A stretch of DNA of 48,812 nucleotides from Halothiobacillus sp. (GTDB taxonomy: Bacteria; Pseudomonadota; Gammaproteobacteria; Halothiobacillales; Halothiobacillaceae). The notes below the pieces were generated by a model, which did not search any database, was not told the origin of the DNA, and saw nothing but the letters and a program-made list of their open reading frames with translations. Shown one piece after another: positions 1-48,812 of this stretch (position 1 is the first letter of the stretch; each line of letters starts with the position of its first letter). A program made the position numbers and the translations under genes. Where the stretch lies: NCBI GenBank assembly GCA_020061705.1, contig JAGUXT010000054.1, positions 1 through 48,812 on the forward strand. Reading direction: 5' to 3'.

Positions 1-1
1 A

Positions 2-613
2 GGCGTGACTCTGCCAGAAAAGTTGATCACCGTAGTTCGTCGCTCTGACGGTTCTGGCACCACTGCCATGTTCACCAACTACCTGGCCAAGATCAGCCCT
101 GAGTGGAAAGAAAGCGTTGGCGAAGGCAAGGCTGTGAAGTGGCCGGTTGGTCTGGGCGGCAAGGGTAACGAAGGTGTTGCTTCTTACGTCAAGCAAATCG
201 ACGGTACCATCGGCTATGTTGAATACGCTTATGCCAAGCAAAACAAGCTGTCCACTGTACAGTTGAAGAACGCAGATGGTCAGTATGTGGCTGTAAGCGC
301 TGCGGCCACCGCTGCTGCTGCGGCCAGTGCAGATTGGAAAGGCGCCAAGGACTTCTACCTGTTCATTACTGACGCCCCAGGCGCGACCTCTTGGCCAATC
401 GCTGCTCAGACCAACATCATCGTGTACAAAGAGCCAGAAAACTGCGCTCAGACCGAAGCTGCCCTGAAGTTCTTCGACTGGTCATGGAAGAATGGTGCCA
501 AGATGGCTGAAGAGCTTGAGTATGTTCCCTTGCCGAAGGATCTGGTCGCCCAGATCGAAGCTTATTGGAAGGACAACATCAAGTGTGAAGGCGTCGCTGC
601 AATCACCAAGTAA
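2..613 (+). CDS. pstS: Phosphate ABC transporter substrate-binding protein PstS (C-terminal part, cut by window edge)
   Basis: This is the C-terminal two thirds of the periplasmic phosphate-binding protein of the high-affinity Pst transporter. The reading frame is open to the left edge, so the true start lies outside the window. Near the beginning the visible part has VVRRSDGSGTT, the phosphate-contacting loop of PstS (Arg, Asp, Ser and Thr ligands). It is followed by the conserved segments GTIGYVEYAYAKQ and GATSWPIAA. The stop at 611-613 is followed by hairpins and then pstC, as in other pst operons. Identity is secure from the motifs together with pstC, pstA and pstB downstream. The signal peptide is not in view. 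Confidence 0.96.
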   Translation, partial: GVTLPEKLITVVRRSDGSGTTAMFTNYLAKISPEWKESVGEGKAVKWPVGLGGKGNEGVASYVKQIDGTIGYVEYAYAKQNKLSTVQLKNADGQYVAVSAAATAAAAASADWKGAKDFYLFITDAPGATSWPIAAQTNIIVYKEPENCAQTEAALKFFDWSWKNGAKMAEELEYVPLPKDLVAQIEAYWKDNIKCEGVAAITK

Positions 614-660
614 TTGGCCTCGTAACACGTCAACTGGCAGGCCAAGTGGCAGATGTTACG
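614..660 (+). promoter_or_regulatory. Hairpin region just after pstS
   Basis: TTGGCCT (614-620) pairs with AGGCCAA (639-645), and CGTAACA (621-627) pairs with TGTTACG (654-660), so two mutually exclusive stems can form. It begins immediately after the pstS stop. There is no T-run, so 3' stabilisation of pstS mRNA is more likely than termination. This role is inferred from position. Confidence 0.4.
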
Positions 661-706
661 TTTGAGCTAAGGACAATCATCTAGCATTCATGGACGGATG
701 CGCTTT

Positions 707-736
707 GGACTTGGGATACCAAGTCCTCTCTATTTT
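707..736 (+). terminator. Terminator-like hairpin between pstS and pstC
   Basis: GGACTTGG (707-714), loop GATA and CCAAGTCC (719-726) form a perfect 8-bp stem followed by the pyrimidine-rich TCTCTATTTT. It ends 15 bases before the pstC start. It may be a leaky terminator that keeps pstS expression above pstCAB. The T-run is interrupted, so strength is uncertain. Confidence 0.5.
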
Positions 737-751
737 CGAGGCTAGCCAATC

Positions 752-1762
752 ATGTCATCGACAAACACAGGCGTGCTAAACGAAGTCAAATCCGTTGCGC
801 CGATCAACCGATCCAAGCTTTCCTTTGTCTTGGGCGATGTTGTATTTAAGTTTACAGCGCTGTTTTTTGCCTTGGTCGTGCTGATGTTGCTTATCGGTAT
901 CGTCGCCATGCTGATCCAGGGCTCGTTGCCTGCCTTTCAAGCCTTCGGTTGGGGCTTTATTACTGGCAACGATTGGGATCCTGTGCAAGATATTTATGGT
1001 GCCTGGCCTTCGCTGGTGGGTACGCTGGTGGCGGCATTGATTGCAATGCTGATTGGTTTGCCTCTGTCCTTCGGTATCGCCATTTTTATTACTGAAATGG
1101 CTCCGCAATGGTTGAAGCGCCCGGTGGGTACGGCGGTTGAACTGCTGGCGGCCGTGCCTTCCATTATCTATGGTATGTGGGGCTTGTTTTTCTTCGCTCC
1201 ATTCTTTGCGGCCTATATTCAGCCAGGGCTGGTTGCCGTACTTGGGCCTCTGCCGATTTTCGGTGTTTTGTTCCAGATGCCGACACTGGGCGGTTCCAGC
1301 GGCGTCAGCGTGCTGACTGCCGGCATCGTGCTGGCCATTATGGTTATACCGTTCATGGCTTCGGTGATGCGCGATGTGTTTGAAATCGTTCCGGGCAGTT
1401 TGCGCGAGTCGGCCTACGCTATGGGTGCAACCACTTGGGAAGTGGTGTGGAATGTTGTCCTGCCCTACACCAAAACCGGTGTGGTGGGTGGTGTCATGCT
1501 CGGCTTGGGTCGCGCCCTTGGTGAAACCATGGCGGTCACCTTCATTATCGGTAACGCCAGTCAGCTGGGCTCCAGCCTGCTTGATCCCGGCACCACCATT
1601 GCGGCCAAGCTGGCCAATGAGTTCAACGAGGCCGATGGCCTGCAAATGGACAGCCTGGTTGCCATGGGTTTGATCCTGTTTATTATCACTTTTGTCGTCC
1701 TGATGTTGTCCAAGCTCATGCTGATGCGCTTGGCTGCAAGCCAGGAAGGTAGCAAGACTTGA
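752..1762 (+). CDS. pstC: Phosphate ABC transporter permease PstC
   Basis: One of the two inner-membrane permease subunits of the Pst phosphate importer; it pairs with PstA and is driven by PstB. The 336-residue length is close to the family norm of about 320. After a polar N-terminus the first membrane helix lies at roughly residues 30-55, followed by five more hydrophobic segments. The permease-ATPase coupling (EAA) loop is visible near residues 220-260 as [14 protein letters not shown], then [12 protein letters not shown], both typical of PstC. The ATG at 752 follows a 138-base gap containing hairpins. The stop is 10 bases before pstA, so the two are surely co-transcribed. Confidence 0.96.
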
Positions 1763-1772
1763 GGCAGTTAGT

Positions 1773-2612
1773 ATGAATCTTTACACACGTCGCAAGCTTA
1801 TCAATACATTCAACATGACCGCCGCTGTGCTGACTACGGTGGTTGGTGTGATGTTGCTGAGCTGGATTCTGATCGTCCTTATCATGAAAGGTGTGGGCGC
1901 AATCAACTGGACGATTTTCACCGAAATGACCCCGCCTCCCGGCAGCGCAGGCGGTCTTGCCAACGCGCTGGTCGGTAGCCTGATGATTACCATGGTCGCG
2001 GTGGTAATCGGTACCCCGATCGGCATTATGGCGGGCACCTATCTTGCCGAATATGGCAAGCAGAGCGTGTTCGCCGAAGTGGTGCGTACCATTAACGACA
2101 TTTTGCTGTCCGCGCCATCCATCATTATCGGGGTGTTCGTTTATGCTCTGATGGTCAAGCCGATGGGGCACTTCTCTGGTTGGGCGGGTGCGGTTGCCTT
2201 GGCGATCATTGTGATTCCCGTTGTACTGCGTACCACGGAAAACATGCTTTCGCTGGTGCCAACTCAGATGCGCGAGGCCGCTGCGGCCTTGGGGGCTCCA
2301 AAGTGGATGGTCATCTCAAGCGTGGTTTACAAAGCCGCGATTGCAGGTATGGTTACTGGTGTGTTGCTCGCTGTGGCGCGCATTACGGGTGAAACGGCTC
2401 CTCTGCTGTTTACTGCGCTGAACAACCAGTTCTGGTCTACGGACATGAACGATTCGATGGCCAACCTGCCGGTCGTGATTTTCCAGTTTGCCATGAGCCC
2501 TTACGACGACTGGCGTGAGTTGGCTTGGGCCGCAGCCCTGCTGATTACCACCCTTGTTCTGGTTATGAATATCTTGGCGCGGGTTCTTTTGCCCGAAAAC
2601 AAGACAAGATAA
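1773..2612 (+). CDS. pstA: Phosphate ABC transporter permease PstA
   Basis: Second permease subunit of the Pst phosphate importer. The 279 residues start with a hydrophobic helix (about 15-40) and contain repeated membrane segments. The EAA-type loop [17 protein letters not shown] is followed by [17 protein letters not shown], the PstA counterpart of the LGETMAV segment in PstC. The ATG lies 10 bases after pstC and the stop 14 bases before the chosen pstB start, so it is the middle gene of pstCAB. Length is slightly below the usual 290-300 but no conserved part appears missing. Confidence 0.96.
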
Positions 2613-2626
2613 GAGAGTTATCAAAA

Positions 2627-3526
2627 ATGAGCACGGAGAATCCCACGATGAGCACGATGGCAGAGCCGCAGAGCGGAAAAGTTAGTTTTAATATGGCAGC
2701 GGCCGTGACCAAAAAGTCATCGGGTACTGAGCAGAGCATGGCCCAAAAGGTTAATGGTGTTCGTCATGTTCCTAACGGCAAGCTGATTTTGCGTGATGTA
2801 AATTTCTTTTACGGCAATTTTCAGGGGCTACATGACATCAACGTCAGCTTTCCTGAACGCCAGGTTACGGCGATGATCGGCCCGTCGGGTTGTGGCAAGT
2901 CCACTTTGCTGCGCGCGATCAACCGTATCTACGATCTTTACCCTGGCCAACGCGCTGAAGGTGAGATTGTGATGGATGGTCACAATATGCTGGACAAGGC
3001 CATGGACGTAAACCAGTTGCGCGCCAAGATTGGCATGGTGTTCCAAAAGCCGACACCGTTCCCGATGTCGATTTACGACAACATTGCTTTTGGTGTGAAG
3101 CTGTATGAGAGCCTTTCCAAGTCGGACATGAATGACCGCGTGGAGTGGGCCTTGCGCAAGGGTGCGATCTGGGACGAGGTTAAGGACAAGCTCGGTCAGG
3201 CCGGTACGGCGCTGTCCGGTGGTCAGCAGCAGCGTCTGTGCATTGCGCGCAGTATTGCGGTCAAGCCAGAAGTTATTTTGTTTGACGAGCCCACTTCGGC
3301 GCTTGACCCGCTTGCCACACTGAAGATTGAAGAGCTGATTCACGAGCTGAAGTCAGAGTTCACCGTAGTGATCGTCACGCACAACATGCAGCAGGCGGCG
3401 CGTGTGTCGGATTACACAGCGTTCATGTACATGGGCAAAATGGTCGAATACGATCACACCAATGTGATTTTCACCATGCCGGACAAGAAGGAAACCGAAG
3501 ACTATATTACGGGTCGTTTCGGTTAA
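2627..3526 (+). CDS. pstB: Phosphate ABC transporter ATPase PstB
   Basis: Cytoplasmic ATPase of the Pst importer and, with PhoU, part of the phosphate-signalling complex in related bacteria. Walker A is GPSGCGKST, the ABC signature [16 protein letters not shown] and Walker [14 protein letters not shown]. The Q-loop region [14 protein letters not shown] and the C-terminal DYITGRFG are PstB hallmarks. I start the gene at the ATG at 2627, preceded by AAGAGAG. A longer frame upstream would overlap pstA by about 90 bases. With this start the protein is 299 residues, having a Ser/Thr/Met-rich extension of about 45 residues before the domain that E. coli PstB lacks; the internal Met at residue 8 or 11 is an alternative start. 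A strong terminator follows. Confidence 0.95.
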
Positions 3527-3541
3527 TTTTTAGCGTGCATT

Positions 3542-3616
3542 CCAACACGCTTTTCAGGTGTTGGCTTTGATACGGACTCGGTTTAAAAGCCCTGCGTTTG
3601 TGCAGGGCTTTTTTTA
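3542..3616 (+). terminator. Rho-independent terminator after pstB
   Basis: AAAAGCCCTGC (3585-3595) pairs with GCAGGGCTTTT (3602-3612) and is followed by a T-run to 3615. A second, weaker hairpin CCAACAC/GTGTTGG (3542-3563) precedes it. It closes the pstSCAB operon. Confidence 0.9.
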
Positions 3617-3660
3617 TGTTTGGACTTTAGATTGGCTTAGCCTTTTTCTATATCGACAGG

Positions 3661-3677
3661 TCATTAAACGTTAATGT
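3661..3677. promoter_or_regulatory. Palindrome upstream of the unknown gene at 3726
   Basis: CATTAA (3662-3667), spacer ACG and TTAATG (3671-3676) form a perfect inverted repeat in an AT-rich stretch about 50 bases before the start codon. The position would suit an operator. No regulator is identified. Confidence 0.35.
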
Positions 3678-3725
3678 GATCTGTGTATGTTGGGAAAAAT
3701 AAATTCTATATCAGGGGTTTGTAAT

Positions 3726-4274
3726 ATGCTCAAGCGCACTGAAGTCGGTAGTACCGCATTAGAAACGCGTGATCGAACGCTTTCGGTCAAGCAACGTGTC
3801 CTTTTGCGCATGGTGAATGGGGAAAACACCCGTTCAGAGCTGGAAAAAATATTTCCAGATCATGGTGCTGAGACCATTATGTTTCTGCTTGACGGTGGTT
3901 ATATCGAGCCGGTCGTTGTGCGGGTTGAGGTCGCAGTGACGGTTACGACCACCGCGCCTGTGCATGAGCAGTATCTTGAGTCCATGCCTGAGCAGTCGAG
4001 CACTGGACAGGAGGTTGCTTCGGTATATGTGCAGGTTTCATCCAAAAATCTGGCTGCGTTTCGGATGTATTTATTCGACCTTATCGAGCGTTGTGTAGCC
4101 TTTCACGGTCCGGAAGTGGCTAATGCCTGGCGAAATCGTGCGCGTTATGCGCAAGATCATGAATCGCTCAATGTACTGGCGATTGATCTGGTTTCCTGGT
4201 TGCGGGAAACGTCGTCGGTGGAGTTTGCTCAGCGCATAGAAGGTAGGATCAGTGAGTTTCTAAACTCGGCGTAA
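3726..4274 (+). CDS. Unknown protein with winged-helix-like N-terminus, between pst and phoU
   Basis: I do not recognise this as a named gene. I choose the ATG at 3726, preceded by CAGGGG at suitable spacing, rather than the in-frame ATG at 3687; this gives 182 residues. Residues about 18-60 (LSVKQRVLLRMVNGENTRSE followed by LEKIF and FLLDGGYIEP) resemble the short winged-helix-like segment seen in many small proteobacterial proteins that sense or relay signals. A Val/Thr-rich linker (about 62-90) joins it to a helical C-terminal half with several Trp and Arg residues. It has no signal peptide or membrane segment. It has its own terminator and upstream palindrome, so it is probably a single-gene unit. 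A role in phosphate control is suggested only by location. Confidence 0.8.
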   Translation: MLKRTEVGSTALETRDRTLSVKQRVLLRMVNGENTRSELEKIFPDHGAETIMFLLDGGYIEPVVVRVEVAVTVTTTAPVHEQYLESMPEQSSTGQEVASVYVQVSSKNLAAFRMYLFDLIERCVAFHGPEVANAWRNRARYAQDHESLNVLAIDLVSWLRETSSVEFAQRIEGRISEFLNSA

Positions 4275-4287
4275 ATAGTCATCACGC

Positions 4288-4324
4288 AATAAAAAAAACC
4301 GGATCAGATCCGGTTTTTTATTTT
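4288..4324. terminator. Bidirectional terminator between the unknown gene and phoU
   Basis: AAAAAACCGGATC and GATCCGGTTTTTT (about 4293-4319) form a perfect stem flanked by an A-run on the left and a T-run on the right. It can therefore end both the plus-strand gene and the convergent phoU transcript. Confidence 0.92.
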
Positions 4325-4344
4325 CTACAATGCGTTTTACGTAA

Positions 4345-5055
4345 TTACACTTTTTCGATTTGTTCTACAGTGTTATTCAAGTTGAGATGGCGCACATCAA
4401 CGCCCTTCTCTAGATAGACAATATATTCGCAGATGTTGGTGACATGGTCGCCAACACGTTCAATGGCGCGCATGCAGCTCAGGACGTTCAAGCTGTAATC
4501 AAGCGTGTTGGGATTGTCAGCCATGTGCTTCATCAAATCAGCAAGAACCTCACGGTAGGCATTGTTGACGTGTGTATCGGCTTGTTTGATGGCAATGGCC
4601 GCTTCTGCATCCATGCGCGCAAAGGCATCAAACGCATCGTGCAGCATTTTTTGGGTCATTTCTCCCATGACGTGAATGTCCTTCATAAAGCCATAACTGT
4701 TAACCAGTGGCTGAATGACAAGGGCGATACGTGCGATTTTTTCGGCTTTATCTCCGATACGTTCCATGTCGGCAACAATTTTGCTGGCGGTAAACAAGAA
4801 GCGCAGATCACTGGCGGCAGGTTGACGCGTCGCAATGATATCGACAATGCTTTGGTCGATATCCGTTTCAAATTGATTGACGCTCACGTCTCCCGCAGCA
4901 GCCGCTTCTCCAAGAGCGATGTTGCCATCGATAAGTGCACGAAGAGCGTTATCAAGTTGTTGCTCAATCAAACCACCCATGGACATGATGAGGTCGCGTA
5001 CATGGTTGAGGTCGTGGTCGAATTGGCTGCTGATGTGGGGTGCAGTTGTGTTCAT
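4345..5055 (-). CDS. phoU: Phosphate signalling protein PhoU
   Basis: PhoU links the Pst transporter to the PhoR sensor kinase and restrains Pho regulon expression and phosphate uptake when phosphate is plentiful. The 236-residue protein is all-helical with two PhoU repeats, each ending in the diagnostic metal-binding helix: MERIGDKAEKIARIA at about 110 and AIERVGDHVTNICEY at about 210. The acidic segment QFETDIDQSIVDI lies in the first repeat. The ATG at 5055 is preceded on the minus strand by AGGAG at 6-base spacing. Unusually it is not the last gene of the pst operon but convergent to it and divergent from ppk. Confidence 0.96.
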   Translation of the reverse strand: MNTTAPHISSQFDHDLNHVRDLIMSMGGLIEQQLDNALRALIDGNIALGEAAAAGDVSVNQFETDIDQSIVDIIATRQPAASDLRFLFTASKIVADMERIGDKAEKIARIALVIQPLVNSYGFMKDIHVMGEMTQKMLHDAFDAFARMDAEAAIAIKQADTHVNNAYREVLADLMKHMADNPNTLDYSLNVLSCMRAIERVGDHVTNICEYIVYLEKGVDVRHLNLNNTVEQIEKV

Positions 5056-5220
5056 GTTGGCTCCTGGCGTTGGCGGTGCAGTTAAAATGCTAAATAGGAC
5101 ACGTTCGTGGATGAAATCAAGGACTTGATAGTCATCGGTGCGCTGCCCAGGCTAATTACCATTGTGGTTTTCTGATAATCACAGCAAACTACATTCTACG
5201 CATAAATAATTGACAGAAAC
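5056..5220. promoter_or_regulatory. Divergent promoter region of phoU and ppk
   Basis: The 165 bases between the two divergent genes must carry both promoters. The right half is AT-rich (about 5160-5215). I do not see a convincing Pho box (two CTGTCAT-type repeats). Confidence 0.5.
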
Positions 5221-7320
5221 ATGACTAACCCTAAATTGACTTCCCCCTTAGATACATCCGTTGAAGCACGCATGATTAACCGCGAGCTTAGCCTGCTTAA
5301 TTTCAATCGCCGTGTTTTGGAATTGGCGGTGGATGAAAGTATTCCGCTGCTCGAACGCTTACGCTATTTGTGCATTTCATCCAGCAATCTGGACGAGGCT
5401 TTTGAGGTACGTGTGGCAAGCTTGGTGCAGCAAGTACACTTGGGCGTGGGCGGGGTGGGTGAATGCGGCATGACACCACCTGAGCAGCTTGAGCGTGTGC
5501 TGGCTGAGGCACATTTGCTGGTGGTCGATCAGTACCGTGTGCTGAATGAGGTTTTGATTCCTGCAATGCGGGATGCGGGTATTCATTTTGCACGCCGTAC
5601 GCACTGGAACAAGCGTCAGGCGGATTGGGTGCGCGATTATTTTTTGCAGGAGCTTGCTCCGGTTTTAACTCCACTGGGTCTTGATCCGGCACACCCTTTC
5701 CCGCGTGTTTTGAACAAGAGCCTCAACTTTGTGGTCACGCTGGAAGGTTTGGATGATTTTGGGCGTGAAACCAATATGGCCGTGGTGCAAGCGCCGCGCA
5801 GCCTGCCGCGTATTGTGCCGATGCCGGAAAGCATCGGGGGTGGGGCGCATGATTTCGTTTTTTTAAGCTCGATGATTCATGCGCACGTGGATGATTTATT
5901 CCCCGGTATGAAAGTAACCGGCTGTTTCCAGTTCCGCGTCACACGCAATAGCGATTTATTGGTGGATGTCGATCTGGATGAAGATTTGCTGCAAGTGCTG
6001 CAGGGTGGTTTGTTTGAGCGCAACTATGGTGGCGCGGTGCGTCTTGAGGTGGCCGATAACTGTCCTGATGACGTGGCGGATTATTTGCTGGAGAAGTTTG
6101 ATCTTACCCGGCGTGAAATGTTTAAGGTGCATGGGCCGGTCAATCTTAGCCGTCTCACCGCTGTGTTTGATTTGGTGGACTGTGCCGAATTCAAGTTCGC
6201 GCCATTTACACCGGGCATCCCGCGTGAATTGCATGGGGTGGACGATATTTTCGCAGCGATTACCAAGCATCGCCGCATTTTGATTCACCATCCTTATCAG
6301 TCCTTTACCCCGGTGGTGGATTTTATTCGTCAGGCGGCGAATGACCCCAAAGTGGTAGCGATCAAGCAAACGCTTTACCGCACGGGCAAGAACTCGGCAA
6401 TTGTCGATGCGCTGGAAATGGCGGCGCGCAATGGTAAGGAAGTGACAGCGGTGATTGAGCTGCGCGCACGCTTTGACGAGGCGGCGAATATCGAGCTGGC
6501 CACCCGTTTGCAAAAGGCGGGAGCGTATGTGGCCTACGGCATCGTTGGCTTCAAGACGCACGCCAAAATGTTGATGGTGGTGCGTCGCGAGGGGCACGAG
6601 ATGAAGCGCTTCGTGCACCTTGGTAGCGGCAACTACCATGCGGGTACGGCGCGGGTGTACACCGATTATGGTCTTTTCACTGATGATCGGATGATTTGCG
6701 AGGATGTTCACAAGCTGTTTGTGCAGCTCACAGGCTTGTCGCGCGGCATTCGTTTGAAGAAGCTCTTGCAGTCGCCATTTACTTTGCGTGAAGGCATGAT
6801 CGAGCGCATTCAACGTGAGGCGGAACATGCGCGTGCAGGCAAACCTGCCTTGATCCGCGCCAAGATGAATTCGCTGATTGATTCGAGCATCATTCACGCG
6901 CTGTATGCGGCATCGCAGGCTGGGGTCAAGGTCGAACTTGTGATTCGCGGAATTTGCAGTCTGCGTCCCGGCGTGCAGGGGTTGTCGGAAAACATCAAGG
7001 TGCGCTCGCTGATGGGGCGTTTTTTGGAACATGCGCGCGTGTTCAGTTTTCTCAATGACGGGCAGACTGAGCTGTATATTTCCAGTGCCGACTGGATGCC
7101 GCGCAATTTGTATTCGCGGGTTGAAACCTGCGTGCCGATCGAAGAAAAGGCTCTGCGTGCCCGCATCAACGAAGAAGTATTTGATCTGGCGTTCGCCGAC
7201 AATGCGGGTAGCTGGGAGCTGCAACCAAGTGGAGAATATGTGCGCATGCGCCCCTCGGAGGGCGAGGCCCTGTGCAGCGCCCATGCCATTTTGCTGGCGC
7301 GTATGGAGCACAAGGAGTAG
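5221..7320 (+). CDS. ppk: Polyphosphate kinase 1
   Basis: Makes inorganic polyphosphate from ATP through a phosphohistidine intermediate. The 699-residue length is normal for PPK1. The N-terminal domain starts with the typical INRELSLLNFNRRVLE and SSNLDEAFEVRV. The catalytic core has the autophosphorylated-His segment GFKTHAKMLMV and the second phospholipase-D-like segment HLGSGNYHAGTARVYTDYGL. The C-terminal repeat has SADWMPRNLYSRVE. The ATG at 5221 has no clear Shine-Dalgarno sequence; Met18 (5272) is an alternative but would trim the conserved N-terminus. Its neighbours phoU, ppx and sixA fit polyphosphate metabolism. Confidence 0.97.
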   Translation: MTNPKLTSPLDTSVEARMINRELSLLNFNRRVLELAVDESIPLLERLRYLCISSSNLDEAFEVRVASLVQQVHLGVGGVGECGMTPPEQLERVLAEAHLLVVDQYRVLNEVLIPAMRDAGIHFARRTHWNKRQADWVRDYFLQELAPVLTPLGLDPAHPFPRVLNKSLNFVVTLEGLDDFGRETNMAVVQAPRSLPRIVPMPESIGGGAHDFVFLSSMIHAHVDDLFPGMKVTGCFQFRVTRNSDLLVDVDLDEDLLQVLQGGLFERNYGGAVRLEVADNCPDDVADYLLEKFDLTRREMFKVHGPVNLSRLTAVFDLVDCAEFKFAPFTPGIPRELHGVDDIFAAITKHRRILIHHPYQSFTPVVDFIRQAANDPKVVAIKQTLYRTGKNSAIVDALEMAARNGKEVTAVIELRARFDEAANIELATRLQKAGAYVAYGIVGFKTHAKMLMVVRREGHEMKRFVHLGSGNYHAGTARVYTDYGLFTDDRMICEDVHKLFVQLTGLSRGIRLKKLLQSPFTLREGMIERIQREAEHARAGKPALIRAKMNSLIDSSIIHALYAASQAGVKVELVIRGICSLRPGVQGLSENIKVRSLMGRFLEHARVFSFLNDGQTELYISSADWMPRNLYSRVETCVPIEEKALRARINEEVFDLAFADNAGSWELQPSGEYVRMRPSEGEALCSAHAILLARMEHKE

Positions 7321-7627
7321 CTCTGCGCTATTTTTGGCAGTGAAAGTTTGACAGTCGCTGTCGACTGCACGGATTTGGATTTCCCATCCCCTTTTTCGAT
7401 GTCGCCGTGAACTGGCCTGTGGAGGCCGGGTAAAAGCGCCATGGATGGCGCGCCACGGATTTGGATTTCGGCTTTCGCCTCCCCGTTCACAGCAGCATCG
7501 AAAAAGGGGGGATGTAAATCAAAACCAAAGCCGCGTCATCCAGGGCGCTTTTACCCGGCCTCCACTGCCCACTCCACGGCGGATTCAAAGGGAGGAAGGG
7601 AAAACCTCTTCGCCGACTGTAGGCGCG
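7321..7627. repeat. Intergenic block of interleaved inverted and direct repeats
   Basis: This 307-base gap between ppk and ppx holds no gene. CACGGATTTGGATTTC occurs twice directly (7368-7383 and 7454-7469) and again, less its last base, at 14272-14286. CATCCCCTTTTTCGATG (7385-7401) is inverted at 7496-7514 with two extra G. TGGAGGCCGGGTAAAAGCGC and one further base (7420-7440) are perfectly inverted at 7544-7564. The order is A-B-A'-B', interleaved rather than nested. GCGCCAT-GG-ATGGCGC (7436-7451) is a further hairpin with CATGGATG at its tip. The two genes converge here, so part of it may also act in termination. Confidence 0.8.
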
Positions 7628-9124
7628 CTACTCCACACTCAGGGCGATATGCGGATGCAAGTAGTCAGCTTCGCGCTGCAAGTCGGAGAGGGTTAGTGGG
7701 TTGCGCTCCAGCCAGCCCTGCGGGAAGCGCAAGCGGATGTTCTGTTGATCGACCTGAATCTCAATGTTTGGCAGGCTACTGCGCGGCGAGCGGGTGCGGT
7801 GAAAGGTCACGGCAAGGCGTAGCAGTACCAAAAGCCGCAGGTTGCTCTGGCGTGTGTCGCTCGGCTGCTCGTTGAACCAGTTGCGGCGCAGGCGACGGCG
7901 ATGCCCACGCACCAGGCTTGCAAGACGTTGTTGCTCAGAGAGACTAAAACCCGGCATGTCGGCGTGGTTGATAATGTAGGCTGCATGTTCGTGGTAAGAG
8001 TTATGGGCAATCATCATGCCGATTTCATGCAGCAAGGCCGCCTGACGAAGCAGCGTGCCGTCAGGTTCGCGTTCCAGCGACCACATGGTGCTGATCTGGT
8101 CGAAAAAATGCTGTGCGGTTTCTGCCACACGCATGGCATGGGCTCGATCAATGCGGAAGTCGCGCTGCAACCTTTCGAGCGTGCTACTGCTTACATCAAT
8201 TCCGCGTTCACGATCCAGGCGTTCGTAAATCAAGCCTTCCCTTAGCGCACCTTCAGAGATGTACATCGTTTTGATATTGAAGGCATCAAACACTGCCTGC
8301 ATGACTACATAACCACCCACAAACACCGGGCGGCGCTCGTCGCTTAAACCCAATAGCTGCAGGTTGTCGATATGACCGGCCTTGATAATGGCCTTGCGTA
8401 TGCGCTCCATACCCTCCAGGGTGAGTGTTCCTGCCTCACACCAGCCCTGTTGTTGACATACGCTGGCCAAGGCTTTGGCGCTACCGGATGAACCGACAGC
8501 ACGCTGCCAGCGGTGATGTCGAAAAGCGTATTCATAAGGGCGGGTTTCCAGACGTGCTTCGTTTTCCGCACGCTTCAGCGTTTCGCGGGTGAGTACACCA
8601 TCGACAAAAAATCCCTGGGTAATGCTGACGCAGCCGAGCGGCATACTTTCCATGAACTCTGCGGTGTGTCCCAAGCCAACAATAACCTCGGTGCTGCCAC
8701 CACCGATATCGATGACCAGACGGCGCTCGCCGCTGTCCAGATCGGTATGCGCCACACCAAGGTAAATCAGACGTGCTTCTTCGCGCCCCGCAATAATTTC
8801 GATGGGATGTCCCAGGGCTTCCTCGGCAAGTTTGATAAATTCGCCGGAATTCTTGGCGCGGCGCAGGGTATTGGTTCCGACCGCGCGCACGCTGCCAAGC
8901 GGCATATCGTGCAGGCGCTGACCAAAGCGCTTTAGACAGGCCAGCGCCCGCTCCGCGGCAATTGGCTTGAGCTCGCCGTTTTCACCCAGACCATCACCCA
9001 AACGCACCATTTCCTTGATGCGGTCGAGAATAATCGGTTGGCCATCCTGAATGCGCATAATGACCATGTGGAAGCTGTTGGAGCCTAGGTCAATTGCGGC
9101 GAGATCGTAGCTTTGCAGCGGCAT
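7628..9124 (-). CDS. ppx: Exopolyphosphatase (Ppx/GppA family)
   Basis: Releases phosphate from the ends of polyphosphate chains, or hydrolyses pppGpp if it is the GppA type. The 498 residues open with the actin-like phosphate-1 motif AAIDLGSNSFHMVI. This is followed by VRAVGTNTLRRAKN near residue 85 and the second phosphate motif VIDIGGGSTEVIVG near residue 145. The C-terminal HD-like domain begins with LLHEIGMMIAHNSYHEH near residue 370. The ppk neighbour favours exopolyphosphatase. It is convergent with ppk and lies downstream of sixA in the same direction. Confidence 0.93.
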   Translation of the reverse strand: MPLQSYDLAAIDLGSNSFHMVIMRIQDGQPIILDRIKEMVRLGDGLGENGELKPIAAERALACLKRFGQRLHDMPLGSVRAVGTNTLRRAKNSGEFIKLAEEALGHPIEIIAGREEARLIYLGVAHTDLDSGERRLVIDIGGGSTEVIVGLGHTAEFMESMPLGCVSITQGFFVDGVLTRETLKRAENEARLETRPYEYAFRHHRWQRAVGSSGSAKALASVCQQQGWCEAGTLTLEGMERIRKAIIKAGHIDNLQLLGLSDERRPVFVGGYVVMQAVFDAFNIKTMYISEGALREGLIYERLDRERGIDVSSSTLERLQRDFRIDRAHAMRVAETAQHFFDQISTMWSLEREPDGTLLRQAALLHEIGMMIAHNSYHEHAAYIINHADMPGFSLSEQQRLASLVRGHRRRLRRNWFNEQPSDTRQSNLRLLVLLRLAVTFHRTRSPRSSLPNIEIQVDQQNIRLRFPQGWLERNPLTLSDLQREADYLHPHIALSVE

Positions 9125-9182
9125 ACAGTGCGTGTCCTGAATTCAAAAGTGCGCGAATTATAACGGTTCAAGTCCGGCTGGC

Positions 9183-9256
9183 GGTTAGCAGCCTGTCAGA
9201 CTTGAGCGGCTTTTGCAGCCAATTCGTCTCAAGTCTGTGTGGGGGGGCTGCTAGCC
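9183..9256. repeat. Stem-loop element overlapping the sixA stop codon
   Basis: GGTTAGCAGCC (9183-9193) pairs with GGCTGCTAGCC (9246-9256) with one mismatch. CAGACTTGAG (9197-9206) pairs perfectly with CTCAAGTCTG (9228-9237). The centre GGCTTTTGCAGCC can form a small inner stem. The right arm contains the CTA that is the TAG stop of sixA on the minus strand. The GGCTGCT end resembles the ends of the element at 44377-44545. Confidence 0.75.
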
Positions 9257-9763
9257 CAAGGCGCGCAAAACACGTGGTGGCAGGAGGGCTTGAAGCTCGC
9301 CGCCACCGGCGCAAATCTTGTTAATCTCTAAAATGGCTACCCCACCTTTTTTCAGTGGCAGGCTGCCACAATCGGTGTCGCCCAACGTTAACAACGCAAG
9401 CAAAGCTGAAAGGTGCGGCTCGTGACCAACGATGGCAATGCGCGATACCTTTTGGGGGAGGTTGTCATTGAGCCATTGCAAGGTGGCTTGCGGCGCATCT
9501 TCCGGGCGTAGGGTGGGGATGGTTTGCAGAGTCAGATCAAGATACGCCTCACGCATCAATTCAGCGGTCTGCTGAGCGCGGGTCAGAGGACTGACGAAGA
9601 CGTGATCGGGAGTCTCCAGAATGCGCCGCAGTCCCCGAAAGGCGCGAGCCATACGCTTCATGCCTTCGTCGGTTAACGGGCGTTCGTCGTCGCTGCGCCC
9701 GGTTGTGGTGTGCCATTCGTCGGCATCACCCGCTTGGCCGTGGCGAATCAGGATGAGTTCCAT
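9251..9763 (-). CDS. sixA: Phosphohistidine phosphatase SixA
   Basis: A histidine-phosphatase (phosphoglycerate-mutase-like) protein that removes phosphate from phosphohistidine in phosphotransfer proteins. I start it at the ATG at 9763, giving 170 residues beginning MELILIRHGQAGDADEW; an in-frame upstream extension would overlap the preceding gene. The catalytic RHG is at residues 8-10. The second catalytic His is in IVGHEPHLSALL near residue 110, and SPLTRAQQTAEL lies near residue 60. The start is one base after the SulP stop, so the two are translationally linked. The last codons and stop fall in a stem-loop element. Confidence 0.9.
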   Translation of the reverse strand: MELILIRHGQAGDADEWHTTTGRSDDERPLTDEGMKRMARAFRGLRRILETPDHVFVSPLTRAQQTAELMREAYLDLTLQTIPTLRPEDAPQATLQWLNDNLPQKVSRIAIVGHEPHLSALLALLTLGDTDCGSLPLKKGGVAILEINKICAGGGELQALLPPRVLRALG

Positions 9764-9764
9764 G

Positions 9765-11534
9765 TCAGTGTACCTCGTGGTCACGTTGGTGTTGGCGCAA
9801 CTCGGCGGCGGCAAGTGCCGTTTGGGTTGCGTCGGTGGAGAAGATCATTTTTCCGGCAACATCTTCCAGGCCCGCTTTGCGCAAATGGCGGTAAATGCTG
9901 GGGTGCATTCCGCTCAGGACAATGCCGATGCCTTGCGCATTAAGATGCTGGAAAGCGGTTTCAAGTGCGTGAATGCCGCTCATATCAATCGTGGGGGCAT
10001 GGGTAAAGTCGATAATCAGCACGCTTTTTTGCTCGTGCTCGCGCATGGCGACTTCCAGTGTGAGGATGGCGCGCTCGGCGGCACCAAAAAACAGCGGGCC
10101 GTGAAGTTCGTAAAACAACGCCCACTCAGGCAGTTTGAAGGGCATGTCGGCATCATCTTCACGCCGCTCGGCACTGGTCAGGCTGGCCATTTGGTGCATA
10201 AAAACAAAAGCGGCCAACACCATGCCGACGCCCACGGCGGCAACCATGTCGATAAAAATGGTCAGGCCAAAGCAGGTCAGCAGAATAGCGACATCGGTGC
10301 CCGGTGCGACCCGCAAGGTGCGTACAAAATGCGGCGCTTCGCTCAAGCCCCACGCCACAATCAGTAACATGCCGGCAAGTGTGGCCATGGGAACATGTGC
10401 TAAAAGCGGTGCGAAGATGACGAGGGCGAGCAGCACCACAAGTGCGTTAAAGACAGCCGCCAGAGGCGAGCGTGCGCCAGAGCGGATATTGGCCGCCGTG
10501 CGCGCAATAGCGGCGGTGGCGGTGATGCCGCCAAAAAAAGGTACGACCAGATTGCCGATGCCCTGGCCAACCAACTCGGCATCCGGGTCGTGACGGGTAT
10601 GCGTCATGCCGTCGGCGATGACGGCGCAGAGCAGGGATTCAATCGCACCGAGCATGGCCAGCGTGAGTGCAGGCATGAGCAGATCACGCAGCAAAATCCA
10701 TGAAAATCCAATCGGTGCGCCTTGGGCGTTGAGTTGTTCCCAGGGCAGTACAATGGGCGGCAGGAAAGGAGGGATGCCATGGCCGCTTTGCCCGTGCATT
10801 TCCCAGTGAAAATTATCGCCCACAGTGATCGGGTTAAAGCCAGGTAACACCAGATGCAGGCCAAAGGCAGTCAGGCTTATGAGCACCAAAGCCGCCAAAT
10901 AGCGTGGAATGGGGATTTTGAAGCGCTCCCACGTGAGTAGGAGCGTCAAGGTTAACGCGCCGACAAGGGCATCGGGCCAATGCGCGCTTGGCAGGGCGGC
11001 CAGCAGCACTTCGAGGCGCTCAATGAAATGCGCAGGCATGGATTCAGGTGTTTGTAAACCGAGTAAGTCCTTTATTTGTAGGAAGGCGATGACTACGCCG
11101 ATGCCGGTGGTGAAGCCAAGAATTACCGGATAAGGGATAAAGCGAATAAGTTGCCCAAGGCGCAAAATGCCCATGCCGATCAAAATCAGTCCAGTCAGCA
11201 ACGTGGTCATCAACAACCCGCCAAGGCCATAGCTATGAACAATCGGGATGAGCAGGACGATAAATGCAGCGGTGGGACCCGAGACGTTGAAGCGTGAGCC
11301 TCCTGTGAGGGCAATCACCGCGCCCGCGATCAGTGCCGTGTACAAGCCATGCTGTGGCGGCACGTCAATGGCAATGGCCAGTGCCATGGCCAGAGGAATA
11401 GCCAGCATTCCGACAGTAATGCCCGCAAGTAGGTCGGCCTTCAGGTCATGTCGGCTGTAGTGGCGCAGGCTCGCGCGCAACGCAGTGGCGAACGGAAGGC
11501 GCAGTCTGCTTGACGGAGCCTTGGCGGTATTCAT
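9765..11534 (-). CDS. SulP-family anion transporter with STAS domain
   Basis: Inner-membrane secondary carrier of the SulP family; members move sulfate, bicarbonate, dicarboxylates or other anions. The 589 residues begin with a short cytoplasmic segment and the family signature DLLAGITVGMLAIPLAMALA (about 35-55), then about a dozen hydrophobic segments to residue 430. The C-terminal STAS domain (about 455-570) has VLIIDFTHAPTIDMSGIHAL, including the usual Asp-Met-Ser-Gly loop. The substrate cannot be read from the sequence. It is followed after one base by sixA. Confidence 0.92.
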   Translation of the reverse strand: MNTAKAPSSRLRLPFATALRASLRHYSRHDLKADLLAGITVGMLAIPLAMALAIAIDVPPQHGLYTALIAGAVIALTGGSRFNVSGPTAAFIVLLIPIVHSYGLGGLLMTTLLTGLILIGMGILRLGQLIRFIPYPVILGFTTGIGVVIAFLQIKDLLGLQTPESMPAHFIERLEVLLAALPSAHWPDALVGALTLTLLLTWERFKIPIPRYLAALVLISLTAFGLHLVLPGFNPITVGDNFHWEMHGQSGHGIPPFLPPIVLPWEQLNAQGAPIGFSWILLRDLLMPALTLAMLGAIESLLCAVIADGMTHTRHDPDAELVGQGIGNLVVPFFGGITATAAIARTAANIRSGARSPLAAVFNALVVLLALVIFAPLLAHVPMATLAGMLLIVAWGLSEAPHFVRTLRVAPGTDVAILLTCFGLTIFIDMVAAVGVGMVLAAFVFMHQMASLTSAERREDDADMPFKLPEWALFYELHGPLFFGAAERAILTLEVAMREHEQKSVLIIDFTHAPTIDMSGIHALETAFQHLNAQGIGIVLSGMHPSIYRHLRKAGLEDVAGKMIFSTDATQTALAAAELRQHQRDHEVH

Positions 11535-11574
11535 GGGAGCCGTTTCATGTATGGGCAGCCGTATTTACGCCCGG

Positions 11575-13623
11575 TCATGTGTTTATTCCTGGCACGGGCC
11601 AGTATTTTTTGAAGCTGGCCTCAGACAGTGACCAGACTTTTTGATGCAGGCTGTGCATTGCATCCAAATCATTCAGCAATTCGGCGCGTTCGGCCTGCGT
11701 CAAGGCGGCAGGGCCCTCGTGCAAGGCCTTGTCCTGCATCCATGCGCGGCGCAGGCGCACGCTTTCGGGTTGGTTGCGGCGCGGACGCAGGAAGGCGGTA
11801 TGAATGGCATTGGCCATGGGTTCGACCACGGCGAGCACGAAGGGATCAACTTCGCCGATAGCTGCGCGCTCATCGGCGTAGAGCTTCAGGCCGTGGCGGT
11901 ATTCGGCGAGCTCTGGTGGAAGCTGGATTTCTTCGGGCGTGACGAACAGTTTGTTATTGCGCGCGGCGCGACCCAGTGTGCCGAGGCTGGTCAGGCGTGC
12001 CAACGGAATGGAGAGCACCAGGCCCAGTAGTACCGGCGAGAGCCAGGCGAAGAACACCGGGCTGGCGTACCAGGCGATCACCCCCCACACGAGACCGATA
12101 AGGGTTGTGCCCGCGTAATTGCGCGCCGCTTCCAGCCAGCTCATGACGAATTCACCACGTTGCTGTGAGCCCCACGCTACGGTTTTGTTCATCAGGGTGA
12201 GAATGACAAAACGGCTGTGAAACACCATGCGCACCGGCGCGGAAAGCGCGGAAAGCAGGGTTTCCGACAAAACGCTGAGGCTTAAACCGACCCGGCCACC
12301 AAAGCTCTCGGCACGCTCTTTGTTGCGCAATGCATTGAATAAACTAAGTATTTTTGGCAGGAATAGCAGCGCCAACGTAATCCACAGCAGCTGCATGGCC
12401 TGGTCGATGTTGACCTGGGCATTTGCTGGAGTCACCCAGGCCAACACGGTGGTCAGAATCAGCAGCAAGAACCAGAGCAGAGAACCGGTGTAGCTCATGA
12501 TGCCGTTGACCAGCAGGAAACGCTGCATCAGTGGCAAGCCTTCGGCGATCATTACCCCGCCGTGTTGCAGGTTGCCCTGCGCCCAGCGGCGGTCACGCTT
12601 GAGATCGTCGGTCAGGCTGGGCGGGTATTCCTCCCAGCTTCCCGGCAGGTCGTAGCTGACCCAAACCTGATAGCCTGCGCGGTTCATAAGAGCCGCCTCG
12701 ACAAAGTCGTGACTGAGAATTTCGCCTCCGAAGGGCTTGATGCCCGGCATGCGTGGCAGGTTGCAATGGCTCATAAACGGCGCAATACGGATGATGACGT
12801 TGTGTCCCCAGTATTGACCATCGCCCAGCCACCACCACGCCAGACCCGCCGCAAACATGGGCGAGTACAAACGTCCAGCAAATTGCTGCACGCGGGCGTA
12901 AAGAGTGTCCATGCCCTGCGAGATGGGCAGGGTCTGGATAATGCCGACATGCAGGTTGCGCTCCATGGCCTGCACCATACGTACCATGCTCTCCCCACCC
13001 ATCACGCTGTCGGCATCAAGCACGATCATGTATTCATGATTTTTGCCCCAACGGCGCAGGAAATCGATGATATTGCCGCTCTTTTTCTTCACGCGATAAC
13101 GACGGCGGCGGTAGAAAATCTTTTCAAAACCATCGACTTCGCGGCACAGGCGCGCCCAGGCCAGCTCTTCATCCACCCATTTTTCCGGTTGGTTGGAGTC
13201 GGAAAGGATGTAAAAACGGAAGTGTTCGAGCTGCCCTGTGGCCTGCAAGGACAGGAAGGTGGCACGCAGACGGGCAAACACCTCATCCGCATCTTCGTTG
13301 CAAATCGGCATGACCACGGCAGTCGATGCCAGCGGGGTAGGGCGGCCGTGACTTGGGGTGTTGAGGGTGCTGATTTTTAGCCAGTCATTGCCGCGCAACT
13401 GCAGCATGAAGCCGATTAGCGCTGTCCAAAGACCAATCCACAGCCAGGTAAATAGCAGACCAAAAAGAATCAGCAACGCGATTTCCAGCGGGTGCTTGCC
13501 GCCAAAAGGCAAGGTATTGGCAAACATCCAAACACCGCCCATTGTGGGAAGGAGAACAAGTAAAACCAGCAATAGGCGGCGATCGGCAGCGATCGCGGTA
13601 AGTTCTTTGGGGGAGGTGCGCAT
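11575..13623 (-). CDS. opgH: Glucans biosynthesis glucosyltransferase OpgH (MdoH), short form
   Basis: Membrane glycosyltransferase (family GT2) that polymerises UDP-glucose into the backbone of osmoregulated periplasmic glucans. Motifs: MPICNEDADEVFARLRAT (about 105), the DxD-type VLDADSVMGGESM (about 200), SHDFVEAALMNRAGYQVW (about 305) and the processive RDRRWAQGNLQHGG (about 345). Hydrophobic segments lie at about 20-75 and several after 375. At 682 residues it is about 165 shorter than E. coli OpgH (847). The missing part is mainly the N-terminal cytoplasmic region, which in E. coli interacts with FtsZ. No opgG homologue lies beside it; the gene upstream encodes an unknown protein. Confidence 0.93.
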   Translation of the reverse strand: MRTSPKELTAIAADRRLLLVLLVLLPTMGGVWMFANTLPFGGKHPLEIALLILFGLLFTWLWIGLWTALIGFMLQLRGNDWLKISTLNTPSHGRPTPLASTAVVMPICNEDADEVFARLRATFLSLQATGQLEHFRFYILSDSNQPEKWVDEELAWARLCREVDGFEKIFYRRRRYRVKKKSGNIIDFLRRWGKNHEYMIVLDADSVMGGESMVRMVQAMERNLHVGIIQTLPISQGMDTLYARVQQFAGRLYSPMFAAGLAWWWLGDGQYWGHNVIIRIAPFMSHCNLPRMPGIKPFGGEILSHDFVEAALMNRAGYQVWVSYDLPGSWEEYPPSLTDDLKRDRRWAQGNLQHGGVMIAEGLPLMQRFLLVNGIMSYTGSLLWFLLLILTTVLAWVTPANAQVNIDQAMQLLWITLALLFLPKILSLFNALRNKERAESFGGRVGLSLSVLSETLLSALSAPVRMVFHSRFVILTLMNKTVAWGSQQRGEFVMSWLEAARNYAGTTLIGLVWGVIAWYASPVFFAWLSPVLLGLVLSIPLARLTSLGTLGRAARNNKLFVTPEEIQLPPELAEYRHGLKLYADERAAIGEVDPFVLAVVEPMANAIHTAFLRPRRNQPESVRLRRAWMQDKALHEGPAALTQAERAELLNDLDAMHSLHQKVWSLSEASFKKYWPVPGINT

Positions 13624-13642
13624 TGGAGTGTCGATTACAGGA

Positions 13643-14125
13643 TTAGTTGGAGTGTTCTTCGTTCAGACCTAAAAGGCGAGACAAAAAGCCTTCGGGTGCG
13701 GGACGAATCTGCGCCGGCGCTACGACGGCGCGTTGCACCATCGGCATGGCATCCATGCCACTGAGACTGAATTGTTGGCCTTCATGCGAGAGGCGCAAGC
13801 TACCCCAGGGAACGGCGCGCCATGTGCATTGACTGCAGGCCGAATGCCGCCACACGGCCACGCGCCACGCCGCCGAGCCGGTCGCGGGGGTACTGGGAAT
13901 GACGCCTTGAGTGCGCGTAACTTGGCGGCTAAGGTGATTTTGCACCTCGCGCATGGCGGCTGTGATGGGATGCTCGTCACCGTGGGCGCGTGCGCGCTCA
14001 ATGATGGTGTTCACCATGTCCTGGCGGACGGCGGCGGGAACCAGCATGGCACGCAGGTAGGTTTCGACGCGTCGTTCAGCATCGTCCCAGAGTGCGTTGG
14101 GGTTGGCGGGGGTGTTCATTGGCAT
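13643..14125 (-). CDS. Unknown 160-residue protein upstream of opgH
   Basis: I do not recognise the family. The protein is soluble with no signal peptide. The first 70 residues are helical (ERRVETYLRAMLVPAAVRQD, then VNTIIERARAHGDEHP), followed by a Pro/Thr/Ala-rich linker, a pair of cysteines in HSACSQCTW and a C-terminal ELNEEHSN-like acidic tail. It ends 19 bases before the opgH start on the same strand, so it is very likely co-transcribed. Its job may be tied to glucan synthesis or its control, possibly replacing the missing N-terminal domain of this short OpgH; that is speculation from position. Confidence 0.8.
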   Translation of the reverse strand: MPMNTPANPNALWDDAERRVETYLRAMLVPAAVRQDMVNTIIERARAHGDEHPITAAMREVQNHLSRQVTRTQGVIPSTPATGSAAWRVAVWRHSACSQCTWRAVPWGSLRLSHEGQQFSLSGMDAMPMVQRAVVAPAQIRPAPEGFLSRLLGLNEEHSN

Positions 14126-14458
14126 GGTCTGGTTCGCATGAGTGAATCGAAAAGATTTCTTGATGCACCTATGCTAGCAAATTCAGGCCGCCGATGCGGT
14201 GGGTGTGTGATTCTTCGAGCCTGTTTATGATCATTGCGAAGGTAGGGGGTTAGCATAAGGAGTGGAGGCTACACGGATTTGGATTTATCGTCCCCTCTTG
14301 ATGCCGCCGAGAACGCAGCGCCTACGGCAGGGCCGTCCCGATGCAACATCCACGTTGCGACGGGACTAAACAGGCCATCCATGGCTTGTTTACCTCACTT
14401 GCGGCACTCCTTTCACGGCGACCCCATACGGGGCAATAAAAAACCGTGCTGTTGGCGC
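14126..14458. repeat. Intergenic repeat element with CATCCATG-tipped hairpin
   Basis: No gene is visible in these 333 bases. CACGGATTTGGATTT (14272-14286) matches two copies near 7.4 kb, followed by similar TCCCCTCTTGATGCCGCCGA text. GTCCCG (14335-14340) pairs with CGGGAC (14361-14366) around an inner GCAAC/GTTGC stem. AAACAGGCCAT (14368-14378) pairs with ATGGCTTGTTT (14381-14391) with one mismatch and has CATCCATG at its tip. CCCC-ATAC-GGGG is at about 14424-14435. The left part (14126-14270) should hold the promoter of the opgH unit. Confidence 0.7.
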
Positions 14459-15127
14459 TTATGGCGTGCTGCCGAGTGTTTTTGGCGTGTTTTCAATGCA
14501 AAATTGCACGATTTTTGGCAGGGCTTCGCGTAGTGCCTGATTGGCGGCAGTCACCGCGCCTGCTGCATCGGCACTGAGTGCGGCTTGCGTGAGGTCAATG
14601 CGCCCGGAGGCAAGGATTGTCGTGTTGCGGGCGTCGATAAGTTGCATCCGCAAGGCAAGGCGCACTGTGCTATTGCCGGATGGCGGGGTGGTCGTGCTGT
14701 CGCTAAATACCTGTTCGAGCGAAAGTAACTCGGTCACCAGGCGCAGATCAGGGGGCAGGGTGACATTGGGTGCGAGCACCGCGCGATAAGCACCACTCTG
14801 TTCGAGTGCGAGCGTGATTTGCTCGCCCAGCAGGGTGGCGGGCTGGTCAACCCAGCGGCTCTGGGTGTAGTAGTCGAGGCGGTAAGGCTGTTGGCGATAG
14901 GCGATGGCGCTGGTGTTGAAGCCAGCTTCACTCAAGGGTGTGGCGACTTGTAGGGTGAAGGGAAAACGCGCCTGATTGTTGGCCTGGATACTGGGTTGGG
15001 CTGTGCTTTCGGCATTGAGACGATAGGTGAGCGGCGCTGCTTGCGGCGCGAGCAGGGAGCCGCAGCCACTCAATAGAAGGCTAAGGCCGAGCATGGGGAT
15101 GACAGCGAAAATAGGACGCAGGTTCAT
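14459..15127 (-). CDS. ABC-transport auxiliary lipoprotein (PqiC/MlaC-side partner type)
   Basis: Outer-membrane-side lipoprotein of an MCE lipid-transport system, of the ABC-type auxiliary (DUF330/PqiC-like) family. The 222-residue protein has a lipoprotein signal peptide: a hydrophobic stretch and the lipobox LLLSGCGS, with the modified Cys at about residue 22. After it come the family-typical LTYRLNAES, IAYRQQPYRLDYYTQSRWVD (about 80) and a C-terminal ILASGRIDLTQ. It is the last gene of the minus-strand operon, 33 bases after the MCE gene. Its likely role is handing lipids between the MCE ring and the outer membrane, as inferred from PqiC. Confidence 0.85.
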   Translation of the reverse strand: MNLRPIFAVIPMLGLSLLLSGCGSLLAPQAAPLTYRLNAESTAQPSIQANNQARFPFTLQVATPLSEAGFNTSAIAYRQQPYRLDYYTQSRWVDQPATLLGEQITLALEQSGAYRAVLAPNVTLPPDLRLVTELLSLEQVFSDSTTTPPSGNSTVRLALRMQLIDARNTTILASGRIDLTQAALSADAAGAVTAANQALREALPKIVQFCIENTPKTLGSTP

Positions 15128-15160
15128 GAGGAGTTTCCGTCTAAAAGTTGAATGCGGGCT

Positions 15161-16105
15161 TTAACGTTCACCTGGGCCGGGTTGTTGCACCGGCGCACCA
15201 CGGATAAGGCTGGAGGGGTCACGTTTGATTTCCGTCGCCAGAGTTTCAATCGCACGGGTGGTGGATGTTGATTGAGTGAGTAACAGATTGATTTGCGGCT
15301 GAATGCTGCGGCGCATAAGCTGGATTTCTTCTTGCGTGTGGGTTGTGGCGGATTGCAGGGTGTCGCTTAGCTTGCCAAAGCGACCGCTGGTTTGCTCAAA
15401 GCTTGCGGTCATGCGACGTACATCGATCAGGGTTTTGTTGAGCTCGTTCATGACTTCCGGTGCGCGCGCCAGGGCTTTGTCGGCGGAGGCGGTCACGCGC
15501 ACGCTATTTTCAAGCACTTGGGCAATTTGTGCGCGCTCTTGCGCCATGGTTTCAGTCACCAGGGCAAGATTGCTGAGAATTTTGGCCAATTCGGCCTGGT
15601 TTTGGTCGTTCAGTACGCTTTTTACTTGCCCAGCAATCTGATCGACGCTATCCAAGGTGCGGCTAACTGCGACATCAAGCCGCCTTAACAGCGAGGGGCG
15701 AGTGGCAATCGTCGGTAGCTCGTCGCTTTTGGGGTCAGCAGTAAGCAAGGGCGAGCTTGCCGTGCCGCCAGAAAGTTCGATCAACGAAAGACCAGTGACA
15801 CCTTGCGATGTCAGTGTGGCCACGGTGTCGGTTTTGACCGGCGTGGTTGCGTTGACATCCAGAACAATCCTCACCTGTTCGGCATTGGCCAGTTCGATGC
15901 TTCTCACCGATCCGACCTGTACGCCGAGAAATTTCACCGGACTGCCCACGCTGAGCCCAGCCACCGAGTCGCGGGTCAAAATCTGGTACGGGGTGAACTG
16001 GGTCTGACTAAACGAGCTTCCCAGCCAAAGAGCCAAGGCGATAAACAACCCTGATAGTAGTAGAACAAAAGCGCCAACGGCGGCATAGGCGACGCGGGTT
16101 TCCAT
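15161..16105 (-). CDS. MCE-domain lipid transport protein (MlaD type)
   Basis: Periplasmic, membrane-anchored MCE protein that forms the lipid-conducting ring of a Mla-like transporter. Of 314 residues, about 12-32 form a single N-terminal membrane helix (AVGAFVLLLSGLFIALALWL). The MCE domain follows at about 40-115 (GLSVGSPVKFLGVQVGSVRS, then TLTSQGVTGLSLIELSGG). A long helical C-terminal region (about 145-300) resembles the coiled extension of longer MCE proteins. E. coli MlaD is only about 183 residues, so this one is nearer the single-MCE tube type. The start is 3 bases after the ATPase stop. Confidence 0.92.
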   Translation of the reverse strand: METRVAYAAVGAFVLLLSGLFIALALWLGSSFSQTQFTPYQILTRDSVAGLSVGSPVKFLGVQVGSVRSIELANAEQVRIVLDVNATTPVKTDTVATLTSQGVTGLSLIELSGGTASSPLLTADPKSDELPTIATRPSLLRRLDVAVSRTLDSVDQIAGQVKSVLNDQNQAELAKILSNLALVTETMAQERAQIAQVLENSVRVTASADKALARAPEVMNELNKTLIDVRRMTASFEQTSGRFGKLSDTLQSATTHTQEEIQLMRRSIQPQINLLLTQSTSTTRAIETLATEIKRDPSSLIRGAPVQQPGPGER

Positions 16106-16108
16106 AGG

Positions 16109-16882
16109 TTATTCCTGTGTCGGACGTGTGTTGAAGTATTCCACCAGCTCAGGCTCCTTGCTTTGCATGAGTTCAGCCGCCGGAGCGAAGGCGAGGACTT
16201 TCTTGCGCGCAAGAAACGCCACTTTGTCCACACCATGCAAAATGGAGTCCAAATCGTGGGTAATTTGAAAGACGGTGATGCCCAGGAGGTCTCGTAGTTC
16301 GTTGACCAAGGCATCAAATGCACGTGCACCGACCGGGTCGAGGCCAGAGGTGGGTTCGTCGAGGAATAGAATTTCCGGATCGAGTGCCAGCGCACGCGCG
16401 AGAGCGGCACGCTTGACCATACCGCCAGATAGCTCGTTGGGACGTTTATGTGCGGCATCGGCGGGTAGTCCGGCAAGGCGGATTTTTAGCATGCCGAGCT
16501 CTTCGCGCAAATTCTTGGGTAAATCGGTATGTTCAATCAGTGGCAGGCAGACATTCTCCAGTACGCTCAGCGAGGTAAACAGCGCACCCATCTGGAACAT
16601 TAGTCCAAGACGCAATTGCAGGGCTTGAAGTTGCTCAAGGTTTAAAGTGGCGGTGTCTTGGCCGAGCAGGCGAACGGTGCCTGTGGTCGGGGGGCGCAGC
16701 AGGACGAGGTTATTGAGGAGCACGGTTTTGCCTGTCCCGCTGCCACCGACCAGAGCGATGACCGAGCCCTTGGTGACGCATAGGTCAAGGTTTTCATGCA
16801 CCACTTTGCTGCCAAAGCGGTTACTCAGGCCATGCACCTCAATGACGGCGGGAGCATCTTGGGCGGGGGTGTGATGGTTCAT
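16109..16882 (-). CDS. MCE-system ABC ATPase (MlaF type)
   Basis: Cytoplasmic ATPase powering the neighbouring MCE lipid transporter. The 257 residues contain Walker A GGSGTGKTVLLN, the signature ELSGGMVKRAALARALALDP, Walker B ILFLDEPTSGLDPVGA and the switch His in FQITHDLD. The Gly-Gly-Met-Val-Lys-Arg form of the signature and SGLDPVGA are characteristic of MlaF/Ttg2A. The start codon overlaps the permease stop (ATGA at 16879-16882), showing translational coupling. A short C-terminal tail after SKEPELVEYFNTR matches the MlaF tail that contacts the STAS partner. Confidence 0.93.
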   Translation of the reverse strand: MNHHTPAQDAPAVIEVHGLSNRFGSKVVHENLDLCVTKGSVIALVGGSGTGKTVLLNNLVLLRPPTTGTVRLLGQDTATLNLEQLQALQLRLGLMFQMGALFTSLSVLENVCLPLIEHTDLPKNLREELGMLKIRLAGLPADAAHKRPNELSGGMVKRAALARALALDPEILFLDEPTSGLDPVGARAFDALVNELRDLLGITVFQITHDLDSILHGVDKVAFLARKKVLAFAPAAELMQSKEPELVEYFNTRPTQE

Positions 16883-18027
16883 AAGCCAAGTTTGCTGAAA
16901 GTGACGGCAAAGACGGCATCAATCAAGATGACCCAAAAAATCGCTTGGACTACGCTGGATGTGGTTGAACGCCCCACGTCGGCGGCACTGCCACGAACTT
17001 TCATGCCCTCGTGACAGCCGATCATGGCAATCACTAGGGCAAACACAGGAGCCTTGACGATACCCACCCAGAAATGCGAGTGCGGCAGTGCGCTAAGGCG
17101 TGTTAATGCGACGTTAATGTCGAGATTAAACATCTCATACGCAATCAAAACACCGCCGTACAAGCCCATGGCCATGGCCATTACGGTGAGCAGGGGGAGG
17201 GCGACAGTCAGTGCTAGAACCCGCGGAATCACGAGCATCTCAATCGGCGAAATCGCCAGCGAGCGCAGGGCATCAACCTCCTGCGTGACTTTCATCGTGC
17301 CGATAGCCGCCGCGTAGCTGGAGCCGGTGCGCCCCGCAACCACGATGGCGGTAATGAGCGGTGCCATTTCGCGCAAGGTAATAATGCCGATCATGTCCGG
17401 CAAAAACACCGTTGCGCCGTATTGCTGCATCGTGACGCCTGATTGGTAGGCAATCACCACGCCGATAAGAAATGTCAGCAAAGCCACAATCGGCACGGAT
17501 CGGGAGCCTGCCGCCTGGATTTCATTGACGATTTCACGCCAGCGCAAACGCCAAGGCTGGAGGAGCAGCGGTAGGGTGCGCGTGATGACCTCGCCAAGAA
17601 AGACCAGAGTGTCGTAAGCGTTCGACAAAACATCCAGCGTGGTCTTGCCGATGTTTTGCAAGGGGTTCAGACGCGGTGGTTCCGCGGGGGGCGTAAGTTC
17701 ACCAACACGCTGCACCAGCTCGATCAGTTCCTGTTGGTCGTCGCTGAGTGCAGATTGATCCAGCGTCGCACCACGCGCTTGGAGCAGGTCGCGGACTTGT
17801 AGTACAAGTAGAGCGCCTGCTGTATCCATGTGAGATACCTGCTGGGTATTGAGCTGCACATGGCTTTTTTTCGGCACTATGCTCAGCAACTTATCCAGGC
17901 GCTCAGCTAAATCACCCCCACCGCGTGCGTCCCAGTCTCCAGATGCGAGCAATACCCCAGTTTCCGCTTGCCAGGTAAGCAATGCGGGCGTGCGAGTGGC
18001 GGCGGCGGTGGAGGGTTTGCGGTGCAT
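16879..18027 (-). CDS. MCE-system permease with fused N-terminal STAS domain (MlaB-MlaE type)
   Basis: Inner-membrane permease of the MCE lipid transporter. Residues about 20-110 form a STAS domain (LNTQQVSHMDTAGALLVLQV) corresponding to the separate MlaB of E. coli. Residues 130-382 are the MlaE permease, with about five membrane helices and the conserved LTFLIGVVIAYQSGV, VVAGRTGSSYAAAIGTM and EVDALRSLAISPIEMLVIPR. The fusion explains why no mlaB gene follows. No MlaC-type soluble carrier is present; the lipoprotein at 14459 may take over. It is the first gene of the four-gene operon. Confidence 0.93.
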   Translation of the reverse strand: MHRKPSTAAATRTPALLTWQAETGVLLASGDWDARGGGDLAERLDKLLSIVPKKSHVQLNTQQVSHMDTAGALLVLQVRDLLQARGATLDQSALSDDQQELIELVQRVGELTPPAEPPRLNPLQNIGKTTLDVLSNAYDTLVFLGEVITRTLPLLLQPWRLRWREIVNEIQAAGSRSVPIVALLTFLIGVVIAYQSGVTMQQYGATVFLPDMIGIITLREMAPLITAIVVAGRTGSSYAAAIGTMKVTQEVDALRSLAISPIEMLVIPRVLALTVALPLLTVMAMAMGLYGGVLIAYEMFNLDINVALTRLSALPHSHFWVGIVKAPVFALVIAMIGCHEGMKVRGSAADVGRSTTSSVVQAIFWVILIDAVFAVTFSKLGL

Positions 18028-18040
18028 GAGTATATGAACA

Positions 18041-18427
18041 TCAACTGATGAATGGGATAGCGCGCATGGTAACGCCTACGGCGATAAGGTAGGCATAAAC
18101 CACCAAGGCAGCAACAAATGCAGCGAGGCGTATGGTTTTGGTCTTGCCGAGTTTAAGTGCGACTAAACCGAGGCCAATGTACACGAGCAAACCTATGATT
18201 TTCACTGTAATAAAAGCAGGATGCGTGCCATGGCTCCAGAATATTAGCCACGCAGCCCACAGTGCAGTCAAAAGCAGCAAGGTATCAACAATGTGTGGGG
18301 TAATTTTGACCCAGCGCGCTTGCAGGGCAGGGCATTCACGTAGCATCCAGTAGCCGCGCAAGCTGAACAGTACGAGCGATAGAATGACAAACAAGCCATG
18401 CAGGTGAATGATGCTTTGGGTGCTCAT
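18041..18427 (-). CDS. SirB2-family membrane protein
   Basis: A small four-helix inner-membrane protein of the SirB family. Its 128 residues contain the typical N-terminal HLHGLFVILSLVLFSLRGYW followed by RWVKITPHIVDTLLLLTALW (His and Asp conserved) and two more hydrophobic segments. Family members are widespread in Proteobacteria but their biochemical role is unknown; the name comes from an indirect effect on Salmonella invasion genes. It ends 13 bases before the STAS-permease start on the same strand, so it may head the MCE operon. Confidence 0.85.
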   Translation of the reverse strand: MSTQSIIHLHGLFVILSLVLFSLRGYWMLRECPALQARWVKITPHIVDTLLLLTALWAAWLIFWSHGTHPAFITVKIIGLLVYIGLGLVALKLGKTKTIRLAAFVAALVVYAYLIAVGVTMRAIPFIS

Positions 18428-18454
18428 GGCAGCGCTCCGGTCAATAAATTCAAG

Positions 18455-18493
18455 AATAAAAAAGGGCGGTCTGAATCGCTTCAGACCGCCCCG
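18455..18493 (-). terminator. Terminator after the SLAC1/TehA-type gene
   Basis: GGGCGGTCTGA (18464-18474) and TCAGACCGCCC (18481-18491) form a perfect 11-bp stem. On the minus strand it is followed by TTTTTTATTC. It ends the gene at 18517-19494. Confidence 0.9.
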
Positions 18494-18516
18494 ACTGTAG
18501 GGTTAAAGCCGTGGGC

Positions 18517-19494
18517 TTATTCTGGAACGCAGATTTCGCCGCGAAGCATAGCGCGAATCGTGTTGAAGACCAGCGCAACGATGAGCAATAACAACAAAGT
18601 TAACAACAACGGCGTGAGCCAGGCAAAGAATAAACCACCGATTTTTTCCAGCATAATCATGCTGGCAATGGTGATCGCCGCCATGGGGAAGGAGTAGGCC
18701 CACCAAGGCAGGGCGAATTTCACTTTAACGAAGTACTTCATCTGCGCAAACATCAGCAGGGTGGTGAACAGGGCGATGTAGTAGAAAATGCGTCCTGCGT
18801 CGTCCAACACGCCGTTATGCAGCTTGATCCAGGAGATGAAGGCCACAGCAGGCGGCGCGATAAGAATGAACAGGGTTGGCAGCAGTTTGCCCGGCATCAT
18901 CGGGTGGAAGAAGAAACGGTTCATGAGGATGGTCAGCAGGACGATCCAGAACAGCAGACCAACACTGAAGAAAAACCAGGAAATCTCCATAAAGCCCAGC
19001 GGCACGCCTGCGACCGGCACCAGGATCGTACCTACGATAGGAATGAACCAGGCGGGATTGCTGTGCTGGATCTGGAATTTTTCGTGGTGTACCCAGTTGG
19101 ATAGAATGATCAGCGTGAATACCAACTGCACCACCGTGCCGATCGCCCAGAGATAGAACGCAGCTACCGGAAACGTCTCCAGGCAAGCGATTGCAATCAG
19201 GATCATGCCAATCGATGTCGCAGGGAAAAAGCTCATGCGGATAGGGTGGTTGAACTCGGCGATAACGTCTTTCGGATGGCGCACGAATTTAATCAGATAG
19301 ACCAGTGAGATGGCGATATAAGCCAGCGTAGTCACTGCAAGTAAAGTCAGCCCGGGTATCGTTCCCCAACCCCAGAGATGTTGTGCTTTTTCTACGGCGA
19401 TGGTGAGGCCGGCCAATCCCATGACAATGGCGAAGAAGGCAATGGAGAAGTGCTCAAGCCGCCCGTGGGCGGGTTGATGGGGTGTCTGTGTCAT
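18517..19494 (-). CDS. SLAC1/TehA-family anion channel protein
   Basis: Polytopic membrane protein of the voltage-dependent anion channel (SLAC1/TehA/Mae1) family; relatives pass anions such as nitrate, chloride, malate or sulfite, or contribute to tellurite resistance. I start it at the ATG at 19494, which has GGAG 8 bases upstream, giving 325 residues; an in-frame longer version adds 43 residues that lie in promoter-like AT-rich DNA. About ten hydrophobic segments are present, with the family-like HFSIAFFAIVMGLAGL at the first helix and FNHPIRMSFFPATSIGMIL near residue 90. It is flanked by its own terminator. The transported ion cannot be predicted. Confidence 0.87.
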   Translation of the reverse strand: MTQTPHQPAHGRLEHFSIAFFAIVMGLAGLTIAVEKAQHLWGWGTIPGLTLLAVTTLAYIAISLVYLIKFVRHPKDVIAEFNHPIRMSFFPATSIGMILIAIACLETFPVAAFYLWAIGTVVQLVFTLIILSNWVHHEKFQIQHSNPAWFIPIVGTILVPVAGVPLGFMEISWFFFSVGLLFWIVLLTILMNRFFFHPMMPGKLLPTLFILIAPPAVAFISWIKLHNGVLDDAGRIFYYIALFTTLLMFAQMKYFVKVKFALPWWAYSFPMAAITIASMIMLEKIGGLFFAWLTPLLLTLLLLLIVALVFNTIRAMLRGEICVPE

Positions 19495-19839
19495 GAGATG
19501 AGCTCCGTTAACTTTAAGGAATGAGGTTAATGTAACAGCACAAGTGGGCTTAAATAAACATATTTGATTTAGGTATATATAAAATCTTGGCAATACCTGG
19601 GCTGCGAGCGGAGTACTTTCCACGTAGAGGGCATAAACCTGTCATTTGCATGTGCCGCGTGAGTTGGTTTATTCCAGTAACAAATAAAACAATAGGCCGC
19701 CACGCAGCCGGGTGTATTTGGGGCGGACGAGGGCTGTGTTAGCATCCAAGGGAAGCTTGGGAAAAGGCGTATTGAACTTTCGTACCCCGTTGCCAACCCA
19801 AGTTGATGTTGTTAAAAAAACCACCAGGAGAACGTCACC

Positions 19840-20154
19840 ATGAAGAAGATTGTTGTTGCCCTTTCCGCTGCTGTTGCTTTGATCAGCGGCAGTGCCTTTG
19901 CCGCTGGCGATGTTGCTGCTGGCAAGGCCAAGTATGGTTCTATTTGCGCAAGCTGCCACGGCATGAACGGCGAAGGCATGGGGATTTTCCCGAAGCTGGC
20001 GGGTAACCCTGTGGCCAAGACCACCGACCTGCTCAAACAGTACAAGGCGGGCAAGACCGTTGGCGCCAACACTGCCATGATGGCACCGCAAGCGGCTGGT
20101 CTGTCCGATGCCGAAATCGACAATCTGGCTGCCTATATCGCTACCCTGAAGTAA
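19840..20154 (+). CDS. Class I cytochrome c (periplasmic)
   Basis: Small monohaem electron carrier. The 104 residues begin with a Sec signal peptide (KKIVVALSAAVALISGSAFA, cleavage near residue 21). The haem attachment site CASCHGMNGEGMG is at about 37, and Met in NTAMMAPQAAGLSD is a plausible axial ligand near residue 80. The C-terminal helix ends DNLAAYIATLK, as in c5/c4-like domains. AGGAGA precedes the ATG at good spacing. It stands alone with its own terminator and converges with cynS. The electron partner is unknown. Confidence 0.93.
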   Translation: MKKIVVALSAAVALISGSAFAAGDVAAGKAKYGSICASCHGMNGEGMGIFPKLAGNPVAKTTDLLKQYKAGKTVGANTAMMAPQAAGLSDAEIDNLAAYIATLK

Positions 20155-20175
20155 TTACACGCGCTTGCCGCAACG

Positions 20176-20206
20176 AAAAAACCCCCGCCAATTGGCGGGG
20201 GTTTTT
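20176..20206. terminator. Bidirectional terminator between cytochrome c and cynS
   Basis: AAAAACCCCCGCCA and TGGCGGGGGTTTTT form a near-perfect GC-rich stem with A/T-runs on both sides. It serves both convergent genes. Confidence 0.93.
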
Positions 20207-20225
20207 GTTTGTGCGCGTTTAGGTC

Positions 20226-20666
20226 TTACCAGGACTTGTACGGCAGGAACTTACCGTTCATGGTCACCACCACGCGGTCGCCGAGCGGGTTTTCTTCCTT
20301 GTCGATGTGCATGGAAAAGTCGATGGCGCTCATGATGCCGTCGCCGAATTTTTCATGGATCAGCGCCTTCATGGTCGGGCCGTACACGCCGACGACTTCG
20401 TACAGGCGATAGATCAGCGGGTCGGTCGGTACTGCCTTCTCCCAGGTCTTGGTTGGGCAGGCTTCGATGGCTGCCTTGGCTTCGGCGGGCAGTTCCAACA
20501 CCGTCACCAGCTTTTGCGCGTATTCCGGCTTGAGGCTGTTCATGCCCAGGCAGGCGGAGGTGGTGAACACCGGCGACAGGCCGATACCGCTGGCGATGGC
20601 CTCCCAGCTCAGGCCGAGAGCTTCTTTCTTTTCAAGGATCAGGGCGGTCAGGGCTTCTTTGTTCAT
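20226..20666 (-). CDS. cynS: Cyanate hydratase (cyanase)
   Basis: Converts cyanate plus bicarbonate to ammonia and carbon dioxide via carbamate; the family forms decamers. With the ATG at 20666 it has 146 residues (E. coli 156). The N-terminal helical domain (WEAIASGIGLSPVFTTSACL) is followed by the catalytic domain PTDPLIYRLYEVVGVYGPTM, ALIHEKFGDGIMSAIDF and a C-terminal GKFLPYKSW. The catalytic Arg and Glu of YRLYE and the Ser of IMSAIDF correspond to Arg96, Glu99 and Ser122 of E. coli. It is divergent from the OsmC/flavoprotein operon and shares its control region, which suggests a joint pathway. In-frame Met codons exist a few residues upstream. Confidence 0.96.
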   Translation of the reverse strand: MNKEALTALILEKKEALGLSWEAIASGIGLSPVFTTSACLGMNSLKPEYAQKLVTVLELPAEAKAAIEACPTKTWEKAVPTDPLIYRLYEVVGVYGPTMKALIHEKFGDGIMSAIDFSMHIDKEENPLGDRVVVTMNGKFLPYKSW

Positions 20667-20836
20667 CATGGTAGTTACTCCGGTCATGGATAGGCTCGTG
20701 GATAGAGGGGGTTGGGCGTGTTAAACGCCTTGCTACACCCACTATCAAAAAGCTTGCCAAGATTGACAAGGCGCGTCTGAATGCGGCTTGCGGGGTATTT
20801 GGCGTATCACGCCGTGCGCCCGGCACCCCCTGGTCG

Positions 20837-20890
20837 GACATTGTCAGTTCCCAATATGAGACATTTAAGGACAAAGAATTCGACAATGTC
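20837..20890. promoter_or_regulatory. Paired GACA-N-TGTC sites, candidate activator-binding sites
   Basis: GACATTGTC (20837-20845) and its reverse complement GACAATGTC (20882-20890) are 45 bases apart centre to centre. Each is itself a GACA/TGTC palindrome around one base. They lie about 142 and 97 bases upstream of the predicted start site of the sigma-54 promoter, normal for enhancer sites of NifA-type activators. A related GAACAATGTTC lies beside the activator gene (30250-30260). Confidence 0.55.
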
Positions 20891-20955
20891 GTTTATCGGT
20901 GTTGATGCAAGTGGGTTTTGGTTAAAAGACATTTAATATCAATGAGTTGATATGT

Positions 20956-20972
20956 TTGGCACGAGTGGTGCA
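20956..20972 (+). promoter_or_regulatory. Sigma-54 (-24/-12) promoter of the OsmC-flavoprotein operon
   Basis: TTGGCACGAGTGGTGCA matches the sigma-54 consensus TGGCACG-N4-TTGCA at all but one core base. GG (20958-20959) and GC (20970-20971) are exactly 12 bases apart. The predicted start is near 20983, 34 bases before the first gene. Confidence 0.85.
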
Positions 20973-21016
20973 TTACCTCGGTTGCGATCCATTAACGCAT
21001 AACCGAGGAAAACCGC

Positions 21017-21580
21017 ATGAGCACCCAATTCGAAGAACCCATTGCCCCGTCCTGCATCCGCCAAGCCCTGCGTGAAATTGATGCAACCGGTCTCGCCGCC
21101 CTTGGCGAGAAAGGCAAAGCCAATCCGAGCGCTGTCGTCACCCTGAAAGCCAAGACCGTGTGCGAAGGCCAGTTCCGCAACCTGACCTACATCCGTGAGC
21201 TCGCTCCGGTGGTTGTCGATGAGCCGCCCCACCTGTTGGGCGAAGACACCGCACCAAACCCCTCCGAAGCCCTGCTGGCTGCACTGGGCGCCTGCCTGGC
21301 CGTGGGTGTGCACGCCAACGCCACGGCACGCGGTATCAAGCTGACCAAGCTGGAGCTGCTGATTGAAGGCGACATCAACGTGACCGCCGTATGGGGCACC
21401 GGCGATCTGGCCGAGGACAAGCCGCTGGGCTTTACCGCCATTCGCGTCAAGTTTGATGTTGCCACTCTCGACCCGATCCCCGCCGAAGAGCTGGATGCCC
21501 TGTTGCAGCACGCCAAGAAGTGGTCGCCGGTTGCCAACACCATGATGCGTCCGGTCGCTCTCGACTGCGCCCTGCTGTAA
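21017..21580 (+). CDS. OsmC-family protein
   Basis: OsmC/Ohr-fold protein of 187 residues, first gene of the sigma-54 operon. The family includes thiol-dependent peroxidases and less-defined thiol proteins. The fold is visible from NPSAVVTLKAKTVCEGQFRN, then NPSEALLAALGACLAVGVHA (the conserved reactive Cys on the central helix), LELLIEGDIN and a C-terminal KKWSPVANTMMRPV. The second catalytic Cys of true OsmC/Ohr peroxidases falls at this Ser-Pro-Val, so it is Ser here, and a classical peroxidase cycle is unlikely. GAGGAAAA lies upstream of the ATG. It may bind or process a reactive sulfur or other thiol intermediate (inference). The gap to the next gene is 58 bases. Confidence 0.9.
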   Translation: MSTQFEEPIAPSCIRQALREIDATGLAALGEKGKANPSAVVTLKAKTVCEGQFRNLTYIRELAPVVVDEPPHLLGEDTAPNPSEALLAALGACLAVGVHANATARGIKLTKLELLIEGDINVTAVWGTGDLAEDKPLGFTAIRVKFDVATLDPIPAEELDALLQHAKKWSPVANTMMRPVALDCALL

Positions 21581-21638
21581 TGAACCCGCCGCTTCGTCAC
21601 AGGGCGAAGCGGCTTCAAGAATTCCGAAGGAGAACGCC

Positions 21639-22775
21639 ATGACCGCCGTGACCCAAACCATGAACACCACCCCGTCCGCAGTCCTCGAAGGCGAGCTGCT
21701 GTTTAACTCCATCCGCGACATTGTGCGCGACAAGCTTGCGCCGCTGACCGTGAAAATCGACCAGGGTTACTACCCCACTGACGTGTTGCGTGCATTGGGT
21801 GAGGCAGGAGCCCTTCGTCAGCATCTCGCCTCGCAGAACGGGCGCGGTGAGTACGATTTGCAAGCTGCATTGAAGGCGATGGATATCGTTTCGCAGCAAT
21901 GCATGTCCACGGGGTTCATGATGTGGGCGCAGGACGTGGTGGGTTGGTATGTCGAGATGTCAGACAACGAGTATCTGAAGCAAACGATTTTGCCCAAGCT
22001 TGCCAGTGGCGAAGCACTCGGCGGCACGGCGCTCTCCAATCCGATGAAATATCTGGCGGGCATTGAGCCGCTGCTTGTTTCTGCCACAGAGACCGAAGAC
22101 GGCTTTATCCTCAACGGCACGTTGCCGTGGGTGTCCAACCTTGGGCCGGATCACTGGTTTGGCTCCATCTTCAAGGTGGGTGGCGATAACCCGCGTGATG
22201 TCATGGCGCTGGTCAATACCTCCTGGGACGGGATGGCGCTCAAGCAGCTGGCCAAGTTCTGCGGCATGGAAGGCACCGGCACCTATGCACTGGTGTTCAA
22301 GGACGTGTTCGTGCCGAAGATCCATGTGCTGGGCGACCCGCTGATTCCCTATCTGAAGAAGATGAAGGCGGGCTTCATCCTGCTACAAACCGGCATGGCC
22401 ACGGGTGTCATCGAAAGTTGTATCCAGTTGTGTGAAGAAGTGGAGCCCAAGCTTGGGCATGTCAACGCCTATCTGGATGACCGCCCCGACGAGTTGCGCG
22501 AAGAGCTTGAAGATGCACGCGAAGCGATTGCTGGCCTGTGCGAAACCCCGTTCAACCTTGACCCGGATTATCAGCGCACCGTGCTGGAAGCGCGTCTGCT
22601 TGGCGGCGAGCTGGTATTGAAGGCGGCCAACTCGGCCATGCTGCACACCGGAGCGAACGGTTATCTGCACGACGCCCCGGCGCAACGCAAATTGCGCGAG
22701 GCTTACTTCGTCGCCATCGTCACCCCGGCCACCAAGCATTTGCGCAAGGAAATCGATGCCATGGCGGCGGCCTGA
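21639..22775 (+). CDS. Acyl-CoA-dehydrogenase-like flavoprotein
   Basis: A 378-residue member of the acyl-CoA dehydrogenase superfamily. The N-terminal helical domain (VRDKLAPLTVKIDQGYYPTD), the middle beta domain (GGTALSNPMKYLAGIEPLLV, NGTLPWVSNLGPDHWFGSIF) and the C-terminal helical domain (EARLLGGELVLKAANSAML) are all present. The usual catalytic Glu is not seen in the C-terminal segment HTGANGYLHDAPAQRKLREA. The superfamily also includes flavin monooxygenases (DszC, SfnB type) that lack this base, so an oxygenase or oxidase acting on a non-CoA substrate is possible. The next gene, a rubredoxin/reductase fusion, could feed it electrons. Substrate is unknown. Confidence 0.88.
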   Translation: MTAVTQTMNTTPSAVLEGELLFNSIRDIVRDKLAPLTVKIDQGYYPTDVLRALGEAGALRQHLASQNGRGEYDLQAALKAMDIVSQQCMSTGFMMWAQDVVGWYVEMSDNEYLKQTILPKLASGEALGGTALSNPMKYLAGIEPLLVSATETEDGFILNGTLPWVSNLGPDHWFGSIFKVGGDNPRDVMALVNTSWDGMALKQLAKFCGMEGTGTYALVFKDVFVPKIHVLGDPLIPYLKKMKAGFILLQTGMATGVIESCIQLCEEVEPKLGHVNAYLDDRPDELREELEDAREAIAGLCETPFNLDPDYQRTVLEARLLGGELVLKAANSAMLHTGANGYLHDAPAQRKLREAYFVAIVTPATKHLRKEIDAMAAA

Positions 22776-22832
22776 TCGTAGGCGTCGGTTTCTGAGCCTT
22801 GCAAGGTGGGACGTTGGTGTCGAACAGGTCGT

Positions 22833-22891
22833 GTAGGTGCGAATTCATTCGCACAAACGCACCTGAATTGTGCGAATGAATTCGCACCTAC
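22833..22891. repeat. 24-bp perfect inverted repeat inside the operon
   Basis: The arm 22833-22856 (begins GTAGGTGCGAATTCATTCGC) is repeated in exact inverse at 22868-22891, with an 11-base spacer. It lies between the flavoprotein and the rubredoxin-fusion gene. This GTAGGTGCGAATT type of element is, as far as I recall, dispersed in many gammaproteobacterial genomes. It could stabilise or attenuate the message. Confidence 0.85.
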
Positions 22892-22965
22892 CTGATGTTG
22901 GCCTACGAGCTGAACCTGTCCAGACGGGGCGTAAGCATGCTCGTAAAGTTTAATGGAGAATGACC

Positions 22966-24369
22966 ATGAGCACCCCGCGCTGGATCTGCAAGACCTGCGG
23001 ATGGATTTACGACGAAAGCAAGGGCGACCCGGATAGCGGACTTGCCCCCGGCACCCGTTTTGAAGACATCCCCGAGGATTGGTCCTGCCCGCTGTGCGGA
23101 GTGACCAAGGCCGATTTCATCACGTTGGAGGAGTATGCCGCCCAGCGCGGCGCGTCCTCAGGGCCGAAAAACCGCCCGCCGCGTGCCAAGGGGCAGGTCG
23201 GCGGTGAAGATGCCGTGGTCATTGTCGGCAGTGGCATTGCCGGCTGGACGGTGGCCGAACGCCTGCGCGCACGCGACCCGGAGCGCGCGATCACCCTGAT
23301 CTGCGCCGATGATGGCTGCGTCTATCCCAAGCCTGCCCTGAGCATGGCCATCGGTCAGGGGCGCAGCGCGGATGATCTGGTGGAGAAGTCCGGCACCGAC
23401 AAGGCCGCCGAGCTGGGCGTGACCTTGCAGGCCAATACCCGTGTGATGGGCATCAAGCCTGCCGACAAGCGCCTGATGACCGCCAAGGGCAATGTGAAAT
23501 ACGGCCAACTGGTGCTCGCCCTGGGTGCCAGCCAGCGCCGCCGTGTCTTCGCAGGTGAGGCCGCCGACGACATCCTGCGTGTCAACGATCTGGCCAGCTA
23601 CCGCAAGATGCGCGAACGGCTGGAGAGCGGCGCGCAGCACGTCACCCTGATCGGTGCGGGGCTGATCGGCGTGGAATTCGCCGAAGACCTGCACGCGGGT
23701 GGGCATCGTGTCACCCTGCTCGATCTGGGTGAGCAACTGCTCGGGCGTTTGGCTCCGCCGCCGGTGGCTACGCGACTGCTCGATGCGCTCAAGCCGCAGG
23801 GTATCGACTTCCGTCCCGGTGTCAGTCTGGCGGCGCTGGACAGGGAGGGGGGGGCTTATCGCGCCACGCTGACCGATGGCGCGACACTTGCTACAAATCT
23901 GGTGATTTCCGCCATGGGTCTGGTGCCGAATATCGAACTGGCGAAAAAGGCCGGGTTGATGGTCAATCGCGGCATTCATGCCGATCCCGCTGACATGCGC
24001 AGCAGCGATCCGCATATCTTTGCCGTGGGCGATTGCGCCGAGGTGGACGGGCGTAGCTACTTCTACATCGAGCCGATCAAGCGTCAGGCCGAGGCGGTTG
24101 CCGCAGCAATCTGTGGCGAATGTGCACCATTTGAGCGCAAACCGACCAGCATTCGCGTCAAAACGCCGAGTCTGGCGTTGAATCTGTGTCCGCCCGACCT
24201 GAGTGTGGCCGACATGGGGCATTGGGTGCTGGAGCGTGAAAACGCTGCAGCGTGTCGCATGGCCTTTATGGTGCATGGGCGCTCGAGCGGTTTTGCGCTG
24301 AGTGGTACGGAAGCGGCCAGCGCCGCCGAGCTTTATGACACCGTCTGTCGTAACGCGATGGCGGTGTAA
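22966..24369 (+). CDS. Rubredoxin-rubredoxin reductase fusion (FAD/NAD-dependent)
   Basis: A two-part electron-transfer protein of 467 residues. Residues 1-50 are a complete rubredoxin with its iron ligands in CKTCGWIY and CPLCGVTK. Residues 80-467 are a FAD/NAD(P)-dependent oxidoreductase: VVIVGSGIAGWTVAE for FAD, VTLIGAGLIGVEFAEDL for NAD(P)H and IFAVGDCAEVDG for the second FAD contact. Rubredoxin reductases normally use a separate rubredoxin; the fusion makes a self-contained chain from NAD(P)H to a partner. I start at 22966 because TGGAG sits 8 bases upstream, while the ATG at 22960 is too close to it. The likely partner is the preceding flavoprotein. Confidence 0.93.
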   Translation: MSTPRWICKTCGWIYDESKGDPDSGLAPGTRFEDIPEDWSCPLCGVTKADFITLEEYAAQRGASSGPKNRPPRAKGQVGGEDAVVIVGSGIAGWTVAERLRARDPERAITLICADDGCVYPKPALSMAIGQGRSADDLVEKSGTDKAAELGVTLQANTRVMGIKPADKRLMTAKGNVKYGQLVLALGASQRRRVFAGEAADDILRVNDLASYRKMRERLESGAQHVTLIGAGLIGVEFAEDLHAGGHRVTLLDLGEQLLGRLAPPPVATRLLDALKPQGIDFRPGVSLAALDREGGAYRATLTDGATLATNLVISAMGLVPNIELAKKAGLMVNRGIHADPADMRSSDPHIFAVGDCAEVDGRSYFYIEPIKRQAEAVAAAICGECAPFERKPTSIRVKTPSLALNLCPPDLSVADMGHWVLERENAAACRMAFMVHGRSSGFALSGTEAASAAELYDTVCRNAMAV

Positions 24370-24428
24370 AGCGCAGGGTTTTCAGATCTGACCAAGGTTT
24401 TCACACGCCACCCTACGAGGAGCCTTCC

Positions 24429-25286
24429 ATGAGTACTGTATTGCTGTCCATCCCCGAACTGCTGACACTGACCGAAAAGGAGCCCACAGTCATCATCGAC
24501 ACCCGTTCACCCGAGGCCTACGCCGCCGGGCATATTCCGGGTGCGGTCAATATCCACGATATTTTCACCTACCTTGCGACCTCCACCCCGGAAGGTCTGG
24601 ACGCGCTCAAGGCCAAGTTCAGCGAAGCCTTTGGCAAGGCCGGGCTCTCCGGCAAGGAAACGGCCGTGATCTACGAAGAGGCGATGAACACCGGCTTCGG
24701 TCAGTCGCCGCGCGGTTACGTGCTGCTGTCCTATCTGGGCTATCCGAAGATTTCCATTCTGCATGGCGGTTACCGCGCCTGGCTGGATGCCGGATTGCCC
24801 GTCAGCACCGAGGTTCCAGAGGTGACGCCCGTCGAGTTCCCGCTGGTGGATACCGGAACCGAGCTGCTGATCGGCAAGGATGAAGTGCTGGCCGCGCTGG
24901 ATGACGAGAGCGTGGTGCTGCTGGACGTACGCGACATTGATGAATGGATCGGCACCAGCTCCTCGCCCTATGGCAAGGACTTCTGCCCGCGCAAGGGTCG
25001 CCTGCCCGGCGCACGCTGGATCGAGTGGTATCGCTTCATGAAGCCGGGCGCCACCCCGCTCTACAAAGCCGCCGAAGAAATCCTGGCCGAATGCCACACC
25101 GTTGGCATCCGCCCGGACACGCCGGTTTACCTTTACTGCTTCAAGGGCGCGCGCGCTTCCAACACGCTGGTTGCGCTCAAGGCCGCCGGTATCGAGAACG
25201 TCAAGCTCTACTTCGGCTCATGGAACGAGTGGTCACGCGACCCCGAGCTGCCCATCCAGTCGGGTCTGCCCTACGCCCAGGCCTGA
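24429..25286 (+). CDS. Two-domain rhodanese (thiosulfate/3-mercaptopyruvate sulfurtransferase type)
   Basis: Sulfurtransferase of 285 residues with tandem rhodanese domains. The N-terminal domain (about 10-125) has IIDTRSPEAYAAGHIPGAVN but no Cys in the active-site position. The C-terminal domain (about 150-280) has VVLLDVRDIDEWIG and the active loop YLYCFKGARASNT with catalytic Cys near residue 238. Cys-Phe-Lys-Gly-Ala-Arg resembles the thiosulfate:cyanide class (CRKG) more than the mercaptopyruvate class (CGSG). Such enzymes move sulfane sulfur to cyanide or thiols. With cyanase nearby, a cyanide/thiocyanate/cyanate link is attractive but not shown. GAGGAG precedes the ATG. Confidence 0.93.
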   Translation: MSTVLLSIPELLTLTEKEPTVIIDTRSPEAYAAGHIPGAVNIHDIFTYLATSTPEGLDALKAKFSEAFGKAGLSGKETAVIYEEAMNTGFGQSPRGYVLLSYLGYPKISILHGGYRAWLDAGLPVSTEVPEVTPVEFPLVDTGTELLIGKDEVLAALDDESVVLLDVRDIDEWIGTSSSPYGKDFCPRKGRLPGARWIEWYRFMKPGATPLYKAAEEILAECHTVGIRPDTPVYLYCFKGARASNTLVALKAAGIENVKLYFGSWNEWSRDPELPIQSGLPYAQA

Positions 25287-25330
25287 GTAAAGACTGCAAC
25301 TCCCTTGCAGTCTGCCCGGTTGAACCAAAC

Positions 25331-25360
25331 AAGCCAAAGCGCCGTGAGGTACTTTGGCTT
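25331..25360 (+). promoter_or_regulatory. Hairpin between the rhodanese and CopD-like genes
   Basis: AAGCCAAAG (25331-25339) and CTTTGGCTT (25352-25360) form a 9-bp perfect stem followed by ATTCTGTT. It has no real T-run, so it may reduce rather than stop read-through. Confidence 0.45.
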
Positions 25361-25407
25361 ATTCTGTTGAACGGAAAACCCGCCGACGATCTTGCCGAGG
25401 ACCTTGT

Positions 25408-25860
25408 ATGTCAGCCATCTACCTCTCCCTGCACACCCTGGCCGCCGTGTTCTGGATCGGCGGCATCTTTTTCGCCTACATGGTCATGCGCCCACTCAGC
25501 GCACAGATGGAGCCGCCCGCACGACTGCGCATGTGGAACAGCGCCTACGCACGCTTTTTCCCCTGGGTGTGGGTGTTCATTGCGCTGCTGGTCGTCAGCG
25601 GCTATCTGGACATGCTGACCCGCTTCAGCAGCGCCAGCACGCCCTACCTGATCGCCATGCAAGTCGTGGGCTGGCTCATGATCCTGATTTTTGCCTGGCT
25701 GTACTTCGGGCTTTTCGCCCGCCTGCGCCGTGCCGTGGCCAGCGAAAACTGGCCGGAAGGCGGCGCGGTGATGCGAACCATCCGCTGGGTGATGTTCACC
25801 AACCTGTGTCTGGGCGCGCTAATTACGGTGATTGGCGTGGCCGGGCCGTATCTCCCTTAA
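25408..25860 (+). CDS. CopD-like small membrane protein
   Basis: Integral membrane protein of 150 residues with four hydrophobic helices and the CopD-domain pattern: an N-terminal HTLAAVFWIGGIFFAYMVM, then WVWVFIALLVVSGYLDML and a C-terminal TNLCLGALITVIGVAGPYLP. CopD-domain proteins are linked to copper import or to haem/copper-dependent membrane enzymes. I take the ATG at 25408; longer in-frame versions run into the hairpin upstream. It is the last conserved member of the sigma-54 operon, and a GNAT gene follows after 7 bases. The His residues at the start of helix one may bind metal or haem. Confidence 0.82.
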   Translation: MSAIYLSLHTLAAVFWIGGIFFAYMVMRPLSAQMEPPARLRMWNSAYARFFPWVWVFIALLVVSGYLDMLTRFSSASTPYLIAMQVVGWLMILIFAWLYFGLFARLRRAVASENWPEGGAVMRTIRWVMFTNLCLGALITVIGVAGPYLP

Positions 25861-25867
25861 GGAATTC

Positions 25868-26380
25868 ATGAATATGAAGTTCGTAATCAGAAACGAAACA
25901 GCCGCCGACGTGGAAGCCATCGCCGAGGTCACTGTCGCTGCGTTCAAAACCCTGGACATCAGCCAGCACACGGAACAGTTCGTTATCGCGGCACTGCGTA
26001 CTGCCAACGCGCTCACGCTATCGCTGGTCGCCGAAGTGGATGGCCGTGTCGTTGGACACATTGCCTTCTCCCCCGTAACCATGTCAGATGGCACACAAAA
26101 CTGGTACGGCCTGGGGCCGGTTGCCGTATTGCCTGAGTATCAGCGTCAGGGCATAGGCAAAGGTTTGATTCAGGAAGGGCTGTCACGCCTGAAAGAAATG
26201 AACGCTCAAGGCTGCTGTCTGGTCGGGCATCCGGAGTATTACCGACAATTCGGCTTTGAAAACAGCCCGCGATTGGTGCTTGAAGGCGTGCCGCAAGAAG
26301 TTTTCTTCGCGCTGTCCTTTGATGGGCATATTCCGCAGGGCACTGTCACGTTCCATGATGGATTCATGGCGGCTGGCTAA
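25868..26380 (+). CDS. GNAT-family N-acetyltransferase (YhbS type)
   Basis: Predicted acetyl-CoA-dependent N-acetyltransferase of 170 residues. FVIRNETAADVEAIAEVT starts the fold. The acetyl-CoA-binding motif is LGPVAVLPEYQRQGIGKGLI (about 85-105), and CCLVGHPEYYRQFGFE is typical of YhbS-like members (COG3153). The substrate is unknown. The ATG at 25868 follows AAGGA closely; Met3 (25874) has better spacing and is an alternative. It starts 7 bases after the CopD-like stop, so it may be co-transcribed, but it borders the repeat-rich accessory block and may be a later addition. Confidence 0.88.
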   Translation: MNMKFVIRNETAADVEAIAEVTVAAFKTLDISQHTEQFVIAALRTANALTLSLVAEVDGRVVGHIAFSPVTMSDGTQNWYGLGPVAVLPEYQRQGIGKGLIQEGLSRLKEMNAQGCCLVGHPEYYRQFGFENSPRLVLEGVPQEVFFALSFDGHIPQGTVTFHDGFMAAG

Positions 26381-26636
26381 GCCCAATTGCCACGGCCAAT
26401 GTGGCTTTATCGTTCCCACGCTCCAGCGTGGTAACGCATCCCTAGCCGCTCCAGCGGTGCCTAACCGAGTCGCGAGCAATCCGTCGAGTTGATGCAGGCC
26501 AGAACAGCAAGGCTTATCCATTTCCAGATTGACGGATCGACTTCTGGTCGAAGCCTTGCTACGGTGTGACGGGGCGTTGGAGCGTCCATAGCTGCATTCC
26601 CACGTTGGAGCGTGGGAACGATATTTATTCCTCCAG
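26381..26636. repeat. Complex inverted-repeat element (TTCCCACGCT family) between GNAT gene and recombinase remnant
   Basis: No intact gene lies in this gap. CGTTCCCACGCTCCAGCGTGG (about 26411-26431) is a hairpin whose text returns inverted at 26597-26622 (TTCCCACG...CGTGGGAACGAT). Inside are CCGCTCCAGCGG (26446-26457) and AGCAAGGCTT (about 26507-26516), inverted as AAGCCTTGCT (about 26552-26561). The flank CCCAATTGCCAC (26382-26393) recurs at 27589-27600 beside a second TTCCCACGC hairpin. The arrangement resembles a MITE-like composite. Confidence 0.7.
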
Positions 26637-26714
26637 GTGGGCGATGTGGCGCAGCGCTATGGGATGTCGCGGACGACGCTGTACAAATACATCAACACGG
26701 AAACCAGAGCATGA
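26637..26714 (+). pseudogene. C-terminal remnant of a serine-recombinase (resolvase/invertase) HTH
   Basis: Reading from 26637 the frame gives VGDVAQRYGMSRTTLYKYI and ends at TGA 26712-26714. This is the helix-turn-helix that closes resolvase/DNA-invertase proteins (V-A-x-x-x-G-x-S-R-x-T-L-Y-x-Y). No catalytic domain is present upstream, where the frame runs directly into the inverted-repeat element at 26597-26622. The stop overlaps the ATG of the Sel1 gene. This is a fragment of a lost mobile element. Confidence 0.65.
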
Positions 26715-27418
26715 AACTCAAGACATTGTTTGTTAGTGCGTTGCTATGCGTGGCATCAGCTAGTTATGCAGCGGATTTTAAAAAAGGGCTTGATGCCTAT
26801 ATTCAAAAAGATTATCAATCAGCTTTGCGTGAGTGGCGGCCTCTTGCCGAACAGGGGGATGTTAGGGCGCAATACTACATTGGCAACGTATACTCTGAAG
26901 GCTTGGATTTCCATGCCGAAGCAGTAAAGTGGTATCTCAAAGCTGCGGAACAAGGAGATGTTAATTCGCAGTTTGCACTTGGATTTATGTACTTCAAGGG
27001 CCTAGGTGTTCCTCAAAACTTCGATGAAGCTACAAAGTGGTGGCTAAAAGCGGCAGATAACCATCGTAAAAAAGCAGAACAAGGGGATGACATTGCGCAA
27101 TTAACCCTTGGAGAAATGTATCAACTAGGCCTAGGAGTATTTCAAGATGATGCCGAAGCGGTGAAGTGGTTCCGCAAGGCGGCTGAACAAGGGCAAACTA
27201 GATCCCAATTCAAATTGGGATTCATGTATGAAAACGGTCAAAGTGTACAAAAGGATTATGCACAAGCACATATGTGGTACAACATTGCAGCCTCAAAAGG
27301 TATGACTGATGCTGTTAAAGCTCGTGATGAGCTTGCTAAGAAGATGACTATCCAACAAATTAAGAATGCTCAGGAGTTGGCTGCGGAGTGGGTTAGAAAT
27401 CACCAGAAACGAGGTTAA
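26711..27418 (+). CDS. Sel1-repeat (TPR-like) protein with signal peptide
   Basis: Exported 235-residue protein made of Sel1-like repeats, which act as protein-binding scaffolds. A Sec signal peptide (KTLFVSALLCVASASYA, cleavage near residue 20) is followed by repeats such as AQYYIGNVYSEG, EAVKWYLKAAEQGD, SQFALGFMYFKGLGVPQN, AQLTLGEMYQLGLGVFQDD and SQFKLGFMYENGQSVQKDYA. The ATG at 26711 overlaps the stop of a recombinase fragment. The coding DNA is visibly more AT-rich than its neighbours, consistent with acquisition. Function cannot be given beyond scaffolding. Confidence 0.9.
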   Translation: MKLKTLFVSALLCVASASYAADFKKGLDAYIQKDYQSALREWRPLAEQGDVRAQYYIGNVYSEGLDFHAEAVKWYLKAAEQGDVNSQFALGFMYFKGLGVPQNFDEATKWWLKAADNHRKKAEQGDDIAQLTLGEMYQLGLGVFQDDAEAVKWFRKAAEQGQTRSQFKLGFMYENGQSVQKDYAQAHMWYNIAASKGMTDAVKARDELAKKMTIQQIKNAQELAAEWVRNHQKRG

Positions 27419-27530
27419 CTCCTAGGTAAGGACGGGCAAATGATGCCGCAAGGCTTTGCTTTGTCTGGTGCCTGCTGCCATGTGCGGTCACGGCGTTTTA
27501 ACTCATGGATATCAGTCTCATGAAAGTTTC

Positions 27531-27560
27531 ATCGTTCCCACGCTCCCGCGTGGGAACGAT
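27531..27560. repeat. TTCCCACGC hairpin, second copy
   Basis: ATCGTTCCCACGC (27531-27543), loop TCCC and GCGTGGGAACGAT (27548-27560) form a perfect 13-bp stem. It belongs to the same family as the element near 26.4-26.6 kb. The gap 27419-27653 otherwise shows nothing beyond the CCCAATTGCCAC flank at 27589-27600. Confidence 0.85.
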
Positions 27561-27653
27561 TTTCGCGCGATAAGAGCGACACAAGAAACCCAATTGCCAC
27601 GCCGAATCAGGCGGTGTTATCGTGGTGTCACCTTGTTTTGAGTCACGACCGCC

Positions 27654-27938
27654 ATGTCCACGACATCACTGAAACTTCCGGAAGACATCAAGCAGCTTGC
27701 TGTGGCTGCGGCCAGGCAGCAGGGCATTTCGCCACATGCGTTTATGGTGGAGGCGATCCGCAACGCGGCGACGCTTGCGGAAAAGCGGGCGCAGTTTGTG
27801 GCGGATGCCGTCGCGGCGCGAAATGAAGCGCTTGCGTCTGGCACGGGTTACGTGGCTGAGGAGGTTCATGCCTATCTGCGCGCTCATGCCCAGGGCGAAT
27901 CACTGCCCAAACCCAAGGCTACGTCTTGGCGCGGGTAA
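27654..27938 (+). CDS. Antitoxin, ribbon-helix-helix type
   Basis: A 94-residue protein, first of a toxin-antitoxin pair. The N-terminal MSTTSLKLPEDIKQLAVAAA is the ribbon strand and first helix of a CopG/MetJ-like RHH DNA-binding domain, and SPHAFMVEAIRNAATLAEKR is its second helix. The C-terminal part (from about 55) is helical, ends with the basic KPKATSWRG and would wrap the toxin. As known for the class, it probably represses its own operon. It overlaps the toxin gene by 13 bases. Confidence 0.85.
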   Translation: MSTTSLKLPEDIKQLAVAAARQQGISPHAFMVEAIRNAATLAEKRAQFVADAVAARNEALASGTGYVAEEVHAYLRAHAQGESLPKPKATSWRG

Positions 27939-28222
27939 TCTACGCCGAGCGGGCGCTTGCTGATCTGGTTCGGCTGACCGACTTTCTCCGTCAGACTGAG
28001 CCGATCGCTGCTGTGGAGACGGTGGAACTCATCACCGAGGCCGTGCAAGTTCTTGAAAACCATCCGCTGATGGGTCGCCCCATTGAGCATGGGTTGAGGG
28101 AGTTGGTCATTTCTCGCGGCAAGTCCGGCTATCTTGCGTTGTACAGCTTTGAGCCGGGGCATGACACCGTTCTGGTGCTTTCCGTTCGACATCAACGCGA
28201 GGCGGGCTATGTGCCGGAGTAG
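27926..28222 (+). CDS. RelE/ParE-family toxin
   Basis: A 98-residue RelE/ParE-superfamily toxin. It starts with TTG (27926) and begins MARVIYAERALADLVRLTDFL. The centre has the family's LENHPLMGRPIEHGLRELVI, and it ends GHDTVLVLSVRHQREAGYV with the typical C-terminal Arg-His. ParE members poison gyrase and RelE members cleave ribosome-bound mRNA; which applies here cannot be decided. The TTG start lies inside the antitoxin gene, so toxin synthesis depends on antitoxin translation. Confidence 0.87.
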   Translation: MARVIYAERALADLVRLTDFLRQTEPIAAVETVELITEAVQVLENHPLMGRPIEHGLRELVISRGKSGYLALYSFEPGHDTVLVLSVRHQREAGYVPE

Positions 28223-28295
28223 ATGGCGTGTCGTCTAATTTTGGGTATCCGACACGCCCACTCGATCACCGGAGATGAAGAGCACGCCGCCTTTT

Positions 28296-28394
28296 CTCCC
28301 CCCTTTGGAAAAGGGGGGCAGGGGGGATTTGAAGGCCGCGACACGTCCCAATACAATCAAATCCCCCTCAATCCCCCTTTTACAAAGGGGGAGG
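28296..28394. repeat. C-rich/G-rich inverted-repeat element
   Basis: TCCCCCCTTTGGAAAAGGGG (28297 onward) and the G-run to 28331 are inverted as TCAAATCCCCCTCAATCCCC and an AAAGGGGGAG end (about 28357-28394). Each side can also form its own hairpin (CCCTTT/AAAGGGG). This AATCCCCCTTTTACAAAGGG type is a common dispersed intergenic element in many bacteria, as far as I recall. It fills most of the gap between the toxin gene and the end of the sigma-54 activator. Confidence 0.8.
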
Positions 28395-28480
28395 CTACTC
28401 TCCGTGCGTTTTACGTTTATCCACCTTGCCAATTGGTTGCGCTAATTTTCTTGCAGCGTAACGCTGTACACACCCGCTCC

Positions 28481-30190
<1,710 letters not shown>

Positions 30191-30492
30191 GGTCTTGTTT
30201 CCTTGTGCGTCTGCCGATAGACAAAGCAAGAGTCGCGCCGTTTTTTAATGAACAATGTTCGACATTAGTCGGTCTTGGCCGTGCAATGTCCGTGTGGCCT
30301 GACGAATCTGGCTGACTTTGTTCAGTGCAACACGCCGCATCATTTTGGTGCTTTGGTAGCGGATCGTCTGTCCGGGGCATGAATTCCGCCCTGATAGTGC
30401 GCATAGCCCGGCTTTGGGCAGTGCGGCGCGTTTTTTGGCATGAAGACTGCATTAACCCCCGTGTCCGTTATTTTCACGCAGGGAGAAATGCC
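30191..30492. promoter_or_regulatory. Divergent control region of the activator and the ABC transporter
   Basis: No gene is seen in these 302 bases. GAACAATGTTC (30250-30260) is a perfect palindrome, next to GACATTAGTC (30261-30270) and GCAATGTCCG (about 30283-30292). These share the ACAATGT core of the sites at 20837-20890. A sigma-54 promoter for the transporter operon is at 30435-30451. The position of the palindrome 60 bases before the activator gene would also allow autoregulation. Confidence 0.65.
30435..30451 (+). promoter_or_regulatory. Sigma-54 (-24/-12) promoter of the ABC transporter operon
   Basis: TTGGCATGAAGACTGCA has GG (30437-30438) and GC (30449-30450) exactly 12 bases apart and fits TGGCACG-N4-TTGCA with two mismatches. 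Predicted start near 30462, 31 bases before the first gene. It is near-identical in layout to the promoter at 20956-20972. Confidence 0.8.
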
Positions 30493-31869
30493 ATGTCCGC
30501 CTTCAAAAACCCGTTTGATTCCAATATCCGTCTCAAGGGCGGCTGCTCTTGTGGCAAGCATCACAGCCAGTCCGAGCACGATGCCGAAGCTGCGCGCCTG
30601 GCCGAGCCGCAAAATGACGAAGCGGCGCTGAATCGTGTGATTGAATCCGCCGTGGTGCGCGCCCTGTTCCCGCATGACGAAACGCGCCGCGCCTTCCTCA
30701 AGGCCGTCGGTGCGGGCACCGCGATGGCCGCGCTTTCGGCCCTGTTCCCCATGGGCGCGGCGCAAGCACTGGCCGCAGAGGGCGGGCCGCTGGAGAAGAA
30801 GAATCTCAAGATCGGCTTCGTGCCGATTACCTGCGCCACGCCGATCATCATGGCCAAGCCCATGGGCTTCTATGAGAAGGAAGGCTTGGATGTCGAAATC
30901 ATCAAGACCGCCGGTTGGGCGCTGGTGCGCGACAAGGTGCTGAACAACGAATACGACGCCTCGCACATGCTCTCGCCGATGCCGATTGCCGCCAGCATGG
31001 GACTGGGCTCGCAGCCAAGCCCCACCTTTGTGTCCACGATCCAGAACATCAACGGTCAAGCGATCACGATGCACATCAAGCACAAGGACAATCGCGACCC
31101 GAAAAACTGGAAGGGCATGAAGTTCGGCATTCCGTTCGACTATTCCATGCACAACCTGCTGTTGCGCTACTACCTGGCCGAAAACGGCATTGACCCGGAC
31201 AAGGATGTGCAACTGACCGTGATTTCGCCGCCCGATATGGTGGCCAACTTGCGCGCGGGCAATATCGACGGCTTCCTTGGGCCAGAGCCGTTCAACCAGC
31301 GTGCGGTATTCGAGGGCTTTGCCTTTATCCAGGTTCTTTCGAAGGACCTGTGGGACGGCCACCCCTGCTGCACCTTTGCCGCCACCGAGAAATTCATCAA
31401 GGAAGCGCCGAATACCTATGCCGCGCTGTTCCGTGCCATTGCCAGCGCCACGGTGTATGCGCACAAGGCAGAAAACCGCCCGGCAATTATCGAGGCCATT
31501 GCTCCGGCCAACTATCTGAACCAGCCAATCCCCGTGCTGCAACAGGTGATGACCGGCAAGTTTGCCGATGGCCTGGGCAATATCCAGAACGTGCCGGGTC
31601 GTGCCGATTTCGATCCGTTCCCCTGGCAGTCGATGGGCGTGTGGATTCTGACCCAGCTCAAGCGTTGGGGCTATATCAAGCAGGACATCGACTACCGGCA
31701 GATTGCCGAGCAGGTTTTCCTTGCCACTGAAGCGCGTGAACGCCTGAAGGCCATGGGACTGGAAGCCCCGGCGGAGAACTTCAAGAAGCACACCATCATG
31801 GGCAAAGTGTTTGACCCGGCCAAGCCGCAGGAATACGTCGATTCCTTCGCGATTCGGAAGGCGGTGTGA
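30493..31869 (+). CDS. NrtA/CmpA/CynA-type ABC transporter substrate-binding protein with Tat signal
   Basis: Periplasmic binding protein (458 residues) for a small ion or nitrogen/sulfur compound. Relatives bind nitrate, bicarbonate or cyanate (NrtA, CmpA, CynA) or sulfonates (SsuA). Residues 1-60 form an unusual N-terminal extension with KGGCSCGKHHSQSEHD (Cys18, Cys20, His23, His24). The Tat motif RRAFLKAVGAG begins at residue 65, followed by a hydrophobic stretch ending AQALAAEG. The mature part has LKIGFVPITCATPIIMAKPM and FGIPFDYSMHNLLLRYYLAE. I start at the ATG at 30493, with GGGAGA upstream and 31 bases after the predicted promoter start. Cyanate is a candidate ligand because cynS belongs to the same neighbourhood. 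Confidence 0.92.
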   Translation: MSAFKNPFDSNIRLKGGCSCGKHHSQSEHDAEAARLAEPQNDEAALNRVIESAVVRALFPHDETRRAFLKAVGAGTAMAALSALFPMGAAQALAAEGGPLEKKNLKIGFVPITCATPIIMAKPMGFYEKEGLDVEIIKTAGWALVRDKVLNNEYDASHMLSPMPIAASMGLGSQPSPTFVSTIQNINGQAITMHIKHKDNRDPKNWKGMKFGIPFDYSMHNLLLRYYLAENGIDPDKDVQLTVISPPDMVANLRAGNIDGFLGPEPFNQRAVFEGFAFIQVLSKDLWDGHPCCTFAATEKFIKEAPNTYAALFRAIASATVYAHKAENRPAIIEAIAPANYLNQPIPVLQQVMTGKFADGLGNIQNVPGRADFDPFPWQSMGVWILTQLKRWGYIKQDIDYRQIAEQVFLATEARERLKAMGLEAPAENFKKHTIMGKVFDPAKPQEYVDSFAIRKAV

Positions 31870-31870
31870 G

Positions 31871-32710
31871 ATGAAAGCCTCACTCACCTTGCGCGCGAGC
31901 ATGGTCTCCGCGCTGATTCTGGTCGTCTTCCTCGGCGCCTGGCAGCTCGCCACCCTGCCGACGGGCGGCGGGGCGGTGTATGCCGACCCGGAATACGCTG
32001 CCATGATGGGCGGCGCGGCGACGCAGGCTTCCAGTATGCCCACGCCGGGCGTGGTCGGTTCGACCATCCTCAGCCAGCTCTCCAACCCGTTTTATGACAA
32101 CGGGCCGAATGACAAGGGTATCGGCATCCAGCTCGCCTATTCCTTGTCGCGTGTGCTTGCAGGCTTCCTGCTGGCCGCCATTGTCGCGGTGCCATTGGGC
32201 TTTGTAATCGGCATGTCGCCGCTGATGTACAAGGCGCTCAACCCGTACATCCAGATCATGAAGCCGATCTCGCCGCTGGCCTGGATGCCGCTTGCGCTCT
32301 ACACTATCAAGGACGCTTCGCTGTCGTCGATCTTCGTGATCTTCATCTGCTCGATCTGGCCGATGATGATCAACACCGCGCACGGCGTGGCCTCGGTGAA
32401 AAAGGACTGGCTGAACGTGGCGCGCACACTGGAAGTCAGCGCCTTCCGTACTGCCATGCAAGTGATACTGCCTGCCGCCGCGCCGACCATTCTGACCGGG
32501 ATGCGCATTTCGATGGGTATTGCCTGGCTGGTGATCGTCGCCGCCGAGATGCTGGTGGGTGGCACGGGTATCGGCTACTTCGTATGGAACGAGTGGAACA
32601 ACCTCAACCTGTCGAATGTGATCTTCGCCATCTTCATGATCGGCGCGGTCGGGATGTTGCTGGACATGGTGTTCGGTGTCCTGGCCAAATTAGTCAGTTA
32701 TCAGGAGTGA
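31871..32710 (+). CDS. ABC transporter permease (NrtB/SsuC type)
   Basis: Inner-membrane permease of the same importer, 279 residues. A first helix (about 10-27) is followed by a periplasmic loop of about 60 residues, then about five helices of a BPD-type permease. The EAA-type coupling loop is KKDWLNVARTLEVSAFRTAM near residue 180, followed by RISMGIAWLVIVAAEMLVGG, characteristic of the nitrate/sulfonate/taurine group. The ATG is one base after the binding-protein stop, so translation is coupled. An upstream in-frame start would overlap the preceding gene by about 60 bases and is unlikely. Confidence 0.92.
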   Translation: MKASLTLRASMVSALILVVFLGAWQLATLPTGGGAVYADPEYAAMMGGAATQASSMPTPGVVGSTILSQLSNPFYDNGPNDKGIGIQLAYSLSRVLAGFLLAAIVAVPLGFVIGMSPLMYKALNPYIQIMKPISPLAWMPLALYTIKDASLSSIFVIFICSIWPMMINTAHGVASVKKDWLNVARTLEVSAFRTAMQVILPAAAPTILTGMRISMGIAWLVIVAAEMLVGGTGIGYFVWNEWNNLNLSNVIFAIFMIGAVGMLLDMVFGVLAKLVSYQE

Positions 32711-32715
32711 TACGT

Positions 32716-33591
32716 ATGAACCAGCCCTTCCTCAAGGTTGAAGGACTGAAAAAGGTCTTTCCCTCGCCCGGTGGCGCACCGGATGTCACCGTGTTTGAAA
32801 ACATCCATTTCGGCTTCGAAAAAGGTGAGTTCGTCTGCATCATCGGCCACTCCGGCTGCGGCAAATCCACCATCCTCAACGTACTGGCCGGACTGGACGA
32901 AGCCACCGCAGGCAATGTGTTCATGGATGGCCGCGAAGTGAAAGGCCCCAGCCTCGATCGCGGCGTGGTGTTCCAGAGCCATGCGCTGATGCCCTGGCTG
33001 ACCGTGATGGAAAACGTCGCCTTTGCCGTCAGCTCGCGCTGGAAAGACTGGAACAAAGAGCAGGTGCGCACCCATTGCATGAAGTACATCGAGCTGGTTG
33101 GCCTCGGTCATGCGGCAGACAAGAAACCGCACCAGCTCTCCGGCGGCATGAAACAGCGCGTCGGAATCGCCCGCGCCTTTGCCATCGAACCGAAGATGCT
33201 ATTGATGGACGAGCCGTTCGGCGCGCTGGATGCGCTCACCCGTGGCGTGATTCAGGACGAACTGGTCAAAATCTGCGATGCCACGCACCAGACCGTGTTC
33301 ATGATTACGCATGACGTGGACGAGGCGATTCTTTTGGCCGACAAGATCGTGCTGATGTCCAATGGCCCGCTGGCCAAAATCGCCGAGATCGTGGAAAACC
33401 CGCTCCCCCACCCGCGCGTGCGTCAGGAAATTCACCACGACCCGCAATTCTATGCCGTGCGCAATCACCTGGTGGACTTCCTGGTCAGCCGCTCCAAGCT
33501 GATTGCCCAGGGCGAGCTGTCAAGCGACTACGATCCGCTGCATCCCCCGGTAATACGTCCCGTCGTGGAGGCGTTGAAGCTGGCCGCCTGA
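32716..33591 (+). CDS. ABC transporter ATPase (NrtD/SsuB type)
   Basis: Cytoplasmic ATPase of the importer, 291 residues. Walker A is GHSGCGKSTILN, the signature QLSGGMKQRVGIARAFAI, Walker B MLLMDEPFGALDALTR and the switch His is in MITHDVDEA. A C-terminal extension after residue 215 (NPLPHPRVRQEIHHDPQFYA) is typical of NrtC/NrtD-like ATPases. No regulatory binding-protein-like domain as in NrtC is fused. The ATG at 32716 lies 5 bases after the permease stop behind CAGGAG. It is the last gene of the operon and is followed by a strong terminator. Confidence 0.93.
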   Translation: MNQPFLKVEGLKKVFPSPGGAPDVTVFENIHFGFEKGEFVCIIGHSGCGKSTILNVLAGLDEATAGNVFMDGREVKGPSLDRGVVFQSHALMPWLTVMENVAFAVSSRWKDWNKEQVRTHCMKYIELVGLGHAADKKPHQLSGGMKQRVGIARAFAIEPKMLLMDEPFGALDALTRGVIQDELVKICDATHQTVFMITHDVDEAILLADKIVLMSNGPLAKIAEIVENPLPHPRVRQEIHHDPQFYAVRNHLVDFLVSRSKLIAQGELSSDYDPLHPPVIRPVVEALKLAA

Positions 33592-33613
33592 TTCTGTTTA
33601 GAGCGACGCATTC

Positions 33614-33641
33614 AACCGCGCCTTGTGCGCGGTTTTTTTTT
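33614..33641 (+). terminator. Terminator of the ABC transporter operon
   Basis: AACCGCGC (33614-33621), loop CTTGT and GCGCGGTT (33627-33634) form a perfect stem running into a long T-run. Confidence 0.95.
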
Positions 33642-33702
33642 CCGCGACCGGGCGAGGGAACGATCTAAAATATAACCACCTAACGCGCCGGGAAGGTTTG
33701 TT

Positions 33703-34833
33703 ATGCACTCTTCATTCGCCCGCCGAAAGTTTTTACGCACAGCGCTCGCCCTGACAATGGCGCCGCAATGGGTGCGCGCAGACGAGGCGCGCCGTGTGGG
33801 GATTGTGACCGATCCGCTGTTTCTGGCGCACGACTGGCCGGAGCACTCGGAAGGCGCGTATCGCCTGCGCGCCATCCTTGAACGACTGGAAAATGATGGC
33901 TTGCTCGACCGCCTACTGGCGCAGAAGGCTCGCGCCGCCAGCGAAGCCGAACTGCTGCGCGGCCACACTGAGGGCTACCTCTTGGAGGTGCGAGTGGCCA
34001 GCGATGGCGAGCCGGGCTTTTTCAACTTCGGCATGCAGGACAATTACGTCAATCAGGCCACCTGGAGCGCGGCGCGTCATGCGGTGGGCGGCCTGATTGA
34101 TCTCTGCCGGGCGGTGGCCAAACGTGATCTGGATGCAGGTTTTGCGCTGGTGCGCCCGCCGGGGCATCATGCCGAACCCAGCCGTGCCATGGGCTTTTGC
34201 TTTGTCAGCAATATCGCCCTGGCCGCGCGCGCCTTGCAGGCCGAGGGCATCCAGCGCCTGGCGATTCTCGATTTCGACATTCATCACGGCAACGGCACCC
34301 AGGCCGTGGTGGGGCAAGATCCCAACATCCTGTTCCTCGATTTTCATCAATCCAGTCTGTTTCCCGCCGGAAGCGGCAGGATTGAGGAGATTGGCGAAGG
34401 CGCCGCGCGCGGAACCATCGTGAATGCCCCCGTGCCGCCCTATGTGGATGACGCAGGGTTTCTGGCCGTGTATGACCATGTTTTCGAGCCTGTGATGCGT
34501 CGCTTCAAACCGCAGATGCTGCTGGTCTCCGCTGGCTACGACGGTCACTGGCGCGACCCCTTGTCCCGGCAGAAAATCACCCTGCAAGGCTTCGACCAAC
34601 TCAGTCGCAGACTGGTGGATTTCGCCGATAAAAACTGTGGAGGGCGCGTGGTGTTCACGTTGGAGGGCGGCTACGACCCGGAGGTGTTGGGTCATGGCGT
34701 GGCCAACAGCCTGCGCGCAATGCTTGGCGATACGGAGTTCAACGACCCGGTGGGCGCGGAAGTGAAGGACATCCCGAGTGCAGACATCGCTGCGCTGGTG
34801 CAACGCTTGCGCAGCTTGCACGGGCTGGCCTGA
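33703..34833 (+). CDS. Histone-deacetylase-family amidohydrolase with Tat signal
   Basis: Zinc-dependent deacetylase of the arginase/HDAC fold; bacterial relatives act on acetylated polyamines, acetoin or small amides. The catalytic pieces are present: VRPPGHHAEPSRAMGFCFVS (paired His), LAILDFDIHHGNGTQ (zinc ligands Asp and His), SAGYDGHWRDPL (zinc Asp) and TLEGGYDPEVLG. The N-terminus ARRKFLRTALALTMAPQWVR is a good twin-arginine signal with probable cleavage after WVRA near residue 26. That would place the enzyme in the periplasm, which is unusual for this family. GGAAGG precedes the ATG. The gene faces an ArgE-like deacylase across 28 bases. Confidence 0.93.
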   Translation: MHSSFARRKFLRTALALTMAPQWVRADEARRVGIVTDPLFLAHDWPEHSEGAYRLRAILERLENDGLLDRLLAQKARAASEAELLRGHTEGYLLEVRVASDGEPGFFNFGMQDNYVNQATWSAARHAVGGLIDLCRAVAKRDLDAGFALVRPPGHHAEPSRAMGFCFVSNIALAARALQAEGIQRLAILDFDIHHGNGTQAVVGQDPNILFLDFHQSSLFPAGSGRIEEIGEGAARGTIVNAPVPPYVDDAGFLAVYDHVFEPVMRRFKPQMLLVSAGYDGHWRDPLSRQKITLQGFDQLSRRLVDFADKNCGGRVVFTLEGGYDPEVLGHGVANSLRAMLGDTEFNDPVGAEVKDIPSADIAALVQRLRSLHGLA

Positions 34834-34861
34834 CGCTTCCGGTTTGAATGGGCGGCGATCC

Positions 34862-36019
34862 TTATGCTTCGGTCGTCAGACAAAACCGCTGAATCAACCC
34901 GCGCAGCAGCTCAAGTGTTGGCGGAATGCGTTCCAGCGCGAGATATTCATCCGGCTGGTGCGCCTGCGCGATGTCGCCGGGGCCGAGCACCACCACGTCC
35001 ATGCCTAGCTCACGCAGGTAGGGCGCTTCGGTGCCGAACGCGACTGCACCCGCCGTGTGACCGGTCAGGCGCTCGGTCACTTTCACCAGTTCCGCATCCG
35101 GCGGGGTTTCCATCGGCGCGGTGCCGGGGAAGAGCGGTTCGAGGGTCAGGTTCAGGCCGGGCAGGGTGACGGCCTGTTGCAAGCGCTCGCGCAGCATGTC
35201 GCGCAATTCCAGCATGTTCATGCCCGGCAGCGGGCGCACGTCGATATGCAGCTCGCAATGGCCGCAGATGCGGTTGGGGTTGTCGCCGCCGTGGATGTAG
35301 CCGAGGTTCATGGTCGGCACCGGCACATGAAACAGCGGGTTGCAGTGGCAGCGTTGCAGCTCGGTGCGGAAATCGAGCAGCGCGCCCATGGCCTGCTGCA
35401 TTCCCTCCAGCGCGTTCGCCCCCAGGCTGGGGTCGCTGGAATGCCCGGAACGTCCGCGAATGCGGATCGCCTCCATCATCACGCCCTTGTGCATACGAAT
35501 CGGCTTGAGTCCGGTCGGTTCGCCGATCACCGCATGGCGCGCCTTGGGTCGCCCCAGTTTGACCAGGGCTTCCGCGCCCGCCATCGAGCTTTCCTCATCG
35601 GCGGTGGCGAGAATGATCAGCGGCTGCTTCATCTCGCGGGCATTCAGCCCGCGCGCAGCCTCAAGCGCAAGGGCGATGAACGATTTCATGTCCGAGGTGC
35701 CCAGTCCGTAAATCCGCCCATCGGCTTCGGTCAGGCGAAAGGGATCATGTGTCCACAACTCCGGGTCGCAAGGCACGGTGTCGGTATGCCCGGACAGCAC
35801 CAGCCCGCCCGCACCCTGGCCTAGCGTGCCGATCACATTGGCCTTGTCCGGCTGCCCCGGCAGCGGCACGATCTCCACCGCAAACCCCGCCGCCTCCATC
35901 CAGCCCGCGATTTCGTCAATCAGCGTACGGTTGCCCTGATCGAACAACGGGTTGACGCTACTGACCGAAGGAATGGTAATCAGCCGGGCAAGCATCTCGT
36001 GCAAAGCAGGGGCGGGCAT
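34862..36019 (-). CDS. argE: Acetylornithine deacetylase-like M20 peptidase (ArgE type)
   Basis: Metal-dependent deacylase that releases ornithine from N-acetylornithine in arginine synthesis. The 385 residues carry LVLSGHTDTVPCD (first metal His and catalytic Asp), GTSDMKSFIA (bridging Asp), TADEESSMAGA (catalytic Glu pair) and GPGDIAQAHQPDEYL (last metal His). A dimerisation domain lies at about 180-290 (GRSGHSSDPSLGANALEGMQ). Gly-Thr-Ser-Asp-Met-Lys and the length fit ArgE better than DapE. It stands alone and converges with the HDAC-family gene. Another N-acyl amino acid substrate cannot be excluded. Confidence 0.9.
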   Translation of the reverse strand: MPAPALHEMLARLITIPSVSSVNPLFDQGNRTLIDEIAGWMEAAGFAVEIVPLPGQPDKANVIGTLGQGAGGLVLSGHTDTVPCDPELWTHDPFRLTEADGRIYGLGTSDMKSFIALALEAARGLNAREMKQPLIILATADEESSMAGAEALVKLGRPKARHAVIGEPTGLKPIRMHKGVMMEAIRIRGRSGHSSDPSLGANALEGMQQAMGALLDFRTELQRCHCNPLFHVPVPTMNLGYIHGGDNPNRICGHCELHIDVRPLPGMNMLELRDMLRERLQQAVTLPGLNLTLEPLFPGTAPMETPPDAELVKVTERLTGHTAGAVAFGTEAPYLRELGMDVVVLGPGDIAQAHQPDEYLALERIPPTLELLRGLIQRFCLTTEA

Positions 36020-36219
36020 GGCGGAATCCTCGGGGTGGATATTTCAAGGCATGATACGCAAATTTCAGGTTGCCACTTACCAAGTCCGGCATCCTTAATT
36101 GGCGATAGGAAAACGACAATGCAGGTGGTGAGCGCTTGTGATTGCGTGGAGGTTGAAACAAGCTTACCGTAGTACGGCGCTTGCGCTGGATAAAATACGT
36201 TAGCCCTCTTGGAGTTTCT

Positions 36220-36711
36220 ATGACCCTTTCCGATTTTTGGCTCAGTGTTTTGGCATCAAGCATCGCCAGTATTCTTGTTGTTATTTCTGCAAAAATTACC
36301 CTCGAAAGATGGAAGAAATGGGTAATCGGAATTGGTGCAGCCGCATTTTTTGCGCTGGTTGTGGCTGTAATCGTTTTCGCGGTATTTACAGTTACAAAAG
36401 AAGTTTCGTCATATTTAACGAGATCGTCACTTCAAGAGAAGATTGCTACCTACATAAAAGGGCACTATCCAGAAGAGCTAAAGAAAGGTTATGGCGTTGA
36501 TGTGCTTGAAATTCGTCAGCGTGTATTTCTTGGCTTCAAGTATCCCGACTCGGAGGCATATCCATCTCCTCATCCATTGAGTAATCCGGTATTCGACGCA
36601 GAAATCACAAAGCTACTTAACAACAATGGATTCTCTGGTACGCCTGCCTGGGGCTATCCCATTAAGCCCGCAACTGCAGAAGAGATGGAAGATCTCTTGC
36701 AGCAGAAATGA
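36220..36711 (+). CDS. Unknown small membrane protein in AT-rich island
   Basis: I do not recognise the family. From the ATG at 36220 (preferred over 36181 because the protein then opens directly on the first helix) it has 163 residues. Two hydrophobic helices lie at about 5-25 and 38-60 (AAAFFALVVAVIVFAVFTV), joined by a basic turn KITLERWKKW. A soluble tail of about 100 residues follows, with EELKKGYGVDVLEIRQRVFL. The coding sequence is AT-rich compared with the flanks, like the HEPN-type gene 77 bases downstream. The two may form one acquired unit. Confidence 0.75.
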   Translation: MTLSDFWLSVLASSIASILVVISAKITLERWKKWVIGIGAAAFFALVVAVIVFAVFTVTKEVSSYLTRSSLQEKIATYIKGHYPEELKKGYGVDVLEIRQRVFLGFKYPDSEAYPSPHPLSNPVFDAEITKLLNNNGFSGTPAWGYPIKPATAEEMEDLLQQK

Positions 36712-36788
36712 GGGGGCTAACTCGTCTCTCCACTGGTAAGCAGCTCAAGGCCGGTGAATTCAAGCATTAGATCAAGAGGTAAGGCTTA

Positions 36789-38303
36789 ATGGATTACACT
36801 TCACTCGACGAGTATGCCAAGTTGATTGATGGGGCAATTGATACAGGAGACGAGGACTTACTTCAGACGTTACTGGTGAAGCTTAATAATCTCCCGGAAC
36901 ATGATTTTAATAAAATTGAACTTTCCAAGATTGAATTCTTTAAGGCAAATTGTTATTCGGCGCTACGCCAACTCAAGGATAGACACCTTTCATGGGGCTG
37001 GGACGATCCAGAATTAGAGCGTGAGATTTATCATCTTCGGGCAGCACGAAATATGCTGTCGGAAGTCCCATTGAAGGAAGATCAAACGGACTTGCGTTTC
37101 AGAGTATCCACGAATCTTGCAAATGCACTCAATCATGTGGGTAGATTTGTTGAGGCCATTGATCTATGGGACGAAGTTTTGGCAGACGCCCCTGATTACG
37201 CTATGTCGGTAGGTAATAGAGGATTTGCGTTTCTTTGGTATGGAAAATATCTCTATGACCCAGGGCATCAGGGTATTTTATTAAATGAAAGTTATCACAA
37301 GATAAAACAGGCGCTTAAGATCGGGGTGGAGGATCATGCTGCGGTAGGGATGCAGGAGTGGCTAGATCATCTGCTAGAACTTCGCGACTGGGAAAGCTTT
37401 CATTTTCAGTCTGAAAATGAATCAAGAGGAGACTCTGAACGCGAAAAGTCTTACCGCACATGGTGTCTCAATCACAAGTTGTTCCTTAATCCGCTAAATG
37501 ATTTGTGGAAAGACGATATTGCTGCCAATGATGTTTTGACTTTTCCTTCGATAATCGTGAAGCTAGAAAAAAGTCACCGAGGGTCGCCACCGGAAGTCTA
37601 TGGGATTTACAATCAACTAAAACAAGAGTACGTCAGCGCTCGTTACATGCTGTTCGATGCAATCAAAGAATCACAAGAAGGCGTTCATTTCGCGGATAAG
37701 AGGGTTAAGCTATACAACATGCTTGATTATCGCAACTACCGCTTGTGGATAGAAAAAGTGAAAATGGCATTCCTTGGGGTGCATGCGATTTTCGACAAAA
37801 TTGCTTATTTGATCAATGAATACTGGGAATTGAATCAGCCCGCTAGGCGTATAAGCTTTAAGACATGCTGGTTTAACAACGGTAAAGCGGGCGACGGTTT
37901 CGTTCCGGCTTTTGATGCTTCTCAAAACTGGCCTTTGAGGGGATTGTACTGGATTAGCAAGGAATTTGTTGGTGAGAAAGAAATAAGTAGCTCGCTGCAA
38001 CCGGATGCCTGGCACATTGCAGAAATTCGTAACCACATCGCGCACAAATATCTAAAAGTCTTTGATCACTCTCTCGTTGATACTAAGTCGTGGCGTTGTG
38101 CTAAAGGGCATGAGTGGGAGTATCCAATAAGTGAGCGAGAGCTTATTAATCAAACATTGAAGCTGTTAAATCTAGTTAGGAGCGCACTGATATATGTATC
38201 GCTGGCAGCGTATGATGAGGAACGGAGAAAACTGTCTGAAATAGATGATGAGCTGATAGGTGAAATGCAGCTATTCGAAGTAGATGACAAATATCGGCTA
38301 TAG
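36789..38303 (+). CDS. LA2681-type HEPN-domain protein with TPR-like N-terminus
   Basis: A 504-residue protein matching the pattern of the LA2681-like HEPN family. Residues about 95-165 are TPR-like (RVSTNLANALNHVGRFVEAI, then NRGFAFLWYGKYLYD). Residues about 280-480 form the HEPN region: SARYMLFDAIKESQEGVHFA, KVKMAFLGVHAIFDKIAYLI and the R-x4-H motif in EIRNHIAHKYLKV (Arg414, His419). In known HEPN nucleases this motif is the RNase active site, so RNA cleavage in a defence or stress setting is plausible. The DNA is AT-rich with many rare-looking codons compared with its neighbours. AGAGGTAAGG precedes the ATG. Partner proteins are not evident apart from the membrane protein upstream. Confidence 0.8.
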   Translation: MDYTSLDEYAKLIDGAIDTGDEDLLQTLLVKLNNLPEHDFNKIELSKIEFFKANCYSALRQLKDRHLSWGWDDPELEREIYHLRAARNMLSEVPLKEDQTDLRFRVSTNLANALNHVGRFVEAIDLWDEVLADAPDYAMSVGNRGFAFLWYGKYLYDPGHQGILLNESYHKIKQALKIGVEDHAAVGMQEWLDHLLELRDWESFHFQSENESRGDSEREKSYRTWCLNHKLFLNPLNDLWKDDIAANDVLTFPSIIVKLEKSHRGSPPEVYGIYNQLKQEYVSARYMLFDAIKESQEGVHFADKRVKLYNMLDYRNYRLWIEKVKMAFLGVHAIFDKIAYLINEYWELNQPARRISFKTCWFNNGKAGDGFVPAFDASQNWPLRGLYWISKEFVGEKEISSSLQPDAWHIAEIRNHIAHKYLKVFDHSLVDTKSWRCAKGHEWEYPISERELINQTLKLLNLVRSALIYVSLAAYDEERRKLSEIDDELIGEMQLFEVDDKYRL

Positions 38304-38344
38304 GTGTAACAAAATGATTTGGGCGCATTACTGAGGTTCGTTGC

Positions 38345-38674
38345 ATGAGATATTTCATTAGCGTTGTTGGCATGGTTGCGCTTTTTATAACCTCCAACGC
38401 ATGGGCGGATACTTCAACGCAAACCGCGCCCACCACGGGCAAGGATCTCTACAAGGCACATTGCGCGCTGTGTCATGGGGGCAAGGGGCAGGGCGTGCCG
38501 CCGATGTTTCCCGGTTTGAACAGCAAATCGGTGGAGGTTTATGCCGCCATGATGCAGAACTACCGAGCCGGGAACGGGCACAAGGTGATGGTGGATATGG
38601 CCAAAAGCCTGACCGAGACGCAGATTCAGGAGCTTTTGGCGCATATCGCGACCTTTCCGCCCAAGCAGCCGTAG
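38345..38674 (+). CDS. Class I cytochrome c (periplasmic), second copy type
   Basis: Small monohaem cytochrome, 109 residues. The signal peptide RYFISVVGMVALFITSNAWA is cleaved near residue 22. The haem site is CALCHGGKGQGVPP at about 40. KVMVDMAKSLTETQIQELLA places a possible axial Met near residue 82, and the C-terminus AHIATFPPKQP closes the fold. The mature protein is close in size to that at 19840 but differs in sequence, so they are paralogues. It begins 41 bases after the AT-rich island and marks the return to normal composition. Confidence 0.92.
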   Translation: MRYFISVVGMVALFITSNAWADTSTQTAPTTGKDLYKAHCALCHGGKGQGVPPMFPGLNSKSVEVYAAMMQNYRAGNGHKVMVDMAKSLTETQIQELLAHIATFPPKQP

Positions 38675-38818
38675 GATGCCGCTTACGCTTTTGGCTCCCC
38701 CTCGCCACGCGGGAGGGATAAAACGTCTTTCCTTGCCCGGTATGGGGTGAAATCCCCGTGCGCTTGGGGTACATTTGCCCGAAGTGGGATTTTTTTGGTT
38801 TTTTAGCGGAGTTTCATC

Positions 38819-39511
38819 ATGTCCAAGTTCCTTATCGCACCGTCCATCCTGTCTGCCAACTTCGCCAAGCTTGGCGAGGAAGTGGATAACGTCCTGGCTT
38901 CTGGCGCCGACATTGTGCATTTTGATGTGATGGACAACCATTACGTGCCTAACCTGACCATTGGGCCGCTGGTGTGCGATGCGCTGCGCAAGCATGGCGT
39001 GACCGCTCCGATTGATGTGCATTTGATGGTCAAGCCGGTTGATCGCATCATCCCGGACTTTGCCAAGGCGGGTGCGAGCTTTATCACCTTCCACCCGGAA
39101 GCTTCCGAGCATGTTGATCGCACCATTGGCTTGATTAAGGAATCCGGCTGCAAGGCGGGTCTGGTGTTCAATCCGGCCACGCCGCTGGATATTCTGGAAT
39201 ACATGCTGCCCAAGCTGGACATGGTGCTGTTGATGTCGGTCAACCCCGGCTTTGGTGGCCAGAAGTTCATTCCGTATGTGCTGGACAAGGCGCGCAAGGT
39301 GCGTGCGATGATCGACGCGGGCGGTTATGACTGCCGCCTGGAAATCGACGGTGGCGTGAGCGCGGCGAATATCCGCGAAATCGCAGAAGCCGGTGTGGAT
39401 ACTTTCGTTTCCGGCTCGGCGCTGTTTGGCAAGCGTAATGACAACGATGCGAACCGTTACGACACCATCGTAGCGGAAATGCGTGCCGAGTTGGCCAAGG
39501 TTGGCGGCTGA
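38819..39511 (+). CDS. rpe: Ribulose-phosphate 3-epimerase
   Basis: Interconverts ribulose 5-phosphate and xylulose 5-phosphate in the pentose-phosphate pathway and, where present, the Calvin cycle. The 230-residue TIM barrel contains [62 protein letters not shown] and [12 protein letters not shown]. His/Asp metal ligands and catalytic Asp residues are all present. It starts the rpe-gph-trpE-trpG group; gph follows 5 bases later. Confidence 0.97.
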
Positions 39512-39516
39512 TCCGC

Positions 39517-40194
39517 ATGAAAACTTTTGCTCCCAAAATGGTCCTGTTCGATCTGGACGGCACCCTGATCGACAGCGTGCCTGATCTCGCTTATTGCGTG
39601 GACGAGATGATGAAGGCGCTGGATATGCCGCTGCGCGGCGAGGCGGCGGTACGCAACTGGGTCGGCAATGGCGTTGAGCGTCTGGTTGAGCGTGCGCTGA
39701 GCAATGATTTGAATGGCAAGCCGGATGCTGTGCTGTTTGCGCGCGCCTTGCCGATCTTCAAGCAGCTTTATGCCGATAACACCTCCGGTCGTTCTTTCCT
39801 CTATCCGGGGGTCAAGGAAGGTCTGGAATACATCAAGTCGCTCGGACTGCGTATGGGCTGCGTGACAAACAAGGCCGAGCAGTTCACCGTGCCCTTGCTC
39901 AAGGATCTGGGTGTATTCGATGCGTTCGAAACGGTGATTTCCGGCGACACCCTGCCGGTCAAAAAGCCTGACCCCGGCCCCCTGTTTTATGCGGCGGGCT
40001 GGTTTCATTGTGCTCCGCACGAGGCATTGATGATCGGTGATTCGATTTCTGACGTTAAGGCGGCGCGCGCGGCGGGCTTCAATATCATTTGCATGAGCTA
40101 TGGCTACAACCACGGTGAAGATATCCGCAACTACCATCCGGATGCGGTGATTGATTCCATGGTCGAGCTGAAAGAGCTGGTCAAGGCATCATGA
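39517..40194 (+). CDS. gph: Phosphoglycolate phosphatase
   Basis: HAD-family phosphatase of 225 residues that removes phosphate from 2-phosphoglycolate, a by-product of DNA repair or RuBisCO oxygenation. HAD motif I is VLFDLDGTLIDSVPDL with the nucleophile Asp, motif II lies in GCVTNKAEQF, and motifs III/IV are KKPDPGPLFYA and MIGDSISDVKAARAAG. The cap domain (about 18-90) is of the Gph type. It is 5 bases after rpe and precedes trpE, a typical proteobacterial order. Confidence 0.95.
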   Translation: MKTFAPKMVLFDLDGTLIDSVPDLAYCVDEMMKALDMPLRGEAAVRNWVGNGVERLVERALSNDLNGKPDAVLFARALPIFKQLYADNTSGRSFLYPGVKEGLEYIKSLGLRMGCVTNKAEQFTVPLLKDLGVFDAFETVISGDTLPVKKPDPGPLFYAAGWFHCAPHEALMIGDSISDVKAARAAGFNIICMSYGYNHGEDIRNYHPDAVIDSMVELKELVKAS

Positions 40195-40212
40195 TTTTTT
40201 ACAGAGAGGCGT

Positions 40213-40273
40213 GGCAAGGGGAGCGATGGTGGCGCGCAGGCTAACCCCGCGCAGTCGATCCTTGCCCGTTTTT
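40213..40273 (+). terminator. Terminator-like hairpin before trpE
   Basis: GGCAAGG (40213-40219) pairs with CCTTGCC (40260-40266), with an inner GCGCG/CGCGC stem (40232-40236 with 40248-40252), and is followed by CGTTTTT. It ends just before the trpE ribosome-binding site (CTGGAG). No Trp-rich leader peptide is seen, so it may simply end rpe-gph transcription or act as a leaky attenuator. Confidence 0.45.
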
Positions 40274-40287
40274 CTGGAGATTTCATT

Positions 40288-41820
40288 ATGCAACCCGAAT
40301 ACTTTGAACACCTTTGCAGCGAGGGCTATAACCGCATTCCGGTGATGCGTGAAGTCCTGGCTGATCTTGATACCCCGCTTTCCGTTTACCTTAAGCTCTC
40401 TCACCTGCCCTATAGCTACCTGTTCGAGTCGGTACAGGGCGGCGAAAAATGGGGGCGCTATTCCATCATCGGCCTGCCTGCGCGCACTGTGCTCAAGGTG
40501 CGTGGTTATGTGGTGACGCTTGAGGAGGCGGGCGAGGTGGTCGAACAGGTCGAAGTGCCTGATCCATTAACCTTTATCGAAGACTTCCAGCAGCGTTATC
40601 GTGTGCCGACCTCGGAGCAATTAAACTCAGGGCAATTAAATATTGCAGGCTTACCGCGCTTTTTCGGCGGGCTGGTGGGTTATTTCGGCTACGACACTAT
40701 CCGCTACATCGAACCCAAGTTGGCGCAGGGTTTTCACAAACCCGATACCATCGGTGCGCCGGACATTTTGCTGATGCTCTCGGACGAAGTGGTGGTGTTC
40801 GACAATCTGCGCGGGCGCTTGCAGATCATTGTGCATGCGCAACCCGGCGGGCTGGAGGTGGCGCAGCAACGCCTGGATGCCATCGAAGCGCAATTGCGCC
40901 TGCCGTTGGCAGCACCACAGACCCAGCACCGCCCCGCCAAGGTCGATGAAGCGGATTTTGTCTCAGGCTTTACCGAAGCCGGCTTCAAACATGCGGTGCA
41001 CAAGGCCAAGGAATACATCGCTGCGGGTGATGTGATGCAAGTGGTGCTCTCCCAGCGCATGAGCATCCCGTTCTCCGCGCCTTCACTGGATCTGTACCGT
41101 GCCTTGCGCGGGCTGAATCCTTCGCCGTACATGTTCTTCCTTGATTTGGGCGACATGCAGGTGGTGGGGTCGTCGCCGGAGATTCTGGTGCGTCTGGAAG
41201 ATGAAGAAGTCACCGTGCGCCCGATTGCCGGCACGCGCCGACGCGGTCACGATGCCGCCGAGGACGCGGCTTTTGAAGCCGAACTGCTGGCTGATCCGAA
41301 GGAGCGCGCCGAACACCTGATGCTGATTGACCTGGGTCGCAATGACATCGGTCGCGTGTGCAAGACCGGTAGCGTGCGCCTGACCGACAAGATGGTGATC
41401 GAGCGCTATTCGCATGTCATGCACATTGTTTCCAACGTGACCGGGCAGTTGCGCGACGGCTTGTCGGCGATGGACGTGTTACGCGCCACCTTCCCGGCGG
41501 GCACGGTATCAGGCGCGCCTAAGGTGCGGGCGATGGAAATCATCGACGAACTGGAGCCGGTCAAGCGCGGTGTTTACGCCGGTGCGGTCGGCTATCTGGG
41601 CTGGGGTGGCTCACATGGCGGCAATATGGACACGGCGATTGCCATCCGCACGGCGGTCATCAAAGACGGCGAGCTGCATATCCAGGCGGGCGCCGGGATT
41701 GTGTATGACTCCATTCCGGCGCTGGAATGGAAGGAAACCATGAACAAAGGACGCGCGATATTCCGTGCCGTCGCGCTGGCGGAGGCGGGGCTGGATGCTT
41801 CGGCGATCAAGCATCGTTAA
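40288..41820 (+). CDS. trpE: Anthranilate synthase component I
   Basis: Aminating subunit of anthranilate synthase, the first step from chorismate to tryptophan, working with TrpG. The 510 residues show the N-terminal regulatory part ([20 protein letters not shown] carries the usual Ser/Glu tryptophan-feedback residues). The catalytic part has [65 protein letters not shown] and [12 protein letters not shown]. Length is normal. CTGGAG lies upstream of the ATG. An unrelated small gene separates it from trpG. Confidence 0.97.
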
Positions 41821-41904
41821 AATTTTCCTTGTGCCTTTTCGTCTGCGCTCTGATTGGCTTTTGCTTCTTTTGTAGGGCTTCTTCGCGGCATTTGTGGGTG
41901 GGAC

Positions 41905-42582
41905 ATGATTCGTTTTTTTGGGATGGTGATTGCCCTGGCTCTGCCCCTGCTGTTGATGTGGTGGGTGATGCGCCCGTCAGATAACCTGATCACGCCTGTT
42001 GTGCGTGAGCACATGAGCGAATACACCACAGCTATTGAGGTGGAGCTCGGTGAGTCTGACCCGGCTTGCCTGAACCATGTCGGACCGTTCCCGCTTGATC
42101 CTGTGAAACAGTTTCTCCCCCCAGGCTGTACGGACTGCGCAGCTTTGGTGCAGGCGGGTCTTATCAGCAAAGACCTAGGCAAAGGAATCTATCGGCTTGC
42201 CGCGTTGGGCAAGCAGCATTACACCGAGGTCGTGGATGTGCGCCGCGTTATACACGGCAATATTGCTCGCGAAGCCTTGCGGCAGCCGCGCTTGTGTTTC
42301 GGCGAAACCCGCGTGCATGCGATCATAGAATCCCTGCCGGCCTTTCCCTTTGGGCCGGATAAGGCCATTTCCGTCAAGGTCATTTTTGAAGTCCGTGAGC
42401 CATCGTCCTTCCTGTTCACGGAACAGGCCAGATCGCTTGAGTTGCCAAAGCCCTCCCAGAGCGCGCCGGGTCAGCCATGGCTGCTGCCGCCCAAGATCGT
42501 AAGCTTTGTAACCAATCACAATGGCACCATCCTGTATTTCGACAACAGTATCCGCTATGGCAAGTGGATCAAGGAACAATGA
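41905..42582 (+). CDS. Unknown membrane-anchored protein between trpE and trpG
   Basis: I do not recognise the family. From the ATG at 41905 it has 225 residues. A single N-terminal helix (FFGMVIALALPLLLMWWVM) could be a signal anchor. The rest is a soluble, probably periplasmic domain with Cys in ESDPACLN and a Cys-x-x-Cys-like PPGCTDCAALVQAGLISKDL, where two cysteines are two residues apart. A later part includes FEVREPSSFLFTEQARSLEL. The DNA resembles the flanks in composition, but trpE and trpG are normally adjacent, so this is an insertion. It ends 15 bases before trpG and must be co-transcribed with it. Confidence 0.82.
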   Translation: MIRFFGMVIALALPLLLMWWVMRPSDNLITPVVREHMSEYTTAIEVELGESDPACLNHVGPFPLDPVKQFLPPGCTDCAALVQAGLISKDLGKGIYRLAALGKQHYTEVVDVRRVIHGNIAREALRQPRLCFGETRVHAIIESLPAFPFGPDKAISVKVIFEVREPSSFLFTEQARSLELPKPSQSAPGQPWLLPPKIVSFVTNHNGTILYFDNSIRYGKWIKEQ

Positions 42583-42597
42583 CTTGAGGGAATCATC

Positions 42598-43191
42598 ATG
42601 ATTTTAATGATCGACAACTACGACTCCTTTACCTACAACATCGTGCAGTATCTGGGCGAGCTGGGGGCGGAGGTTGAGGTTCATCGCAACGATGAAATCA
42701 CGCTGGACGCTATTGAGCGCATGGCACCGAGCCATATCGTGGTGTCTCCCGGGCCTTGTACGCCACTTGAGGCCGGGATTTCGGTGGATGCGATCAAGCA
42801 TTTCGCGGGCAAGCTGCCGATTCTTGGCGTCTGCCTTGGCCATCAGGCCATCGGCCAGGCCTTTGGCGGGCACATTATCCGCGCCAAGCAGATCATGCAC
42901 GGCAAAACCTCGCAGGTGTACCACGCGAATGTCGGCGTGTTTGAGGAATTGCCCAACCCGTTTGAAGCCACACGCTACCATTCGCTGGTGATCGAGCGCG
43001 AAACCATGCCGGACTGCCTGGAAATCACCGCCTGGACACAAAACCCGGACGGCTCGTTCGAGGAGATCATGGGTGTGCGTCATCGTGAACTCACCATCGA
43101 GGGCGTGCAGTTCCACCCCGAGTCCATCCTCACCGAGCATGGGCATGACATGCTCAGACGCTTCCTCGCCGTGTCCGGCGGGCGGCGCTGA
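42598..43191 (+). CDS. trpG: Anthranilate synthase component II (glutamine amidotransferase)
   Basis: Class I glutamine amidotransferase of 197 residues supplying ammonia to TrpE; the same protein often also serves aminodeoxychorismate synthase (PabA). [19 protein letters not shown] is the family start, [18 protein letters not shown] holds the catalytic Cys near residue 79, and [14 protein letters not shown] holds the His and Glu of the triad. GAGGGAATCATC precedes the ATG. The MFS gene starts 3 bases after its stop. Confidence 0.97.
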
Positions 43192-43193
43192 AG

Positions 43194-44378
43194 GTGACGC
43201 GCCACCCCTTGCGGGTGTCCTTCATCGTCGCGGCGCTGGCTATGCTGGCGCCGTTTTCGCTGGATACCTACCTACCGTCCTTTCCTTCCATCGCTGCCGA
43301 TTTGGGTGCGACGCCGCAGGAGATGCAGCGCACCCTGAGCGATTACCTGTGGGCTTTCGGCCTGATGATGCTGGTGTATGGCCCGCTGTCCGACGCGCTC
43401 GGACGGCGGCGGGTGGTGCTGGTGGCTTTGCTCGGCTATGCGCTGGCTTCGCTCGGCTGCGCCTTGGCCAATGACATCGACACCCTGATGTTGATGCGCG
43501 CAGGACAGGGGCTGGCGGCGGGGGCGGGGCTGGTGATTGGCCGCGCCCTGGTGCGTGATGTGTTCGAGGGTGCGCAGGCGCAGCGGGTGACGGCGGATGT
43601 GATGCTGTTTTTTGCCATTGCTCCGGCGATTGCGCCATTGGTGGGCGGTTGGCTGGATGATGCCTTTGGCTGGCGTGCGGTGTTTTTGTTTCTGGCCGTG
43701 ATGGGGTTGCTGATCTTTGCCCTGGTGGCGGCGTGGATGCCGGAAACCCTGCCGGATCACCAGCGCCAGCCGATTCATCCTCTGTCAGTGGCGCAGGCCT
43801 ATGGGGGCATGTTCAGCCATCTGCCGTTTATGTTGCTGGCACTCCTGTTCGGCATCAATTTCGGCGGCCTGTTCATTTACATTGCCTCTGCGCCGGAGTT
43901 GATCTACACCCATTTGGGCTATGGGTCGCATGACTTCTGGCGGCTGTTCGTGCCCGTGGTGGTCGGTATTGTGATGGGCAGTTTCCTCGCCGGACGTTTG
44001 GCGCATCGTTTGACATCGCGTCAGGGCGTGAGCATCGGCTTCGTGCTCATGGCGGTGGCGGCCTTGCTGAACGTGGCGCTGACGTATCTGCCCACTCAGA
44101 CGGCAGTCACGCTGATCGCGCCGGTAGCGCTGTATGCCATGGGCATGGCGTTTTCCATGCCCGGCCTGAGTTTGCTGGGGCTGGATATGTATCCTGCCCG
44201 GCGCGGCATGGCTTCCGCCGTGCAGGGGTTTATGCAGATGATGTCCAACGGCCTGCTGGCAGCGTTTGTGGTGACGCTGCTGGCCGCGAGCGTGCAGTGG
44301 CTGGCGCTTGGGCAACTCGCTATCGCATTGAGTGCGCTCGGTGTATGGCTCGCTTTTCTCAAAACGCAGACCCGCTAA
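43194..44378 (+). CDS. Bcr/CflA-type MFS multidrug exporter
   Basis: Twelve-helix major facilitator exporter, 394 residues, of the drug:proton antiporter Bcr/CflA group. It opens FIVAALAMLAPFSLDTYLPS, a signature of this group including the helix-1 Asp. It continues with the A-motif region YGPLSDALGRRRVVL and the antiporter motif C-like AIAPAIAPLVGGWLDDAFGW. The start is GTG at 43194, 2 bases after the trpG stop; a later GTG (43209) is possible. It is translationally coupled to trpG. The substrate cannot be predicted. Its stop codon TAA forms the first bases of the stem-loop element that follows. Confidence 0.92.
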   Translation: MTRHPLRVSFIVAALAMLAPFSLDTYLPSFPSIAADLGATPQEMQRTLSDYLWAFGLMMLVYGPLSDALGRRRVVLVALLGYALASLGCALANDIDTLMLMRAGQGLAAGAGLVIGRALVRDVFEGAQAQRVTADVMLFFAIAPAIAPLVGGWLDDAFGWRAVFLFLAVMGLLIFALVAAWMPETLPDHQRQPIHPLSVAQAYGGMFSHLPFMLLALLFGINFGGLFIYIASAPELIYTHLGYGSHDFWRLFVPVVVGIVMGSFLAGRLAHRLTSRQGVSIGFVLMAVAALLNVALTYLPTQTAVTLIAPVALYAMGMAFSMPGLSLLGLDMYPARRGMASAVQGFMQMMSNGLLAAFVVTLLAASVQWLALGQLAIALSALGVWLAFLKTQTR

Positions 44379-44545
44379 CAGGGGGCTGAAAAACTCATCC
44401 ATGAGTTTTTCAGCCCCACCGAATCCGGTACACGCCCGGATTCGGTGGCGATAAATCAATCACTTACGTGATTAATTTGCGTGCGGGACATCCATGTCCC
44501 GCCTTAACAGGCTTCTAAAATGAGTATTTCAGCAGCCTTTTAAAC
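44377..44545. repeat. Composite stem-loop element with two CATCCATG-tipped hairpins
   Basis: The element begins at the stop of the MFS gene. GGGGCTGAAAAACTCAT (44382-44398), CC, and its inverse (44401-44417) form a 17-bp perfect hairpin. CACCGAATCCGG (44417-44428) is inverted at 44436-44447. AATCAC-TTAC-GTGATT lies at 44458-44473. GCGGGACAT (44483-44491), CC and ATGTCCCGC (44494-44502) form another perfect hairpin. The right end ATGAGTATTTCAGCAGCC is an imperfect inverse of the left end. The rest of the gap to 44653 holds only the GltS leader. Confidence 0.85.
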
Positions 44546-44653
44546 CCGGGTGGCGCTCAGGCAACAGTTTGATTGCCGCCTGTTTTTAGCACTGTTAGCT
44601 TTTGGCAGCCCGAGCGGGGCTTGTTGTATCGGCTCATGACCTGAGGAACACGC

Positions 44654-45886
44654 ATGGAACTTGACGGCAACATTCTGCACATTGATTCGCTGATCGCAGT
44701 CACCATCGGCATTATCGTGCTGTTTGTCGGTAAGCGGCTCAATGATGGCATCGGTTTCTTGCGCGAATACAGCATTCCGGAGCCGGTGACCGGCGGTTTG
44801 CTGTTTTCCATCCTGTTCGGTCTGGTTTATCTCCTGCTTAACGTTGAGGTCGAGTTCAACCTTGCTGCGCGCGACGTTCTGTTGGTGTATTTCTTTACCA
44901 CCATTGGCATCAATTCCAGTGTGCGTGATTTGGTGAGCGGCGGACGACCGCTGATTATTCTTCTATTGATTACCGTGGCGTTCATGGTGGCGCAGAACCT
45001 GGTGGGCATTGGCGGGGCGTGGCTGTTCGATCTACCGGCGGCAGTGGGGGTGATCGGCGGCACGGTGTCGCTGATCGGCGGACATGGCACCACCATCGCC
45101 TGGGCACCACAGATTGCGGAAAACTTCGGTATCGCCAACGCCATGGAAATCGGCATTGCCTCGGCCACCATCGGCCTGATTCTGGCCAGCCTGATGGGCG
45201 GGCCAGTGGCCAAGTTTCTGATTAACCGTCACAAGCTGCAACCGGATGCCGCGCATATCCATGATGTGCAGGATGTTGGTGTGTCCGCTGCCGATTGCAA
45301 CAAAAACATCAGTCATCTTGATTTTCTGAATACCATTCTGGCGATTCATATCGCCATTATTCTTGGCTCGCTGCTGAATGATCTGGTCAGTGGCTGGGGC
45401 TTGAGTCTTCCACTGTTCGTGACCTGTTTGTTTGCCGGGATTTTGCTTACCAACCTGCTGCCGCACGGCTTGCTGGGCAAGCATGGCATCACGTGGCCGA
45501 CGCGCGCACCCGCCATGGCACTGATTGCCGATGTGGCGCTGGGGACGTTTCTGGCCATGTCGCTGATGAGTATGCAGCTGTGGACGCTGGTGGATCTGGC
45601 CGGGCCTGTGTTCACCATTCTGGCTCTGCAACTGGTGCTGGCGGTGCTGGTGGCTATTTTCATTCTGTTTCCGGCCATGGGGCGCGATTACAACGCCGCC
45701 GTGGTCTGTGCCGGATTCAGCGGCGTGACCTTGGGGGCGACACCCACGGCCATGGCGAATATGGCGGCAGTGACCCAGCGCTTCGGACCGTCACATCAGG
45801 CCTTTATCATCGTGCCGCTGGTGTCTGCGTTTTTCATTGATTTGGCGAATGCGGTGATGATTCCGTTTTTCCTGGCGAACTTCTGA
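44654..45886 (+). CDS. gltS: Sodium/glutamate symporter GltS
   Basis: Sodium-coupled glutamate uptake carrier of the ESS family, 410 residues with about ten hydrophobic segments in two inverted halves. Family segments include FREYSIPEPVTGGLLFSILF-like text (LREYSIPEPVTGGLLF), YFFTTIGINSSVRDLVSGG, GTVSLIGGHGTTIAWAPQIA and, in the second half, GFSGVTLGATPTAMANMAAV with a closing VPLVSAFFIDLANAVMIPFF. Gly-rich re-entrant loops are conserved in both halves. GAGGAACACGC precedes the ATG. Located beside a glutaminase gene, it would supply or recapture glutamate. Confidence 0.93.
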   Translation: MELDGNILHIDSLIAVTIGIIVLFVGKRLNDGIGFLREYSIPEPVTGGLLFSILFGLVYLLLNVEVEFNLAARDVLLVYFFTTIGINSSVRDLVSGGRPLIILLLITVAFMVAQNLVGIGGAWLFDLPAAVGVIGGTVSLIGGHGTTIAWAPQIAENFGIANAMEIGIASATIGLILASLMGGPVAKFLINRHKLQPDAAHIHDVQDVGVSAADCNKNISHLDFLNTILAIHIAIILGSLLNDLVSGWGLSLPLFVTCLFAGILLTNLLPHGLLGKHGITWPTRAPAMALIADVALGTFLAMSLMSMQLWTLVDLAGPVFTILALQLVLAVLVAIFILFPAMGRDYNAAVVCAGFSGVTLGATPTAMANMAAVTQRFGPSHQAFIIVPLVSAFFIDLANAVMIPFFLANF

Positions 45887-45946
45887 TCGGCTCCGAATTT
45901 TGATTCCACCCGCGTAAATACTGCGCGCCTTGATGAGGGTTTTGAC

Positions 45947-46810
45947 ATGACTTATTGCGTTGGTCTTTTGCTCGACAAAGGTTTGGTAATGGCATCCGAT
46001 TCACGCACCAATGCGGGTGTGGATTACATTTCGTCCTACAGCAAGCTGCATGTGGTTCAGCCCGCCCCAGATCGTATTTTCATGCTGCTGGCGGCTGGCA
46101 GCTTGTCCACGACACAAGAGCTGTTGAATCGGATTCAACGCGATTTGGATCAGTCGCTTAATGCCAAGCCTAGTCCGTATCAGCAGACCCCTGGCGTAAC
46201 CTTGCTGAATGTGAATTACATGTTTGAAGCCGCGACGTATATCGGTCAGTTGAATCTTGCCATCCAGAATGAACACAGCGCCGTCTCGCGCATGTCAGGG
46301 GCCAGCATGGAGGCTTCCTTCATTCTTGGCGGACAAATCGCCGGGCAGGAGCCCGAGCTTTTCCTGATTTATCCGCAGGGAAACTTTATTCACGCCACCG
46401 AAGAAACACCGTATTTCCAGATTGGCGAAAGCAAATATGGCAAATCCGTGCTGGATACGATTGCCATGCCAAGCATGTCTTTGGAGGATGGAGCACGTAT
46501 GTGCATGGCTTCGCTGGTGGCTACGGCGCGTGCCAATCTCACCGTTGCTCCGCCGTTTGAAGTGGCGATTTATCCCACTGACACGCTGATGCTTTCACAA
46601 CGGAGCAAGCTTGAGGCGGACTCTACTGAGCTATTGACCATGCATCACGCGTGGGAATCAGCGATTCGTCTGGCTTTCCGCAGTTTGCCGCCTTTTAGCT
46701 GGGAGTCGGCGCAATCCCAAGTACAACCTCAGTCGCAAGTACGGCCAATGCAACCGCCGATGCAGCCATCGCAGTTGCAAGAACAGCAGCCGAGCGAGAC
46801 AGTTGCTTGA
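45947..46810 (+). CDS. Anbu/BPH-type bacterial proteasome homologue
   Basis: Predicted Ntn-hydrolase of the Anbu family (bacterial proteasome homologue, related to HslV). The nucleophile is Thr2, exposed after Met removal, in MTYCVGLLLDKGLVMASDSR. The conserved Asp of ASDSRTNAG and Lys of YSKLHVV follow, as in proteasome beta subunits. GASMEASFILGGQIAGQEPE and YGKSVLDTIAMPSMSLEDGA are typical Anbu segments. The 287 residues include a Gln/Pro-rich tail from about 255 that is probably disordered. Anbu is usually found with an alpha-E protein, a transglutaminase and an ATP-grasp enzyme; here none is visible, and a glutaminase follows directly. Confidence 0.88.
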   Translation: MTYCVGLLLDKGLVMASDSRTNAGVDYISSYSKLHVVQPAPDRIFMLLAAGSLSTTQELLNRIQRDLDQSLNAKPSPYQQTPGVTLLNVNYMFEAATYIGQLNLAIQNEHSAVSRMSGASMEASFILGGQIAGQEPELFLIYPQGNFIHATEETPYFQIGESKYGKSVLDTIAMPSMSLEDGARMCMASLVATARANLTVAPPFEVAIYPTDTLMLSQRSKLEADSTELLTMHHAWESAIRLAFRSLPPFSWESAQSQVQPQSQVRPMQPPMQPSQLQEQQPSETVA

Positions 46811-46812
46811 CG

Positions 46813-47793
46813 ATGTCGTCCGTTCCTGCCGGCCATCTTCCGATCCCGCGACGCGTTCACGCGCTGGTCAATGAGGCGCATCAGCGCTTTGCGGATTGTA
46901 ATGAAGGTGAAAATGCCGATTACATTCCCGTGTTAGCCAATGTGCCCAGGTCGTTGTTTGGCGTTTGCGTGGCGCAAGTTACGGGTGAGCTGCATGTTGC
47001 GGGTGATGTCGATGTTTGTTTCAGCATCCAGAGTATTTCCAAACCCTTTGTTTTCGGCCTGATCTGCCAGGCGATTGGCGAGGACGACGCCCGTTCGCGT
47101 CTGGGGGTTAACAGCACCGGTCTGCCGTTTAACTCGGTCATGGCTGTCGAACGTTCGAGCCATGGGCAAAGCAATCCAATGGTGAATGCGGGTGCCATTG
47201 CCACCTCCAGTCTCGCGCCAGGTGACACGGCTGAGGCTAAATGGCAGTTTATCCGCGAGGGCTTGTCTCGCTTTGCCGGACGTGAGCTGGGCATGGATGA
47301 TGCGGTGTATCGCTCCGAGTCCGCCGCCAATCAGCGCAATGAGGGTATTGCGGCCTTGCTCAAAAGCCATCAGCGCATCTATTTTGACCCGTTTGAGGCG
47401 ACGGATGTGTATACCCGGCAATGCGCTCTGAACGTTACTGCACGCGATCTGGCTGTGATGGCAGCCACCCTGGCGAATGGCGGCGTTAATCCGCTGACGC
47501 AAGAGAAAGTGATCGACGCGATCCATTGTCAGCATGTTTTAGCGGTCATGGTCACTGCCGGATTGTATGAAAACTCCGGCGACTGGTTGTATGACATCGG
47601 GCTGCCCGGCAAGAGCGGCGTCAGCGGCGGCATGATTACCGTCGCGCCCGGCAAAGGCGGGCTGGCGACGTTTTCGCCGCCGCTGGATGAGGCGGGCAAT
47701 AGCGTGCGCGGACAAAAAACAGCGGTGTTTTTGTCCGAACAACTGGGCTTGAACCTTTTTGCCTCGCGTGCCGTCGGGCATGGCACCGTTTGA
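46813..47793 (+). CDS. glsA: Glutaminase
   Basis: Hydrolyses glutamine to glutamate and ammonia; a beta-lactamase-fold serine enzyme. The Ser-x-x-Lys catalytic pair is in FSIQSISKPFVFGL near residue 75. NPMVNAGAIATSSL, SESAANQRNEGIAALLKS and DWLYDIGLPGKSGVSGGMIT are signatures of the GlsA family. I use the ATG at 46813 (326 residues); an in-frame TTG at 46807 would overlap the preceding stop. It starts 2 bases after the Anbu-type gene, so the pair is co-transcribed. Confidence 0.95.
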   Translation: MSSVPAGHLPIPRRVHALVNEAHQRFADCNEGENADYIPVLANVPRSLFGVCVAQVTGELHVAGDVDVCFSIQSISKPFVFGLICQAIGEDDARSRLGVNSTGLPFNSVMAVERSSHGQSNPMVNAGAIATSSLAPGDTAEAKWQFIREGLSRFAGRELGMDDAVYRSESAANQRNEGIAALLKSHQRIYFDPFEATDVYTRQCALNVTARDLAVMAATLANGGVNPLTQEKVIDAIHCQHVLAVMVTAGLYENSGDWLYDIGLPGKSGVSGGMITVAPGKGGLATFSPPLDEAGNSVRGQKTAVFLSEQLGLNLFASRAVGHGTV

Positions 47794-47820
47794 CCCGGCG
47801 GATTCAGCCCGGCGCAGCAC

Positions 47821-48812
47821 TCAATCCAGCAGACCACGCAGACGCGTGTAGTCGATTTTGGCGTTGTGGCGTCGATCGACCGGGATAGCGCTGATGCGGC
47901 GCAGTTCGTCGATCCTTGCCCAGCCCAGGCTACTTTGCAGCGCCTTGATGTCCAGCTCGGCGTCGCTTTCGATCAGCAGCAGGCGTCGTCCGCGGTGCGC
48001 GAGCATGGCGCAGCGGCGTACACCCGGCCAAAAGCTCGCCGCGCATTCCACACTGAATGGATACAGCCGACCGTGCGTATCGTCGATGCGCGCGCTGCAG
48101 CGACCCACCAGCCACAGGCGGCCGTGCTCATCGATCCAGCCTGCATCGCCGGTGCGGTGCCAGCGTTGACCGTCCATCTCGAATTTGCTGTCCGCGTCGC
48201 CCCCGCCGTGCAGATAGCCCGGCAGCACATGCGCACCGTTGACTACAATTTCGCCGATTTCACCCTGCGCTAGCACGTCCTGCTCGAATTGCTGCGCCGT
48301 GAACGGGCCGATCGGCGTGCCGAAGCGGTCGGGCAGGATACGCAGTTGCAGGCTGGAAACCGGGAGCCCGGTCAGCAGGCCGCAGCCAGCGCGCATGGCG
48401 GCACGCTCGTCCGCGCCGATCGCGCTCTGTTCGATCTCCGCCATCGGCTCGGCCTCGGTGGAACCGTACACCGCAACAATGCGTGCATCGGGCGCAAGTT
48501 GGCGCAGTCGATCAAGCAAGGGCGGAAATACCGGTGCGCCGCCGGTATCCATGCGTTTGAACGGTAAGCCCTGGCCATCGGCTTCGGCCTGCTCGGCCAG
48601 TCGCGCGAAGAAGGCAGGCGATGCGCCGCAGCGCTCAATGCCCAGTGCGCGTGCCTGTGCCAGTACCGGTGCAGCGCGAATGAAGCCCGGACGGCGCAGA
48701 TCAGCATCCGGGATCAGGCTGCTCAGGCCGGAGGCGAGATTGGCGAGCAGGAAAATCGGCAGCGTGGTCAGGTCGCGCTCGCCGGGTCGCAGCGCCAGCG
48801 TGTGGCGCAGCG
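47821..48812 (-). CDS. AMP-forming acyl-CoA synthetase/ligase (C-terminal part, cut by window edge)
   Basis: Adenylate-forming enzyme that activates a carboxylate with ATP. The frame stays open to the right edge, so the N-terminus, including the P-loop, lies outside. Visible are MDTGGAPVFPPLLDRL, the A5-type motif VAVYGSTEAEPMAEIE, GEIGEIVVNGAHVLPGYL, the adenylation motif WHRTGDAGWIDEHGRLWLVG and the catalytic-Lys region RRHNAKIDYTRL at the end. The YGSTEAEP form and the lack of a long C-terminal domain recall OleC/beta-lactone-synthetase-like ligases more than ordinary fatty acyl-CoA ligases; this is tentative. It converges with the glutaminase gene over 27 bases. Confidence 0.88.
   Translation of the reverse strand, partial: LRHTLALRPGERDLTTLPIFLLANLASGLSSLIPDADLRRPGFIRAAPVLAQARALGIERCGASPAFFARLAEQAEADGQGLPFKRMDTGGAPVFPPLLDRLRQLAPDARIVAVYGSTEAEPMAEIEQSAIGADERAAMRAGCGLLTGLPVSSLQLRILPDRFGTPIGPFTAQQFEQDVLAQGEIGEIVVNGAHVLPGYLHGGGDADSKFEMDGQRWHRTGDAGWIDEHGRLWLVGRCSARIDDTHGRLYPFSVECAASFWPGVRRCAMLAHRGRRLLLIESDAELDIKALQSSLGWARIDELRRISAIPVDRRHNAKIDYTRLRGLLD

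Follow-up and report, generated by a model that had tools for sequence, protein, structure and literature searches.

Two genes lie on the forward strand of an AT-rich insert in the 48,812-nucleotide stretch of a Halothiobacillus sp. genome analyzed here (contig JAGUXT010000054.1; referred to as the 48.8-kb window). The insert is flanked by argE and a cytochrome c gene. ORF1 encodes a small protein with two predicted membrane helices, ORF2 encodes a larger protein that joins a TPR solenoid to a HEPN domain, and a putative relic of an integron attC site separates the two. The features are listed below, with the basis for each in parentheses.

36152 to 36154, + strand: GTT, end of the sequence shared with the sister genome G371 and possible insertion point (alignment to G371)
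36155 to 38303, no strand: AT-rich insert between argE and the cytochrome c gene (composition; comparison with G372 and G371)
36199 to 36205, + strand: putative R' box GTTAGCC, start of the proposed cassette 1 (exact reverse complement of the R'' box at 36715 to 36721)
36220 to 36711, + strand: ORF1, 163 aa, two predicted membrane helices, gene of the proposed cassette 1 (ATG at 36220; relatives; helix prediction)
36715 to 36772, + strand: decayed attC site, R'' GGCTAAC and R' ATTAGAT (attC model R1, 22.1 bits, E 0.0029; blastn with the G374 attC site)
36789 to 38303, + strand: ORF2, 504 aa, TPR plus HEPN_LA2681 protein (PF18733; AlphaFold2 model)
36789 to 37409, + strand: TPR solenoid, ORF2 residues 1 to 207 (structure alignment; TPR profile matches)
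37584 to 38219, + strand: HEPN domain, ORF2 residues 266 to 477 (PF18733)
38028 to 38045, + strand: R414-x4-H419 motif of ORF2 (alignment of 32 rows)

Composition and boundaries of the insert

An earlier reading of this DNA from its letters alone (the sequence-only reading) had described an AT-rich island with a sharp change in composition, and both composition and comparison with genomes of the same genus bore this description out and mark the island as foreign. GC content drops from about 0.64 to 0.43 to 0.45 inside the island and then returns to 0.54 to 0.58. The insert as a whole has a GC content of 0.434, compared to a mean of 0.570 (standard deviation, 0.034) for the other 2,084-base windows of the 48.8-kb window, and the minimum among 425 overlapping windows of the island's length, 0.471, lies above the island's value. 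Third-position GC is 0.40 in ORF1 and 0.435 in ORF2, compared to 0.61 to 0.80 in 13 other genes of the window. Two other low-GC stretches occur in the window, at 3251 to 4751 and 26751 to 27500 (GC 0.444 to 0.478 in 500-base windows).

We compared the genome of the window (G000) with two other genomes of the genus. G372 has a near-empty site, with about 115 bases between the start of argE and the cytochrome c gene; its argE matches over residues 1 to 123 only, with a stop, and the junction that joins the start of argE to the cytochrome c gene is intact. In the sister genome G371, argE is 95% identical and the same gap is filled by another insert, about 0.8 kb long, which carries a DUF3224-like gene, so named for its likeness to a G000 gene that matches DUF3224. 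The sequence common to the window and G371 ends on the left at the GTT at 36152 to 36154, so the left edge of the insert falls slightly further left than originally placed, and it restarts on the right at about 38302 to 38311, around the stop codon of the HEPN gene. Integron integrases cut at a GTT-type triplet. A tRNA-borne island was considered and rejected, as the window contains no tRNA, and no promoter-like sites above chance were found.

Sequence and predicted structure of ORF2

ORF2 had been read as an LA2681-type HEPN protein with TPR-like repeats in front of an R-x4-H motif, and each element of this description held up. The protein matches PF18733 (HEPN_LA2681) with 212.6 bits (cut-off, 27) and an E value of 5.1e-63. 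Arg414 and His419 lie at the positions first reported (AEIRNHIAHKY) and are conserved in relatives: in an alignment of 32 rows, comprising the window protein and relatives at 22 to 38% identity, R414 is kept in every row and H419 in 31, the remaining row having a gap. The residue before the histidine is alanine (Ala418) in ORF2, where glutamate is usual (29 of the 32 rows). R414 and H419 are the putative RNase catalytic residues of ORF2.

The full-length AlphaFold2 model, built with 20 sequences, has a pLDDT of 82.1 and a pTM of 0.86. Residues 1 to 207 model as a TPR solenoid and align to many TPR chains with a VIA-align Z score of about 11, and it is this fold that provides the TPR fusion typical of the HEPN_LA2681 family; single-domain TPR matches in Pfam are weak and below the cut-off. 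When the C-terminal part was modeled alone (pLDDT, 76.2), the HepT toxin chain 6m6u_H was near the top of its matches (Z, 8.2; rmsd, 3.4; 128 of 131 residues aligned), with unrelated helical bundles such as rhodopsins within one Z unit. Further HEPN-type matches to this model (5yep, 8xdj, 7ae8, 1jog, and Csm6) likewise stood amid close-scoring helical bundles. A Foldseek search of the PDB gave no match at an E value of ≤0.001 for either the whole of ORF2 or its HEPN part (E above 0.3 for the latter). The HEPN assignment of ORF2, a prediction from its sequence, is carried by the Pfam match and the motif.

Distribution and neighborhoods of the LA2681 family

The LA2681 family is rare. Only 1 of 369 genomes of the class, that of the window itself, has a match over the cut-off, as do 4 of 398 genomes of the phylum, the window's own included. 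At an E value of ≤1e-5, the family is matched in 19 plasmid records (of 72,556 searched) and in a single phage record (of 50,697), and 20 viral contigs with LA2681 were found. The relatives are located on plasmids and prophage-like contigs and range over haloarchaea, Fusobacteria, and Proteobacteria; a tyrosine integrase adjoins two of them (L094 and L080). A search of genome_contigs with ORF2 returned one match of 16 residues.

The proposed link to defense found support in the neighborhoods of these relatives. Ten large neighbors, picked by size with one per locus from 10 loci, were scanned with PADLOC, and 6 of them gave a match at an E value of ≤1e-10, compared to none of 10 window genes, which are ordinary chromosomal genes and not matched for mobile context. 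The six matches were to type III restriction, type IIG, HKD+Snf2, a PbeA-like helicase, PDC-M54A, and a type II methyltransferase. Across 105 scanned neighbors of LA2681 relatives, 269 PADLOC families were matched, a count of families rather than proteins. The LA2681 proteins themselves matched no PADLOC model (0 of 12), and PADLOC contains no LA2681 model. In the accessible part of a HEPN survey (PMC3710099), Table 1 lists LA2681 as HEPN fused to TPR with a conserved motif, and RNase activity is predicted for HEPN domains that bear the R-x4-6-H motif. Our literature search found no functional test of any LA2681 protein.

ORF1 and its relation to ORF2

ORF1 starts at ATG 36220 (the mechanical ORF list has TTG 36181), and its hydrophobic stretches span residues 6 to 24 and 38 to 56. 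Four plasmid records of P. aeruginosa contain relatives (53%), as does, besides its own genome, one of 398 phylum genomes (G413; 30%); none were found in 56 other genomes of relatives. A phage origin was rejected, with no match in the phages or viral_contigs collections, as was membership in a known family: Pfam, NCBIfam, PADLOC, and PHROGs gave sub-threshold matches only, of which the sole suggestive one was to a CBASS-type 2TM effector model (E 0.004). In G413, the relative belongs to a type I restriction locus (L124:1434-12501), where it is flanked by DUF6161 and Abi_2 proteins; these three and a RhuM-like protein stand between HsdS and HsdR (the Hsd and RhuM names come from reading the translations). 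In P. aeruginosa, it comes after a large kinase-helicase protein and a 482-aa protein. ORF1 may itself be linked to defense, though not to LA2681.

The sequence-only reading had also proposed ORF1 as the membrane partner of the HEPN protein, the two forming a two-gene defense or stress system, and had named conserved pairing as a test of this idea. No such pairing was seen. ORF1 relatives occur at none of 35 LA2681 loci, a set that contains near-duplicates (e.g., L091 to L098) and some flanks cut by contig ends, and LA2681 occurs at neither of the two loci with an ORF1 relative. A script found a short same-strand ORF upstream in 13 of the 35 loci. Two of these 13 ORFs (in L010 and L080) have predicted helices; neither is related to ORF1, and that of L080 is not a true upstream gene because the HEPN gene there is on the other strand.

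A decayed attC site between ORF1 and ORF2

We gathered attC sites from the integrons of relatives and built a covariance model (R1) from 17 of them. In the 48.8-kb window, its sole match is the site at 36715 to 36772, which lies between the two ORFs in the right direction; its 22.1 bits compare with a best background score of 18.8 bits over 36 other loci (408 kb). A blastn search of the window with the G374 attC site gave a match at 36739 to 36770 with an E value of 5e-5, which is optimistic by a factor of about 20 (roughly as many attC sites were inspected) because this query was chosen after the likeness had been seen; the next best place had an E value of 0.33 or above. The GTTAGCC at 36199 to 36205 is one of only two plus-strand occurrences in the window. 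ORF1 stops 4 bases ahead of the attC site. We examined 26 attC sites in G000 and G371, of which 3 have no ORF ending nearby and the others give 23 attC-adjacent ORFs; the same tight spacing between stop codon and attC is found in 16 of these 23, ORF1 counted, and about 2.4% of window positions would show such an ORF end by chance. Because the model match, the complementary R' and R'' boxes, and the tight stop spacing occur together, we read ORF1, with good confidence, as a predicted integron cassette. The attC site is probably dead, since its R' box reads ATTAGAT and the GTT triplet is broken, judging from known attC sites. The relic was missed by a script that looks for intact attC sites, which reported none in the island because the R' box there has ATT rather than GTT; the covariance model detected the relic.

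ORF2 starts 17 bases past the attC site, and the model found no attC site at its 3' end. Its position and the composition and junctions that it shares with ORF1 suggest that ORF2 could be a second cassette that has lost its 3' attC site. Since that site is absent and may have been lost, we treat ORF2 as a likely cassette only and do not file it as one. Near the 35 other LA2681 loci, no attC site was found apart from one weak match (18.8 bits, E 0.15). The 0.8-kb insert of G371 was also considered as a cassette; the attC model gives it 4.3 bits, which is not significant, and only a motif likeness remains. The presence of the attC relic between the genes is more readily explained by separate acquisition of two cassettes than by a single operon.

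No intact integron integrase was found in G000 over the TIGR02249 cut-off (best score, 78.4 bits; cut-off, 265), and integrases over the cut-off are present in 14 of 40 genomes of relatives. The accessible text of PMC12444791 uses a threshold of at least two attC sites for a CALIN. The window has a single attC site and does not qualify as a CALIN by the count of at least two together.

Other attC sites in the genus

Outside the window, G000 has seven further attC matches at an E value of ≤0.1, on four contigs; that list does not include the weaker site of the window itself. G371 has 18 matches. Products of the ORFs near the G000 sites include a TIR protein of the CAP12/Pycsar type (E 4e-33), a nuclease resembling DpnII-MboI (E 5e-12), a DUF3224 protein, and, at the borderline of its cut-off (28.5 bits against 28.4), a HEPN_RiboL-PSP protein, and 6 of 10 ORFs scanned at these sites had no Pfam match. 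On one contig (L120; G000 C57:60500-67000), two attC matches flank the TIR gene (276 aa) and a low-GC ORF of 287 aa (positions 2056 to 4024 of the locus). On another (L119; G000 C42:34500-39000, positions 1189 to 3234 of the locus), an attC match lies between the borderline HEPN_RiboL-PSP ORF with a 72-aa ORF and the DpnII-MboI-like nuclease gene. On a third (L118; G000 C13:102000-106500, positions 1216 to 2313 of the locus), an attC match directly follows a 346-aa ORF with an HVVILGAGAT stretch that appears SIR2-like by eye; this ORF has no match in Pfam or PADLOC.

In G371, a 590-aa ORF, apparently an Old-family nuclease, ends 2 bases before an attC site (L130; G371 C43:11000-15000, positions 2062 to 3831). 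The PADLOC scan, which covered 21 of the 23 attC-adjacent ORFs and left out 2 doubtful ones, listed an Old-family match among the attC-ended ORFs of G371 (E 1e-233), which we assigned to the 590-aa ORF by its length and ATPase start. An Old gene of this length ending in an attC site means that a defense cassette of a size similar to that of ORF2 probably exists in the genus. Elsewhere in G371, small ORFs accompany a run of six attC matches that, with no integrase observed, constitutes a CALIN (L121; C55:9500-15000). On the other side of argE in G371, a methyltransferase-like ORF ends in a 47-bit attC site (L049:8871-9729); its place in the window is taken by a histone-deacetylase-like gene (33703 to 34833).

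It is possible, though on balance doubtful, that these sites reflect a genus-wide pattern, in which the genus lost or broke its integron and keeps single orphan cassettes at gene boundaries throughout the chromosome. Such cassettes would be rich in one-gene defense systems (LA2681 HEPN, CAP12-type TIR, Old nuclease, and DpnII-MboI-like nuclease) and would amount to a defense island in pieces, with the LA2681 TPR-HEPN protein the first of its family to be seen directly behind an attC site.

DISCUSSION

We consider it reasonably likely that ORF1 and ORF2 are two independently captured orphan cassettes that lie outside any integron and are not a pair and that the HEPN protein is a single-gene, TPR-triggered defense RNase. 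The computed basis of this reading is the insert, the attC relic, the conserved motif, the TPR fold, the defense-type neighbors of relatives, and the lack of pairing. Our confidence in the attC relic and in the lack of pairing is higher than in the reading as a whole, and our confidence in the defense role is lower. The cassettes would have inserted between argE and the cytochrome c gene, and the island would be their remains: cassette 1 (about 36200 to 36766) would comprise ORF1 and its own, now decayed, attC site, and the HEPN gene would be the second cassette, its 3' attC site lost. In the proposed mechanism, the TPR solenoid (residues 1 to 207) would act as sensor and lock, perceiving a ligand perhaps derived from phage or stress. 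Sensing would release the C-terminal HEPN domain, a putative HEPN dimer would cleave RNA through R414 and H419, and, if the gene is expressed in the host, growth would halt on infection in a defense of the abortive-infection type.

Other accounts of the locus differ in how the HEPN gene arrived and what it does. It is rather unlikely that only ORF1 came as a cassette and that the HEPN gene, acting alone, arrived by another route, such as a plasmid or prophage, with cassette 1 landing beside it. The relatives on plasmids and prophage-like contigs would fit such a route, as would the lack of an attC site past the HEPN gene and of any clear one at the 35 other LA2681 loci; against this, the HEPN gene begins only 17 bases past the attC site, its composition is like that of ORF1, and the insert in its entirety occupies a single interval, one where G371 carries another insert. 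A similarly modest chance attaches to the HEPN gene not being a working defense here, whether as a silent relic or as a stress RNase with another role. The 504-codon frame, however, is intact although the neighboring attC site has decayed, the catalytic residues R414 and H419 are kept, and the family is rare (4 of 398 phylum genomes), patchy, and carried by mobile elements, unlike a housekeeping gene. What speaks for inactivity or another role is the decayed attC site itself, together with the missing integrase, the lack of promoter-like sites above chance, the departure of Ala418 from the usual glutamate, and the absence, from the literature searched, of tests on any LA2681 protein.

The two-gene membrane plus HEPN system originally proposed is very improbable. 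ORF1 and ORF2 are on the same strand, 77 bases apart, and alike in composition, and relatives of ORF1 are found in defense-type loci; nevertheless, we reject this system because the genes do not co-occur elsewhere (0 of 35 LA2681 loci and 0 of 2 ORF1 loci) and because the attC relic stands between them.

LA2681 proteins often adjoin restriction or other defense genes, and the member in the window is a single compact gene. The locus suggests that cassettes can leave defense genes scattered along a chromosome once the integrase is gone, and cassettes scattered in this way would escape tools that seek defense islands or complete integrons.

Several known systems resemble parts of this locus. FS_HEPN_TM is the name of a DefenseFinder system; the likeness, a HEPN protein plus a membrane protein, is by name only, our literature search for it found no paper, and ORF1 and ORF2 never co-occur elsewhere in the loci surveyed. 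HepT toxins (6m6u, 5yep, and 7ae8) are like the C-terminal fold of ORF2 (Z scores of 8.2 and 7.8 to 7.9, with helical bundles scoring closely), but a nucleotidyltransferase antitoxin gene lies beside HepT and none lies beside ORF2. In domain content, ORF2 does not differ from the HEPN_LA2681 family (PF18733) as given in the accessible part of PMC3710099, that is, HEPN with R-x4-6-H fused to TPR; it differs in having Ala418 for glutamate and in lying behind an attC relic. DS-11, according to the accessible text of PMC13092281, is a one-protein CBS-HEPN defense system in which the catalytic HEPN residues are needed for defense. Like ORF2, it combines a sensor domain and HEPN in one protein, with CBS in place of TPR. 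Anti-phage genes in integron cassettes are established in Vibrio and mobile integrons (Darracq, Kieffer, and Getz 2025, via the accessible portions of PMC12409362 and PMC12444791), and cassettes are described as inserting at attG sites in the genome (Loot 2024, cited in the accessible portions of PMC12901181 and PMC12444791). The locus shares with these a predicted cassette of one gene whose stop codon is followed by attC and an insertion outside an integron, whereas here there is a single decayed attC site in a genome with no detected integrase, and the LA2681 gene is not named in the accessible portions of those papers. The find fits known kinds of system, and what is new is an LA2681 protein in a putative integron-cassette setting.
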